From Candidatus Raymondbacteria bacterium RIFOXYA2_FULL_49_16 (GTDB lineage: Bacteria; Fibrobacterota; OXYB2-FULL-49-7; XYB2-FULL-49-35): 45,950 bases of DNA. Shown piece by piece: positions 1-45,950 of the stretch (the stretch's first letter is position 1; the number at the start of each line of letters is the position of its first letter). The position numbers were made by a program, and so were the translations under genes. The notes below the pieces were generated by a model, which made no database searches, was not told the origin of the DNA, and worked only from the letters and a program-made list of their open reading frames with translations. The stretch covers positions 1 through 45,950 of the forward strand of contig MFYT01000055.1 of NCBI GenBank assembly GCA_001789205.1, in the 5' to 3' direction.

Positions 1-3
1 CGC

Positions 4-51
4 TTTACACGAAAAAAAGCGCGAGAAAAATTTAAATACAAAAAGTGTAAA
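4..51. repeat. Weak inverted repeat downstream of the symporter gene
   Basis: TTTACAC at 4-10 and GTGTAAA at 45-51 form a 7-bp inverted repeat in AT-rich sequence just past the symporter stop codon. It lies where a transcript end would be expected, but the stem is poor in G and C and no clean T-run follows it. A terminator role is only a guess. Confidence 0.25.
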
Positions 52-69
52 AATTAAGTGGTCGTGGCA

Positions 70-2184
70 CTAGGGTACCGTGATGTTCATGACCCCATAG
101 AGCACGAGAAAAATAACTCCTATTGCGACCCAGACGGCAAAGAACCCAAATACATCCACCTTGGTAGGTTTGGGAAATTCCCAATTGGAGTTTGGCAGCA
201 GCTTGCGATGAGCATAACGCGCAGGATCCGCTTTGTTCGCCTCCAAATCAGCGGTCTCCTTTTCCCTATCAGCTATCGCGGGTGTATGCATACGCGCAAA
301 AAAACCATTGAGCAGCGATTCCGGCTCTTTGCGGGTAAAACGGCTGAAAACAAAGAGCAGCAGAAAGGGAAAAAGCGAATCAAATAGAAAACGCACTGTA
401 TCAATACTCGCCTTTGAGTAATTCGAAAAATCAACTCCAAGTCTGCTTAAAATAAAATGCTCTGCATTAAAACGGCCCACTCCCATCTTTGGAGATGCGG
501 GATCGTCTGGATTCACCTGAACCACCCGCTCAAAATAAATACCCACAGGATCTACGGTTTTCTGCTTGGTAATTTTTTGTCCCTGCTGACTTGCAAGCCC
601 GGCTTCAAAATCAGCGGCAGTCGCCACTGCGTTGACCGTGATGGTGCGCTGTGCGGTCTCGACAAGAAGCGTTGGATTACTATTGGCGAATGAAAATGAA
701 GGCAGCCCATATGGCAGAACAACAATGACCAAAAGGCAGAGCCCTATCTGCCAGTACACGGCAGCACGCGTTAGGCCGCGCCAGAACAGAGAAAGCCAGA
801 TGGACGCGCCAAAAAGAGCAGCGAAAGAGAAGAAGAACTTCACAATATTGATTATATTGGTCACTGACGAAGCTAAAAGAATGGACCCAAAGAGAATACC
901 GGCAACAACGATCCTTCCAACCAGGATATAGTGCGCCTCGCTTTTATCCCGTATGACCGGCCGATACAGATTGTTGACGAACATGGCCGAGCAGGTCAGC
1001 GACCAGACGCTCTGCGAAGACATGTTGGCCGCGAGAATACCCACGAACATAAGCCCTATGAGACCCACTGGCAGGAACTCGCGAATCATAACACCCCAAA
1101 TAATATCAGGGTCAGATATGCTGTTGCCAAAATAAGCCACGGCAATAATACCGCAGAGCGCCCAAGCTATCATCATAAAACGTTTCATGAAATTGCCGGT
1201 TACCATGCCAAATCGCGCGTCAAAGTCGGTCCGCGCGGCACTACTGACCGCCATGTTATTGGTGGAGCCAATACAGCCGACAAGGTTGGCAAAGACCATG
1301 GAAGCGACCATGAACCAAGTATACTCACTGGTGACGTTTGCGCTGAAAAGGTGGAACATATCGGGTTGGACGCGCTCGTGGAGCCCTGAAAAACCGCCTA
1401 CCTTGAGCAGGCCAATGGGAATAAGCAGCAGCGAAAAAAGAACAATGAGCAGTCCCTGGAATATGTCCGTAATTGTGGCAGCCATGAGACCGCCCAGCAC
1501 GGTGTAGGCAAAAACAATTGCCCCATATATCCACCAAAAATCCTCTCCCTTGAAATAGGAAACATAGGAATTCAACTCACCCTTCTTATATTTCTCGTGC
1601 AAAGACGAGTAAAGTGCGCTTTCCTCGTCCGAAAGCCCGTTGATGTCACGCTGTGCGCTTAATTCGCGGTATTGTTTGTATCCATCAATACTGGCCTTTT
1701 CTTCCACTGTATACGAGGTCTCAGGTTTTGGGGTCATGGCCACCAGTGTCTTCCCGGTAATAACATAGCAGAGTGTGGTGGTCAGAAGCGTGCCGATGAT
1801 GGCCTGTGTGGCAAAGACCGCACCCAAAGACTTGCTCGAAAAACGGTCAGTTAGGAAATCACCCAGTGTTGTGACGCGCATGCGCCGATGAAAAAAGGAG
1901 ACAAACCAATAAAAGGGTGTCAGAAAGATAACCACAAACTGGATCCACATGCCGCTCACACCCTGGCGGTAAACTTCGCGCGCAAGCGTGACAGCCTGGT
2001 CCGCGTTCGTGGCATTTCCGAAGTTGAGAAAGAACTGGTAGGCCTTTCCCATACGCCTTCCGCCAAGGTAGAAATCCTCGCGGTTCTTCATGCCTTTGCG
2101 GGAATACCAAACCCCAATATACACCATGCCGATCACATAAACGCATATGACGATAATATCGAGGTAGTGGAAACCGAAAAACAT
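70..2184 (-). CDS. Sodium:solute symporter family transporter
   Basis: This is a 704-residue polytopic membrane protein that probably couples sodium entry to uptake of a sugar or related organic solute. Family signs are the first membrane segment at about residues 9-26, the FYLGGRRMG loop near residue 38, the FGNATNADQ stretch near 54 and many further hydrophobic segments. It is longer than the usual 500-600 residues because of two hydrophilic insertions, at about 150-215 and 540-610. The start ATG has a GGGAG-type ribosome site (GGGAGAGGGGCA) just upstream. It is the last gene of a five-gene operon with two sugar isomerase-like proteins, a dehydrogenase and a regulator, so it probably imports their substrate. 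The substrate cannot be told from sequence. Confidence 0.9.
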   Translation of the reverse strand: MFFGFHYLDIIVICVYVIGMVYIGVWYSRKGMKNREDFYLGGRRMGKAYQFFLNFGNATNADQAVTLAREVYRQGVSGMWIQFVVIFLTPFYWFVSFFHRRMRVTTLGDFLTDRFSSKSLGAVFATQAIIGTLLTTTLCYVITGKTLVAMTPKPETSYTVEEKASIDGYKQYRELSAQRDINGLSDEESALYSSLHEKYKKGELNSYVSYFKGEDFWWIYGAIVFAYTVLGGLMAATITDIFQGLLIVLFSLLLIPIGLLKVGGFSGLHERVQPDMFHLFSANVTSEYTWFMVASMVFANLVGCIGSTNNMAVSSAARTDFDARFGMVTGNFMKRFMMIAWALCGIIAVAYFGNSISDPDIIWGVMIREFLPVGLIGLMFVGILAANMSSQSVWSLTCSAMFVNNLYRPVIRDKSEAHYILVGRIVVAGILFGSILLASSVTNIINIVKFFFSFAALFGASIWLSLFWRGLTRAAVYWQIGLCLLVIVVLPYGLPSFSFANSNPTLLVETAQRTITVNAVATAADFEAGLASQQGQKITKQKTVDPVGIYFERVVQVNPDDPASPKMGVGRFNAEHFILSRLGVDFSNYSKASIDTVRFLFDSLFPFLLLFVFSRFTRKEPESLLNGFFARMHTPAIADREKETADLEANKADPARYAHRKLLPNSNWEFPKPTKVDVFGFFAVWVAIGVIFLVLYGVMNITVP

Positions 2185-2206
2185 TGCCCCTCTCCCTTAT
2201 AAAACC

Positions 2207-3046
2207 TCAGGCTTTTTCGTACAATGCCTCGAATATGCGGCCGTATTTCACAAAAGTATCGTACATCTCCTTTGCACGATTATCCGTCTTGCCTTCGTGG
2301 ATGACTGAGGCGATGTGCGGCTCCATGGTAAACCACCCGTTGTATCCCGCTTTTTTAAGCTGGGAAACGATTGTGTGAATACAGCCATTTCCTTCGCCCG
2401 GAAAGGTTGCGCGTATGCCATCCTTCTGTGACGCATCGGTGGTGTAATCTTTTATATGGATGTGGATAACCTCGTGTTTGACAGCTTCGTAGAAAGGCAT
2501 GACTTGGTCGCCGTGATGGAGCGGATTGCCCGTGTCGAATATTAGTTTAAAAGCGGGGCTCTGCAGTTCGCTCAACAGCACAAGGGTGCGTTCGACCGTA
2601 CTGCCGAAACCAGAACAGTTTTCGTGCGCAAGAACAACCCCATTGTCAGCGGCAATGCGCACAAGTTCTTTGAGACGTCGTATGGTTTCCACGCGCCACT
2701 CTTTTTCAGGCAGATTGTCGTTGGGATAGCTCATGATACGCGCGATCTTGGTGCCGGTCGCGTGCATGCGGGGAATTATGCGTTTCAATTCATCAACGTC
2801 AAGTTTGAAGTCAGCGGTGATTTTACGCGCCCAATTGGCGATCTGGCTGCCATAGCTGACAATGCCTATGCCCGCGGCATCAAGTTTTTCCTTTATGCTC
2901 TTAAAGGTCGCATCGTCCACATCGTCAAAATGGAGCCCCTGCCCCACCTGGCGTGTTTCAATGCCATGCCAATGCAATTCCGTAAGCGCCGCGATCTGGG
3001 TATTGATGTTAACGCCAGCTTCATCGGCAAATCCGGCAAAATTCAT
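2207..3046 (-). CDS. Sugar phosphate isomerase/epimerase-like TIM barrel protein
   Basis: A 279-residue protein of the xylose isomerase-like TIM barrel family (AP endonuclease 2 fold). Expected metal ligands are visible in order: Glu in HENCSG, Asp in IFDTGNP, His in IHIHIKDY and Glu in TMEPH. The family includes isomerases, epimerases, dehydratases and 3-keto-glycoside lyases acting on free or phosphorylated sugars. An ATG 12 codons upstream is open, but the chosen ATG at 3046 has AGGGGA four bases ahead and starts with the usual first strand (MNFAGFADEAG); it also leaves a 13-base gap rather than an overlap with the dehydrogenase gene. It lies 22 bases ahead of the symporter. Exact substrate unknown. 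Confidence 0.85.
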   Translation of the reverse strand: MNFAGFADEAGVNINTQIAALTELHWHGIETRQVGQGLHFDDVDDATFKSIKEKLDAAGIGIVSYGSQIANWARKITADFKLDVDELKRIIPRMHATGTKIARIMSYPNDNLPEKEWRVETIRRLKELVRIAADNGVVLAHENCSGFGSTVERTLVLLSELQSPAFKLIFDTGNPLHHGDQVMPFYEAVKHEVIHIHIKDYTTDASQKDGIRATFPGEGNGCIHTIVSQLKKAGYNGWFTMEPHIASVIHEGKTDNRAKEMYDTFVKYGRIFEALYEKA

Positions 3047-3059
3047 ACTGTCCCCTTTT

Positions 3060-4202
3060 TTAGTGTTTGAATGAAGCGCCAAGATCGTCCTGCGCTTCCA
3101 CGGTCTTTTGTTTTACGAATCTTGATGTTTCAATCAGGTTTTTCAGATGGCAATATAAAGCCTCCCCATCAAGTGGCAGTTCCATTGTTTTTTTCTGCAG
3201 TCCAGATAAAAGCATGGCATTGCCCAGCTCAAGGGAACGAATACCCTCTTCGGCGGGCGCGACAAGCGGCGCATCGTTCAAAATCGCGTCCCTGAAATTC
3301 TTATGGATACCTGTATGCTGCTCTCCGGGACCACTAACCGGTATGTCTATCTCCCAAACCGGCGGAACGCCAAAGCGCTGGCTTGTGGTTTTACTAAACT
3401 GGGTTGTTTCAACTTCGTTGCGTGTGAAATGGAGTTTCCCCTTCTCGAGGACCAGCTTCCCCCGTTCGCCGGCTATCTCAAAACGATTGGTTCCAGGCGC
3501 CTCACCGGCCGTGGTGATAAAAACGCCGGTAGCGCCATTTTCATATTCAAGAAACGCGTTTACCTCATCTTCGACCTCAATATCATGATATTTACCCAAT
3601 CCGATGAACGCGGTGACCTTTTTGGGCAATCCAGTTATCCATTGGAGCAGATCGAGGTTGTGCGGACATTGGTTTAAAAGAACGCCGCCGCCTTCTCCCT
3701 TCCAGGTTGCGCGCCATCCGCCCGACGCATAATATGCGTACGACCTGAACCAGTCGGTGGCAATCCAGTTGATGCGGCGCATTTCGCCCAATTCTCCAGT
3801 TGAAACAAGCTGCTTAATTTTTTGGAAAATGGGGTTTGTGCGCTGGTTGAACATAGCGGCGAATTTGAGTTTTTTGTCCGTATGGGCCGCGATCATCTTC
3901 TTGGCATCGTTGACATGCACCGCGATAGGTTTCTCAACCAGAACATGCAAACCGTTCTGCAAAGCGTCGATCGCGGCCGGCGTATGGACGTAATGCGGTG
4001 TGGCGATACAGACTGCGTCCACTACACCGGAAATAATGAGTTTATGATAGTCGCTGAACTTTTTCCCATCAAAGAAGGCGATTCTCTTCTCGTCCAGGTC
4101 GCACAAGGCCGTGACCTCTATGTTTTCAATCTTTTTTATCTGATTAAAATGGTCGGTCCCCATGCCTCCCATGCCGATGATACCCAACCGTACTTTGGTC
4201 AT
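3060..4202 (-). CDS. Gfo/Idh/MocA family oxidoreductase
   Basis: A 380-residue NAD(P)-dependent sugar or cyclitol dehydrogenase, probably cytoplasmic. The Rossmann nucleotide motif GIIGMGGMG is at residues 8-16, followed by CIATPHYVH and the family hallmark EKPIAVH near residue 93. The C-terminal alpha/beta substrate domain contains the GGGVLLNQCPHNLDLLQW segment, which holds the conserved active-site His. The start ATG overlaps the stop of the upstream isomerase gene by ATGA and has a strong CAGGAGGG site. Placement between two TIM barrel isomerase-like genes suggests oxidation of a sugar followed by isomerisation, epimerisation or elimination. Substrate not predictable. Confidence 0.9.
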   Translation of the reverse strand: MTKVRLGIIGMGGMGTDHFNQIKKIENIEVTALCDLDEKRIAFFDGKKFSDYHKLIISGVVDAVCIATPHYVHTPAAIDALQNGLHVLVEKPIAVHVNDAKKMIAAHTDKKLKFAAMFNQRTNPIFQKIKQLVSTGELGEMRRINWIATDWFRSYAYYASGGWRATWKGEGGGVLLNQCPHNLDLLQWITGLPKKVTAFIGLGKYHDIEVEDEVNAFLEYENGATGVFITTAGEAPGTNRFEIAGERGKLVLEKGKLHFTRNEVETTQFSKTTSQRFGVPPVWEIDIPVSGPGEQHTGIHKNFRDAILNDAPLVAPAEEGIRSLELGNAMLLSGLQKKTMELPLDGEALYCHLKNLIETSRFVKQKTVEAQDDLGASFKH

Positions 4203-5065
4203 ACGCCCTCCTGTTTTAAACCTTTAAGGACCGTTTTAATAAGCAGAAGATTGTCTTTCACCTTCTGCGCCTGGGTCATTTCAGTCGAGAAGTCCTCGAA
4301 ACTGAGCCATGTGTCGTACCTGGCACTTTGTAGCGCCTTCAGGAGCAGGGAGAAGTTGACCGCGCCCTTCCTGAATGGTCCAAAACCGGTTTTCCATTCC
4401 TTCGTTTGGGGCCCTTTCTTGTCCGTTGATGTCACGATTGAATTTTTCACATGAACGTGCGCCAAGTATTTGCCCAGCATCTCCACGCCCATTTTATAGT
4501 TCTCGTATCCTTCGTATACCATGTTGCCCGCGTCGTGTATAAGGCCAATATGAGCCGGCGAGAAATGCGAAACAAGTCTGTAGGCGGCGCTGGCTGACGG
4601 TGTGATAAGGCCCATGTGGATTTCAACGAGCGCCTTTACACGATATTGTTTCGCCAATTCTTGCACACGGGTAAAACGTTCAATGTCTTTTTTCAGCAAT
4701 TCATTGTAATGCTTGGTCCCATCGTATGCGGCTGAGCCCACCCTGATGCTCGGTGCCTTGAATATCTTCGCTACTTCCATCATTCTCTCAACAGCGTCCA
4801 TTTCATGCGCCCTGATATACGTGCCCAAATTGGGAACGGACAATCCGGCATCAGCGGTCATGCGCGCGACCTCCTTGAACTGTTCATTGGACCAATTGGC
4901 CTGGAGCGTACACCGGTTCCCGCTCCAGAACCCGGGCTTGCGGGTATCGCCGCCATCATTCACTATGCGCCATTCAACACCCTGATACCCGTTCTTTTTC
5001 AACAGCGCGACTGTTTCGCGCGGCGTACTTTCGGGAAGGCCAACCGTGAACCATGCGTATTTCAT
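4199..5065 (-). CDS. Sugar phosphate isomerase/epimerase-like TIM barrel protein (second copy type)
   Basis: A 288-residue xylose isomerase-like TIM barrel protein, only distantly similar to the one at 2207-3046. Metal ligands are expected at Glu in VEIHMG, Asp in IHDAGN, His in HVHVKNS and Glu in LSFEDF. The start ATG has AAGGAG ahead of it and lies 14 bases after the regulator stop; the 3' end overlaps the dehydrogenase start by four bases, so the two are translationally coupled. In known glycoside 3-oxidation pathways a Gfo/Idh/MocA dehydrogenase works with such TIM barrels as lyases or epimerases; that role is inferred here, not shown. Confidence 0.85.
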   Translation of the reverse strand: MKYAWFTVGLPESTPRETVALLKKNGYQGVEWRIVNDGGDTRKPGFWSGNRCTLQANWSNEQFKEVARMTADAGLSVPNLGTYIRAHEMDAVERMMEVAKIFKAPSIRVGSAAYDGTKHYNELLKKDIERFTRVQELAKQYRVKALVEIHMGLITPSASAAYRLVSHFSPAHIGLIHDAGNMVYEGYENYKMGVEMLGKYLAHVHVKNSIVTSTDKKGPQTKEWKTGFGPFRKGAVNFSLLLKALQSARYDTWLSFEDFSTEMTQAQKVKDNLLLIKTVLKGLKQEGV

Positions 5066-5079
5066 TGCGATCTCCTTAG

Positions 5080-6078
5080 TTAGGTTTTTATCTCGGGGGT
5101 TATATACTTATGCACAATTTTTCCCTGTGTCTCAAAAAGTCTTGTAAGTACCGCGGCCGATTCCCTACCTACCTCGCGCTGTATGCCGCGAAGTGAAAGC
5201 ACTGGAAAAGGATAGGCGCCTGATGCAACTTCGTCGAATGTGGCTATGCTAAAATTCCTGCCTACCTTGCGCCCGGCTTTTTGCGCAACCCTGATTATCT
5301 CGCCAAGAGGCATACTGACGGCTATGATTGCGTCAGGGCACTGACCATTTCCGAACAGACCGTTCAAAGTAACGGAAAGTTCTTGTCGCCCTTTAAAAGC
5401 GCACCAATTTTTATTGTATGCAAGCTTGTGCTTCAACAGGGATGTAAGATAGCCTATGTAACGCAATTCGGGAAAATGGTATCTGCTCTCGGGTATGCCT
5501 ACATAGGCGATATTCCTGCGGCCCTCGGAAATCAGATGATCGACAAGAGCCATAACAGCGCCCGTATTGTCTATTGAGACAAAAGACGATTCAGGTATAT
5601 CCCGGTATGCTATAACATGGGGAATGCACAGCGAACGCGCTTCGAGGATAAAAGGGCCGTGCTGCATGTCGGGCATGACAAATACAATGCCCCGCTGGGC
5701 CTTGCAGGCTTCCCACGATTTTGGATGGCGAAGCTCGTTATAGGTGAAAAACCTGATGCTGGTTTCGGGTCCCACGGCCTCCATAAAGCCCTGGACAATT
5801 TCCTGGGGCATGGTGTTCGGCGTAAGTTCAGGCGACACTACGGCGATGTTTTTTGCCTGTGTTCTTTTCTTGGGTGTTGCGACAAAAGTGCCCGAACCCT
5901 TCTCGGCCGAAAGCACTTTTCCGCTTATCAGATCGCCGATGGCCTTGTCCACAGTAGCGCGCGCGCACTGGAACTTATCCATGAAAACAGCGCGTGAATA
6001 GATCCGGTCCCCGGATTTTAACCGCGCCAACCGGATTTCGTCCTGAATGTATTCTTTTATTTTTTCGCGTTTTCCCAT
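5080..6078 (-). CDS. GntR-type HTH regulator with LacI-type ligand-binding domain
   Basis: A 332-residue transcription regulator. Residues 1-75 form a GntR-type winged helix (SGDRIYSRAVFMDKF, then CARATVDKAI and the wing GSGTFVA). Residues from about 78 resemble LacI/periplasmic-binding-protein effector domains: IAVVSPEL, VSIDNTGAVMALVDHL, the GRRNIAYVG stretch and IATFDEVASGAYPFP near the C-terminus. This architecture is that of AraR-like sugar-responsive regulators. It is the first full gene of the catabolic operon and probably controls it, responding to the imported sugar. The ribosome site is weak (AGGCAG), and a 20-codon ORF with a far better site lies upstream in the leader. Confidence 0.88.
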   Translation of the reverse strand: MGKREKIKEYIQDEIRLARLKSGDRIYSRAVFMDKFQCARATVDKAIGDLISGKVLSAEKGSGTFVATPKKRTQAKNIAVVSPELTPNTMPQEIVQGFMEAVGPETSIRFFTYNELRHPKSWEACKAQRGIVFVMPDMQHGPFILEARSLCIPHVIAYRDIPESSFVSIDNTGAVMALVDHLISEGRRNIAYVGIPESRYHFPELRYIGYLTSLLKHKLAYNKNWCAFKGRQELSVTLNGLFGNGQCPDAIIAVSMPLGEIIRVAQKAGRKVGRNFSIATFDEVASGAYPFPVLSLRGIQREVGRESAAVLTRLFETQGKIVHKYITPEIKT

Positions 6079-6204
6079 ATCTGCCTGCCTACTTGCCTAT
6101 TAATATAAACAAAACATCCTTTATGCACAAGGGTTTTTTTAGTAAACCAGCGATCAATTCGCCTATCTAGCGCGATGTGTAACTCTGTATATATTCACAC
6201 CTCC

Positions 6205-6267
6205 TTAAAAGTTGTTGATCCGTTTCAATTCCTTATCCTGTCCCTGTAAAAATCCGATCTGACCCAT
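6205..6267 (-). CDS. Small leader ORF, 20 residues
   Basis: An ATG at 6267 opens a 20-codon frame (MGQIGFLQGQDKELKRINNF) ending in TAA at 6205-6207. A full AAGGAGG site lies at 6277-6283 with nine bases of spacing, the best in this part of the window. The peptide is charged at its C-terminal half and has no signal or membrane segment. A second AAGGAGG follows directly after the stop codon but has no well-spaced start codon. The ORF sits 126 bases ahead of the regulator gene on the same strand, so it may be a leader peptide or a free microprotein. No family is recognised. Confidence 0.5.
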   Translation of the reverse strand: MGQIGFLQGQDKELKRINNF

Positions 6268-6276
6268 CGCGTTTTT

Positions 6277-6283
6277 CCTCCTT
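6277..6283 (-). promoter_or_regulatory. Strong Shine-Dalgarno for the 20-codon leader ORF
   Basis: On the minus strand this reads AAGGAGG and is nine bases from the ATG at 6267. It is the main reason to treat the small ORF as translated. Confidence 0.55.
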
Positions 6284-6311
6284 GAAAGAAAAAAGCGAAA
6301 AAGAGTATATT
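6282..6311 (+). promoter_or_regulatory. Promoter of tRNA-Glu
   Basis: TTGAAA at 6282-6287 and TATATT at 6306-6311 are separated by 18 bases, placing a start about seven bases before the mature tRNA. The -35 box overlaps the ribosome site of the divergent leader ORF. On the minus strand TATACT at 6304-6309 overlaps the -10 box and could serve the divergent transcript, but no matching -35 is visible for it. Confidence 0.55.
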
Positions 6312-6324
6312 TACTCCTCTTTTC

Positions 6325-6399
6325 GGCCCGTTCGTTCAGGGGTTAGGACGCAGGATTTTCATTCCTGTAACACGAGTTCGATTCTCGTACGGGCTACCA
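6325..6399 (+). tRNA. tRNA-Glu (anticodon TTC)
   Basis: A 75-base cloverleaf. Acceptor GGCCCGT pairs with ACGGGCT through a G-U at 1:72. The D arm contains TTCAGGGGTTAGGAC. Anticodon stem CAGGA/TCCTG encloses loop TTTTCAT with anticodon TTC. The T arm is CGAG-TTCGATT-CTCG. Discriminator A and an encoded CCA end the gene. It decodes GAA and GAG. It is the only plus-strand gene before 36227. Confidence 0.97.
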
Positions 6400-6430
6400 A
6401 AAGGGTCTGGCAAATGCTAGACCCTTTTTT
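6399..6430. terminator. Bidirectional rho-independent terminator after tRNA-Glu
   Basis: AAAAGGGTCT at 6399-6408 pairs with AGACCCTTTT at 6419-6428 across a 10-base loop and is followed by T's to 6430. It starts at the last base of the tRNA. Read on the minus strand the same stem ends in TTTT and lies directly after the permease stop codon at 6429, so it probably serves both convergent transcripts. Confidence 0.85.
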
Positions 6431-7790
6431 ATTGTATCTCGCGCAGCACGATCTTTCTGGTAAAACCTCGTGAAACAATAATCAGCAGAATAAAACCCAC
6501 GGCGAGCCATAGGGATCCCAGGACCAGTGCGTTCCTGGAGAGATTAATAAAAATAAAAAAGCAGGTGCCTATGGCGCAGAGAGGAAGTATAAAATAGCCT
6601 ACAGGGGACAAAACCTTGTCCCTGTTCTTATAATAAAAAAAGATGACCGAAAGACTGACGCACATATACCCGATGAATGCGCCGAAATTTACCACCTCGG
6701 CAACCTGCTGAAAGCTTGAAGCCATGCCGCCGCACAGGGAGATAATACCCATGAGCAGCACATTGAAGACCGGCGTGCCATATTTGGGACTTATATATCC
6801 GAAAAATCTTTTTGGCAGCACGTTATCCCTGCCCATACTAAAAAGAAGTCTCGATCCGCTTGCCTGGCCCACAAGCGCGCTCGATACGCCTGCCACCAGG
6901 ATAATGAAGAACACAAAACCGTCAAAGAGCCGCCCCCCAATCTTCCCGGCCATTGCAAAAACCACAGTCTCTTTTTTATCTGGAAACGTGGCAACATCGG
7001 GCCAGATAAGCTGCGCCAAATAGGTAATGCTTATAAAAATAACACCGCTGATAATGCAGGTTAGCACTATTGCCCGTGGAATGTTCTTAGAGGGCTCTTC
7101 AACCTCTTCGGCAATAGTTGAGATTGCGTCGAACCCGATGTATGAAAAGACAGCGATTGAAGCCCCTGCCATAACTGTTGAGAATTTGAATAGCTCGCTT
7201 GTATAAAACGGTTTAAAAGAAACAAGCGTGCCTGCGCCTCCACCATTTAAAACAAACGATGCGCCAAGCCCCACAAATAGTATTACAATGAGCACCATAA
7301 GTATGGAAAAAACCGTATTGGCCTTACTGGTCAGGGAGATGCCTATAAGATTGATACCCGTAAGCAGCAGTGCCAATAGAACGACCCATGCTGAATAGGG
7401 TACAACGGGAAAGCGTTCACTGCACGCGACCGCAACGAAAATAACGCTCATAAGCGGGATGAGCAGATAATCGATGATCATGGCCCAGCCAGCCATAAAC
7501 CCCACATTGTTACCAACGCAGCGCTGGGTATAGGAATAGGTTGACCCGGCAATGGGAAAATGCGCTGCCATTTTTCCATAACTCAGCGCGGTCAGGGACA
7601 TGCCAAGAAGCGCTATCAGATATGCGGTTGCCATATGGCCCATGGTAAGCGAGGCAATGATGCCCAGCATAGGCAACGGCGCGGTTGGCGTGATCATGGC
7701 AAGCCCATAGACCACCGCGTCCTTGAGCTTCAGGACCCTTTTGAGCTCCTGTTTGTATCCCAGCGACTGAAGTGTTGTTTCGTTTTCCAT
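6429..7790 (-). CDS. APC superfamily amino acid/polyamine permease
   Basis: A 453-residue inner-membrane permease with about 12 hydrophobic segments. Family features are the unwound first helix region (GLAMITPTAP near residue 30), FPIAGSTYSYTQR near 79, and FSYIGFDAISTIAEEVEEPSKNIPRAI near 220, a classic APC signature. The length is normal. It probably exchanges or imports an amino acid or polyamine with protons or a counter-substrate. The start has AAAGG ahead. It appears to be a single-gene unit, ending at the shared terminator with tRNA-Glu and separated from the next gene upstream by a 95-base stretch rich in palindromes. Substrate unknown. Confidence 0.9.
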   Translation of the reverse strand: MENETTLQSLGYKQELKRVLKLKDAVVYGLAMITPTAPLPMLGIIASLTMGHMATAYLIALLGMSLTALSYGKMAAHFPIAGSTYSYTQRCVGNNVGFMAGWAMIIDYLLIPLMSVIFVAVACSERFPVVPYSAWVVLLALLLTGINLIGISLTSKANTVFSILMVLIVILFVGLGASFVLNGGGAGTLVSFKPFYTSELFKFSTVMAGASIAVFSYIGFDAISTIAEEVEEPSKNIPRAIVLTCIISGVIFISITYLAQLIWPDVATFPDKKETVVFAMAGKIGGRLFDGFVFFIILVAGVSSALVGQASGSRLLFSMGRDNVLPKRFFGYISPKYGTPVFNVLLMGIISLCGGMASSFQQVAEVVNFGAFIGYMCVSLSVIFFYYKNRDKVLSPVGYFILPLCAIGTCFFIFINLSRNALVLGSLWLAVGFILLIIVSRGFTRKIVLREIQ

Positions 7791-7824
7791 AGGGTACCTT
7801 TGTGCTTAATGCCTGGTATAGTCT

Positions 7825-7889
7825 GGCACAGAGCGAAGTCGAAGTGCCCGTATAAACGCTCGTTTTGACTGCGCTCAACGTGCGTTTAT
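7825..7889. repeat. REP-like pair of intergenic palindromes
   Basis: Two imperfect hairpins lie between the permease and the TPR gene. GGCAC at 7825-7829 pairs with GTGCC at 7844-7848 around GAGCGAAGTCGAA, and ATAAACGC at 7852-7859 pairs with GCGTTTAT at 7882-7889 around a TTGACTGCGCTCAA-like loop. The second arm runs into the TPR stop codon. The sequence style is that of dispersed intergenic palindromic repeats; no second copy was noticed in this window. Confidence 0.5.
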
Positions 7890-9463
7890 TCCAATTCCCG
7901 TATCTTGTTCCTATAAAATTCCGCATTTGCTCCATTGTTCATTGCCATGCACTTTTCGTATTCAGCAACAGCCTTTTTCTTTTCCCCAAGCCGTTCGTAC
8001 AAACCAGCGAGCATGTAATGAAGTATTTCATCATCTTCAGCCGTTCCCACGCATTGACTCAGCTCTTCCACTGCCTGACGTGCGTCTCTGTTCAGATAAA
8101 ACAACGATCCCCCTCGCATGCGCGCGACAGCTGTCTGGTCGTCATACGACACCAGGGGAACCAACACCCTAAGACAATGCTCATAGTCCTTTTTGTTATA
8201 ATAATACGTACCTATGAAAAAAGCCGTCGGCGCATGCCGTGGGTTCGCTTTGAGCACCTGTTCGTACGCCTTGAGCGCCGCTACGGTGTCGTTTCGCTGA
8301 AGAAGGCACAGGGCCAAATTGTAAGCATCGTTGTATTCAAGGGGTGTGGCGCGCACCTGTTTCTGGAGATAAGGTATTGCTGAATCGCATTCCCCCCTTT
8401 TGAGAAAAATAGCGGCCATGCCTCTATTCATGAATTCAAATGACGAATTGCGCGCTTCGAGCTTTCTAAAAGAGATAATTGCTTTTTCAGGCATATCGTG
8501 TGCAATGTATTCAAGCGCAAGATTGTACCTGAGAGACAAAGAGTCGGGCAGTGCGTTGGCCATGCGTTCCTGTCCGGTAAGGTAATACTCTTCGTTGGTA
8601 CCTTGGGCCTTATGGGCCGCTTCAATGGCCTGAAGAAGGGAAACATTCATGGAATCGAGCAGAAAAGCCCTTTCAAAGAGTTCAAGCGCCACTGTGGCCA
8701 TTCCCTTGTCCTTGAGTCGCTTGCCAAAGCTGAAAAGCAGTGACATATTTGCAGGGTCCCTTTCAAGCGCCCGGGTATAGAAAAAACAAGTACTGTCCCA
8801 TTGGTCCAGAGAGTCGTAGAGCACCGCGATCTCCGTTAGATATGCGATGTTTGCCGTATCGTAGAAAACCGCTTTCCGGTACTGGATAATGGCATCCTGA
8901 ATAAGGTCGCTCCGCGCTTTGCGTGTTTTGAGCCTTTCAATTAGTCCGGTTTTTAGCGCAATGTTTCCCAGTAGAAAATAAGCGGGCGCATAGGTTGAAT
9001 CGGTCCGTAGAATGCGCGCCGCAACGCTTGAAGCCTGGTCGTATTGTTTGCCGTCAAAATAGATGCCTGCCAGCACAGGCAGGTAGCCGAAGTTTTTTCT
9101 TTTGCCATACTGTTTCTCGAGCAACGAAACCGCCTGCTTCCAGTTGCCATATGCGGCAAAAGCGTGCGCGCACTCAACGACCACATCGAGTGAATCAATG
9201 AACCTTTGGTAAAAAATGGGTGTATAGGAGCGCAATCCTATCCGGTCGTCGCAAGCGACCAGAAGCGAAAGATAGAAACGGCACTTTCCGAGTGAAAGCG
9301 AATCGGTTTTCACCACCGAATGCATTATGAAAAGCGCGTCAGCCTTTTTTCCCTGCTCCGCTAAGCACCAGGCACGGGCATATGGCTCGATACTGGAGTC
9401 GCACGGCACAAGAGACAATACCGGTGCGCTGAAAAGCAGGCAAACCGCGATAAAAAGCCTCAT
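7886..9463 (-). CDS. Secreted or periplasmic TPR repeat protein
   Basis: A 525-residue protein with an N-terminal signal peptide (MRLFIAVCLLFSAPVLS) followed almost entirely by tetratricopeptide repeats. Typical TPR pieces are APAYFLLGNIALKTG, SLLFSFGKRLKDKGM, YNDAYNLALCLLQR and HYMLAGLYERLGEKKKAVAEYEK. It has no visible catalytic motif and probably acts as a scaffold. Its ATG overlaps the stop of the DUF58 gene by ATGA, making it the last gene of the six-gene envelope operon. TPR proteins (BatB/BatE-like) commonly accompany MoxR and DUF58 genes, which supports a joint role in envelope protein assembly or stress. Confidence 0.8.
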   Translation of the reverse strand: MRLFIAVCLLFSAPVLSLVPCDSSIEPYARAWCLAEQGKKADALFIMHSVVKTDSLSLGKCRFYLSLLVACDDRIGLRSYTPIFYQRFIDSLDVVVECAHAFAAYGNWKQAVSLLEKQYGKRKNFGYLPVLAGIYFDGKQYDQASSVAARILRTDSTYAPAYFLLGNIALKTGLIERLKTRKARSDLIQDAIIQYRKAVFYDTANIAYLTEIAVLYDSLDQWDSTCFFYTRALERDPANMSLLFSFGKRLKDKGMATVALELFERAFLLDSMNVSLLQAIEAAHKAQGTNEEYYLTGQERMANALPDSLSLRYNLALEYIAHDMPEKAIISFRKLEARNSSFEFMNRGMAAIFLKRGECDSAIPYLQKQVRATPLEYNDAYNLALCLLQRNDTVAALKAYEQVLKANPRHAPTAFFIGTYYYNKKDYEHCLRVLVPLVSYDDQTAVARMRGGSLFYLNRDARQAVEELSQCVGTAEDDEILHYMLAGLYERLGEKKKAVAEYEKCMAMNNGANAEFYRNKIRELE

Positions 9464-10356
9464 GCGTTGGCCACTCCCCGGCCGGCAGTGAAATCGAGCA
9501 GGAGTTTTTCAACAGGCACTGACGTATCGTATAAGCGGTAATCAATGCCGTGTTCGAGACAGGTGCGCCTGAAATTTTCGATATATTCTCCAAAAAGACG
9601 CATATAATTCCGTTTGATGGTCAGCGGTTCGACCGGAAGTTCGCGCGGCAGTTCCATGTCTTTGAAATTTGTGCGCAGGGAAAAGGGAAAAGTGAGTTCA
9701 TACGGGTCGAGTACATGAAAGACCACGGTCTCTTTTTTCCTGTACCTGATGGCTTTGAGGGCCGCATAGGCGGCTGGCATGTCGCAAAAGAAATCAGAAA
9801 TAATAATGCAGAACGCGGCGCCTGACACCATATCATTGAAGGACTGGAGCCAAGCCCCCATGTCGGTCGTACCTTCAGCGGGAAGGCGCGCAAACTCGTC
9901 CATGATTACAGAAAAATGGGTGGTTTGCGCTGAGGCGGGGATGTGACGTACGCTCCCTGAATGGCGGGTCACCAGACCAACACCATCAGACTGTTTTAAA
10001 AAGATATAGGCCAGACCCTCGGCCAGTTGGGCGGCGCAGTCAAGTTTGGTGAGAGCGTGAGAGGCATATCCCATGGAAGCGCTCGCGTCAACAAAAATAA
10101 GCGCCTTAATATTGGTTTCCTTTTCAAAACGCTTGATATAATAGCGGTCCGCCTTGCCATAGACACGCCAATCAATGTGACGCGTTTCATCGCCAGCCAC
10201 ATATTCCTTGTGGTCCGCGAATTCAATCGACGCGCCATGGTGCGGTGATTTGTGCTGACCGGTGAAAACACCGGCAATGGGACGGCGGGTGGAGATGGAA
10301 AGATGGGATATTTTTGTCAGCGCGTCCGGTGAAAGGGAACGGTTACTGGTTTCCAT
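9460..10356 (-). CDS. DUF58 domain protein (vWA-like)
   Basis: A 298-residue DUF58 protein. The family core is clear: GDETRHIDWRVYGK near residue 55, YYIKRFEKE, and the von Willebrand-A-like FVDASASMGY with the metal-binding DxSxS pattern near 90. DUF58 proteins usually partner with MoxR ATPases, and here the MoxR gene is directly upstream. The ATG at 10356 shares one base with the MoxR stop (TGATG); a TTG one codon earlier is also possible. There is no Shine-Dalgarno, so translation probably depends on coupling. The C-terminal part (residues 195-290) lacks a membrane segment. Exact role unknown. Confidence 0.9.
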   Translation of the reverse strand: METSNRSLSPDALTKISHLSISTRRPIAGVFTGQHKSPHHGASIEFADHKEYVAGDETRHIDWRVYGKADRYYIKRFEKETNIKALIFVDASASMGYASHALTKLDCAAQLAEGLAYIFLKQSDGVGLVTRHSGSVRHIPASAQTTHFSVIMDEFARLPAEGTTDMGAWLQSFNDMVSGAAFCIIISDFFCDMPAAYAALKAIRYRKKETVVFHVLDPYELTFPFSLRTNFKDMELPRELPVEPLTIKRNYMRLFGEYIENFRRTCLEHGIDYRLYDTSVPVEKLLLDFTAGRGVANA

Positions 10357-11345
10357 CAATACTGGGTGCGTTCAAGCACATGGGCGATAATGGCGGAAGA
10401 ACCCACGCCTTCCGCCTCAGCATGAAAATTAGGGATAATACGGTGCCGCAGGACAGGCACGGCAAGTTCCCGGATGTCCGTTATATCGACCACAGTGCGG
10501 CCATGCAGAATGGCCCACGCCTTTGCGGCTGCCACAAGATACTGCGATGCGCGCGGACCAGCGCCCCATCGGACCATCCGGGTGATAAAATCATCTCCTG
10601 AACCACTTGGCCTGGTTTTCCTTACCAGTTCCACGGTATAGTTGATGATATGTTCGGGTACTGGAACTTTATCGACCACAGACTGGAGTTCGATGATGGC
10701 TTCGGGAGACAATACCGGAGCAACAACCGGCTTTTCCGGAGAGGTCTGACGGATGACTATGTCCCGTTCCTCTTGCTCAGATGGATAGTCAACGCCAATA
10801 AAAAACATGAACCGGTCGAGTTGCGCCTCGGGAAGAGGATAGGTCCCCTCCTGTTCAATGGGATTCTGGGTCGCAAAAACCAGAAATGGCGGCGCAATTT
10901 CGTGATGCGCGCCGGATGCGGTCACAAACCCCTCCTGCATGGCCTGGAGCAAAGCCGCCTGTGTTTTTGGGGGCGTACGATTGATCTCGTCGGCCAGTAA
11001 AATATTGCAGAAAACCGGCCCCTTGATAAAGGTAAAGACCCGTTTGCGCGAGGCGACATCCTCTTCGAGCACATCGGTCCCTGTGATATCAGAAGGCATG
11101 AGGTCAGGGGTAAACTGGATTCTGTTGAACTTAAGTGAAAGGCACGAGGCCAGGGTCTTTACCAACATGGTCTTTGCAAGCCCGGGCACTCCAACCAGCA
11201 GCGCATGACCGCGGGAAAAAAGGGCCGCGAGCATGAGTTCAATGACCCTGTCCTGACCTACAATGACTTTTCCTGTCTCCTGTTTGATCAGCGCGCATGC
11301 CTCTGAAAGTTGCGCGGCAGCTTCAGCATCTGTTTGATATGCCAT
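10356..11345 (-). CDS. MoxR family AAA+ ATPase
   Basis: A 329-residue AAA+ ATPase of the MoxR/RavA class, cytoplasmic, thought to act as a chaperone in maturing or assembling protein complexes. The Walker A motif is GVPGLAKTM near residue 58, Walker B is ILLADEINR near 120, followed by the sensor segment [25 protein letters not shown]-type block and the C-terminal lid with [12 protein letters not shown]. The ribosome site AGGAGA precedes the ATG. It lies directly upstream of its usual partner DUF58 and downstream of a metallopeptidase, giving a compact operon. Confidence 0.95.
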
Positions 11346-11350
11346 GATCG

Positions 11351-12910
11351 CTATTCTCCTTGGATGACGCGAAGTATCGCCTTTTGCCGTTCCGCCTCTG
11401 CCTTGTCGCGGGTAAGCGAAACAAGGGCCTCGCGGGCAGGCACATGGTATGGATTGATCTCAAGCGTTTTCCGCAGCAAAGCCGCGGCCGTTGCAGCGTC
11501 TCCCTGTTTTTCCCTCAGGAGCGCACTGTTAAAATAACCATTGCAATATTCTGGAAAAAGAAAAATCGACCGTTCGTAGGCCTTGAGCGCGTTAGCAGGC
11601 TCACCATTCCGCTCCCAAAGCTGGCCTATCTGGTTCATGATCCAGGGGGAGCGTGTTTTACCCGTACTGTCGGCCCGTTCAAGTTCCTTAACCGCGGCCT
11701 GGGCCCTATTTTGTCCCAATAGCAGTTCCGCTAGGCGCACGTGTTTTCTGAAAAGCACTGCTTCATCGGGCCGATTGTCTTCCGTAAATTCCTTGCTGGT
11801 GATGCTTGCGCCTTCAACGGGTTTTATACCCAGACTGCGCAGATGCTCGAAAAAAACCTCTTCAAAAGGTCTGGTTCCCGCACCGACTGTGTGAGTGAGC
11901 AGCGAATCGAGGTCCAGGCCTGCCGAAGCGCCGCGAATAATATCGCGCAGTCCCCGATATCCTGCTTTGGCGACAACAAAGCGTATGGCGCAAAAAACCT
12001 CGGCAAAAGCGGTGGCGCCTTCTTCCGCGTCCTTGAGTTTTGCCATAGACGGATGCATTCGCGAAAATGAGACCAGCGTGTTGTTTTTGATTGCCCTGAA
12101 AAGAAGGTCCTGCTCAACAGTGGAAAGTGCGGGTTCTTCTTTGAGATACCGCGACTCCAGATAGCGTGCTGTTCCTTCATGCAGCCAGATTGGTATAACA
12201 TTACCGGCTATTCTGCTGACGATAAAATGGACATACTCGTGCGCAATGGTTTTCTGCCACTCATACCCGCGCGCAACCGCCCGGGGCGAGACAAAAAGCA
12301 TGCGATTAAATTTGCACAGGGCTATTGTACCTGTGCGTGTGACTTCATCTTCGGTAAGTGTGGACACGGTGATGAAGTCAGCGCGGGACCGGTACGCTTC
12401 GACGCGTATCTTATCAGGAGGCGAATACCCGAGGTCGCTCCCCATTGCCTCACGCGCCTGTTCGAGCACGTTTAATACATCGTTTGCAAGTATGCTGTCT
12501 TTCGGATCAGCATAATAAAAAATGAAATGTTTGCCCTCACGCGCCCTGAAGGAAGCGAGCACAGGCATGGCGGATTTCAAATAGTCGTACTGGTTTACCA
12601 ACCTCATTCGTATATCAGCGCCCACTGCTGATAGATTATCGATCGATTTCTGGGCCTGCGCAAAAGCAGCCGCATAGTCGCCCGTCTCGTAGAGCACAAT
12701 AGAACGGATATGCGCGGCATAGGGATTTTCGGGCAATGCAACGACAAGTTCCCGCGAAAACGAATCGGCCTGGCTGACGCGTGAGGCTGCAAGCGCCTGC
12801 ATGACGGCATTGGCAATGGAATCCACCGGCAAAGACCAGGCGCACACCGCCGTTCCAAGAAGAACGCACGCGAAAAACACCCTTCGCAGGCTAATTCCCG
12901 AGTTTCTCAT
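11351..12910 (-). CDS. Secreted gluzincin-type metallopeptidase with TPR repeats
   Basis: A 519-residue exported protein. A signal peptide spans about residues 1-27 ([18 protein letters not shown]). The zinc site of peptidase MA-like gluzincins is complete: HEYVH at 224-228 and the second Glu in [11 protein letters not shown] at 245. TPR-like helices lie before it (about 35-95) and after it (about 400-500). An upstream open extension of 41 codons is Arg/Lys-rich and lies inside the DUF4175 gene; the start at 12910 is preferred because AAGGA precedes it and a signal peptide follows. It overlaps the DUF4175 3' end by 20 bases. Probable periplasmic protease or pseudo-protease scaffold; substrate unknown. 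Confidence 0.85.
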
Positions 12911-15884
12911 AGTAATCCTTGTTTTCTTTTTCGTATTCAACCGGCCCTTTTTCCTTGATCGCGTCCTTGATCTTCTCCTTGAGTTCGCTCTCCTTGCCCT
13001 TGACACCTTGCATTGGCACGAAACCATCGGCAATGCCGCTCCTGCCGCTTCTGTTCCTGCCTTTTCCCATGCCGTAGGGTGATGGCATGAGGCCCGAGCC
13101 CTGCTTCATCTGCGCCATGGCGGATTGCATGCCCTGCCGCAGCTGCATGAGGTAATAGAGTCCGCTCTTGGCAGATGGCATTGCCGAGGGAAGGTTATAA
13201 GCGCTGAAACGGTTGAAGGATGCGCCAAGCGCGGACGATGCGTTGCCCATATTTTCACTCATCTGCGCTCCCGAAGGCCCCATGCCTTCTATCATGGATT
13301 TCATTGCCTGCGCCATGGCATTGAGCTTGTCAAGAATAGACCCCTCTTCGTTGGCCAGGCCATTGAGCGCATCTTTGCTCTCCTGGGGCAGCATTCCTGC
13401 CATTGCCGCATCGCTGTTTTCGAGAAGGGAAATGAGTGTCCGGTTGATGGCTTCGGCAGTATCGATCTCCTGGGCAATTGCCAGGGTGTCGGCGCAGGAC
13501 CGGACAACCGGGTAGAGTTTCCCCGCGTTCTTCAGTTCAAAAAGGCTTCGTTCGCCTGCGCGGGCAGCATATTGGTTTTTGGCAAACACGGTCTTTTTGA
13601 GAATATCCGCCATGCTTTTCCTGTAAGTGTCCTGCTGTTTCTCGGGAACAAAAGCCGGAACCAGCCTTTTGAGCCGCTCGAGCAAGGCATTGAAGAGCGC
13701 CATGATCTTCTGCTGCAGCCGCTGCTCAGCTTCCTGCAGCAGGCGCTGGAGTTCCTGCCCCAGTTTTTCGAGCACCTCATCTCCCGCGGTATTGATATGC
13801 GACTGGCGTTTGATAAGCATATCCAGTTCTTCCATGGCCTTCTGCATGGCCTGCATGTCACGCGCATATTTCTCGTCCGCAAACTGGCCAGCCGCCTGGT
13901 TGAGCGCTGCATAGAGCTGGTCGATAAGATCGCGCAGTTTGAGCATTTCAGCAAGCGCCGCGTCAGCGTCTCCTGACTTCATGGCCTGCTCGATGCGCTT
14001 GAGCTGTTCCTCAAGCTGGTTTGCCGGGATGTTCTTCATAGCGTCCGCGTTCAAGAATTCCTCGGGAAGTCCGCTCTGCTTGCGGTTTTTCATGAGTTTC
14101 TCGAAAATCCCGGCAAGTTCTTTTTTAAGGGCGTTGTAATACTCCTCCATTTCGCGCATTTTATCGCCAGCGTTGTTTTTAAGCTTGTCTTCGAGTTCGC
14201 GCATCTGCCGCATCAGCTCTTCGGCATCGGACAATACATTGCCCACCTTCTCGCGTTCCTTTGCCTGGTCCAGAAAAAAGATGATGTTTTCAAGCTCTCG
14301 GATTTCCGACTCTTCCGCGGTCGCAAGCGCGCTAAAATCAGCCTGCGCACGGGTCATGGCTTTTTTACGGCCTTCAACAGCGGTCAGGAACCTGTCGTTG
14401 AAATCAACAATACTGGAATAAATCTCGTCAGAGGTTTTATCATCCGCCTGCATGAGACCCAGCAGTTCCTGCACTTCCTGGAGCAGATCATAGGATTTCG
14501 CATCAAACCCCGCACTTCTGACAGCAAAATTATCAGCGCTCATTCGTGAAGAGAATCCTTCTTCAAGGTGGTCGGCAAGGAGAAGCACCATTTTCTGGAC
14601 AAGTTGGGCAAGCTTCTGTTCCACGTCAAAATGCGCTCTGCCTTCATCGAGGACCGTAAGATGAAGCGGCGAAGACAGCGCTTTTTTTGAGCCTGATACG
14701 CCGTCGTTGTCAGCAGCTTCCACAAAGAGGACCACATTGTCCCCCTCTGTAAGGTTCAGTTGGGAAAGGTCGAAATCGAGCTGGCCTGTCACATCACGGC
14801 GGCCTTTCCCCTCTTCCAATGCAACCCTTCTATCGCTTCCGTTTTTAATAGCGAGCAGTGAAACAGCCTTGATGCCGAAATCATCGCTCGCATGATACGC
14901 GATAGGAAGCGATTCTCTTTTTCGGACCAGAATCTGGTCAGCGGTCCGCTGCAACTGGACAGCCGGGTATTCGTCCGGCAGGCAGACAATGCTGTCGCTT
15001 AACAGCGAGTGTTCGATTCCGATCGTGTCCCGCATAAAAAGCTCGTACTGGTCGCTTGCCATGATCTCAGCGGAAAACGAAAGAGCGGTTGAATCAGCCG
15101 CTACCGCGACCTTCATTCCGCTCTTCATCTCCACTCTGGCAGCACTGGCTTTAGTATTGCATTGAGCGATAAAAGTCACAGACGTACCTTTGATGCATCG
15201 GATCCGGCCAGCCCTGTTTTTCTCAATCTTCTCTTTGAGGCCTGTATATGCGGGAAAGCGATAATGAATCACGATGTCGCCGATTATTGGTTTATTCAGA
15301 GGCGCTTCAACATTCTGGACCAATACGATCTCTTTGGTCTTATCCTGTACCAGCAAAGAACTAATATCGCCTAACAGGCCTGGATATATCATTATCATTT
15401 CAGTAATTACAACAAGCATCGGAAGTATCAATAGAAACCTGCGAAACCCTTGGTTTAATGCTTTTACTTCGTTCTTTAGAACGAATTCAGCCTTTGCTTC
15501 CGCAAATCCAATGTGCATGCCTGCAAATTCAGATGATGCGCCGTGGAGACTGCCAGAAGAAAGGTCGTGCGCTCCGGTTATCGCACTCCCTAATTCAGTG
15601 TATGCCGCTTCCATGGTGCGAGACATTTCAGGCAGGGCGGCCCACAACGCTTTTATACATACCACGAAACAGAAAATCAGACCAGCGCTAACAAAACCAA
15701 GGCAGAGAACAAGGGCCGCATACCCAGCGCTCCCCTTGCCAGAAGCATGGATAACATTTCCTGAAACCAGCAGGACAACAGTAAATCCTGAGAAAAAAGA
15801 AAATAGATATCTCACAAGCAAAGACAGGGCATGCAGCCATTTGAACCGGTTGAGCGTATCCTTGAAATGTTGTACTGGAGTCAT
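12891..15884 (-). CDS. DUF4175-like membrane protein with long coiled coil
   Basis: A 997-residue protein. Two to three membrane segments lie near the N-terminus (about 20-85 and 150-170), followed by an Ig-like extracytoplasmic region to about 430. A long Glu/Lys/Gln-rich coiled coil (about 440-770; for example REMEEYYNALKKELAG) comes next, then a Met/Gly-rich tail with SGLMPSPYGMGKG. This is the layout of the DUF4175 family, which is often coded beside MoxR and DUF58. The ATG at 15884 is chosen; an ATG at 15923, inside the preceding gene, would add 13 residues, and neither has a clear ribosome site. Role probably structural, in the envelope; no enzyme motif seen. Confidence 0.75.
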   Translation of the reverse strand: MTPVQHFKDTLNRFKWLHALSLLVRYLFSFFSGFTVVLLVSGNVIHASGKGSAGYAALVLCLGFVSAGLIFCFVVCIKALWAALPEMSRTMEAAYTELGSAITGAHDLSSGSLHGASSEFAGMHIGFAEAKAEFVLKNEVKALNQGFRRFLLILPMLVVITEMIMIYPGLLGDISSLLVQDKTKEIVLVQNVEAPLNKPIIGDIVIHYRFPAYTGLKEKIEKNRAGRIRCIKGTSVTFIAQCNTKASAARVEMKSGMKVAVAADSTALSFSAEIMASDQYELFMRDTIGIEHSLLSDSIVCLPDEYPAVQLQRTADQILVRKRESLPIAYHASDDFGIKAVSLLAIKNGSDRRVALEEGKGRRDVTGQLDFDLSQLNLTEGDNVVLFVEAADNDGVSGSKKALSSPLHLTVLDEGRAHFDVEQKLAQLVQKMVLLLADHLEEGFSSRMSADNFAVRSAGFDAKSYDLLQEVQELLGLMQADDKTSDEIYSSIVDFNDRFLTAVEGRKKAMTRAQADFSALATAEESEIRELENIIFFLDQAKEREKVGNVLSDAEELMRQMRELEDKLKNNAGDKMREMEEYYNALKKELAGIFEKLMKNRKQSGLPEEFLNADAMKNIPANQLEEQLKRIEQAMKSGDADAALAEMLKLRDLIDQLYAALNQAAGQFADEKYARDMQAMQKAMEELDMLIKRQSHINTAGDEVLEKLGQELQRLLQEAEQRLQQKIMALFNALLERLKRLVPAFVPEKQQDTYRKSMADILKKTVFAKNQYAARAGERSLFELKNAGKLYPVVRSCADTLAIAQEIDTAEAINRTLISLLENSDAAMAGMLPQESKDALNGLANEEGSILDKLNAMAQAMKSMIEGMGPSGAQMSENMGNASSALGASFNRFSAYNLPSAMPSAKSGLYYLMQLRQGMQSAMAQMKQGSGLMPSPYGMGKGRNRSGRSGIADGFVPMQGVKGKESELKEKIKDAIKEKGPVEYEKENKDYYEKLGN

Positions 15885-15894
15885 GGTATAAAAA

Positions 15895-16731
15895 CTAGTC
15901 TGCAAACCCGAAATAATCCACATCAGCGGCCTTTTTCTTGAATTCCGCAGGTGTAAGATTATTGGTGCTAATACTGGATTTGGCGCACGAGGAAAGATTA
16001 TAGCTTACCGCCACCATGCGTTTAGGGGAGCTCTTTGCGTATCCTATCACGTATCCTATGAGTTCATTGCCGATTTTCCTGATACTCACTATTTTGACCA
16101 TGATATCGGGAATAAAAAAGGCGATGTCCGGAGGTGAAAAGAGGACCTGTTTATGCGAATCAAAAATGATTTCCGCGACCGAATGCGCCTGGTTTGTACG
16201 AAGCGTGCCGCGTATCGTTTGCTGTAGCGTAACTTTTGCGCCAAAGGTGTAAGGAATCTCCTGCGTATAGGCTTTTTTTAAGGCCAGGTCGAGACGGTGT
16301 GACCTCTTGAGATAAAAAAGCCTGATAACGTTGAAATTGGCGTATTCGATGGTTGGCGCCTTTTTGGCGCTCTCGAATATTTTCTGTTTCTCCTCATCGC
16401 CGAAAAGGGTTTTTGCCTTGTTGTATCCTTGGGAAAACATGGGGCCTGTGATGATTATTTTCAATCCCTGATCGAGCAGTCGGGGATCTGTTTGATACCG
16501 GTAAAAGAGCCCAGTCAACAGGTCAATCTGGTGGATCCTGGTATACACGCCGCTACCGACAACATCTTTGGCCACCCAATAGATGGTGTTATCGCTTAAA
16601 ACAATGTCCTTTTTTTTGGGTGCGGATACGCTTTTTTTTCTCGGCGCATTTTTCCTGGCGCCAAAAAGATCGGGGACTGTAAAAGGGTTCAAAATAAGGG
16701 TCAGAACAAGGAGGGACGCAATACTTTTCAT
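15895..16731 (-). CDS. Hypothetical exported protein
   Basis: A 278-residue protein with a signal peptide of about 24 residues (MKSIASLLVLTLILNPFTVP) and then a basic stretch rich in Lys. The remainder is mixed alpha/beta with no motif I recognise. It is the first gene of the envelope operon, ending 11 bases before the DUF4175 start, so it is probably an outer component of the same system. The leader upstream of its ATG is U-rich and lacks a Shine-Dalgarno. Function unknown. Confidence 0.65.
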   Translation of the reverse strand: MKSIASLLVLTLILNPFTVPDLFGARKNAPRKKSVSAPKKKDIVLSDNTIYWVAKDVVGSGVYTRIHQIDLLTGLFYRYQTDPRLLDQGLKIIITGPMFSQGYNKAKTLFGDEEKQKIFESAKKAPTIEYANFNVIRLFYLKRSHRLDLALKKAYTQEIPYTFGAKVTLQQTIRGTLRTNQAHSVAEIIFDSHKQVLFSPPDIAFFIPDIMVKIVSIRKIGNELIGYVIGYAKSSPKRMVAVSYNLSSCAKSSISTNNLTPAEFKKKAADVDYFGFAD

Positions 16732-16794
16732 AGAAAAACAAAATACAATAAAACCATTTGGCTTTTGAATAAAAAAATTACGGATATAAATAAC

Positions 16795-16817
16795 GGCCGC
16801 ACATCAGCGTCACGGCC
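16795..16817 (-). terminator. Possible terminator of the secreted-protein operon
   Basis: GGCCG at 16795-16799 and CGGCC at 16813-16817 can form a five-base stem below the Asp-box gene. A run of seven T's on the minus strand lies further on, at 16771-16777, too far for a textbook terminator. Transcription may also end by another route. Confidence 0.3.
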
Positions 16818-16848
16818 ATGCGCGCTCAATTAACGAAGCGCCGTTTCC

Positions 16849-18900
16849 CTATTTCAGCAGTATCAGCTTCCTGGACTGGACCAGATTTCCCGCCCGCAAC
16901 GCGCAGAAATAGACCCCGCTTGGCAGTTGTGAGGCGTTCCATTCAATCTGGTGCGGGCCTTTTCCCATTGCGCCGTGTACCAGCGTCTTGACTTCCTGGC
17001 CAAGCGCGTTATATATCTTCAGTGTCGTGAACTGTTGCTTTGGCAGGGAATACTGAAGGGTCGTACGCGGGTTAAAAGGATTGGGGAAATTTTGGTTAAG
17101 CGCAAACCCTGGTCTCTGTGAAACAAGCGCCTGCTTGCTGGTCGAGGGCTCGGGCAGGGGCCTGCGCCAGATACCATTGTTCTTGGTGCCAGCGAAGACA
17201 TCAATCCCGTTGACGAATATGCACTGAACATTCAAATCCGCAAGGCCCGTGCTCCAGGCGTCCCAGAGCGCTCCTTCATTTTCAGAATAAAATACGCCGG
17301 TCCCTGTTGCCGCAAAAACCATTTCATCGACAGCGGCAACAGCCGTGACCCAGGTATTGGAAAGACCGGTGTTCGAAACATTCCAATCCTCGCCATTGTT
17401 CGTTGAAACATAGACACCGTCCCACGAGCCAGCGTATATGCGCGTGGCATTTGCGGCAAATGACGAGACAGTTGCGGAGGGTCCGTCGTTTACCGTGGTC
17501 CAGGTGGCGCCATTGTCCAGGGAGTAGGCCGCGCCATCCGACGTGCCTGCAAGCAGCCGCGTGCCCTCGTAGGAAAGTGCGCTTATCTCGGTACTCGAAA
17601 GACCGTCACTTCCCAATGACCAGTTTGTCCCGCTGTCGGTTGAAAAATAAACGCCATCAGAGGTGCCAGCATAAAGGTCCGTACCCTTTACTGCAAGACA
17701 GTTAATCCAATATCCTTCAAGATCGCCGCTGAGTATCTCCCACGAGGCGCCATTGTCCGTGGATGTGAACACCCCGGACGAGGTCGCGGCAAAAAGGATT
17801 GAATCAAGGGCGACAATGGAAAGAACTGTGTAGTCGGTGATGCCATTGTTGATGGCCAGCCATTCACCAGTCCCATCGGTATATTCAAACACACCGCTGC
17901 CCCACGTTCCGGCAAAAAAGGCGCTGCCAAGAGCGGCAATAGTGCTGACAGAGGCATTGGCAATGCCGTCGCTGGATCGGGTCCAGCCAAGGCCGTCCGC
18001 ATCATACACATACACGCCGCCGCCCCACGAACCAGCGTAGAGTACAGTATCGCTAACAACAAGAGCGTGCACATCGGTGTTCACCAGATCAGCGCTGATA
18101 AAGGTCCAACTGGCGCCGCTATTCGAGGTCTGATACACGCCAAAAGGGGTCCCAATAAAAAGATCACCCCCCTCCACAGCGAAACAATAGACCATGGAGC
18201 TGGGCATGCCGGTATTTGCCTGCGCCCAGGAGCCGCCATAATTGTCGGAACGATAGACACCGCCGCCAAACGTGCCGGCAAGTACATATGTGCCATTTGC
18301 CGCAAAACATCGAACGTCAGAGTGCGTAAGCCCCGAACTGGACGCTGTCCAAAGAGCGCCGTTGTTTGTGGACTTGAAAATCCCACCGGAAGTGCCAGCA
18401 AAAAGTACAGTATCGAACAGGGCCAAAGCGCGTACAGTCTGACTGATAAGCCCGGTACTCGACAGACTCCAGTTCGATCCGCTGTTGGATGACACATAGA
18501 TGCCGCTATTTGTCCCGGCAAACAGCTGTGTGCCTTTTTTTACCAACGCATTGATCGTGGTATTGGCGAGACCATTTGAGGCGGAAATCCAGCTTAGACC
18601 GCCATTATCAGACCGGTATATGCCGTCTGTGGTTCCCAGAAAAAGGAGCGATCCATCCGAGAGAACGGCTTGTATCGTGGAACTTCCCAAACCAGTATTG
18701 GCCTCGGTCCACACTGTGCCATTGTCAGACGATATAAAAAGGCCGTTGCCATCTGTGCCCGCAAGAAGATCTGTGCCGCTGAGGCCAAGGCAATTGATGA
18801 ATCCAGCATATGGGCCATTTGCCGAACTCCACTGTGCCTCTACGGCCGCCACTGCAAGGAACAGAAACACAGGCATAAGGACACGTTGATATTTTTTCAT
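16849..18900 (-). CDS. Asp-box double beta-propeller protein with type IX sorting domain
   Basis: A 683-residue secreted protein. After a signal peptide (about 1-22) come 13 clear Asp-box (BNR) motifs of the form S-x-N/D-x-G-x-x-W, for example SSDNGTVW, STNNGALW and STDSGTNW, spaced about 40-45 residues. A degenerate final one makes 14, enough for two seven-bladed propellers. The last 80 residues are a type IX secretion sorting domain: NFPNPFNP, YSLP, LKIYNALGQEVKTLV, LPSGVYF and a final KLILLK. Such proteins are exported and attached to the cell surface or released. The ribosome site AAGGAGAG is strong. Sialidase-like catalytic residues were not seen, so binding is the likelier role. Confidence 0.85.
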   Translation of the reverse strand: MKKYQRVLMPVFLFLAVAAVEAQWSSANGPYAGFINCLGLSGTDLLAGTDGNGLFISSDNGTVWTEANTGLGSSTIQAVLSDGSLLFLGTTDGIYRSDNGGLSWISASNGLANTTINALVKKGTQLFAGTNSGIYVSSNSGSNWSLSSTGLISQTVRALALFDTVLFAGTSGGIFKSTNNGALWTASSSGLTHSDVRCFAANGTYVLAGTFGGGVYRSDNYGGSWAQANTGMPSSMVYCFAVEGGDLFIGTPFGVYQTSNSGASWTFISADLVNTDVHALVVSDTVLYAGSWGGGVYVYDADGLGWTRSSDGIANASVSTIAALGSAFFAGTWGSGVFEYTDGTGEWLAINNGITDYTVLSIVALDSILFAATSSGVFTSTDNGASWEILSGDLEGYWINCLAVKGTDLYAGTSDGVYFSTDSGTNWSLGSDGLSSTEISALSYEGTRLLAGTSDGAAYSLDNGATWTTVNDGPSATVSSFAANATRIYAGSWDGVYVSTNNGEDWNVSNTGLSNTWVTAVAAVDEMVFAATGTGVFYSENEGALWDAWSTGLADLNVQCIFVNGIDVFAGTKNNGIWRRPLPEPSTSKQALVSQRPGFALNQNFPNPFNPRTTLQYSLPKQQFTTLKIYNALGQEVKTLVHGAMGKGPHQIEWNASQLPSGVYFCALRAGNLVQSRKLILLK

Positions 18901-18933
18901 GGCATTTCTCTCCTTTAATGTTTGACGAATCAG

Positions 18934-20484
18934 TTATTTCAGCATAGTCATTTTCACAATCTTCTTATACTTGCCCGCTTCAAACACGGCAAAATATAGT
19001 CCGGAAGTAACCTGTTTTTTGTCCGCGGCCGTGCCGTCCCATTGTACCGAATACCTGCCGGCTTCCCTGGCCTCATTGACCAGGGTGACAATTTCCCTGC
19101 CACGCACGTCAAAAACCTTGAGCATCACCCGGCTCTCTTTAGGTACCTGGTACTGTATGGTCGTGAACGGGTTAAAGGGGTTTGGTACGTTCTGGCCAAT
19201 GGCGTATTCTAGCGGTGAATCCACACTCTTGTCGCCATACGAAAAGGCAATGACCGTTCCCTTGATTGTCTGAACAACAAACCGGTCTTTTGCCGCAACC
19301 AGGGGCACGGTCACATAGTCGCCAAGCATGGTCTCGTTTTCAAGCTCGCCAGTTTCCCTGTCAATCTTGACCAGCAATCCTTTTCCAATACAGGCAATAA
19401 CGCCCGATGCCGTAAAAACCGGGTCCGCATTGAACATATATGGTGTGTCATCGCAGATACGGACATATTCGCAGAGTGTCTTTCCCGTTGCCGCATGCAC
19501 GACTAAAATCCGGTATTTTGCACGAGCGTCAAGGCCTGTTTCGCGAACTACGATGGCTGCGCTACCCTGGTCCATTGTCCAACCGGACATATAGGTTTCG
19601 CCCAGGGGAATGAAAGCTGTATTGAAATTGGAGACACCCTTGAAAAGCGCGCTTTTTCCCAAAATTTTCCGGAACGCCTGGTTGCGCACATTGGGCCGCA
19701 AATTTACCGTTTCTTGGAGTTGCTCAAGATCATAATCTATCTGGTTAGCAAAGGTGCGGGACCAGGCAGAGGAAACCGCTTTAAAAAGACCTGGTTCCGC
19801 CCTAATGCACGAAACCCTGTTAGCATATCCAGAAGGCGCTAGGAGAACATTGGCGCCAGCAACTGCAATGGATTTGCCTAAAAATGCCCCTCCTACGGAC
19901 GGTACAAGCGTATCTTCAATGTTTCCTGATGCAAGACTGACCCGGCAAACCTGCCCCCTGAGCGTGCCATAAATGAGAAAACGGCCCGATACCAGAGGCG
20001 CGGCAAGCACTGGATCTGAAAGGGGCAGCATAAGAAGAGGCGATCCATTCACAAGATCAAAACCCCAAATGCCGGGGTTTGGTTCACCCGTAGCGCAATA
20101 CACCCCATTGCCGGACAAAACAGGCGCGGAAGGCCGTCCTGACACGCTCCGCTGTTCCCAGACAATCTGACCTGTTGCCGCATTAAGGGCAAAAAGACTT
20201 CCCGCTGTTCCTGTGAAAACGACCATATCATTGGCATATATGGCAGCACCTTCGGGTGCAACCGGGGTTTTTACATGGGCAATCTGCTGACCTGTGGCCA
20301 TGTCCCTTGTTTCAAACGCATTGCTTCGCACAAGGAGAAGATTTGCACCAGCCAATACCGGGTACGACTCGCTCGATCCTGAAAATCTCCAACACTGCTG
20401 AAATGCGGAACCAAAAAGACTGGATGCCATGAAAGACCCCATAACCATAACCAGAACCATAAAAACGAGTGTCCTTTTATTCAT
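18934..20484 (-). CDS. PQQ-like beta-propeller protein with type IX sorting domain
   Basis: A 516-residue secreted protein with signal peptide (about 1-26). Residues 30-420 carry PQQ-like propeller blades, for example GSLFALNAATGQIVWEQ and VHAATGKTLCEYVR, built like the non-enzymatic BamB/PQQ repeats. From about residue 425 it has a type IX sorting domain (QNVPNPFNPFTTIQYQVP, VMLKVFDVRGREIVTLV, VTSGLYFAVF) ending in KKIVKMTMLK. It starts 12 bases after the stop of the giant protein, with GGGAGGG ahead of the ATG, so the two are one transcript. The giant's own C-terminus is also a PQQ-like propeller but has no sorting domain. Substrate or partner unknown. Confidence 0.85.
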   Translation of the reverse strand: MNKRTLVFMVLVMVMGSFMASSLFGSAFQQCWRFSGSSESYPVLAGANLLLVRSNAFETRDMATGQQIAHVKTPVAPEGAAIYANDMVVFTGTAGSLFALNAATGQIVWEQRSVSGRPSAPVLSGNGVYCATGEPNPGIWGFDLVNGSPLLMLPLSDPVLAAPLVSGRFLIYGTLRGQVCRVSLASGNIEDTLVPSVGGAFLGKSIAVAGANVLLAPSGYANRVSCIRAEPGLFKAVSSAWSRTFANQIDYDLEQLQETVNLRPNVRNQAFRKILGKSALFKGVSNFNTAFIPLGETYMSGWTMDQGSAAIVVRETGLDARAKYRILVVHAATGKTLCEYVRICDDTPYMFNADPVFTASGVIACIGKGLLVKIDRETGELENETMLGDYVTVPLVAAKDRFVVQTIKGTVIAFSYGDKSVDSPLEYAIGQNVPNPFNPFTTIQYQVPKESRVMLKVFDVRGREIVTLVNEAREAGRYSVQWDGTAADKKQVTSGLYFAVFEAGKYKKIVKMTMLK

Positions 20485-20496
20485 AGCGTCCCTCCC

Positions 20497-23400
20497 TTAC
20501 TGCTCTGGGTAACAGTAGACAGTACTGTCACCGCTAAAGTAAACATTGTTCCAAAAAGCATCGGCAGCCACACGCGAAGCATTTGATCCATTGAACACCG
20601 CGGTGGGGAATCCATTCGCATTCGCTCCGGTAGTTGCATTGACAGCGTAATGCTTCTTGTCCGCTGAACTGAAATACACCGCTGAGCCTGCGGTCACCGG
20701 ATTGGTGGTCACAGCGCCCGCCGTGGTATAAGTCCAGAGCACCGACGATGATGTAGTGTCGTCGCGCACGTTTTTGACCTGACTGCCTGTAGGACAGTAG
20801 AGATTGCGCGTACCCGAGGACCAATAGGGTGAGGCTTCCTGCACCGCGCCAAGGTTCCTGGACCATGCGGGTGTGGATGTCAACACTGAATCATACGCAA
20901 AGAGCGTGATGTTCTTTGGCGCAATATACAAATGTTTTAGCGTTGTTCCCCAGGTCACCTTAGTGTTAACGGAATCGCTGCCAGTGTTCACGCTGGTAAG
21001 GGCGCCCCCACTTATGTCATACCGGTGCACGTCGCCATCTGAGCAGCCAATATAGATGTGTGTACTTTGTGTTGCAATGGTCGATTTATAGCTGGCGTTC
21101 ATGGAACGTGTCCATGTGGTGCCGCCGGTCTGCGTGTCGATCTTTTTTACGTCTCCATTGCTCAGCGGAACATAGGCATATCGATCATAATTAGTTCCAT
21201 CCGGAGGATAGGAAAGCGATGGTTGTCCGCCAACAGCACCCAATGGCTGCGCAGCATAAAAAGGTGTATACGTCGAAAGATAGTCGTGGCCTGCATAGAA
21301 ATCACTTCCAACGCAATAAACGAGTAACGCGTAGCAGGGAGATGGGGTGTTCCAATCAAAATAGTATGCAATGGCCGAGGGGACCGATGCTGTGCTGTAG
21401 TCCCACCGGTAATTACCCTGGTAATCGAGACAGACAATGCCTGGATTTACACCACCCACGGCAACATACATGACACTATCCCCAATTGAAATAGAGGAAG
21501 CATAGTTTCCTTCTCCCAGGTTGTAGGTCCACTTGGGTTTGGTCTTGCTGGTGCTGTCAAACACCGCGTTTGCAACAGGCGTCACCCCAATCGCAGTCCT
21601 GTTCACCTTCATCCATGAGATAAAGGTCTGTGGCGCTGGACCCGTGGGATTGCGCTGGTAAATACTGAAATAATCGCTGGGGACAGACGAGAGCACTTCG
21701 GCCGAGGTCTTCTGCTGAATAAAGGGGATAATGCGCACAGTGTCGCAATCGCCCAAATCGCTGAAGGGAACACGGATTTCAGTCACATTGCCTGAAAGCG
21801 TGATAGTACCATTGAAAGTGAGAGGGCTGTAATCCGCAGCAGCGTCCAGGAGGCCATAATCAATGCCGCTATGATAGTAGAACAGGTAATCAGCGCCGCT
21901 AAAACCCGAAGAAAGCACATGCCGTCCAAACGACCCATAGTTATACGTTGTATCAGTGCCCGATGTTGTAGTGCTCATATAGATAAACAAGTCGCCGGCT
22001 GTACTCAGGTCACGTCCGTTCCAGACAAAGTAGTAATTATCATTGTCCCAGGTAACGTAGAATTCTTCGCTGCCCCGTGTATCGAGCCGTTCATCGGTCG
22101 CGCTCCATTCAGTCAGGTTCGCGGTCAACGTCTTTGCGCTCGGGGTATTGGTGGTCGCGTCAATCGTGCCGGTCGATGAGGCGAGCGGGAAAACTACGCC
22201 ATCGCCCGCGATTCTAACGGAATCGTTTGCCGCTGAATCGCGCGCAATGACACTCTGCTCCGAGGAAAGGGTCAGCTTGATTGACGATGAAGGCGACCCG
22301 ACAATGTCAAAACGTACGTCGAGTGTGTCCGACAGGCCTGGTCTAAGATAGACAGGACTGGCGCTCAGGTCAAAGACCATGGGATTGGCGGTTTCAATGG
22401 TCCCGCTTGTATACAAATCACTGGCCTCCCCTTTTCTGCGCAGGGCCTTTCTATCAATAACCGCTGAAGGATCGGACAATGGTGTGGTGGACACAAGCAG
22501 CTTGATAATGCTTTTTGTCAGGCCACTGGGGTTTGGATGGCGGATAATAATCCGGAGGCCGGGCACATCTGTCGCGTACTCAGCAAGTGTGTATATGGGC
22601 ATAATATCCGCGGTTTTAACCATGAGCGAATCAAGCTCTGTCTGGAAGTTCCACCCGGTATTGCCCGTGCTGTCGTCCGAATAAATCGCGTTGCCCGCAG
22701 TCCCAATTGCCTTGGAATTCTTGATCATGGCATACTGGGCGTTTAATGTCCCAGTCACATTGAGCGTACACGGCTGGGTTGACAGCAGGTTCAGGTAATT
22801 GGAAATCTGTCCGTTAAAAACGCCATTGCCCGCAATGGTAATTTTCCTGTTTTCGAGATTTGCCAGCGATGAACCTGTACCGGAAGTTATGGAGAAATTT
22901 CCGCCGCTGACCGTTGCAATGTTCCGGCCATTGAGGTCCAATGTTCCTGCTGTTTGTGAAAAACTATTCGCGATCAATGAGTTGGTTGAAAGCTGCAGAG
23001 TCTGGCTTCCCGTATGACTAATGGCCGGATGGGTTTGGCCTGACCGGGGAACAAATACCTGTGTGCCCGATGTGCCGGTAAACCTGAGTGTCCCAGTCGC
23101 AGGTGTCAATGTTCCCAATGAATTCAGATCAATGGACGTACCCGACACCTGAAGGATACTGCTGCTGAAATTAAGATTTCCAGAACCCGACACGCCTGTT
23201 ACTGTGTGTGTAAAACCAGTACCCAAGTTACATGTTCCAGAATTAATAGTCAGGGTCGAGGCAATAAGCGCGTTGGTTGATATAGTCGTTGTACGCGCGG
23301 CATCCATGCTGATATCAATGGCTGGAAAGGTAGCGCCCGAACGCGGGTAAAAGGTCTGATTACCCGCAATACGGGTGAATTTCAGCGTACCAGAGCCCGC

Positions 23401-26400
23401 GGTTACAGGCAGGTTCCTAAAATCAGCATTACCATCGGTTACCTGGAGCGTCGAGGTATTAAATGAAAGATTGCCTGCAACAGCCCCTGAAAGGCTGACC
23501 ACCGAGTGTGTCAATCCTGTGCCCAGGTCAAACGTACCGCTGGTAATGGTGAAGGCATTGCTCAGGATAAAGGCATTGGTTGAAACAGTTGTACCGCCTG
23601 ACCCGTTCTGGGTTATCCGATACATGGTTGCGCTGCTCTTTGGCGTAAAGGTCTGCGGTGAGGAGCCGGTAAAAATAAGTGTCCCTGTCCCTTCCGTAAC
23701 ACTGTTAAAAGACCCTAAATTTACGGTTGTACCGCTGACCTGGAGCGTTGAGGACCCAAAATCAAGGTCACCGCTTCCCAATACATTGGTAACTGTGTGA
23801 ATAAGACCTGCGCCAAGACCCAGGCTCCCGGATGTTATTGTGAGGATGCCAGCGCTCAGGTTATTGGTCGAAATGGTTGTGCCTCCGCTCCCGTTCTGCT
23901 GAATCGCTGGAAAAGTTCCAGTACCTGGATAAAAAGTCTGAGCTGTGGTGCCGGTAAAGGCAAGCGTGCCGCCAGAAGCGGTAAAGGCGCCTCCTGAACG
24001 GAAATCACCCAAACCAGTGATGGTCAGTGTATTACCGCTAGAAAAAACAAAAGTCCCGGTATACGCGCTGGTGAAAATGACTGCTTTTACTGTTGCGTCA
24101 ATATTCAGCGTACAATTGCCAACATAGCTCCCGCCAAAACTGATGGTATCAGTTGCACTAGGAAGCGCATCGTCTGTCCAATTCGCCGCTGTCCCCCACT
24201 TGTTGTCCGCCCCGCCGCCGTCCCACTCCTTGGTCTGAATAAACGACCAGTTGATATTGCCCGTGCTGTCTGCGCAGCTGCGCGCAATGCCGGTTGGCCC
24301 CACTGCCACATTATTTTTCAATGCCGTGTATTTGGCATTGAGCGCACCCGTAACCGCAAGCGTGCAATTGGTGGCTGTTTTAAGATCAATGTAATTGAGG
24401 CTCTGTCCCAGGAAATTGGCGTCACCAGCGACTGTGATCTTGCGGCCCGCAAAATTGGCAAAACTGGCGCTGGTGCCGTCTGAAACCGCGAAATTACCGC
24501 TGTTCACAATGGCAATATTGACACCATTCAGATCAAGGGTACCCGCTGTCTGCGAATAGCCATTTGCGGAAAGCGCGTTTGTAGCAAGTCGCAACGTATC
24601 ACTTCCTGAAAGCAGGATGGCAGGATGAGTGCCGCCGCTTTTGGGAGTAAACACCTGCGCCCCAGACCCGCCGTCAAACTGCAGCGTACCAGTGCTTGGA
24701 GTCAGGGTCCCGATTGAGCTGAAATTTATCGAAGCGCCTGTAACCTGGAGCGTACTGGTATTGAAATTCAGGTTGCCAGAAGTAGCGGACACGTTTGTTG
24801 CTGTATGGGTAAATCCAGTGCCAAGGTTTAATGTTCCCGAGGTAAGGATAATGTTGGAGGTATTCAAGGCGTTTGTTGTTATGGTTGTTGTGCGCGTGGC
24901 GCCCATTTTTATTTCAATTTCAGGGAATGCCGCCCCTAACCGCGGATAACATACCTGGTTTGCCTCGCCATTGCTGAAGGCAAGTCTTCCAGTACCTGCC
25001 GTGACTGGAAGATTACGAAAATCCCCATTACCCGCAGAAATATCGAGCGTCGATGAACCAAAGGAGAGGTTTCCGGCAACCGCGCCTGATATGCCCGCGC
25101 CAATGGTATGGGTAAGCCCGGTTCCCAGGTTAAACGCGCCGCTTGTTACCGTAAGCGCGTTGGTAAGAGTCAGTCCGTTTGTGGATACCGTGGTTCCACC
25201 AGACCCATTCTGGGTGACTTTATAGAACGAACCGCCACTCTTTGGCGTAAATGTTTGGGACGATGTGCCGGTAAAAATCAAAGTACCTGTTCCGGAAGTA
25301 ATGGTCCCCATGGAACCAAAATTAATTGTCGCGCCCGTGGCCTGGAGTATCGAAGATCCGAAATTAATGTCGCCAGACCCATAAAACTCGATGATCGTAT
25401 GGGTAAACCCTGTTCCCAAGGCAAAAGAGCCTGATTTAATATTCAACTGCTGGGCCGACAAGCTATAGCCGTTTATTGTTGTACCGCCAGAGCCATTCTG
25501 GATGACATCGGGATACGTGGCACCTGACTTTGTCGTAAATATCTGTGGAGAAGAACCGGTGAATTCAAGGGCACCGCCAAGCATTTGTATTGTACCACCT
25601 GTAGTAAAATCAGCATTGCCCGCGACCTTTAGAGTATCGGTTCCATAAAAAACAAAAACGCCAGTATACGATGTATTAAACAATATCCCAGCAACAGAAG
25701 CCGTTGTGTTTAGTGTGCAATTGCTGACACTAGTGCCATTGAAAATGACCGTGTCGTCGGTTGCTGGCAGTTCATCATTGGTCCAATTAGCAGCCGTGTT
25801 CCATTTCCCATCCCCACCGCCGCCATCCCATTCCTTGGGAATGGAAAAGCCCCAATTGGTATTGCCCATGCTGTCAGCGCTATTATAGGCAACGCCCTGC
25901 GATCCGCCCGAGGCATTACTGTTCTTTATCTGCGCATAGTTTGCGATAAGCGCGCCGGTCACCGAGATCCACCAAAGGGAACTCCCTTTCAGATTGAGCA
26001 GGTTACCCTCTTGGCCATTGAGCGAAGCCGCGCCCGCAACGGTCAATGAACAGCCGGCAAGATCCGCGAAACTCGTAGCAGTGCCGTTGGTAATTGTATA
26101 ATTGCCGCTGTTCACGGTTGCAAAATCAAGGCCGTTTGGGTCAAAGGTACCAGCGGTTTGAGAAAAAGAACTGGCTGAACAATTATTTGTGGAAAGCCTG
26201 AGCGTATCGCTGCCAGAAAGAACAATTGCAGGATGCGTTCCCCCTGCTTTAGGGACAAAGACCTGTGCACCGGAGCCGCCGATGAATTTCAACGTTCCTG
26301 TTCCCGGAGTGAGAGTAGTGACAGAACCAAAATTCGCTAAGGTCCCTGAAATTTGAAGCGTACCAGTATTAAAATCAATATTGCCCGCGCCTGAAATCCC

Positions 26401-29400
26401 GCCAATTGCATGGGTCAAGCCAGCGCCCAGGTTGAGCGTTCCAGACGTCAAGGTGATTGTTGGGGCAACAAGCGCGTTGGTCGCAATGGTTGTGGTCCTG
26501 GTCACTGCCATGGCGATATCTATCGCGGGAAAGGTAGCGCCCAAGCGTGGATAAAATGTCTGGTTACCCGCGGTACGGGTAAATTTCAACAGGCCTGTCC
26601 CGGCGGAAACCGGCAGGTTCCTGAAGTCGCCGTTTCCATCGGTCACCTGCAGTGTCGAAGTGTTGAACGAAAGCGTGCCCGCAACCGCGCCCACAACACT
26701 ATAGGCAGAATGGGTAAGCCCGGCGCCAAGGTTAAAAACGCCGCTTGAAACCGTAAACGCATTGGTCACCGTAAGGGCATTGGTCGAAACCGTGGTTCCG
26801 CCGCTGCCGTTTTGCGTAATGCGGTAAAAACTGCCGCCGCTTTTGGGCGTGAGTGTCTGCGGCGACGTTCCGTTTAATATCAGCGTTGCTGTTCCTGGCG
26901 TCAATGTCCCCATTGACCCGAAATTCACTGTTGCCCCGCTTGCCTGGAGCGTGGATGCGCCCAAATTTATATCACCCGCGCCCGAAATATTGGTTACCGT
27001 ATGAGTAAAACCACTGCCCATATTCAAGGTTCCGGAAGTGATGGTCAACTCTCCAGACAAAAGACTGTATCCGGAAATGGTTGTGCCTCCGGCGCCATCC
27101 TGGATAATCGCGGGAAAAGTTGACCCTGATTTGGGGGTAAAGGTTTGCGCGGACGCGCCGGTAAACTTTAGCGCGCCTCCAGCCGTCACAATTGCGCCGC
27201 CTAATCTGAAGTCCGCGTCTTCAGTGACTGTCAACGTCTCCCCTGCTGTAAAAACAAATATTCCCGTATAGCCTGAGGTGAACAACATGGATTTGACCGT
27301 GGCCGATGTATTGAGTGTGCAATTGCCGGTATAACTATCGTCAAAAGTGACCGTATCGTTTATTCCCGGAAGAATGTCATTGCGCCAATTAAGGGCATTG
27401 CTCCACACGTTATCGCCGCCCTCCCCGTCCCAGACCTTGCCTGCCATGAAATTCCAGTTCACATTGCCCGTGCTGTCGTTGCTGTTGCGCGCTGTGCCCG
27501 CAGCCACCGAAGCTGTGCAATTTTTCAGCGTCACATAATTCGCGACAATACTGCCAGTACTGGCGATTGCCCAGGCGGAACTGCCTTTAAGATTGACTAA
27601 ATTGCCCGATTGCCCGTCGATGGAGGTTGCGCCCGCGACCGTGATTGTGCGACCGCCCACATCCCTGATGCTGGCTGTGTCACCATTGGTAATAGTGAAA
27701 TTTCCGCCATTCACTGTTGTCACATTAAGACCATTTAGGTCGAATGATCCTGCGCTCTGAGAAAATGAATTAGCGACAAGCGGATTGGTATAGAGTTTGA
27801 GCGTGCTAGCACCGGTGTGCGAGATGGCTGGATGGATAATGCCAGTTGGTCTTGGAGTAAATGTCTGGTCGCCTGAGGCACCGGTAAATTGGAGCGTGCC
27901 TGTTCCGGCTGTCAGCGTGCCAATTGACCCGAAGTTTATCGTCGTACCTGAAACCTGCAGGGTGCTGGTGTTAAAATTAAGGTTACCTGCGCCTGAAACG
28001 CTGACAACCGAATGTGCAAGGCCCGTTCCAAGATTAATGGTTCCCGAGGTGACGGTCAAATTTCCGGCCGATGCCAGGGCATTGGTTGAAAGAGTCACGA
28101 TCCGGATCGACCCCATTTTAACTTCAATTTCAGGGAATGTAGCGCCCGATCGCGGATAAAAAGTCTGGTTTGCCCCTGTCCGGGTAAATACGAGTTTTCC
28201 TGTTCCAGGTGTGACCGGAAGGTTCCGGAAATCAGCGTTGCCATTCGACACCTCGAGCGCCGAAGTATTAAACACAAGTGTGCCTGTCACTGCACCCGCA
28301 ATGCTCGCGACCGAATGGGCAAGACCTGTTCCCAGATCAAAGGACCCGGAAGTGATGGTAAGCGCATTGCTGAGCGTAAATTCATTGGTCAAAACAGCTG
28401 TTCCACCCGATCCATTCTGGACGATACGATAGAGGGTCGCGCTGTTTTTCGGAGTAAATGTTTGCGCTGATGTTCCTGTAAAAGTTAGTATGCCTGTACC
28501 CTCTGTAAGGGTCCCCATGGAACTAAAATCAGCAGTGGCGCCTGTGACCTGGAGAATGGACGAGCCAAAATCAAGGTTGCCTGCGCCGGATACTGTGGAG
28601 ACCGTATGTGTGAGTCCAATACCAAGAGCAAAAGTTCCGGAAGTGATCGTAAGCGTCCCGGCTGTCAGGTTTGACGAAGATATGGTTGTACCGCCTGTGC
28701 CATTCTGGACAATGGCAGGGAATGTACCAGTGCCTGGATAAAACGTCTGCGCAGAGGATCCGGTAAAAGCCAACGTTCCACCCTGGCTCTCAAACGTACC
28801 GCCCGATCTGAAGTCGCCATTGCCTGTAACGGTAAGTGTGTTTCCTGTTTTAAAAACAAAAATGCCTGTATAGGGGCCGCCATACGCCGAGGTAAAAAGC
28901 ACCTCTTTCACGGTTGCATCAACATTCAAGGAACAGTTGCCTGTATAATTTCCCCCAAAACTTATCGTGTCGTCTGGTCCGGGCAGTTCATCGTCCGTCC
29001 AATTCGCGGCAGTACCCCAATAATTATCGCCAGCATCTCCATCCCACTCTTTTGTAATGATAAAAGACCAGTTGATATTCCCGCCGCTATCCGCACAAGT
29101 GCGTGCAAGACCGGTTTGCACCGAGGCGACATTATTTTTGAGTGTTGTATATTTAGCGTTGAGCGCGCCAGTGACCGCAAGCGTGCACCGGGTTGCGGGA
29201 TCAAAATTCAAATAGCTTATGTCCTGGCCCAAAAAATTCGCGTCGCCTGCAACGGTTATCTTACGGCCGCCAACATTGGCAAGAGTGCCGCTGGTCCCGT
29301 TTGTGATTGAAAAATCGCCGCTGTTTACGGTAGTGATATTTTTTCCATTTAGGTCCAAGATGCCGTTTGTCTGGGTATACCCGTTGGTGATAAGGGCAAA

Positions 29401-30429
29401 TGTTGAAAGCCGTACCGTATCAGCACCCGAGACAACAATGGAAGGATGCGTGGCACCGTTCTTAGGAGTAAAAACCTGCGTCCCAGAACCGCCAATGAAT
29501 TCCAGCGTGCCAGTACCTTGCGTAAGCGTGGTGATTGACCCGAGGTTGACCGAAGTACCCGATGTCCGCAGTGTACTGGAATTGAAATTCAGGTTGCCTG
29601 AGCCGGAGATATTCTGAACAGTGTGTGTACGGCCCGTGCTCAGATTCAATGTACCGGATGAAATAGTAACATCAGTTGCTATCAGGTCGTAGGTAGAAAT
29701 TGTCAATGAACGCGTAGCACCCATTTCAAGCACAATATCGGGAAACGTCACTGAAGCCCGGGGATAAAAAGTCTGGTTGCCCGCTGTGTCCTGGAAGCAA
29801 AGCGCGCCAGAGCCGGCCGTAACGGGCAGATTGGTAAATGTGGCATTTCCAGCAGTCACAATAAGCGTTGAGATATTGAACGAAAGATTCCCAGTCACCG
29901 AACCAGTGACGGATTGCACTTTGTGCGTCAACCCGCTCCCCAAGTCAAACGTACCAGTGGTGACAGTCAGGGCGTTGCTGAGGTACATAGGATTATCTGA
30001 AATAGTCGTACCGCCAGCGCCATACTGTGTGACCCGGTAAAGCCCCTCGCCCGCGTTTGGAATAAATGTTTGCGCCGCAGTACCGGTAAACCGGAGCGTA
30101 CCTGTATTGCCGGCAATTGTCCCGCCAGTCCTTAGGTCAACATCACCGGTGACAGAAAGCGTACGGGCTGCGAATTTAAAAGCGCCAGTATAATCTGATG
30201 TAAAGGTCAGCTTGCCGACTGACGCTGGCGCCACGTTCAGACTGCATTCTTTGGCCGAAGAATCGAAGCGTATGGTATCGCCCGCAACAGGCGCGACCCC
30301 GCCAACCCAGTTGCTTGTATTGTTGTAAAAGTTGTCACTCCCGCCGCCGCTCCATCGCTTGGTGGTTGCAAACAAGGGAACCACGGCAAAGATCATAATT
30401 CCTACGACAATGTGACGATAATTGGCCAT
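20497..30429 (-). CDS. Giant modular secreted protein (3310 residues)
   Basis: A predicted surface or extracellular protein with a signal peptide (MANYRHIVVGIMIFAVVPLF). Residues 24-2596 hold five tandem modules, each opening with a K-x-W-D/S-G-G...W...NW...P..DTI.F block and continuing with 90-residue sub-repeats rich in G, T, S and N (for example TLTPGTGTL, QNGSGGTTIS, DLGTGLTHTV), which suggest a long beta-helix. Residues 2597-2960 contain a DUF-like and a CBM9/DOMON-like domain (FYVTWDNDNYYFVWNGRD). Residues about 2960-3310 form a PQQ-like propeller. No type IX sorting domain is seen at its end, unlike the next two proteins. An upstream in-frame extension of 34 codons was rejected: the ATG at 30429 has AAGGAGG five bases away. 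Possible adhesin or shell component. Confidence 0.85.
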   Translation of the reverse strand: MANYRHIVVGIMIFAVVPLFATTKRWSGGGSDNFYNNTSNWVGGVAPVAGDTIRFDSSAKECSLNVAPASVGKLTFTSDYTGAFKFAARTLSVTGDVDLRTGGTIAGNTGTLRFTGTAAQTFIPNAGEGLYRVTQYGAGGTTISDNPMYLSNALTVTTGTFDLGSGLTHKVQSVTGSVTGNLSFNISTLIVTAGNATFTNLPVTAGSGALCFQDTAGNQTFYPRASVTFPDIVLEMGATRSLTISTYDLIATDVTISSGTLNLSTGRTHTVQNISGSGNLNFNSSTLRTSGTSVNLGSITTLTQGTGTLEFIGGSGTQVFTPKNGATHPSIVVSGADTVRLSTFALITNGYTQTNGILDLNGKNITTVNSGDFSITNGTSGTLANVGGRKITVAGDANFLGQDISYLNFDPATRCTLAVTGALNAKYTTLKNNVASVQTGLARTCADSGGNINWSFIITKEWDGDAGDNYWGTAANWTDDELPGPDDTISFGGNYTGNCSLNVDATVKEVLFTSAYGGPYTGIFVFKTGNTLTVTGNGDFRSGGTFESQGGTLAFTGSSAQTFYPGTGTFPAIVQNGTGGTTISSSNLTAGTLTITSGTFALGIGLTHTVSTVSGAGNLDFGSSILQVTGATADFSSMGTLTEGTGILTFTGTSAQTFTPKNSATLYRIVQNGSGGTAVLTNEFTLSNALTITSGSFDLGTGLAHSVASIAGAVTGTLVFNTSALEVSNGNADFRNLPVTPGTGKLVFTRTGANQTFYPRSGATFPEIEVKMGSIRIVTLSTNALASAGNLTVTSGTINLGTGLAHSVVSVSGAGNLNFNTSTLQVSGTTINFGSIGTLTAGTGTLQFTGASGDQTFTPRPTGIIHPAISHTGASTLKLYTNPLVANSFSQSAGSFDLNGLNVTTVNGGNFTITNGDTASIRDVGGRTITVAGATSIDGQSGNLVNLKGSSAWAIASTGSIVANYVTLKNCTASVAAGTARNSNDSTGNVNWNFMAGKVWDGEGGDNVWSNALNWRNDILPGINDTVTFDDSYTGNCTLNTSATVKSMLFTSGYTGIFVFTAGETLTVTEDADFRLGGAIVTAGGALKFTGASAQTFTPKSGSTFPAIIQDGAGGTTISGYSLLSGELTITSGTLNMGSGFTHTVTNISGAGDINLGASTLQASGATVNFGSMGTLTPGTATLILNGTSPQTLTPKSGGSFYRITQNGSGGTTVSTNALTVTNAFTVSSGVFNLGAGLTHSAYSVVGAVAGTLSFNTSTLQVTDGNGDFRNLPVSAGTGLLKFTRTAGNQTFYPRLGATFPAIDIAMAVTRTTTIATNALVAPTITLTSGTLNLGAGLTHAIGGISGAGNIDFNTGTLQISGTLANFGSVTTLTPGTGTLKFIGGSGAQVFVPKAGGTHPAIVLSGSDTLRLSTNNCSASSFSQTAGTFDPNGLDFATVNSGNYTITNGTATSFADLAGCSLTVAGAASLNGQEGNLLNLKGSSLWWISVTGALIANYAQIKNSNASGGSQGVAYNSADSMGNTNWGFSIPKEWDGGGGDGKWNTAANWTNDELPATDDTVIFNGTSVSNCTLNTTASVAGILFNTSYTGVFVFYGTDTLKVAGNADFTTGGTIQMLGGALEFTGSSPQIFTTKSGATYPDVIQNGSGGTTINGYSLSAQQLNIKSGSFALGTGFTHTIIEFYGSGDINFGSSILQATGATINFGSMGTITSGTGTLIFTGTSSQTFTPKSGGSFYKVTQNGSGGTTVSTNGLTLTNALTVTSGAFNLGTGLTHTIGAGISGAVAGNLSFGSSTLDISAGNGDFRNLPVTAGTGRLAFSNGEANQVCYPRLGAAFPEIEIKMGATRTTTITTNALNTSNIILTSGTLNLGTGFTHTATNVSATSGNLNFNTSTLQVTGASINFSSIGTLTPSTGTLQFDGGSGAQVFTPKSGGTHPAILLSGSDTLRLATNALSANGYSQTAGTLDLNGVNIAIVNSGNFAVSDGTSASFANFAGRKITVAGDANFLGQSLNYIDLKTATNCTLAVTGALNAKYTALKNNVAVGPTGIARSCADSTGNINWSFIQTKEWDGGGADNKWGTAANWTDDALPSATDTISFGGSYVGNCTLNIDATVKAVIFTSAYTGTFVFSSGNTLTITGLGDFRSGGAFTASGGTLAFTGTTAQTFYPGTGTFPAIQQNGSGGTTISTNNLSAGILTITSGSLGLGAGLIHTVTNVLGSGDLDFGSSTLQVSGTTVNLGSFNSVTEGTGTLIFTGSSPQTFTPKSSATMYRITQNGSGGTTVSTNAFILSNAFTITSGTFDLGTGLTHSVVSLSGAVAGNLSFNTSTLQVTDGNADFRNLPVTAGSGTLKFTRIAGNQTFYPRSGATFPAIDISMDAARTTTISTNALIASTLTINSGTCNLGTGFTHTVTGVSGSGNLNFSSSILQVSGTSIDLNSLGTLTPATGTLRFTGTSGTQVFVPRSGQTHPAISHTGSQTLQLSTNSLIANSFSQTAGTLDLNGRNIATVSGGNFSITSGTGSSLANLENRKITIAGNGVFNGQISNYLNLLSTQPCTLNVTGTLNAQYAMIKNSKAIGTAGNAIYSDDSTGNTGWNFQTELDSLMVKTADIMPIYTLAEYATDVPGLRIIIRHPNPSGLTKSIIKLLVSTTPLSDPSAVIDRKALRRKGEASDLYTSGTIETANPMVFDLSASPVYLRPGLSDTLDVRFDIVGSPSSSIKLTLSSEQSVIARDSAANDSVRIAGDGVVFPLASSTGTIDATTNTPSAKTLTANLTEWSATDERLDTRGSEEFYVTWDNDNYYFVWNGRDLSTAGDLFIYMSTTTSGTDTTYNYGSFGRHVLSSGFSGADYLFYYHSGIDYGLLDAAADYSPLTFNGTITLSGNVTEIRVPFSDLGDCDTVRIIPFIQQKTSAEVLSSVPSDYFSIYQRNPTGPAPQTFISWMKVNRTAIGVTPVANAVFDSTSKTKPKWTYNLGEGNYASSISIGDSVMYVAVGGVNPGIVCLDYQGNYRWDYSTASVPSAIAYYFDWNTPSPCYALLVYCVGSDFYAGHDYLSTYTPFYAAQPLGAVGGQPSLSYPPDGTNYDRYAYVPLSNGDVKKIDTQTGGTTWTRSMNASYKSTIATQSTHIYIGCSDGDVHRYDISGGALTSVNTGSDSVNTKVTWGTTLKHLYIAPKNITLFAYDSVLTSTPAWSRNLGAVQEASPYWSSGTRNLYCPTGSQVKNVRDDTTSSSVLWTYTTAGAVTTNPVTAGSAVYFSSADKKHYAVNATTGANANGFPTAVFNGSNASRVAADAFWNNVYFSGDSTVYCYPEQ
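22642..24231 (-). repeat. Module 5 of the giant protein
   Basis: This 1590-base (530-codon) block begins KEWDGGGADNKWG and is the last of five in-frame tandem modules. It ends at the WNFQ before the unrelated C-terminal region. Confidence 0.8.
24232..25836 (-). repeat. Module 4 of the giant protein
   Basis: This 1605-base (535-codon) block begins KEWDGGGGDGKWN. It has the same order of sub-repeats as the neighbouring modules but differs from them at many codon positions, so the duplication is old. Confidence 0.8.
25837..27438 (-). repeat. Module 3 of the giant protein
   Basis: This 1602-base (534-codon) block begins KVWDGEGGDNVWS. It matches modules 2, 4 and 5 in length to within four or five codons. 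Confidence 0.8.
27439..29052 (-). repeat. Module 2 of the giant protein
   Basis: This 1614-base (538-codon) block begins KEWDGDAGDNYWG and is the first full-length module. Confidence 0.8.
29053..30360 (-). repeat. Module 1 of the giant protein (short)
   Basis: This 1308-base (436-codon) block follows the signal peptide and begins KRWSGGGSDNFYN. It lacks about 100 codons, roughly one sub-repeat, compared with the other four and has the most divergent opening block. Confidence 0.75.
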
Positions 30430-30434
30430 AACAG

Positions 30435-30441
30435 CCTCCTT
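30435..30441 (-). promoter_or_regulatory. Ribosome site that fixes the start of the giant protein
   Basis: AAGGAGG on the minus strand, five bases from the ATG at 30429. This site and the signal peptide after it decide the start over the in-frame ATG at 30531, which lies within the small peptide gene region. Confidence 0.8.
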
Positions 30442-30466
30442 CCGGCAGTCTGCAATCAACCAGCGA

Positions 30467-30610
30467 TCAGTAATTGTTGATACTTTCGCCACCGCAACCT
30501 CCGTCCCACCCCACAGCGGTTTCCGGATCACGGTTTAAGCACTGGGCGCAACCTAATGCTTGCGTCTCGTAAATAAGATCTGACTCAACGGCCGGTTTCA
30601 GGTATTTCAT
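30467..30610 (-). CDS. Candidate RiPP precursor peptide, 47 residues
   Basis: This small ORF lies between the S26-like peptidase and the giant protein. The N-terminus MKYLKPAVESD contains YLKPAV, which fits the YxxPx(L/V) motif bound by PqqD-type recognition domains in lasso and related leaders. The C-terminal part is rich in Cys and Gly: GCAQC, then GWDGGCGGESINNY, with three Cys in all. It would be a substrate for the upstream radical SAM/SPASM enzyme guided by the PqqD-like protein. A start at 30658 adds 16 residues, overlaps the peptidase 3' end and has AGGGGA ahead; the start at 30610 lacks a clear site but best fits leader structure. The role is inferred from context and motif. Confidence 0.6.
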   Translation of the reverse strand: MKYLKPAVESDLIYETQALGCAQCLNRDPETAVGWDGGCGGESINNY

Positions 30611-30635
30611 TTTGGGCACGTTCAGGTATTTATTT

Positions 30636-31013
30636 CTATTTTTTGATGAGCCTCGCATACATTTCCCCTGTTTTTTTAAGTAGCCGTTTGAAAAAACCCG
30701 GATTTTTTATCTTGCGCACGCGGCCAAAAACAGCCTCTGGCGCAATTTCGTGTGGAAGTGCATCTATATTGTCTCCGTTCAAGCGCAACAACGTCCCGTT
30801 ATTCCCAAGCAGACGGTGCACTAAAAGCTGAGTGCCTATAAAATAAGCCACGATTTCACCAGGTCTGAGAGCGGCCGGGTCGGCCACAGGTTCAAGCGTT
30901 ACCTCGGCATTGTCCCTGATGACCGGGGACATGCAATATCCGCCTACCCGGACTGAGCAGGCTTGGTGTATTTTCATTTGCTCTGTTAAAAGTTCTTTCT
31001 GGTATTCACGCAT
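30636..31013 (-). CDS. Small S24/S26-like peptidase with Cys in place of Ser
   Basis: A 125-residue protein resembling the catalytic core of Sec11/SipW-type signal peptidases. The normal GxSMxP motif reads GYCMSP, with Cys27 (codon TGC at 30933-30935) where the Ser nucleophile should be. The His of the Ser/His dyad is kept in LLVHRL (His66), and the NGDNIDALPHE and VFGRVRKI blocks follow as in that family. No membrane segment is seen, so it may act in the cytoplasm, perhaps on the leader of the adjacent peptide. The ATG at 31013 overlaps the radical SAM stop by eight bases; an in-frame start 25 codons earlier lies within that gene. Activity is uncertain. Confidence 0.75.
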   Translation of the reverse strand: MREYQKELLTEQMKIHQACSVRVGGYCMSPVIRDNAEVTLEPVADPAALRPGEIVAYFIGTQLLVHRLLGNNGTLLRLNGDNIDALPHEIAPEAVFGRVRKIKNPGFFKRLLKKTGEMYARLIKK

Positions 31014-32067
31014 AGGTTGCCTCTGTATCCACAGGAGACTGAAGCCGCTGTGAAACACGGCCGCCGGTACGCTTGCGCGCCTGGGCAATGGACCGGGAAA
31101 TGGCCGCGCAACCTAAAAGATCGCCAGTCTCGTTAAACGACATGGCTGAACAGCGCGGACAGTACTTTTTAAGGTCGCAATCGCCGCAAAACACAAGATC
31201 ACGGACACGATAGGAACGCAGCTTCTCGAAAACAGGACTTTTTCTCCAGATGTGCCCGATTGGGGCTATGCGAATATTTCCTGCTTCAAGCTTCAAAGGA
31301 ACACAGGGAAATACCCTTCCCGTGCTTCCAATGGCGACAATATTCACTCCAGCGCCGCAGAGCCTGTTCCCCGGCATCTCAAGATACGACCTTTCGGGCT
31401 GGTGTACGCCCGGACGCGCAAAACGAGGTTCGGAAAAAACCTTGGCCAGGGAATTATGTCCAGGCCGTTGGCCTATTGGAGCGGCATTTCCGTCCCTACA
31501 GGGAAAAATAAATGGATCAAATGTCCATTCCAGGTCAAGGTCCTCAGCGACCTTGATGAGACTATCGTAGTCGCATTTGTTGGCGCGCATGAGATTGCCC
31601 TTCATTTTTACCCTGATACAGTGTTCCTTAAGCAACGCGATTGCGGCCATGGCCTTGGCAAAAGACCCTTTGACACCCGTAATGGAATCGTGTACCTGCG
31701 CGTTTGATCCATGGATACTCACTTCAACGCCTAACGGCGCAATATCGTATAAAGCGCGCGCATGTTCTCCTGATATCAAGGTAGCATTCGTGAAGACCAC
31801 CACGGCAAATCCCTTTTTCCGTGCGTCAGAAAGAATTTCCATGATATCAGGCCGCATAAAAGGTTCTCCGCCGGTAACCACAAGAATGAGCGTTCCCAAC
31901 CGCGCAAGTTCATCGAGCAGGACATTGATCTCTTTCCGCGTCAGTTCATCACGGGGCTTTGGCAATGTCTTTTCCCGGTAACAATGAATGCACCGCACAT
32001 TGCAGGCCATGGTGACTTCCAGATAGGCGATGACCGGCGTGCGCTTTTCCAGAAAATAGGCAATCAT
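31006..32067 (-). CDS. Radical SAM/SPASM peptide-modifying enzyme
   Basis: A 353-residue enzyme. The radical SAM cluster motif CNVRCIHC has Cys22, Cys26 and Cys29, followed by the SAM-binding GGEP at 66-69. The C-terminal SPASM region holds seven Cys: 237, 255, 294, 297, 303, 306 and 320 (CGDC...YCPRC), enough for two extra iron-sulfur clusters. SPASM enzymes install thioether, C-C or epimer links on ribosomal peptides. It follows the PqqD-like gene by five bases and overlaps the peptidase gene. The 47-residue Cys-rich peptide downstream is the obvious candidate substrate. Weak ribosome site, so translational coupling is likely. Confidence 0.92.
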   Translation of the reverse strand: MIAYFLEKRTPVIAYLEVTMACNVRCIHCYREKTLPKPRDELTRKEINVLLDELARLGTLILVVTGGEPFMRPDIMEILSDARKKGFAVVVFTNATLISGEHARALYDIAPLGVEVSIHGSNAQVHDSITGVKGSFAKAMAAIALLKEHCIRVKMKGNLMRANKCDYDSLIKVAEDLDLEWTFDPFIFPCRDGNAAPIGQRPGHNSLAKVFSEPRFARPGVHQPERSYLEMPGNRLCGAGVNIVAIGSTGRVFPCVPLKLEAGNIRIAPIGHIWRKSPVFEKLRSYRVRDLVFCGDCDLKKYCPRCSAMSFNETGDLLGCAAISRSIAQARKRTGGRVSQRLQSPVDTEATYA

Positions 32068-32072
32068 ATGTT

Positions 32073-32348
32073 TTAGGCCGCTATTTTAACCAGTATCTTC
32101 TTTTTGACCATCTCTTTTAAGAAAACCATAAGGTCAGTCTGGATTGTCTTCACCGGAGCTTCGAAGGCTTGGTGCATTTTATTCACCAACTCGTCTTTGC
32201 CGATTCCCCTGTTTCCCGCAGCCTCCCAAATGAAGGTGGCAGTCTGGTTAAGCTTGTGGATCCGTCTGTCATCAGGCGTAATCACCAGAGCTTCGTCCTT
32301 GTATTTCCGTGAAGCGCTTCTTGGATTCTGCTTTATCAGCTCTTTCAC
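32073..32348 (-). CDS. PqqD-like peptide recognition protein
   Basis: A 91-residue stand-alone PqqD-family protein, the RiPP recognition element that binds leader peptides and hands them to a radical SAM enzyme. The typical pattern is seen: ...IHKLNQTATFIWEAA near residues 30-44, then helices through KDELVNKMHQAF and IQTDLMVFLKEMVKKKIL. Its ATG overlaps the kinase stop by ATGA and its stop is five bases before the radical SAM start. The YxxPxV motif of the small peptide at 30467-30610 is the sort of sequence it would bind. Confidence 0.9.
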   Translation of the reverse strand: MKELIKQNPRSASRKYKDEALVITPDDRRIHKLNQTATFIWEAAGNRGIGKDELVNKMHQAFEAPVKTIQTDLMVFLKEMVKKKILVKIAA

Positions 32349-33136
32349 GCGATTTTCCTCCAGATGTTGTCGGTCTTCCTGAATTCAATCTCTTTTGTCG
32401 GGACCATAGCCACCAGATCAGAGGCGGCATTCAACAGTCGCTGGTTGGTCCCGCTGTTATTTTCAAAGTTCATTATTGATTGAAGCAAACTTGAGGCCAA
32501 GGCAATGGGCTTTGCCTCAACAACTCCGAAACGATTGCTTTTTACTAAACGGAGCACTGAAATAAGCTTTTTTCCCATATTTCGCCTGGGACCATTGCAG
32601 TGCCCCCAGAAAGGCGTACCAAATAAATAGTATTGGCCTTTGATTTTCCTGATAGCTGCCAATTCGTCCGTAAGGACAGTTTTGTCGACCCTTTCAGCCA
32701 TTTTTGACACAGTTGTCTTGCCTGCCTCAGAAGGGCCATAAAAAAGATAGGCGCCTTTATCATCAGCAATTGCAGCTCCATGCACCAGCAGACCATTAAA
32801 AATCGGAAGTACCTGTGAATATAGCAAACGGAGCGCCTGATCAAAAATCTTCAGGTCTCCGTTAAAATTAATCAACGCTTTCAAAGGAGCAAAACAGATC
32901 TTCAGGTCAAAACCGCGGCTGCTTAGGAAAACATTCTTTCCATGGCGTCTAAGGCATATCCCTGAAGGTCGATTTAAAAATTGACAACGGCTTTTCGAAT
33001 TAATACAAAAATCTAATACTGCTTTTTTTCTGGAAAAAAAGTCTTTATACTGGCTGAACAGTTTTTCACCAAGTGTTTTATTGTCACAAATTATTGAAAT
33101 TACGACAGAGGCGATTTCTATATTTTGTTTTATCAT
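32345..33136 (-). CDS. HPr kinase/phosphorylase-like protein
   Basis: A 263-residue protein related to the C-terminal kinase domain of HprK. The phosphate-binding loop GPSEAGKT is at residues 134-141, preceded by the LLVHGAAI strand, and VLTDELAAI and GTPFWGH follow as in HprK. Homologues of this type occur in lasso peptide and radical SAM gene clusters, where a kinase of this fold can phosphorylate a Ser of the peptide. It is the first gene of the cassette; its start lies in very AT-rich DNA and no Shine-Dalgarno is visible. The coding sequence looks more AT-rich than its neighbours, hinting at transfer. Substrate unproven. Confidence 0.82.
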   Translation of the reverse strand: MIKQNIEIASVVISIICDNKTLGEKLFSQYKDFFSRKKAVLDFCINSKSRCQFLNRPSGICLRRHGKNVFLSSRGFDLKICFAPLKALINFNGDLKIFDQALRLLYSQVLPIFNGLLVHGAAIADDKGAYLFYGPSEAGKTTVSKMAERVDKTVLTDELAAIRKIKGQYYLFGTPFWGHCNGPRRNMGKKLISVLRLVKSNRFGVVEAKPIALASSLLQSIMNFENNSGTNQRLLNAASDLVAMVPTKEIEFRKTDNIWRKIA

Positions 33137-33303
33137 AACATATTAGATCGTTTCTATCTACATCAAGATGTGTAATAAAAATATACTAAGTTTATATATA
33201 TTTATATATTATTGTAAGTGTTATACCTCTAAATTTATATTATTTAATTAGAGAAAGCAATGATATATATCACATTTGAGGTAAAATCAGCAGTATGGAA
33301 AAA
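33137..33303. promoter_or_regulatory. AT-rich intergenic island ahead of the cassette
   Basis: This stretch is markedly richer in A and T than the coding sequence around it, with long runs of alternating T and A, and separates the HPr-kinase-like gene from the ATPase. It is the only sizeable gap upstream of the cassette, so the cassette promoter must lie here or read through from further up. Several TATAWT-like boxes are possible on the minus strand, and none stands out. A small dyad TACATC-AA-GATGTG is near the kinase end. Confidence 0.35.
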
Positions 33304-34008
33304 CTATTCAGCCATGAGCAGTGAAACCGGGTCAATGACAAGGTGCGTTTCACGGACCGTATTGTCCCCATGGTCTTTTAAGTGTACAAGCCTGATAATA
33401 CCGCCCTGGGGCAGCAGGAAAATTCCCGCATCAAAAACATCCTTGTAGGGTTCGAGCGCGCCCTTCATGTCGTCCAGAAGATGCCTGCTGTCGTCTAATT
33501 TATTTACCGTTAGCGAAAACCATATGGCAAGCCCGTGTTTCCTGGCAAAAGCCTTGTATTTCGCGTAATCTTCGATAGAAATGCTTTCAAGGGCCAGTCC
33601 GTCAATAAGCAACACGCTTGCCTTGAATCCGCCATTGGTAATAATATTTGCAAGCGAGGTGAGTTCGGACGCAGGATGGCCGGATTTGTGCGGCGCCGAC
33701 ACAATGACACGTTCACGGAGCATCTCCTCATGAACAACAGCGGCGTCTTCGAGCCCGCGCTTTTCCTTGATTTTACTGAAAATGTCCTCGTACCAGGCAA
33801 ACACCTTTTCGGGCGTATCAGTGAATGAAAGGTGGATGACGCCATTGCCCCTGAATATATGATAAAGCCCGATCTGGACCAAAAGGGCTGTCTTTCCCAC
33901 GCCATGGCGCGATGCGAAAAACCCGAGCTCTCCCATCTCTAAGCCGCCATGGGTGCACTCCTCAAAGCTTTTAAACGGACCCTTGTCGGTAAGTTCATGC
34001 TTCTTCAT
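33304..34008 (-). CDS. RecA/KaiC-like ATPase of unknown role
   Basis: A 234-residue P-loop ATPase. Walker A is [12 protein letters not shown] near residue 33; the strand [11 protein letters not shown] near 130 is a likely Walker B. Overall the fold resembles the RecA/DnaB/KaiC class and not a helicase or transporter. Its ATG overlaps the EF-G stop by ATGA, so the two genes are translationally coupled, with EF-G first. No DNA-binding domain is visible. It may act in signalling or as an accessory ATPase, but the function is not recognised. Confidence 0.7.
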
Positions 34009-36116
34009 TTTCTGCCTCCTCCCGCCGATTCGCCCCGTTTTTTCCGCTGTTCCTCGATGGCTTTGACCACCTTCTCCTTTATGGATTCAGAAACCCGCTG
34101 GTAACGCGAGAATTCCATGGTGAATTCCGCCTTGCCTTGTGTTCCTGACCGGAGGCTAGTGGTATATCCGAACATTTCAGAAAGCGGGACCTCCGCGTCT
34201 ATCCTGCTCATACCCAGGTCGTCGAGCGCGCTGATAATGATGCCTCGCCGCTGGCTGAGCCCCTGAAGCACGGTCCCCTGGAATTCAGTGGGCGTGTCGA
34301 CCGAAACCTTCATGACCGGTTCGAGAATGACCGGCGCGGCCCTGCGGTAGGCGTCGCGGAACGCGCCAATTGCGGCCATCTGAAAGGCCATGTCCGAGGA
34401 ATCGACCGGATGGGAAGCGCCGTCGTTGACAGTCATGCGCACACCAACAATGGGAAAACCGATAAGGTCGCCTTTGGGAAGGCATTTGCGAAATCCATCG
34501 TCGACCGAAGGAATAAACTCGCGGGGAATTGCGCCGCCGGTTATTTTATCGACAAATTCATAGTCACCGCCTTCGAGGACTTCCATAAAGCCTTCGACCT
34601 TGCCGAATTGTCCCGCCCCGCCAGTTTGTTTTTTGTGCGTATAACTGAATTCAACACGCTTTGTGATGGTTTCACGGTAGGCGACCTGGGGCGCGCCCAC
34701 GGTCACTATGGCATCGTATTCACGTTTCATACGCTCCACGTAGATATCAAGATGCAGTTCTCCCATGCCCGCGATGATCTGCTCATTACTTTCGGGATCG
34801 ACCCACGACCTGAAGGTGGGGTCCTCTTTGGTAAAACGGTTGAGCGCTTTTGCCATGTTCATGTTCGCCTTGTGGTCAGCCGGGGTAATCGCCATATGGA
34901 CCACAGGCTCGGCCACATGCATCTTGGTCATGGCAATATTGACCGAAGGATCGGTTATTGAGTCTCCGGAGGCGCAGTCGACGCCGAACACTGCGGCAAT
35001 ATCACCCGCGCCTGCGCTGTCTATCTCCTCCATGGTGTCAGCATGCATTTTCACCAGCCTGCCGATTTTGACCTTTTTTCCCGTGCGGCCTATGGCAACA
35101 GTATCGCCTTTGCGCAGCGCCCCCTGATAGACGCGCAGGTATGAGAGCTGGCCAAAGGGGCCGTCCTCGAGCTTGAAAACAATGGACGCGAAGGGCAGCG
35201 TGCAATCGGCTTTCAGCGCGATCTCTGCGTTTTCATGGTTCTGGTCGTATGCTATTGTGTCAACATCGACCGGGGAAGGGAGATACTTCATGATACCGTC
35301 AAGGAGAAGCTGCACCCCTTTGTTCTTGTAGGCTGATCCGATGAACACCGGCAACAGAACACGGGAAATGACGCAGTCGCGCAGGACCTTTTCCGCCAGC
35401 GCAAGCGGTACGTCGCGTCCTTCGAGATAGAGATGGGCGATTTCATCGGAGTGGTCGGCCAGTGCCTCCAGAAGGGTCTGTCTGCCCTGGACCGCCCTTT
35501 CTGCGTGTTCCGCGGGTATTTCCTTTTCTACAATCTGGTCGCCGTTTTTCCCTTCAAAATACACCGCCTTCATTATTACAAGGTCAATAATACCCTCAAA
35601 ATTCGTCTCAAGCCCTATAGGCAGGTGCACCAGCACCGATTTCTGGCCCAGTTTTTCCCGTATCTGGGCCGCCACACGCACAGGGTCCGCGCCCGTACGG
35701 TCGCATTTATTCACAAACGCCAGCCGGGGCACCCGGTAACGCTCCATCTGCCGGTTTACGGTAAGGGATTGTGATTGCACGCCGCCGACAGCGCAGAGGA
35801 CCAGAATGGCCCCGTCGAGCACCCGCAACGCGCGTTCCACCTCAATGGTAAAGTCCACATGTCCAGGTGTATCGATGATATTGATATCAATCCCCTTCCA
35901 GGTGCAGCTTGTAGCAGCCGAGGAGATGGTAATGCCACGTTCCCGTTCCAGGTCCATTGAGTCCATGAGGGCGCCAACCCCGTCCTTGCCTTTTACCTCG
36001 TGCATGGCGTGTATTCGCCGGGTATAATACAAAATCCGTTCAGTGAGGGTCGTTTTGCCCGAATCGATGTGCGCGCTGATCCCTATGTTCCTGAGACGTT
36101 CAATTTTTTCAATCAC
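34005..36116 (-). CDS. fusA: Elongation factor G, EFG1 (spirochaete/mitochondrial) class
   Basis: A 703-residue translational GTPase that moves tRNAs and mRNA through the ribosome. The G1 loop is AHIDSGKTT (not the usual AHVDAGKTT), G3 is DTPGH and G4 reads NKCD. The N-terminus [20 protein letters not shown] and [16 protein letters not shown] closely match mitochondrial EFG1 and the spdEFG1 class of spirochaetes, planctomycetes and some delta-proteobacteria. In those organisms a separate EFG2 handles ribosome recycling. The start codon is GTG with a GGGAAGG-type ribosome site (AAGGGAAGGCAG). It overlaps the downstream ATPase gene by four bases. Length and domains look complete. Confidence 0.92.
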
Positions 36117-36226
36117 ACTGCCTTCCCTTGTTCGCGTTTTTTGAAAAGACTTAAAAAATAGTTATTGTTCCTGCCCGGTCTCAAATACAATTTTGTTGCC
36201 AATTAGGCAAATGCTATATTTAAGGC

Positions 36227-37153
36227 ATGCTGCTGCCGCTCCTTCTCCTTGCATGCCTCTCCGCGCAGGCGCACGCCATCCCTTTTTCCGGGGACGAAGC
36301 CGTGCTCATCTTCCGGTTTGAGCAAATAGGCCAGGCTGATACCGCATTCCAGGGAATTCACCAGACCATCAGGAAAAAGATGGAATTGGACAACCAATTC
36401 CAGAACTTCAAGGTGCTCTGCACTGACGAATCCCTGGTCTCTCTGCGCGTACTCGAAAAGCGCGCGGGCGCCGTCCCCTCTATTGCCGTTGGCGGGTCCA
36501 TTGGCCCGGGCCCGGACGGCTCGGGAAAGACCGTCCGATTTACAATTATAGAAACCGTGCAGCACATAGAAGAGACCAAGGAGGTCCTTTTCGACAACGT
36601 CAATGCCGGTGACATCGCCGATATCGTGGTGCTCAAGCTCAAAAACTACCTGGAAAGCAACGTTTTGGGGAAAATAAACATTACCTCAACGCCTCTGGAA
36701 TGCGATATCCTTGTCGATAGCGTCTGGATCGGAAAAACGCCCAAGGAAACCATCCTCAGAACCGGAAATTACGATCTTTTATTGCAGAGGAAATACCTGG
36801 CGCCTTTCAACAGGAAAATCGTCGTGCTGCCCGGCCGTTCAGTTGAAGTAAATACAGAGATGGAATTCAACGGCTACCATACCGAATACTGGCTGCTTGG
36901 ATCGCTTGTGGCCACATGGCAGTGCGCAGTGGCGCTGGTGCTCGAACAACGGCTGCGCAAAGACGCCGGAAACGCCTTAGAAGGACCCGACTACAACAGG
37001 TACGAGAATGCCTCATATGTCCGCATTACCATAATGAACTTGGCAATCCTTGGATGGATTGGGACTGGTTTCTGCTATTTCTCCAACCGTATGCACAAAT
37101 ACGCCCTTTTTCATGAAAATTCTTTGAACCAGACAAGCACTTCCAACAACTAA
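36227..37153 (+). CDS. Exported PEGA-domain protein
   Basis: A 308-residue protein. The N-terminus is a short hydrophobic signal (MLLPLLLLACLS), which could instead be a lipobox. Residues 145-205 form a PEGA domain (GKINITSTPLECDILVDSVWIG, then FNRKIVVLPG). Two hydrophobic stretches near 225-240 and 265-285 suggest membrane anchoring. An in-frame TAA six bases upstream fixes the start; the ribosome site is weak and TATATT at 36215-36220 is so close that the message may be leaderless. It is the first of three plus-strand genes with an ECF sigma factor and a FecR protein, so it may be part of their envelope signal. Function unknown. Confidence 0.7.
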   Translation: MLLPLLLLACLSAQAHAIPFSGDEAVLIFRFEQIGQADTAFQGIHQTIRKKMELDNQFQNFKVLCTDESLVSLRVLEKRAGAVPSIAVGGSIGPGPDGSGKTVRFTIIETVQHIEETKEVLFDNVNAGDIADIVVLKLKNYLESNVLGKINITSTPLECDILVDSVWIGKTPKETILRTGNYDLLLQRKYLAPFNRKIVVLPGRSVEVNTEMEFNGYHTEYWLLGSLVATWQCAVALVLEQRLRKDAGNALEGPDYNRYENASYVRITIMNLAILGWIGTGFCYFSNRMHKYALFHENSLNQTSTSNN

Positions 37154-37170
37154 TTTATAAAGATCGCTCC

Positions 37171-37746
37171 ATGTATATAGCGCAAGACACTGAAGATCAA
37201 GAGCTTATACGGAACAGCATCAAGGGCGATCGAAGGGCGCAGAGCCTGCTCTTTAACAAATATAAAAGGGTTTTTCTCAGTCTTGCATACAAAACTCTTG
37301 GGCCGTGTTTTGAAATTGAGGACGTGGTCCAGCAGGTCTTTATCCAGATTTTCAGGTCCCTGCCGGGCTTCAAGGGCAATTCCTCATTTAACACCTGGGC
37401 ATACCGGATCGCGTTGAATGTCTGTACTGCCCAAATCAGGTCAAAGCTGAAAAAACGGCAGCCGGTCCTTGTTCCCGAATTCAAAGGGATCGAAAACAGG
37501 CCCGAAGAAATGCACAAGGGGCCTCATGCAAGACTTGAGGAAGAGGAGATTACAAATATTATTTATAGCGCCCTTGACAAAATAAACCTTAAAAAGAAAA
37601 TGGTCATTATCCTGCACGACATGGAAGGAAAATCGCTAGAGGAAATAGCTGAGATAACTGAAAAACCGGTGGGAACAGTGAAGTCACGGCTCTTCCACGG
37701 ACGCGAGGAAATGAAAAAATTGCTCTCAAAATACCTAAACCAATGA
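37171..37746 (+). CDS. ECF-type RNA polymerase sigma factor
   Basis: A 191-residue sigma factor of the extracytoplasmic function type. Region 2 is DVVQQVFIQIFRSLPGFKGNS-type sequence near residue 50 with NTWAYRIALNVC; region 4 is the C-terminal LEEIAEITEKPVGTVKSRLFHGREEMKK helix-turn-helix. No regions 1.1 or 3 are present. Its stop overlaps the next gene's start by ATGA; that gene is membrane-anchored with a FecR domain, a standard anti-sigma pairing. Thus the sigma factor is probably held inactive at the membrane until an envelope signal. The ribosome site is weak. Confidence 0.92.
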   Translation: MYIAQDTEDQELIRNSIKGDRRAQSLLFNKYKRVFLSLAYKTLGPCFEIEDVVQQVFIQIFRSLPGFKGNSSFNTWAYRIALNVCTAQIRSKLKKRQPVLVPEFKGIENRPEEMHKGPHARLEEEEITNIIYSALDKINLKKKMVIILHDMEGKSLEEIAEITEKPVGTVKSRLFHGREEMKKLLSKYLNQ

Positions 37747-39431
37747 AAAACACAACCGTACAGGAAAACGAACCCAGGACCAGGCAGCTTGTCGCCCTGC
37801 TGAACACGGTCCAGCCGCCTGAAAAATCAGCGCAGGAATGGATTGTCTTCGAAAACAGGCTTTTCGCTGAACTGGACGATCTTCAGCGGAAGCGCGTCCG
37901 CGATGCTTTCATTATACCGGGGATTGCCTCGTTTTTCTGGTTCTTACGCAAACCCCTCCCCATTGCGGTCCTTTCCCTGCTCCTCGCCCTGGGCACAGCC
38001 ACCTTTATTATAATGATGAAAAGACCCAACGAAACAGTTGTGACTGCCTCTGAAAAAGCCCTTCTCAATGTTAAAAAAGGCGATGTTTTTGCCACTAATG
38101 CGTCAGACGGTCTCTTTGCAGGCCTTACACCTAACACTGGCTTCTACCTGTACAAAAACTCCCTTGCCCGGATCCAAGCCAGCGAGGCCGGTAACACCAT
38201 TGTCCGCATCGACTCGGGCGAAGCTGTATTCACCGTAGCAAAACTCAATGCACAGCAGAAGTTCTGTGTCCTTACGCCAAACGCGGAATGCGTCATTGTT
38301 GGCACAAAATTCTCCGTGGCGGTAAACAAAAAAAACGGTACGTCATTTCCGTCTACAGAGCTTACTGTTCTTTCAGGCATTGTTGAAATCCGCAGTCTTG
38401 TCTCTCCCGTAACATCAGAACAGGTCGAAGGAGGCAGCGCTGTCCTCGTGTGCGGCACTACCATAAAAAAATATCCCGCGCAAAGCGCCATGGCGCGGCT
38501 TTCTGAAATTGTCTGGAACCTCCAGGGCTCTCTGGGCCTCGCACAAACCAGCGGACCGTTCCCGCTTCCCTCTGAAACAGCCCCGGCCATGCAGCCGGTT
38601 CCAACAGCGCCCCAAAAGCCCCTGGCCCAGGGCCAGATACAAATTCCGGTACCTTTGCAAACAGAATCTAGCGCACAGCCAATCCTGCCTGTATTCATTT
38701 CACGCGAAGCGCTTCTGGAAAACCCTGAATACCTCATGGCCTGCAACGATATCAAGAACGGGAACTACTCAAACGCCCTGAAAACACTCCAGGCCCTCGA
38801 TGACCGTACGGACATCACCCGTGCCGCAGGCGATGAAATCCTTGAAAAAATTTCACTCTGCTACAGGGGCATGGGCGATTTTGCCAGTGTAGTCACTGTC
38901 CTGAGATATGTTGAAAAAAACACGGCAAACATGGTGAAAAAGGACAATGTTCTCTGGGAAACAGCGCTTATCGAAGCCTCCAATTTAAAAAACTACACTC
39001 ATGCGGAAAAAGACCTCAAACAGTACATCTCCCAATACAAAAACGGCCTATGGATCCACGAGGCGTATATAAAACTCGCTGAAATCCAATATTTAATGAA
39101 AAACCCGCAGGCAGCGGTGGAGACCTATTCTGAATATATCGACCGCTTTCCAGGCAATCCGATCATCGACAAAGCCATCTATAATATGGCCTACCTCATG
39201 GGATCTGAACTATACGACTGCAAGGCCGCCATTAAATGCTACGAACAGCTCCAGCAAAGCTTCCCTGAAAGCAGGTTCCTGGAAAACTCAATTTTCTGGC
39301 AGGCAGACTGTCTCAACAGGCTGGGACAGTTCAACGAAGCGCGCAAGGAATACCAACGCTATATCCAGCTCTTTCCAGAGGGCAGATGGTCTCCAGCGGC
39401 TCGTGAACGCCTGGCGGGAATAGGCCAGTAA
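37743..39431 (+). CDS. Membrane FecR-domain protein with TPR repeats (likely anti-sigma)
   Basis: A 562-residue protein. Residues 1-70 are cytoplasmic, one membrane segment lies at about 72-93 (PIAVLSLLLALGTATFIIMM), and a FecR domain spans about 110-245 (NAECVIVGTKFSVAV and ELTVLSGIVEIRS). A Pro-rich linker (about 275-315) leads to TPR repeats to the end (for example YIDRFPGNPIIDKAIYNMAYL and ARKEYQRYIQLFPEGRW). FecR domains usually sense or transmit signals to an ECF sigma factor, and the sigma gene overlaps this start. The TPR extension is not usual for FecR anti-sigma proteins and would put a protein-binding arm in the periplasm. Confidence 0.85.
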   Translation: MKNTTVQENEPRTRQLVALLNTVQPPEKSAQEWIVFENRLFAELDDLQRKRVRDAFIIPGIASFFWFLRKPLPIAVLSLLLALGTATFIIMMKRPNETVVTASEKALLNVKKGDVFATNASDGLFAGLTPNTGFYLYKNSLARIQASEAGNTIVRIDSGEAVFTVAKLNAQQKFCVLTPNAECVIVGTKFSVAVNKKNGTSFPSTELTVLSGIVEIRSLVSPVTSEQVEGGSAVLVCGTTIKKYPAQSAMARLSEIVWNLQGSLGLAQTSGPFPLPSETAPAMQPVPTAPQKPLAQGQIQIPVPLQTESSAQPILPVFISREALLENPEYLMACNDIKNGNYSNALKTLQALDDRTDITRAAGDEILEKISLCYRGMGDFASVVTVLRYVEKNTANMVKKDNVLWETALIEASNLKNYTHAEKDLKQYISQYKNGLWIHEAYIKLAEIQYLMKNPQAAVETYSEYIDRFPGNPIIDKAIYNMAYLMGSELYDCKAAIKCYEQLQQSFPESRFLENSIFWQADCLNRLGQFNEARKEYQRYIQLFPEGRWSPAARERLAGIGQ

Positions 39432-39489
39432 AAAAATACTTTGAACTTTTTTCCGAAATACGGCAACTAAATAATAAACGGCCAAAAGT

Positions 39490-39512
39490 CGGCTGCGAGA
39501 AGCCGGTTTTTT
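39490..39512 (+). terminator. Rho-independent terminator after the FecR-TPR gene
   Basis: CGGCT at 39490-39494 pairs with AGCCG at 39501-39505 around GCGAGA, then G and a run of six T's at 39507-39512. Its place, 58 bases after the FecR-TPR stop codon, suits termination of the three-gene plus-strand operon. Confidence 0.8.
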
Positions 39513-39527
39513 GTAATCTCAGACCCA

Positions 39528-39563
39528 AAGCTAAAAAGTTTACACCCATTTTCTTTTTAGCTT
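39528..39563. repeat. Perfect 11-bp inverted repeat in the intergenic region
   Basis: AAGCTAAAAAG at 39528-39538 pairs exactly with CTTTTTAGCTT at 39553-39563 around a 14-base loop. It follows the terminator by 15 bases and is followed by another stem at 39576-39608. No use can be assigned; a transcript-processing or protein-binding site is possible. Confidence 0.55.
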
Positions 39564-39575
39564 CTCAAACCTAAA

Positions 39576-39608
39576 AAGCCCTTGGGTCCTCTCCGGTCCC
39601 AGGGGCTT
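39576..39608. repeat. 11-bp stem-loop upstream of the toxin-antitoxin pair
   Basis: AAGCCCTTGGG at 39576-39586 pairs with CCCAGGGGCTT at 39598-39608 (one G-U) around an 11-base loop. On the minus strand the stem is followed by TTTTT, like a terminator, but no minus-strand gene reads into it from nearby. Confidence 0.5.
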
Positions 39609-39650
39609 CTTAAATTTATAGGTCATATCATTTGCGAGGCGAAAGGCCCA

Positions 39651-39701
39651 TTGAAAACTTGCATTCTCAGGTATAAATGTATATATTTAATGTATATACA
39701 T
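39651..39701 (+). promoter_or_regulatory. Promoter and operator of the VapBC pair
   Basis: TTGAAA at 39651-39656 and TATAAA at 39672-39677 are 15 bases apart. Directly downstream are ATGTATATA at 39677-39685 and a perfect 12-bp palindrome ATGTATATACAT at 39690-39701, which repeats the same nine bases. The operator overlaps or follows the -10 box, the usual layout for self-repression by the antitoxin. The promoter spacing is short, so the boxes are less sure than the palindrome. Confidence 0.45.
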
Positions 39702-39716
39702 AGATTGGAAACAAAC

Positions 39717-39947
39717 ATGGTCACAAAACTGTTTAAAAGTGGCAATTCCCTCGCAGTACGCATCCCTGCTTCCCTCTGTCCTGGCCGCGAAGGTACTGCT
39801 GTCGAAATTATCCGTCAGCGAGGAGGCCTGCGGATACGGCCCGCGGTAAGGAGCCTTAAAGGCATCCTTCAGAAATTCGCCGCATTTGACCCTGGCTTCA
39901 TGAAAGAAGGCCGGGAAAAAGGCATGGGTCCGAAAAGATCATGGTGA
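39717..39947 (+). CDS. vapB: Antitoxin of VapB/AbrB type
   Basis: A 76-residue antitoxin. The N-terminus MVTKLFKSGNSLAVRIP is the conserved DNA-binding swapped-hairpin motif of AbrB/VagC-type antitoxins, and VEIIRQRGGLRIRP follows as usual. The C-terminal part, rich in basic and aromatic residues, should wrap the toxin. The start at 39717 is chosen because it begins with that motif; an open frame extends 45 codons upstream but covers the operator palindrome. The stop overlaps the toxin ATG by seven bases. It probably represses its own operon through the palindrome at 39690-39701. Confidence 0.85.
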   Translation: MVTKLFKSGNSLAVRIPASLCPGREGTAVEIIRQRGGLRIRPAVRSLKGILQKFAAFDPGFMKEGREKGMGPKRSW

Positions 39948-40354
39948 AGTATCTTCTCGATACCAACATTTGTATTTACCTGTTCAAAAACCAGCCAGCC
40001 TCTGTAGCCCAAAAAGTTAGCGACTTGGCCATAGGCGATATTGTCATCTCTTCCGTAACTCTTGCCGAACTCGAACAAGGCGTAGAACGCGATCCCTCCC
40101 TTGCCCCTTCCCGCAGAAAGGCGCTGGATGGCATGCTCGAATACATTCCTGTCTTGGACTTTAACGCAAAAGCAGCCAAGGCCTACGGAAAACTCCGTTC
40201 CCATTCAGGCCACATCGGGCGGCATCGATTCGACGCCCTCATTGCAGCGCATGCCATATCCGCAGGCGCTATACTGGTTACAAACAATACCGCGGATTTT
40301 AAAGGCATCAGGGGGCTTGAGATCGTCAATTGGGTCACCGATACAAGTATCTAA
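39941..40354 (+). CDS. vapC: PIN-domain ribonuclease toxin (VapC type)
   Basis: A 137-residue VapC-type RNase. PIN-domain acidic residues are seen: Asp7 in YLLDTNICIYLF, Glu in TLAELEQG near residue 43, Asp in GRHRFDALIAAHA near 97 and TNNTADFKGI near 115. These bind magnesium for RNA cleavage. It is downstream of and overlaps its antitoxin, as in most vapBC pairs. No odd residue is seen. The gene ends close to the converging clpP operon with a structured stretch between. Confidence 0.9.
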   Translation: MVKYLLDTNICIYLFKNQPASVAQKVSDLAIGDIVISSVTLAELEQGVERDPSLAPSRRKALDGMLEYIPVLDFNAKAAKAYGKLRSHSGHIGRHRFDALIAAHAISAGAILVTNNTADFKGIRGLEIVNWVTDTSI

Positions 40355-40358
40355 TGTC

Positions 40359-40441
40359 AGGCGCAAGGGTAAAAAAACGAGGCTTGAGGCTCCTTCCAGG
40401 ATGAAGCTTCGTTCCTCGGTCCGCAGGCCTTCCTTGCGCCT
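40359..40441. repeat. Nested inverted repeats between vapC and clpP
   Basis: Outer arms AGGCGCAAGG at 40359-40368 and CCTTGCGCCT at 40432-40441 are perfect 10-bp complements. Between them are further pairable segments around AACGAGGCTT and AAGCTTCGTT, giving a branched structure. It lies between converging genes. Confidence 0.6.
40371..40417 (-). terminator. Terminator of the gpmI-cysS-clpP operon
   Basis: On the minus strand AACGAAGCTT pairs with AAGCCTCGTT (one A-C mismatch) and is followed by a run of seven T's at 40371-40377. It is about 40 bases after the clpP stop codon, inside the larger inverted repeat. Confidence 0.6.
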
Positions 40442-40453
40442 ATATTTTCAGGT

Positions 40454-41017
40454 TTAAACTATTTTATCCACCAGTCCGTAATCAATAGCCTGCTGAGCGG
40501 AGAGGTAATTATCACGGTCTGTGTCCTTTTCCACATCGTCGATTTTTCTGCCGCAGTGTTTTCCCAGAATCTCGTTGAGCCGGCTGCGAATACGCAGCAT
40601 TTCTTCGGCCTGGATCTGGAGGTCTGTGGCTGGTCCAAACATGGATCCGGAAATGAGTGGCTGATGGATCATGACACGCGCATTGGGCCATATGAGACGT
40701 TTGCCTTTTGCCCCAGCACACAAAATGACCGCGCCCATGCTGGCTGCCTGACCCATGCACACAGTGGAAACAGCGGCTTTTGAGGCCTGCATGGCATCAT
40801 AAATCGCCAGACCAGACGAGATGATCCCGCCGGGACTGTTAAGATACATGGTAATGTCGTCAGAACCCTGCGAATTGAGATAGAGTATGCGTTTGACGAT
40901 CTTTTCCGCGCTCTGGTCGTCAATAGCGCCCCAAAGAAAGACCTCCCGTTTTTCGAGCAAACGCTCCTCAAGCATGTTCTCGACAGTCTGTTTTTTGCCA
41001 TTGTCTTCTGCACACAT
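40454..41017 (-). CDS. clpP: ATP-dependent Clp protease proteolytic subunit
   Basis: A 187-residue serine protease subunit that forms the barrel of the Clp protease with an ATPase such as ClpX. The catalytic Ser93 is in MGQAASMGA, His118 in RVMIHQP and the Asp in the DTDRDN block near residue 165-170. The sequence is close to the standard bacterial form, with the usual length minus a long propeptide. The start has AAGGAG ahead. It follows cysS by 15 bases; genes coding for housekeeping functions gpmI, cysS and clpP here form one unit. Confidence 0.95.
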   Translation of the reverse strand: MCAEDNGKKQTVENMLEERLLEKREVFLWGAIDDQSAEKIVKRILYLNSQGSDDITMYLNSPGGIISSGLAIYDAMQASKAAVSTVCMGQAASMGAVILCAGAKGKRLIWPNARVMIHQPLISGSMFGPATDLQIQAEEMLRIRSRLNEILGKHCGRKIDDVEKDTDRDNYLSAQQAIDYGLVDKIV

Positions 41018-41032
41018 ATTAAGTACTCCTTG

Positions 41033-42448
41033 TTATGTTATTTTTTCCAGTTTCGCGCCTGTTGCCGTATCAATGATCTTGTATCCTTTTTCCAGAATAG
41101 TGTCCCGCAAACAATCGGAAAGCGGCCAGTCTTTTGCCTTGCGCGCCTGATTTCTTTCATTGAGAAGCTGGAGAAGTTCCGCGGGAATGTCGCTGACAAA
41201 GGTGCCGGAAACCTGGCCCAACCCCAGGCCAAACACCCGGTCAAAGCTCTCGGCCAGCGCCAGTTTTTGGCTGTTTTGGAGCGCATCGCTCCGTAATACT
41301 TTCCACAGTACGGCAATGGCCCTGGGCATATTCAAATCATCGTTGATTTCTCTCTGGAATTCAACTTCGTACGGCTGGACATCTGTCGGAAAACCCAGGC
41401 CTGGGTTGTTGCGCAATTCACTGATTTTTGACACCAGACTGTTGTAGCCTTGCTGGGCATTCTGGATCGCCTCCCAACTGAACGCGAGCGGCGCACGGTA
41501 ATGCGCTGAAAGGCAGAAAAACCGGTACACAAACGGACCAATGCCGCGTTCTTCAAGGGTCTTCAGAATAATAAAATTGCCCCCTGATTTTGCCATCTTC
41601 TCCTTCTCTAGTACCAGGAATTCACCATGGAGCCAGAAATTGGCAAAGGGCTTGCCAGTGGCAGCCTCTGACTGGGCAATCTCATTAGTGTGATGCACGG
41701 GAATATGGTCAATGCCTCCGCAATGGATGTCAGGGGTCTCGCCTAGGTGCTTCATGGCCATAGCCGAGCATTCTATGTGCCATCCTGGGAAGCCCTTTCC
41801 CCAGGGACTTTCCCATTCCATTTGCCGCTGCTTGTCCTTTGGTGAAAATTTCCACAAGGCAAAATCCGTGACTTGCCGTTTTCCTTTGACCATCTCAACA
41901 CGCGCGCCAGCTTCAAGTTCATCAATCCGTAACCGGGCAAAATCAGCATAGCGGGAAAATTTTGATGTATCAAAATAAACGCCATCGTCTATGATATAGG
42001 CGTATCCTTTGTCCTCAAGCGTTTTTATCAGGTTAATCTGTTCTGCAATGTGATCGGTGGCCTTGCAGTATATGTCAGCTGGTATAAAATTGAGCTTTTT
42101 AAAATCGGCCATGACCGCCTGTGTGTAAAACGCGGCAATATCCCACACTGTTTTGCCTTCGCGAACAGCGCCGGTTTCCATTTTATCGTCGCCGGTGTCC
42201 GCGTCTGAGACCAGGTGCCCCACGTCGGTGATATTCATGACATGTTTTACTTTGAGCCCATTGAACAGCAGTGTGCGTTTGAGAATATCTTCGAATAGAA
42301 AAGTCCGCAGATTGCCGATGTGGGCGAAGTTGTACACCGTGGGACCACAGGTATAAAGGCTAACGCAATCACCCTGCGAAACAAATGGTTCCTTGGACCG
42401 GGTACGGGTATTATACAGAAAAATCCGTTTTTTTTCAGTTTCTATCAT
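41033..42448 (-). CDS. cysS: Cysteinyl-tRNA synthetase
   Basis: A 471-residue class I synthetase that charges tRNA-Cys. The HIGH signature reads HIGN at 43-46 and the KMSKS loop reads KMAKS (KMAKSGGN). Zinc ligands are seen at Cys34 in LYTCGPTVYN, Cys in GWHIECSAM and His in HCGGIDHIPVHHTNE. The length is normal. Its ATG overlaps the gpmI stop by ATGA. The Ser-to-Ala change in KMSKS is a modest deviation and is likely tolerated. Confidence 0.95.
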   Translation of the reverse strand: MIETEKKRIFLYNTRTRSKEPFVSQGDCVSLYTCGPTVYNFAHIGNLRTFLFEDILKRTLLFNGLKVKHVMNITDVGHLVSDADTGDDKMETGAVREGKTVWDIAAFYTQAVMADFKKLNFIPADIYCKATDHIAEQINLIKTLEDKGYAYIIDDGVYFDTSKFSRYADFARLRIDELEAGARVEMVKGKRQVTDFALWKFSPKDKQRQMEWESPWGKGFPGWHIECSAMAMKHLGETPDIHCGGIDHIPVHHTNEIAQSEAATGKPFANFWLHGEFLVLEKEKMAKSGGNFIILKTLEERGIGPFVYRFFCLSAHYRAPLAFSWEAIQNAQQGYNSLVSKISELRNNPGLGFPTDVQPYEVEFQREINDDLNMPRAIAVLWKVLRSDALQNSQKLALAESFDRVFGLGLGQVSGTFVSDIPAELLQLLNERNQARKAKDWPLSDCLRDTILEKGYKIIDTATGAKLEKIT

Positions 42449-43953
42449 GATAGTATGAGTGAACGGCCGGTCATTTCAGCTGGCTGCCGCATGCCCAATA
42501 TCTGGAGCATGGTAGGCGCAATGTCCGCGAGAATACCGTCGTTGCGCAATGGTACCCGCCCTTGCCCTATCAGAATAAGCGGGACTTCGTTTGTCGTATG
42601 CGCTGTCATGGGCGAACCGTCCGCAAGCGTCATTTGTTCCGCGTTGCCGTGGTCGGCCGTGACAATGACTGATCCTCCCTGGGCTAGGACCGCGTCAACC
42701 ACATCGCCTGCGCATATATCCACTGTTTTGACCGCCTTGAGCACAGCCTTGAAAACACCGGTATGGCCCACCATATCGCAATTTGCGAAATTCACAATAA
42801 TGACATCGTAGATGTCCTTTTTTATCGCCTCAACGACCTTATCGCGCACTTCAGAAGCGCTCATTTCAGGCTGAATGTCGTAGGTAGCCACTTTGGGGCT
42901 GCTTATCAACACCCGATCTTCGCCTGGATAGGGCTCTTCCCGCTGTCCATTGAAAAAGAAGGTGACATGGGCGTACTTTTCAGTTTCCGCGCACCTGAGC
43001 TGGCGCAATCCCATGGCCGAGATGTATTCACCGAAAATGTTCGCGTTTGACATAGTGCCATAGGCAATACTAAAATTCCCGCCTTTGTAATAATCCGTGA
43101 ACGCGGTGAAATATACAGCGCGCTTTTCACGGGAAAACGAGGTGAATTTTTCATCGGTAAAAGCGTGGGTGAGCTGGCGCACCCGGTCGAGCCGGTAGTT
43201 AAAGAAAATAATGGCGTCCTTGTCCCGTATGCCTTTAAAATCAATGATTCGGGGCTTAATAAATTCATCATTTTCATCGTGAGCATATGCGTCGTCAATG
43301 GCTTCACGCCAGTTTTTGACCTTGATTCCCTGGCCCCTGATCAGGGAGTTGTAGGCGATTTCAGTGCGGTCCCAGCGCTGGTCGCGGTCCATGGCATAGT
43401 ATCTGCCCATTACTGACGCCACCCTCCCCACGCCATGTTTGTCGATCCCTTCCTGGAGCTGTTGCAGATAGGTAAGCGCTGACTTGGGCGGCGTGTCCCG
43501 TCCATCGGTGAATGCGTGAATAAGCACATTGGTAAACTTTTGCCGCGCGCACAAATCGAGAAGGGCCACGCAGTGTTCAGTGACCGCGTGCACGCCTTGG
43601 TCCTGCACAAGCCCGAACAGGTGCAGGGCGCTATTGTTTTTACGGGCGAATTCTATTGCCTGGACTAGCGCGGGGTTTGTGAAAAAATCGCCGTCTTTTA
43701 TGGATTTGGTTATACGGGTCATGCTCTGGTACACAATGCGGCCTGCGCCAATATTCAAGTGGCCCACTTCGCTGTTTCCCTGGTTGCCTGGCACAAGGCC
43801 CACATATTCGCCATGCGCTTTTATCAGGGTTGAAGGGTATTTTTCATTGAATTCATTGGTCCGGTCTGTCTTTGCGCATGAAATCCCATTTGATGGTGAT
43901 GCAGGCGCATGGCCCCAACCGTCGCGGATAATGAGGCAGACAGGTTTTTTCAT
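42445..43953 (-). CDS. gpmI: 2,3-bisphosphoglycerate-independent phosphoglycerate mutase
   Basis: A 502-residue manganese-dependent enzyme that interconverts 3- and 2-phosphoglycerate in glycolysis. The metal site starts at Asp11 in IIRDGWG, and the phospho-Ser is Ser61 in GNSEVGHLNIGAGR. Further metal residues are in VTADHGNAEQM near residue 440. The length is standard. CGGAG precedes the ATG. It is the first gene of an operon with cysS and clpP. Confidence 0.96.
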   Translation of the reverse strand: MKKPVCLIIRDGWGHAPASPSNGISCAKTDRTNEFNEKYPSTLIKAHGEYVGLVPGNQGNSEVGHLNIGAGRIVYQSMTRITKSIKDGDFFTNPALVQAIEFARKNNSALHLFGLVQDQGVHAVTEHCVALLDLCARQKFTNVLIHAFTDGRDTPPKSALTYLQQLQEGIDKHGVGRVASVMGRYYAMDRDQRWDRTEIAYNSLIRGQGIKVKNWREAIDDAYAHDENDEFIKPRIIDFKGIRDKDAIIFFNYRLDRVRQLTHAFTDEKFTSFSREKRAVYFTAFTDYYKGGNFSIAYGTMSNANIFGEYISAMGLRQLRCAETEKYAHVTFFFNGQREEPYPGEDRVLISSPKVATYDIQPEMSASEVRDKVVEAIKKDIYDVIIVNFANCDMVGHTGVFKAVLKAVKTVDICAGDVVDAVLAQGGSVIVTADHGNAEQMTLADGSPMTAHTTNEVPLILIGQGRVPLRNDGILADIAPTMLQILGMRQPAEMTGRSLILS

Positions 43954-44120
43954 TGGCGTTCTCCGGTCAAAGGGTGCTCACACGATCCATGCATGGACAA
44001 AAAAGATACATAGGTTCAGAATGGAGAGTCAAAGGGTTAATCAGGGATCTTCAAGGGGATTTCGCCCATCTGTATTTGAAACCTAACGAATGACCTTCAT
44101 TTGATGCATAACTTCTTCAC

Positions 44121-44138
44121 TATAACTCGACAGTTATA
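44121..44138. repeat. Perfect short palindrome after the transposase
   Basis: TATAACT at 44121-44127 and AGTTATA at 44132-44138 around CGAC. It lies just after the transposase stop codon, where an element end or a transcript end could be. No T-run follows on either strand. Confidence 0.4.
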
Positions 44139-44145
44139 AGTTATT

Positions 44146-45540
44146 TCATGCCGCGGCCTCCTCCAAAAAGCCGTTTCCCGAGTGAAATTTCTGCCTTTTA
44201 CGAATTAACAACGTTATCATGTTTTTTGCGAAGACCGTTAAGTTATTCCTGAAAATATTTGACAGTGCGATTTTGGTCATGAATTCCGATGGAATATCCT
44301 CTGGAGGTGTTCTCATCCAACACAGCGACTTGCTTATAATTTCCTTGGGGAATTTCAGGGCCAGCACTTGCAGTATTCCCAGAACGATGATTTGAACGAC
44401 AACGAATTTTTCAATGGCTTCAAGGGTAATTTTGGTTTTTTCGGGGTTTAAAGAAATCGGTTTTGGCGTACCTTTTCGTGCAGGTCGCCGAGAGGATGGT
44501 TGGAGATATTTTGACCAGAAATGATAGCATAATCCACCCAGGAGGTTTTTCAGTGAATTGAAGAGCGTCTCTATCGATGCTCGTCTACAATAGAGGAATA
44601 TTGCGGTCTTGGCACTTAAAGAAAGATCGTTTGTGATAAGAATTATCCTGCCATGCGATGACTCTATCAATATGAATCGCAAAACTCCTTTGATTGGTCT
44701 CCACAACAAATCCAATACGAGACACCTGACAGCTTCTGTGGTTCCGTATATGTCGGCGTCAACTGTTGTAAATTTGAATTTGGTTGAATCTGAATCAAAG
44801 AGTTTCATCAACTTGAGTTTCCTGCCATACGTTGGTTTGGGGCCACGTTTTCCTTTCTTTTTACTTCCTGCCGGCAAAAAGGCCGTTACGTTCTTTTTTG
44901 CTCGTGTCACTATATGAAGAGAGTCATTACTGGTACTGTGCGCCATAGTAAAAACAGGTCCAACGGCAAAAAAAGCATCAAGGACCAGGTATCCTTTTTT
45001 CTTCAATGTCTGCACTATCGACAATGCCGCACTAACAATTCGCGTAGAACGTTTTTCATCCAAGTCGCTCCGATGAATTTCTGCCCACATCGGCGTACTC
45101 CAGAACTTTTTGCGCACACTCGTCAATAAGGCGATGCAACCCCAGTGGTGACCGCGAAAGTAGGAAGGCTTGCTTCCTGTTTCCGAATCTTGATGTAGGG
45201 TTTCGACATCGGGAATCCTTCGGCCGTCTTTGACGTTCTTTGTGTGGTCGCCGGTAAGGACGATACGATCATGTAACTGATACTCAACATTCTGACGTAT
45301 CATCCACAACCACCAATGCTGTAAAAGAAATTGCGTACTCCATGCTGAGGAATGGAAGAAATGAAGCAGGCAGGGATAGCACAACGGCGTCAGGCACAGA
45401 GCCCTGATAATCGAACTGACCCCATAGGTGTCGGTGCGCATGACAAAGCCTACGATGGCGATGATGAACCAGCCGAAGGCCGCCTGCCGCGAAAAGGCAG
45501 GACGCAAGGCTTGTAATAGCTGCTCCAGATAAGAAATCAC
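44146..45540 (-). CDS. DDE transposase, IS4-like
   Basis: A 464-residue transposase. The likely catalytic residues are Asp in LTGDHTKNV near 96, Asp in LVLDAFFA near 195 and Glu in RRASIETLFNSLK near 322, the last matching the Y-R-E-K-like signature of IS4-type enzymes. The start codon is GTG with AGGAGGG ahead. The reading frame is intact. It is divergent from a short accessory gene at 45626, a pairing seen in some IS families. The terminal inverted repeats were not found; the right end may lie outside the window. Confidence 0.75.
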   Translation of the reverse strand: MISYLEQLLQALRPAFSRQAAFGWFIIAIVGFVMRTDTYGVSSIIRALCLTPLCYPCLLHFFHSSAWSTQFLLQHWWLWMIRQNVEYQLHDRIVLTGDHTKNVKDGRRIPDVETLHQDSETGSKPSYFRGHHWGCIALLTSVRKKFWSTPMWAEIHRSDLDEKRSTRIVSAALSIVQTLKKKGYLVLDAFFAVGPVFTMAHSTSNDSLHIVTRAKKNVTAFLPAGSKKKGKRGPKPTYGRKLKLMKLFDSDSTKFKFTTVDADIYGTTEAVRCLVLDLLWRPIKGVLRFILIESSHGRIILITNDLSLSAKTAIFLYCRRASIETLFNSLKNLLGGLCYHFWSKYLQPSSRRPARKGTPKPISLNPEKTKITLEAIEKFVVVQIIVLGILQVLALKFPKEIISKSLCWMRTPPEDIPSEFMTKIALSNIFRNNLTVFAKNMITLLIRKRQKFHSGNGFLEEAAA

Positions 45541-45560
45541 AAAAAACCCTCCTTTTTTCC

Positions 45561-45605
45561 TTGACTTGTTCTGTGTGCATTATCTATGCTATATGGCATA
45601 GATAA
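45561..45605 (+). promoter_or_regulatory. Promoter and palindrome between transposase and accessory gene
   Basis: TTGACT at 45561-45566 and TATGCT at 45585-45590 are 18 bases apart and would start transcription about 30 bases before the accessory gene. The -10 box lies in the perfect inverted repeat TTATCTATGC (45580-45589) / GCATAGATAA (45596-45605), so a protein bound here could block it. The transposase GTG is 40 bases away on the other strand. Confidence 0.55.
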
Positions 45606-45625
45606 CATACAAAAGGAGGCCGTCC

Positions 45626-45910
45626 ATGAGCAAGGGAAAAACAGATCACATGCAACAAAAACAGCAGACGCTTCAGCGTCAACTACGTGCACTGGGGCCG
45701 CTGATGCGGGGTAGCGTTGTCCGAATCGGGACCAGAAGCAAACAGTACTACTTTTCGCTTAACAAGGATAAGAAAACCAGGCTCATCTATTTGGGTGATA
45801 AACGGGTAGAACTCGCAAGGCAGTATTCCGATAATTACAAAAAACTATTGTGTATCGTTGAAAAAATGACTATCTTAAATATGGAAATAGTCAAACAAAG
45901 CGAAAGCTGA
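45626..45910 (+). CDS. Short transposase-linked protein (DUF6788-like)
   Basis: A 94-residue protein. The pattern LGPLMRGSVVRIGTRSK...YYFSLNKDKKTRLIYLGDKRVELARQYSDNYKKL resembles DUF6788-type small proteins found beside transposases. The middle part (40-60) looks like a beta hairpin; the C-terminus is helical. AGGAGG lies eight bases before the ATG. Its role in the element is unknown; it could be a DNA-binding regulator acting at the palindrome upstream. The gene ends 40 bases before the window edge. Confidence 0.65.
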   Translation: MSKGKTDHMQQKQQTLQRQLRALGPLMRGSVVRIGTRSKQYYFSLNKDKKTRLIYLGDKRVELARQYSDNYKKLLCIVEKMTILNMEIVKQSES

Positions 45911-45950
45911 TGCGCCGTGCCAGGCCATCAATTAGGTCTGAGAACTTTTG

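Follow-up and report, generated by a model that had tools for sequence, protein, structure and literature searches.

The window analysed here is a 45,950-nucleotide stretch of DNA that constitutes contig C55 in an assembly of 5.43 Mb, estimated to be 100% complete. Five minus-strand open reading frames, overlapping or closely spaced, lie within it. An earlier note, made from the sequence alone, had described these as a cassette encoding an HPr-kinase-like protein, a PqqD-like protein, a radical SAM/SPASM enzyme, an S26-like peptidase and a short peptide. All five frames were recovered as claimed in a check of the open reading frames and the gene identities were borne out (Table 1). The coordinates of the peptidase gene were corrected to a start at ATG 31013, giving an 8 bp overlap with the radical SAM gene. 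Elsewhere in the same genome, a second precursor and a second radical SAM gene are found on contig C78, and a second PqqD-like and a second kinase-like gene on contig C88.

Table 1 Features of the cassette and of the genes downstream of it, in window coordinates.
Feature	Position	Strand	Details
HPr-kinase-like protein	32345..33136	-	263 aa; motif H119 ... GPSEAGKT (134-141) ... DE (157-158)
PqqD-like leader-binding (RRE) protein	32073..32348	-	GTG start, 91 aa; PF05402 44 bits
Radical SAM/SPASM enzyme	31006..32067	-	353 aa; CNVRCIHC and seven C-terminal Cys
S26B/SEC11-like peptidase	30636..31013	-	125 aa from ATG 31013; His66, Asp81 conserved
Peptidase codon TGC	30933..30935	-	Cys27 at catalytic Ser position (GYCMSP)
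Precursor peptide	30467..30658	-	63 codons from ATG 30658; 47 codons from ATG 30610
Leader motif YLKPAV	30587..30604	-	fits YxxPx(L/V)
Predicted core CAQCLNRDPETAVGWDGGCGGESINNY (+ stop)	30467..30550	-	putative cut after ALG
Giant secreted protein	20497..30429	-	3,310 aa; next gene downstream; PQQ-like beta-propeller near C-terminus
PQQ_2 beta-propeller protein	18934..20484	-	downstream of giant gene; C-terminus resembling a type IX sorting tail (under the Pfam cut-off)
Sortilin/BNR-type propeller protein	16849-18900		type IX sorting tail; third consecutive propeller-type gene downstream of peptide

The peptide had previously been given as 47 residues long. That frame does open at ATG 30610, but ATG 30658, which has AGGGGA just upstream, is judged the more likely true start; the longer product gains an N-terminal extension containing Lys/Arg, as in relatives. 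The MKYLKPAV segment fits the YxxPx(L/V) leader motif, which the relatives share, and the three Cys residues reported for the peptide are indeed present, two within CAQC and one within a Gly-rich GGCGG. The window peptide matches relatives from other families at an E-value of 1e-5, and the residues conserved across distant relatives suggest that its frame is under purifying selection. No match above cut-off was obtained when the precursors were scanned against NCBIfam and Pfam.

The PqqD-like protein matched PF05402 well above the cut-off in a Pfam scan (2e-11). With a profile of its family, the closest solved structures were the lasso RREs TbiB1 and TfuB1; in lasso systems the YxxPxL motif is recognised by B1 proteins through its Tyr, Pro and Leu residues (PMC10368454). 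The radical SAM enzyme was likewise well above cut-off for both PF04055 (7e-22) and the SPASM family PF13186 (2e-7). It possesses the CxxxCxxC motif of a radical SAM/SPASM peptide maturase, as CNVRCIHC, together with the SPASM cysteines (Cys 237, 255, 294, 297, 303, 306 and 320), and the radical SAM set is closest in the PDB to SkfB, PqqE and other peptide-modifying radical SAM enzymes.

In Pfam and NCBIfam scans neither the kinase-like protein nor the peptide had a family above cut-off, and the similarity of the former to ScmC (15 bits) is barely detectable by sequence. A structural model of the kinase-like protein was built from three sequences (mean pLDDT 68.7, pTM 0.72). Searching with Foldseek returned HprK/P (1kkl, 1ko7, 3tqf) and PEPCK as the best matches at a probability of 1.00, with modest TM-scores of 0.2-0.55. 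Alignment of 18 relatives revealed H, S, G, K and T residues that are invariant or nearly so and a conserved DE pair. The window protein thus combines the HprK/P fold with H119, the P-loop GPSEAGKT and D157 E158, as would an HPr-kinase-like peptide kinase. This H / GxSxxGK[ST] / DE arrangement parallels the H / G / K-S / D-D motif of BsfK, in which the second acid of the acidic pair is Asp, unlike the Glu of the window protein.

The peptidase gave a weak S24/S26 match in the family scan. A profile of its family matched SEC11 and signal peptidase I, and a model of the protein (pLDDT 76) matched LexA-type and signal-peptidase folds. With SEC11 and type I signal peptidases the family shares this fold, the GxSMxP motif (in relatives), the His-Arg and Gly-Asp motifs and a small residue preceding the predicted cut. 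Unlike them, it is short, has no obvious N-terminal membrane anchor and would act on a substrate without a signal peptide. The window copy differs further in its catalytic residue. Of the Ser-His-Asp set of S26 peptidases (SEC11 type), the His and Asp are kept in an otherwise intact protein and the position occupied by Ser in 16 of 17 aligned family members is Cys27.

The earlier note had proposed looking in related genomes for the same gene order and for a conserved leader with a variable core; cassettes of the Fibrobacterota showed all three. Group A cassettes were sought with a profile of the kinase-like protein over 168 genomes of the phylum and by a gene-by-gene scan. The order kinase-PqqD-radical SAM-S26 was found at ten loci (L060, L062, L108, L109, L110, L111, L112, L114, L115 and L116) and, in part, at contig ends (L113 and L125/L117). 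Following the peptidase gene in each of the 11 readable Fibrobacterota cassettes (L125 included) is a small ORF with a YxxPx(V/I/L) leader and a variable Cys-containing stretch. A stricter leader pattern with a nearby Cys was present in 10 of the 11, compared with 0.6% of 3,015 control small ORFs under a comparable pattern. No copy was found in the one available genome from the same taxonomic order.

Group B precursors align with the window peptide. Six genomes of the Fibrobacterota, one of them that of the window (on C78), encode such a precursor, of the form YxPPxVExExxFExRALxCGKCRxGPxxQxACMxLPSxS; a seventh has a more divergent one (L118, G165), and there kinase and S26 genes adjoin the peptide gene. 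Weak matches inside long frames (G051, G023, G128, G076 and G094 among them) were left aside. In the Fibrobacterota the group B PqqD-radical SAM and kinase-S26 genes are often at separate places, and such split sets keep kinase and S26 paired (L119-L121, L123). Used as queries on the contigs of named genomes, the group B precursors identified eight loci, and among their matches were one record from the Planctomycetota (L132) and one from the Deltaproteobacteria (L133); no match was obtained with the window radical SAM enzyme as a query on such contigs. Searches around L132 and L133 covered 392 and 195 genomes, of which 16 and 12, respectively, had matches. All five genes are clustered in the Planctomycetota loci L132, L168, L169 and L170, in the order peptide-kinase-S26-PqqD-radical SAM, which differs from that of the window. 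Other arrangements were kinase-peptide-PqqD-radical SAM (L172), peptide-kinase-radical SAM-S26 (L181, L185) and peptide-kinase-radical SAM (L184). Group B, with the window included, spans the Fibrobacterota, the Planctomycetota and a deltaproteobacterium-like group.

Four gene trees agree in separating groups A and B and in placing the window with B (kinase 100/98, radical SAM 100/100, PqqD 99/96, peptidase 94/91). As the trees are unrooted, the window sits on the branch between A and B, nearest B by path. When other phyla were added to the radical SAM tree, group B and the window together formed one side of a branch with support of 100/100. The window cassette has the gene order of group A but group B-like sequences, on long branches.

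In 29 group B precursors that were compared, the distance from the leader Tyr to the first core Cys is 18 residues in 27 and 19 in two, a regularity that arises partly by construction, as a leader profile served to find the precursors, which are also non-independent. The window peptide is among those with a spacing of 18 residues. A small residue precedes the first Cys in 29/29 (Ala in 22, Gly in 4, Thr in 2, Ser in 1). At the C-terminus, 25 precursors have Ser, two have Tyr (the window and L185), one has Thr and one Val; Ser accounts for 6.4% of residues elsewhere in the core, yielding a naive P of 3e-26 for C-terminal enrichment with relatedness ignored. For many precursors only the leader was matched, with the alignment to the profile stopping at 34-42 of 54, and a C-terminal Ser was consequently not selected in these cases. 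The core of the window peptide differs from the near-invariant core of the group B Fibrobacterota.

A short precursor with a conserved leader and a distinct core, situated beside modification genes and kept in relatives, is what is expected of a RiPP. The presence and conservation of the cassette are well supported, and the conserved order, leader and variable core in relatives uphold the earlier proposal of a candidate new RiPP cassette. We consider it probable that the cassette serves, by a four-step scheme, to produce a peptide that is made on the ribosome and modified after translation, and that belongs to an undescribed family. As far as the libraries searched show, no named family or paper covers it; literature on the five-gene combination, sought in open-licence papers, yielded no description, which is not proof of absence.

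From the computed gene set, its recurrence, the leader, the boundary between a small residue and Cys, the C-terminal Ser, the folds and the catalytic motifs, we infer a series of reactions, their order and export of the product. The PqqD-like protein would first bind the YxxPx(V/L) leader and present the precursor. The radical SAM/SPASM enzyme would then modify the Cys-containing core, the product most likely being a Cys thioether or other crosslink involving the two Cys of nearly all members. In a third step the HPr-kinase-like protein would phosphorylate a residue with a hydroxyl group, which for most members would be the Ser at the C-terminus. Finally, the S26/SEC11-like peptidase would cut after the small residue, at AL[A/G]|C, to free a core that begins with Cys and is about 10-31 residues long; a boundary between a small residue and Cys fits a signal-peptidase-type cut. 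In the window copy the peptidase would need a Cys nucleophile.

Precedents for the kinase step exist among lasso peptides, whose precursors are phosphorylated at the C-terminal Ser by HPr-kinase homologues, as in paeninodin (PMC8498205). BsfK phosphorylates an internal Ser, aided by the PqqD-like RRE protein BsfB1, and at its site Thr could replace Ser and Tyr could not (PMC10368454). The C-terminal Ser of most group B precursors is suggestive of phosphorylation of the precursor by the kinase. The window peptide ends in Tyr, making the kinase target in this copy unclear, as is kinase action in group A, whose precursors have no regular C-terminal Ser.

Were the scheme true, the family would bring together leader binding, radical SAM chemistry, peptide phosphorylation and leader removal by a signal-peptidase-like enzyme, in groups of bacteria represented here almost entirely by metagenomes. 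Its precursors would predict a phosphate on the C-terminal Ser, an N-terminal Cys after cleavage and modification at two conserved Cys residues.

The peptide gene had also been placed upstream of a giant surface protein; this was confirmed, and the link recurs across phyla. Giant secreted or surface proteins of 970-3,310 aa, in some cases truncated where the contig ends, directly adjoin the precursor gene in the window and at L053, L055, L059, L133, L173, L181, L182, L184, L185 and L186. Beyond the giant gene, the window, L055 and L059 each have a further, separate gene for a PQQ-like propeller. At 12 of 28 precursor loci there is a neighbour of at least 900 aa on the same strand and no more than 150 bp away, against 11 of 265 sampled genes (4.2%) of the window's genome, a comparison in which the background comes from one genome and the precursor loci are non-independent. 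The giant neighbours, drawn from three phyla, are often proteins of Ig-like or repeat type, and many carry a PQQ-like or FG-GAP propeller close to the C-terminus. These observations raise the possibility that the matured peptide is a part or ligand of the adjoining giant proteins, with the kinase and radical SAM enzyme acting as maturases of a surface structure. The near-invariant core of the group B Fibrobacterota would also be easier to reconcile with one dedicated partner than with an antimicrobial, for which variation would be expected. However, propellers are common, and L118 and the complete clusters L132 and L168-L170 have no giant neighbour; we regard this explanation as possible but rather unlikely. 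The broader form, in which phosphorylated, radical SAM-modified peptides across phyla are each dedicated to a giant beta-propeller surface protein, as its ligand, cofactor or crosslink, and are not secreted metabolites, is put forward as a more doubtful speculation. For the present, the proximity of peptide gene and giant protein is treated as an unexplained association, and any functional partnership is suggested by association only; the recurring beta-propeller neighbours nevertheless form a concrete lead on function.

Other neighbours were also noted. Split group B genes adjoin genes that, judged by their sequence, resemble those for polysaccharide export, chain-length control or glycosyltransferases at L119, L120, L121, L123 and L053; the genes so placed are kinase-S26 pairs or the radical SAM-peptide pair of C78. 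Links to type IX sorting were seen at the split systems L119-L123. No gene was recognised as a dedicated exporter.

At two functional points the window copy is unlike the rest of its family, the Cys of the peptidase and the C-terminal Tyr of the precursor, and this counts against the scheme. Together with long branches in all four gene trees, these departures would fit a degenerating or repurposed copy, in which case the functional precursor would be the canonical one on C78 and the C55 set would have drifted. Against this, the five frames are intact and overlap or lie close together, and the cassette keeps the radical SAM and SPASM cysteines, the kinase P-loop and DE pair, and the peptidase His and Asp. 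Furthermore, no second peptidase of the S26 kind was found in the window's genome, so that the C78 peptide would also depend on the C55 enzyme. Drift of the C55 set is thus improbable in our estimation.

SynChlorMet (TIGR04248-TIGR04251) had been named as the nearest known arrangement. It is one of the named neighbours, and there too a kinase-like protein, a PqqD-like protein, a radical SAM/SPASM enzyme and a short protein share one cassette; it fails on scores, and for leader binding and the kinase the lasso system is the closest functional parallel. Scores for ScmC (15.1 bits against a cut-off of 125), ScmD (23.2 against 100), ScmE (122.3 against 400) and ScmF (95.2 against 400) exclude membership. 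The window cassette also differs in having an S26 peptidase and no precursor match, and in place of the two radical SAM/SPASM genes of SynChlorMet there is one in the window and in each related cassette shown. That the set is a divergent SynChlorMet cassette (ScmC, ScmD, ScmE/F and short proteins) and not a separate family is very improbable: several kinase-like relatives do have ScmC as their top NCBIfam match (45.7 bits for L108, 25.9 bits for L168) and ScmD, ScmE and ScmF also matched, yet all window scores fall far under the curated cut-offs, the S26 peptidase scored against no Scm model and the window radical SAM enzyme scores higher on AhbD, NirJ2 and others than on ScmE.

Lasso clusters with an HPr-kinase homologue (paeninodin PadeK, BsfK) share with the window the PqqD-like RRE, the YxxPx(L/V) leader and the HPr-kinase-like protein, and the residue phosphorylated in paeninodin, its C-terminal Ser, is that which ends most precursors here (PMC8498205). 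Unlike these clusters, the cassette contains a radical SAM/SPASM enzyme and an S26 peptidase, and nearly all members have at least two core Cys residues. When the five proteins of the cassette were scanned against Pfam and NCBIfam, none was found to be an asparagine-synthetase-like cyclase (C) or a transglutaminase-type B2 peptidase. The nearest solved radical SAM enzymes, SkfB, CteB and SuiB (sactipeptide/ranthipeptide and related SPASM maturases) and PqqE, have in common with that of the window the CxxxCxxC motif, a seven-Cys SPASM domain and a Cys-containing substrate; the separate RRE with a lasso-type leader, the kinase and the S26 peptidase set the cassette apart from them. PQQ biosynthesis was rejected, with PqqD (21.7 bits against 46) and PqqE (92.8 against 381) below their equivalog cut-offs, and assignment to lasso peptides or to a named radical SAM family was ruled out by scores or missing genes.

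Two loci hold more than one precursor gene. Two lie close together in tandem at L183 (7469-7985), and at L176 (82-4431) two flank an ORF of 1,261 aa.
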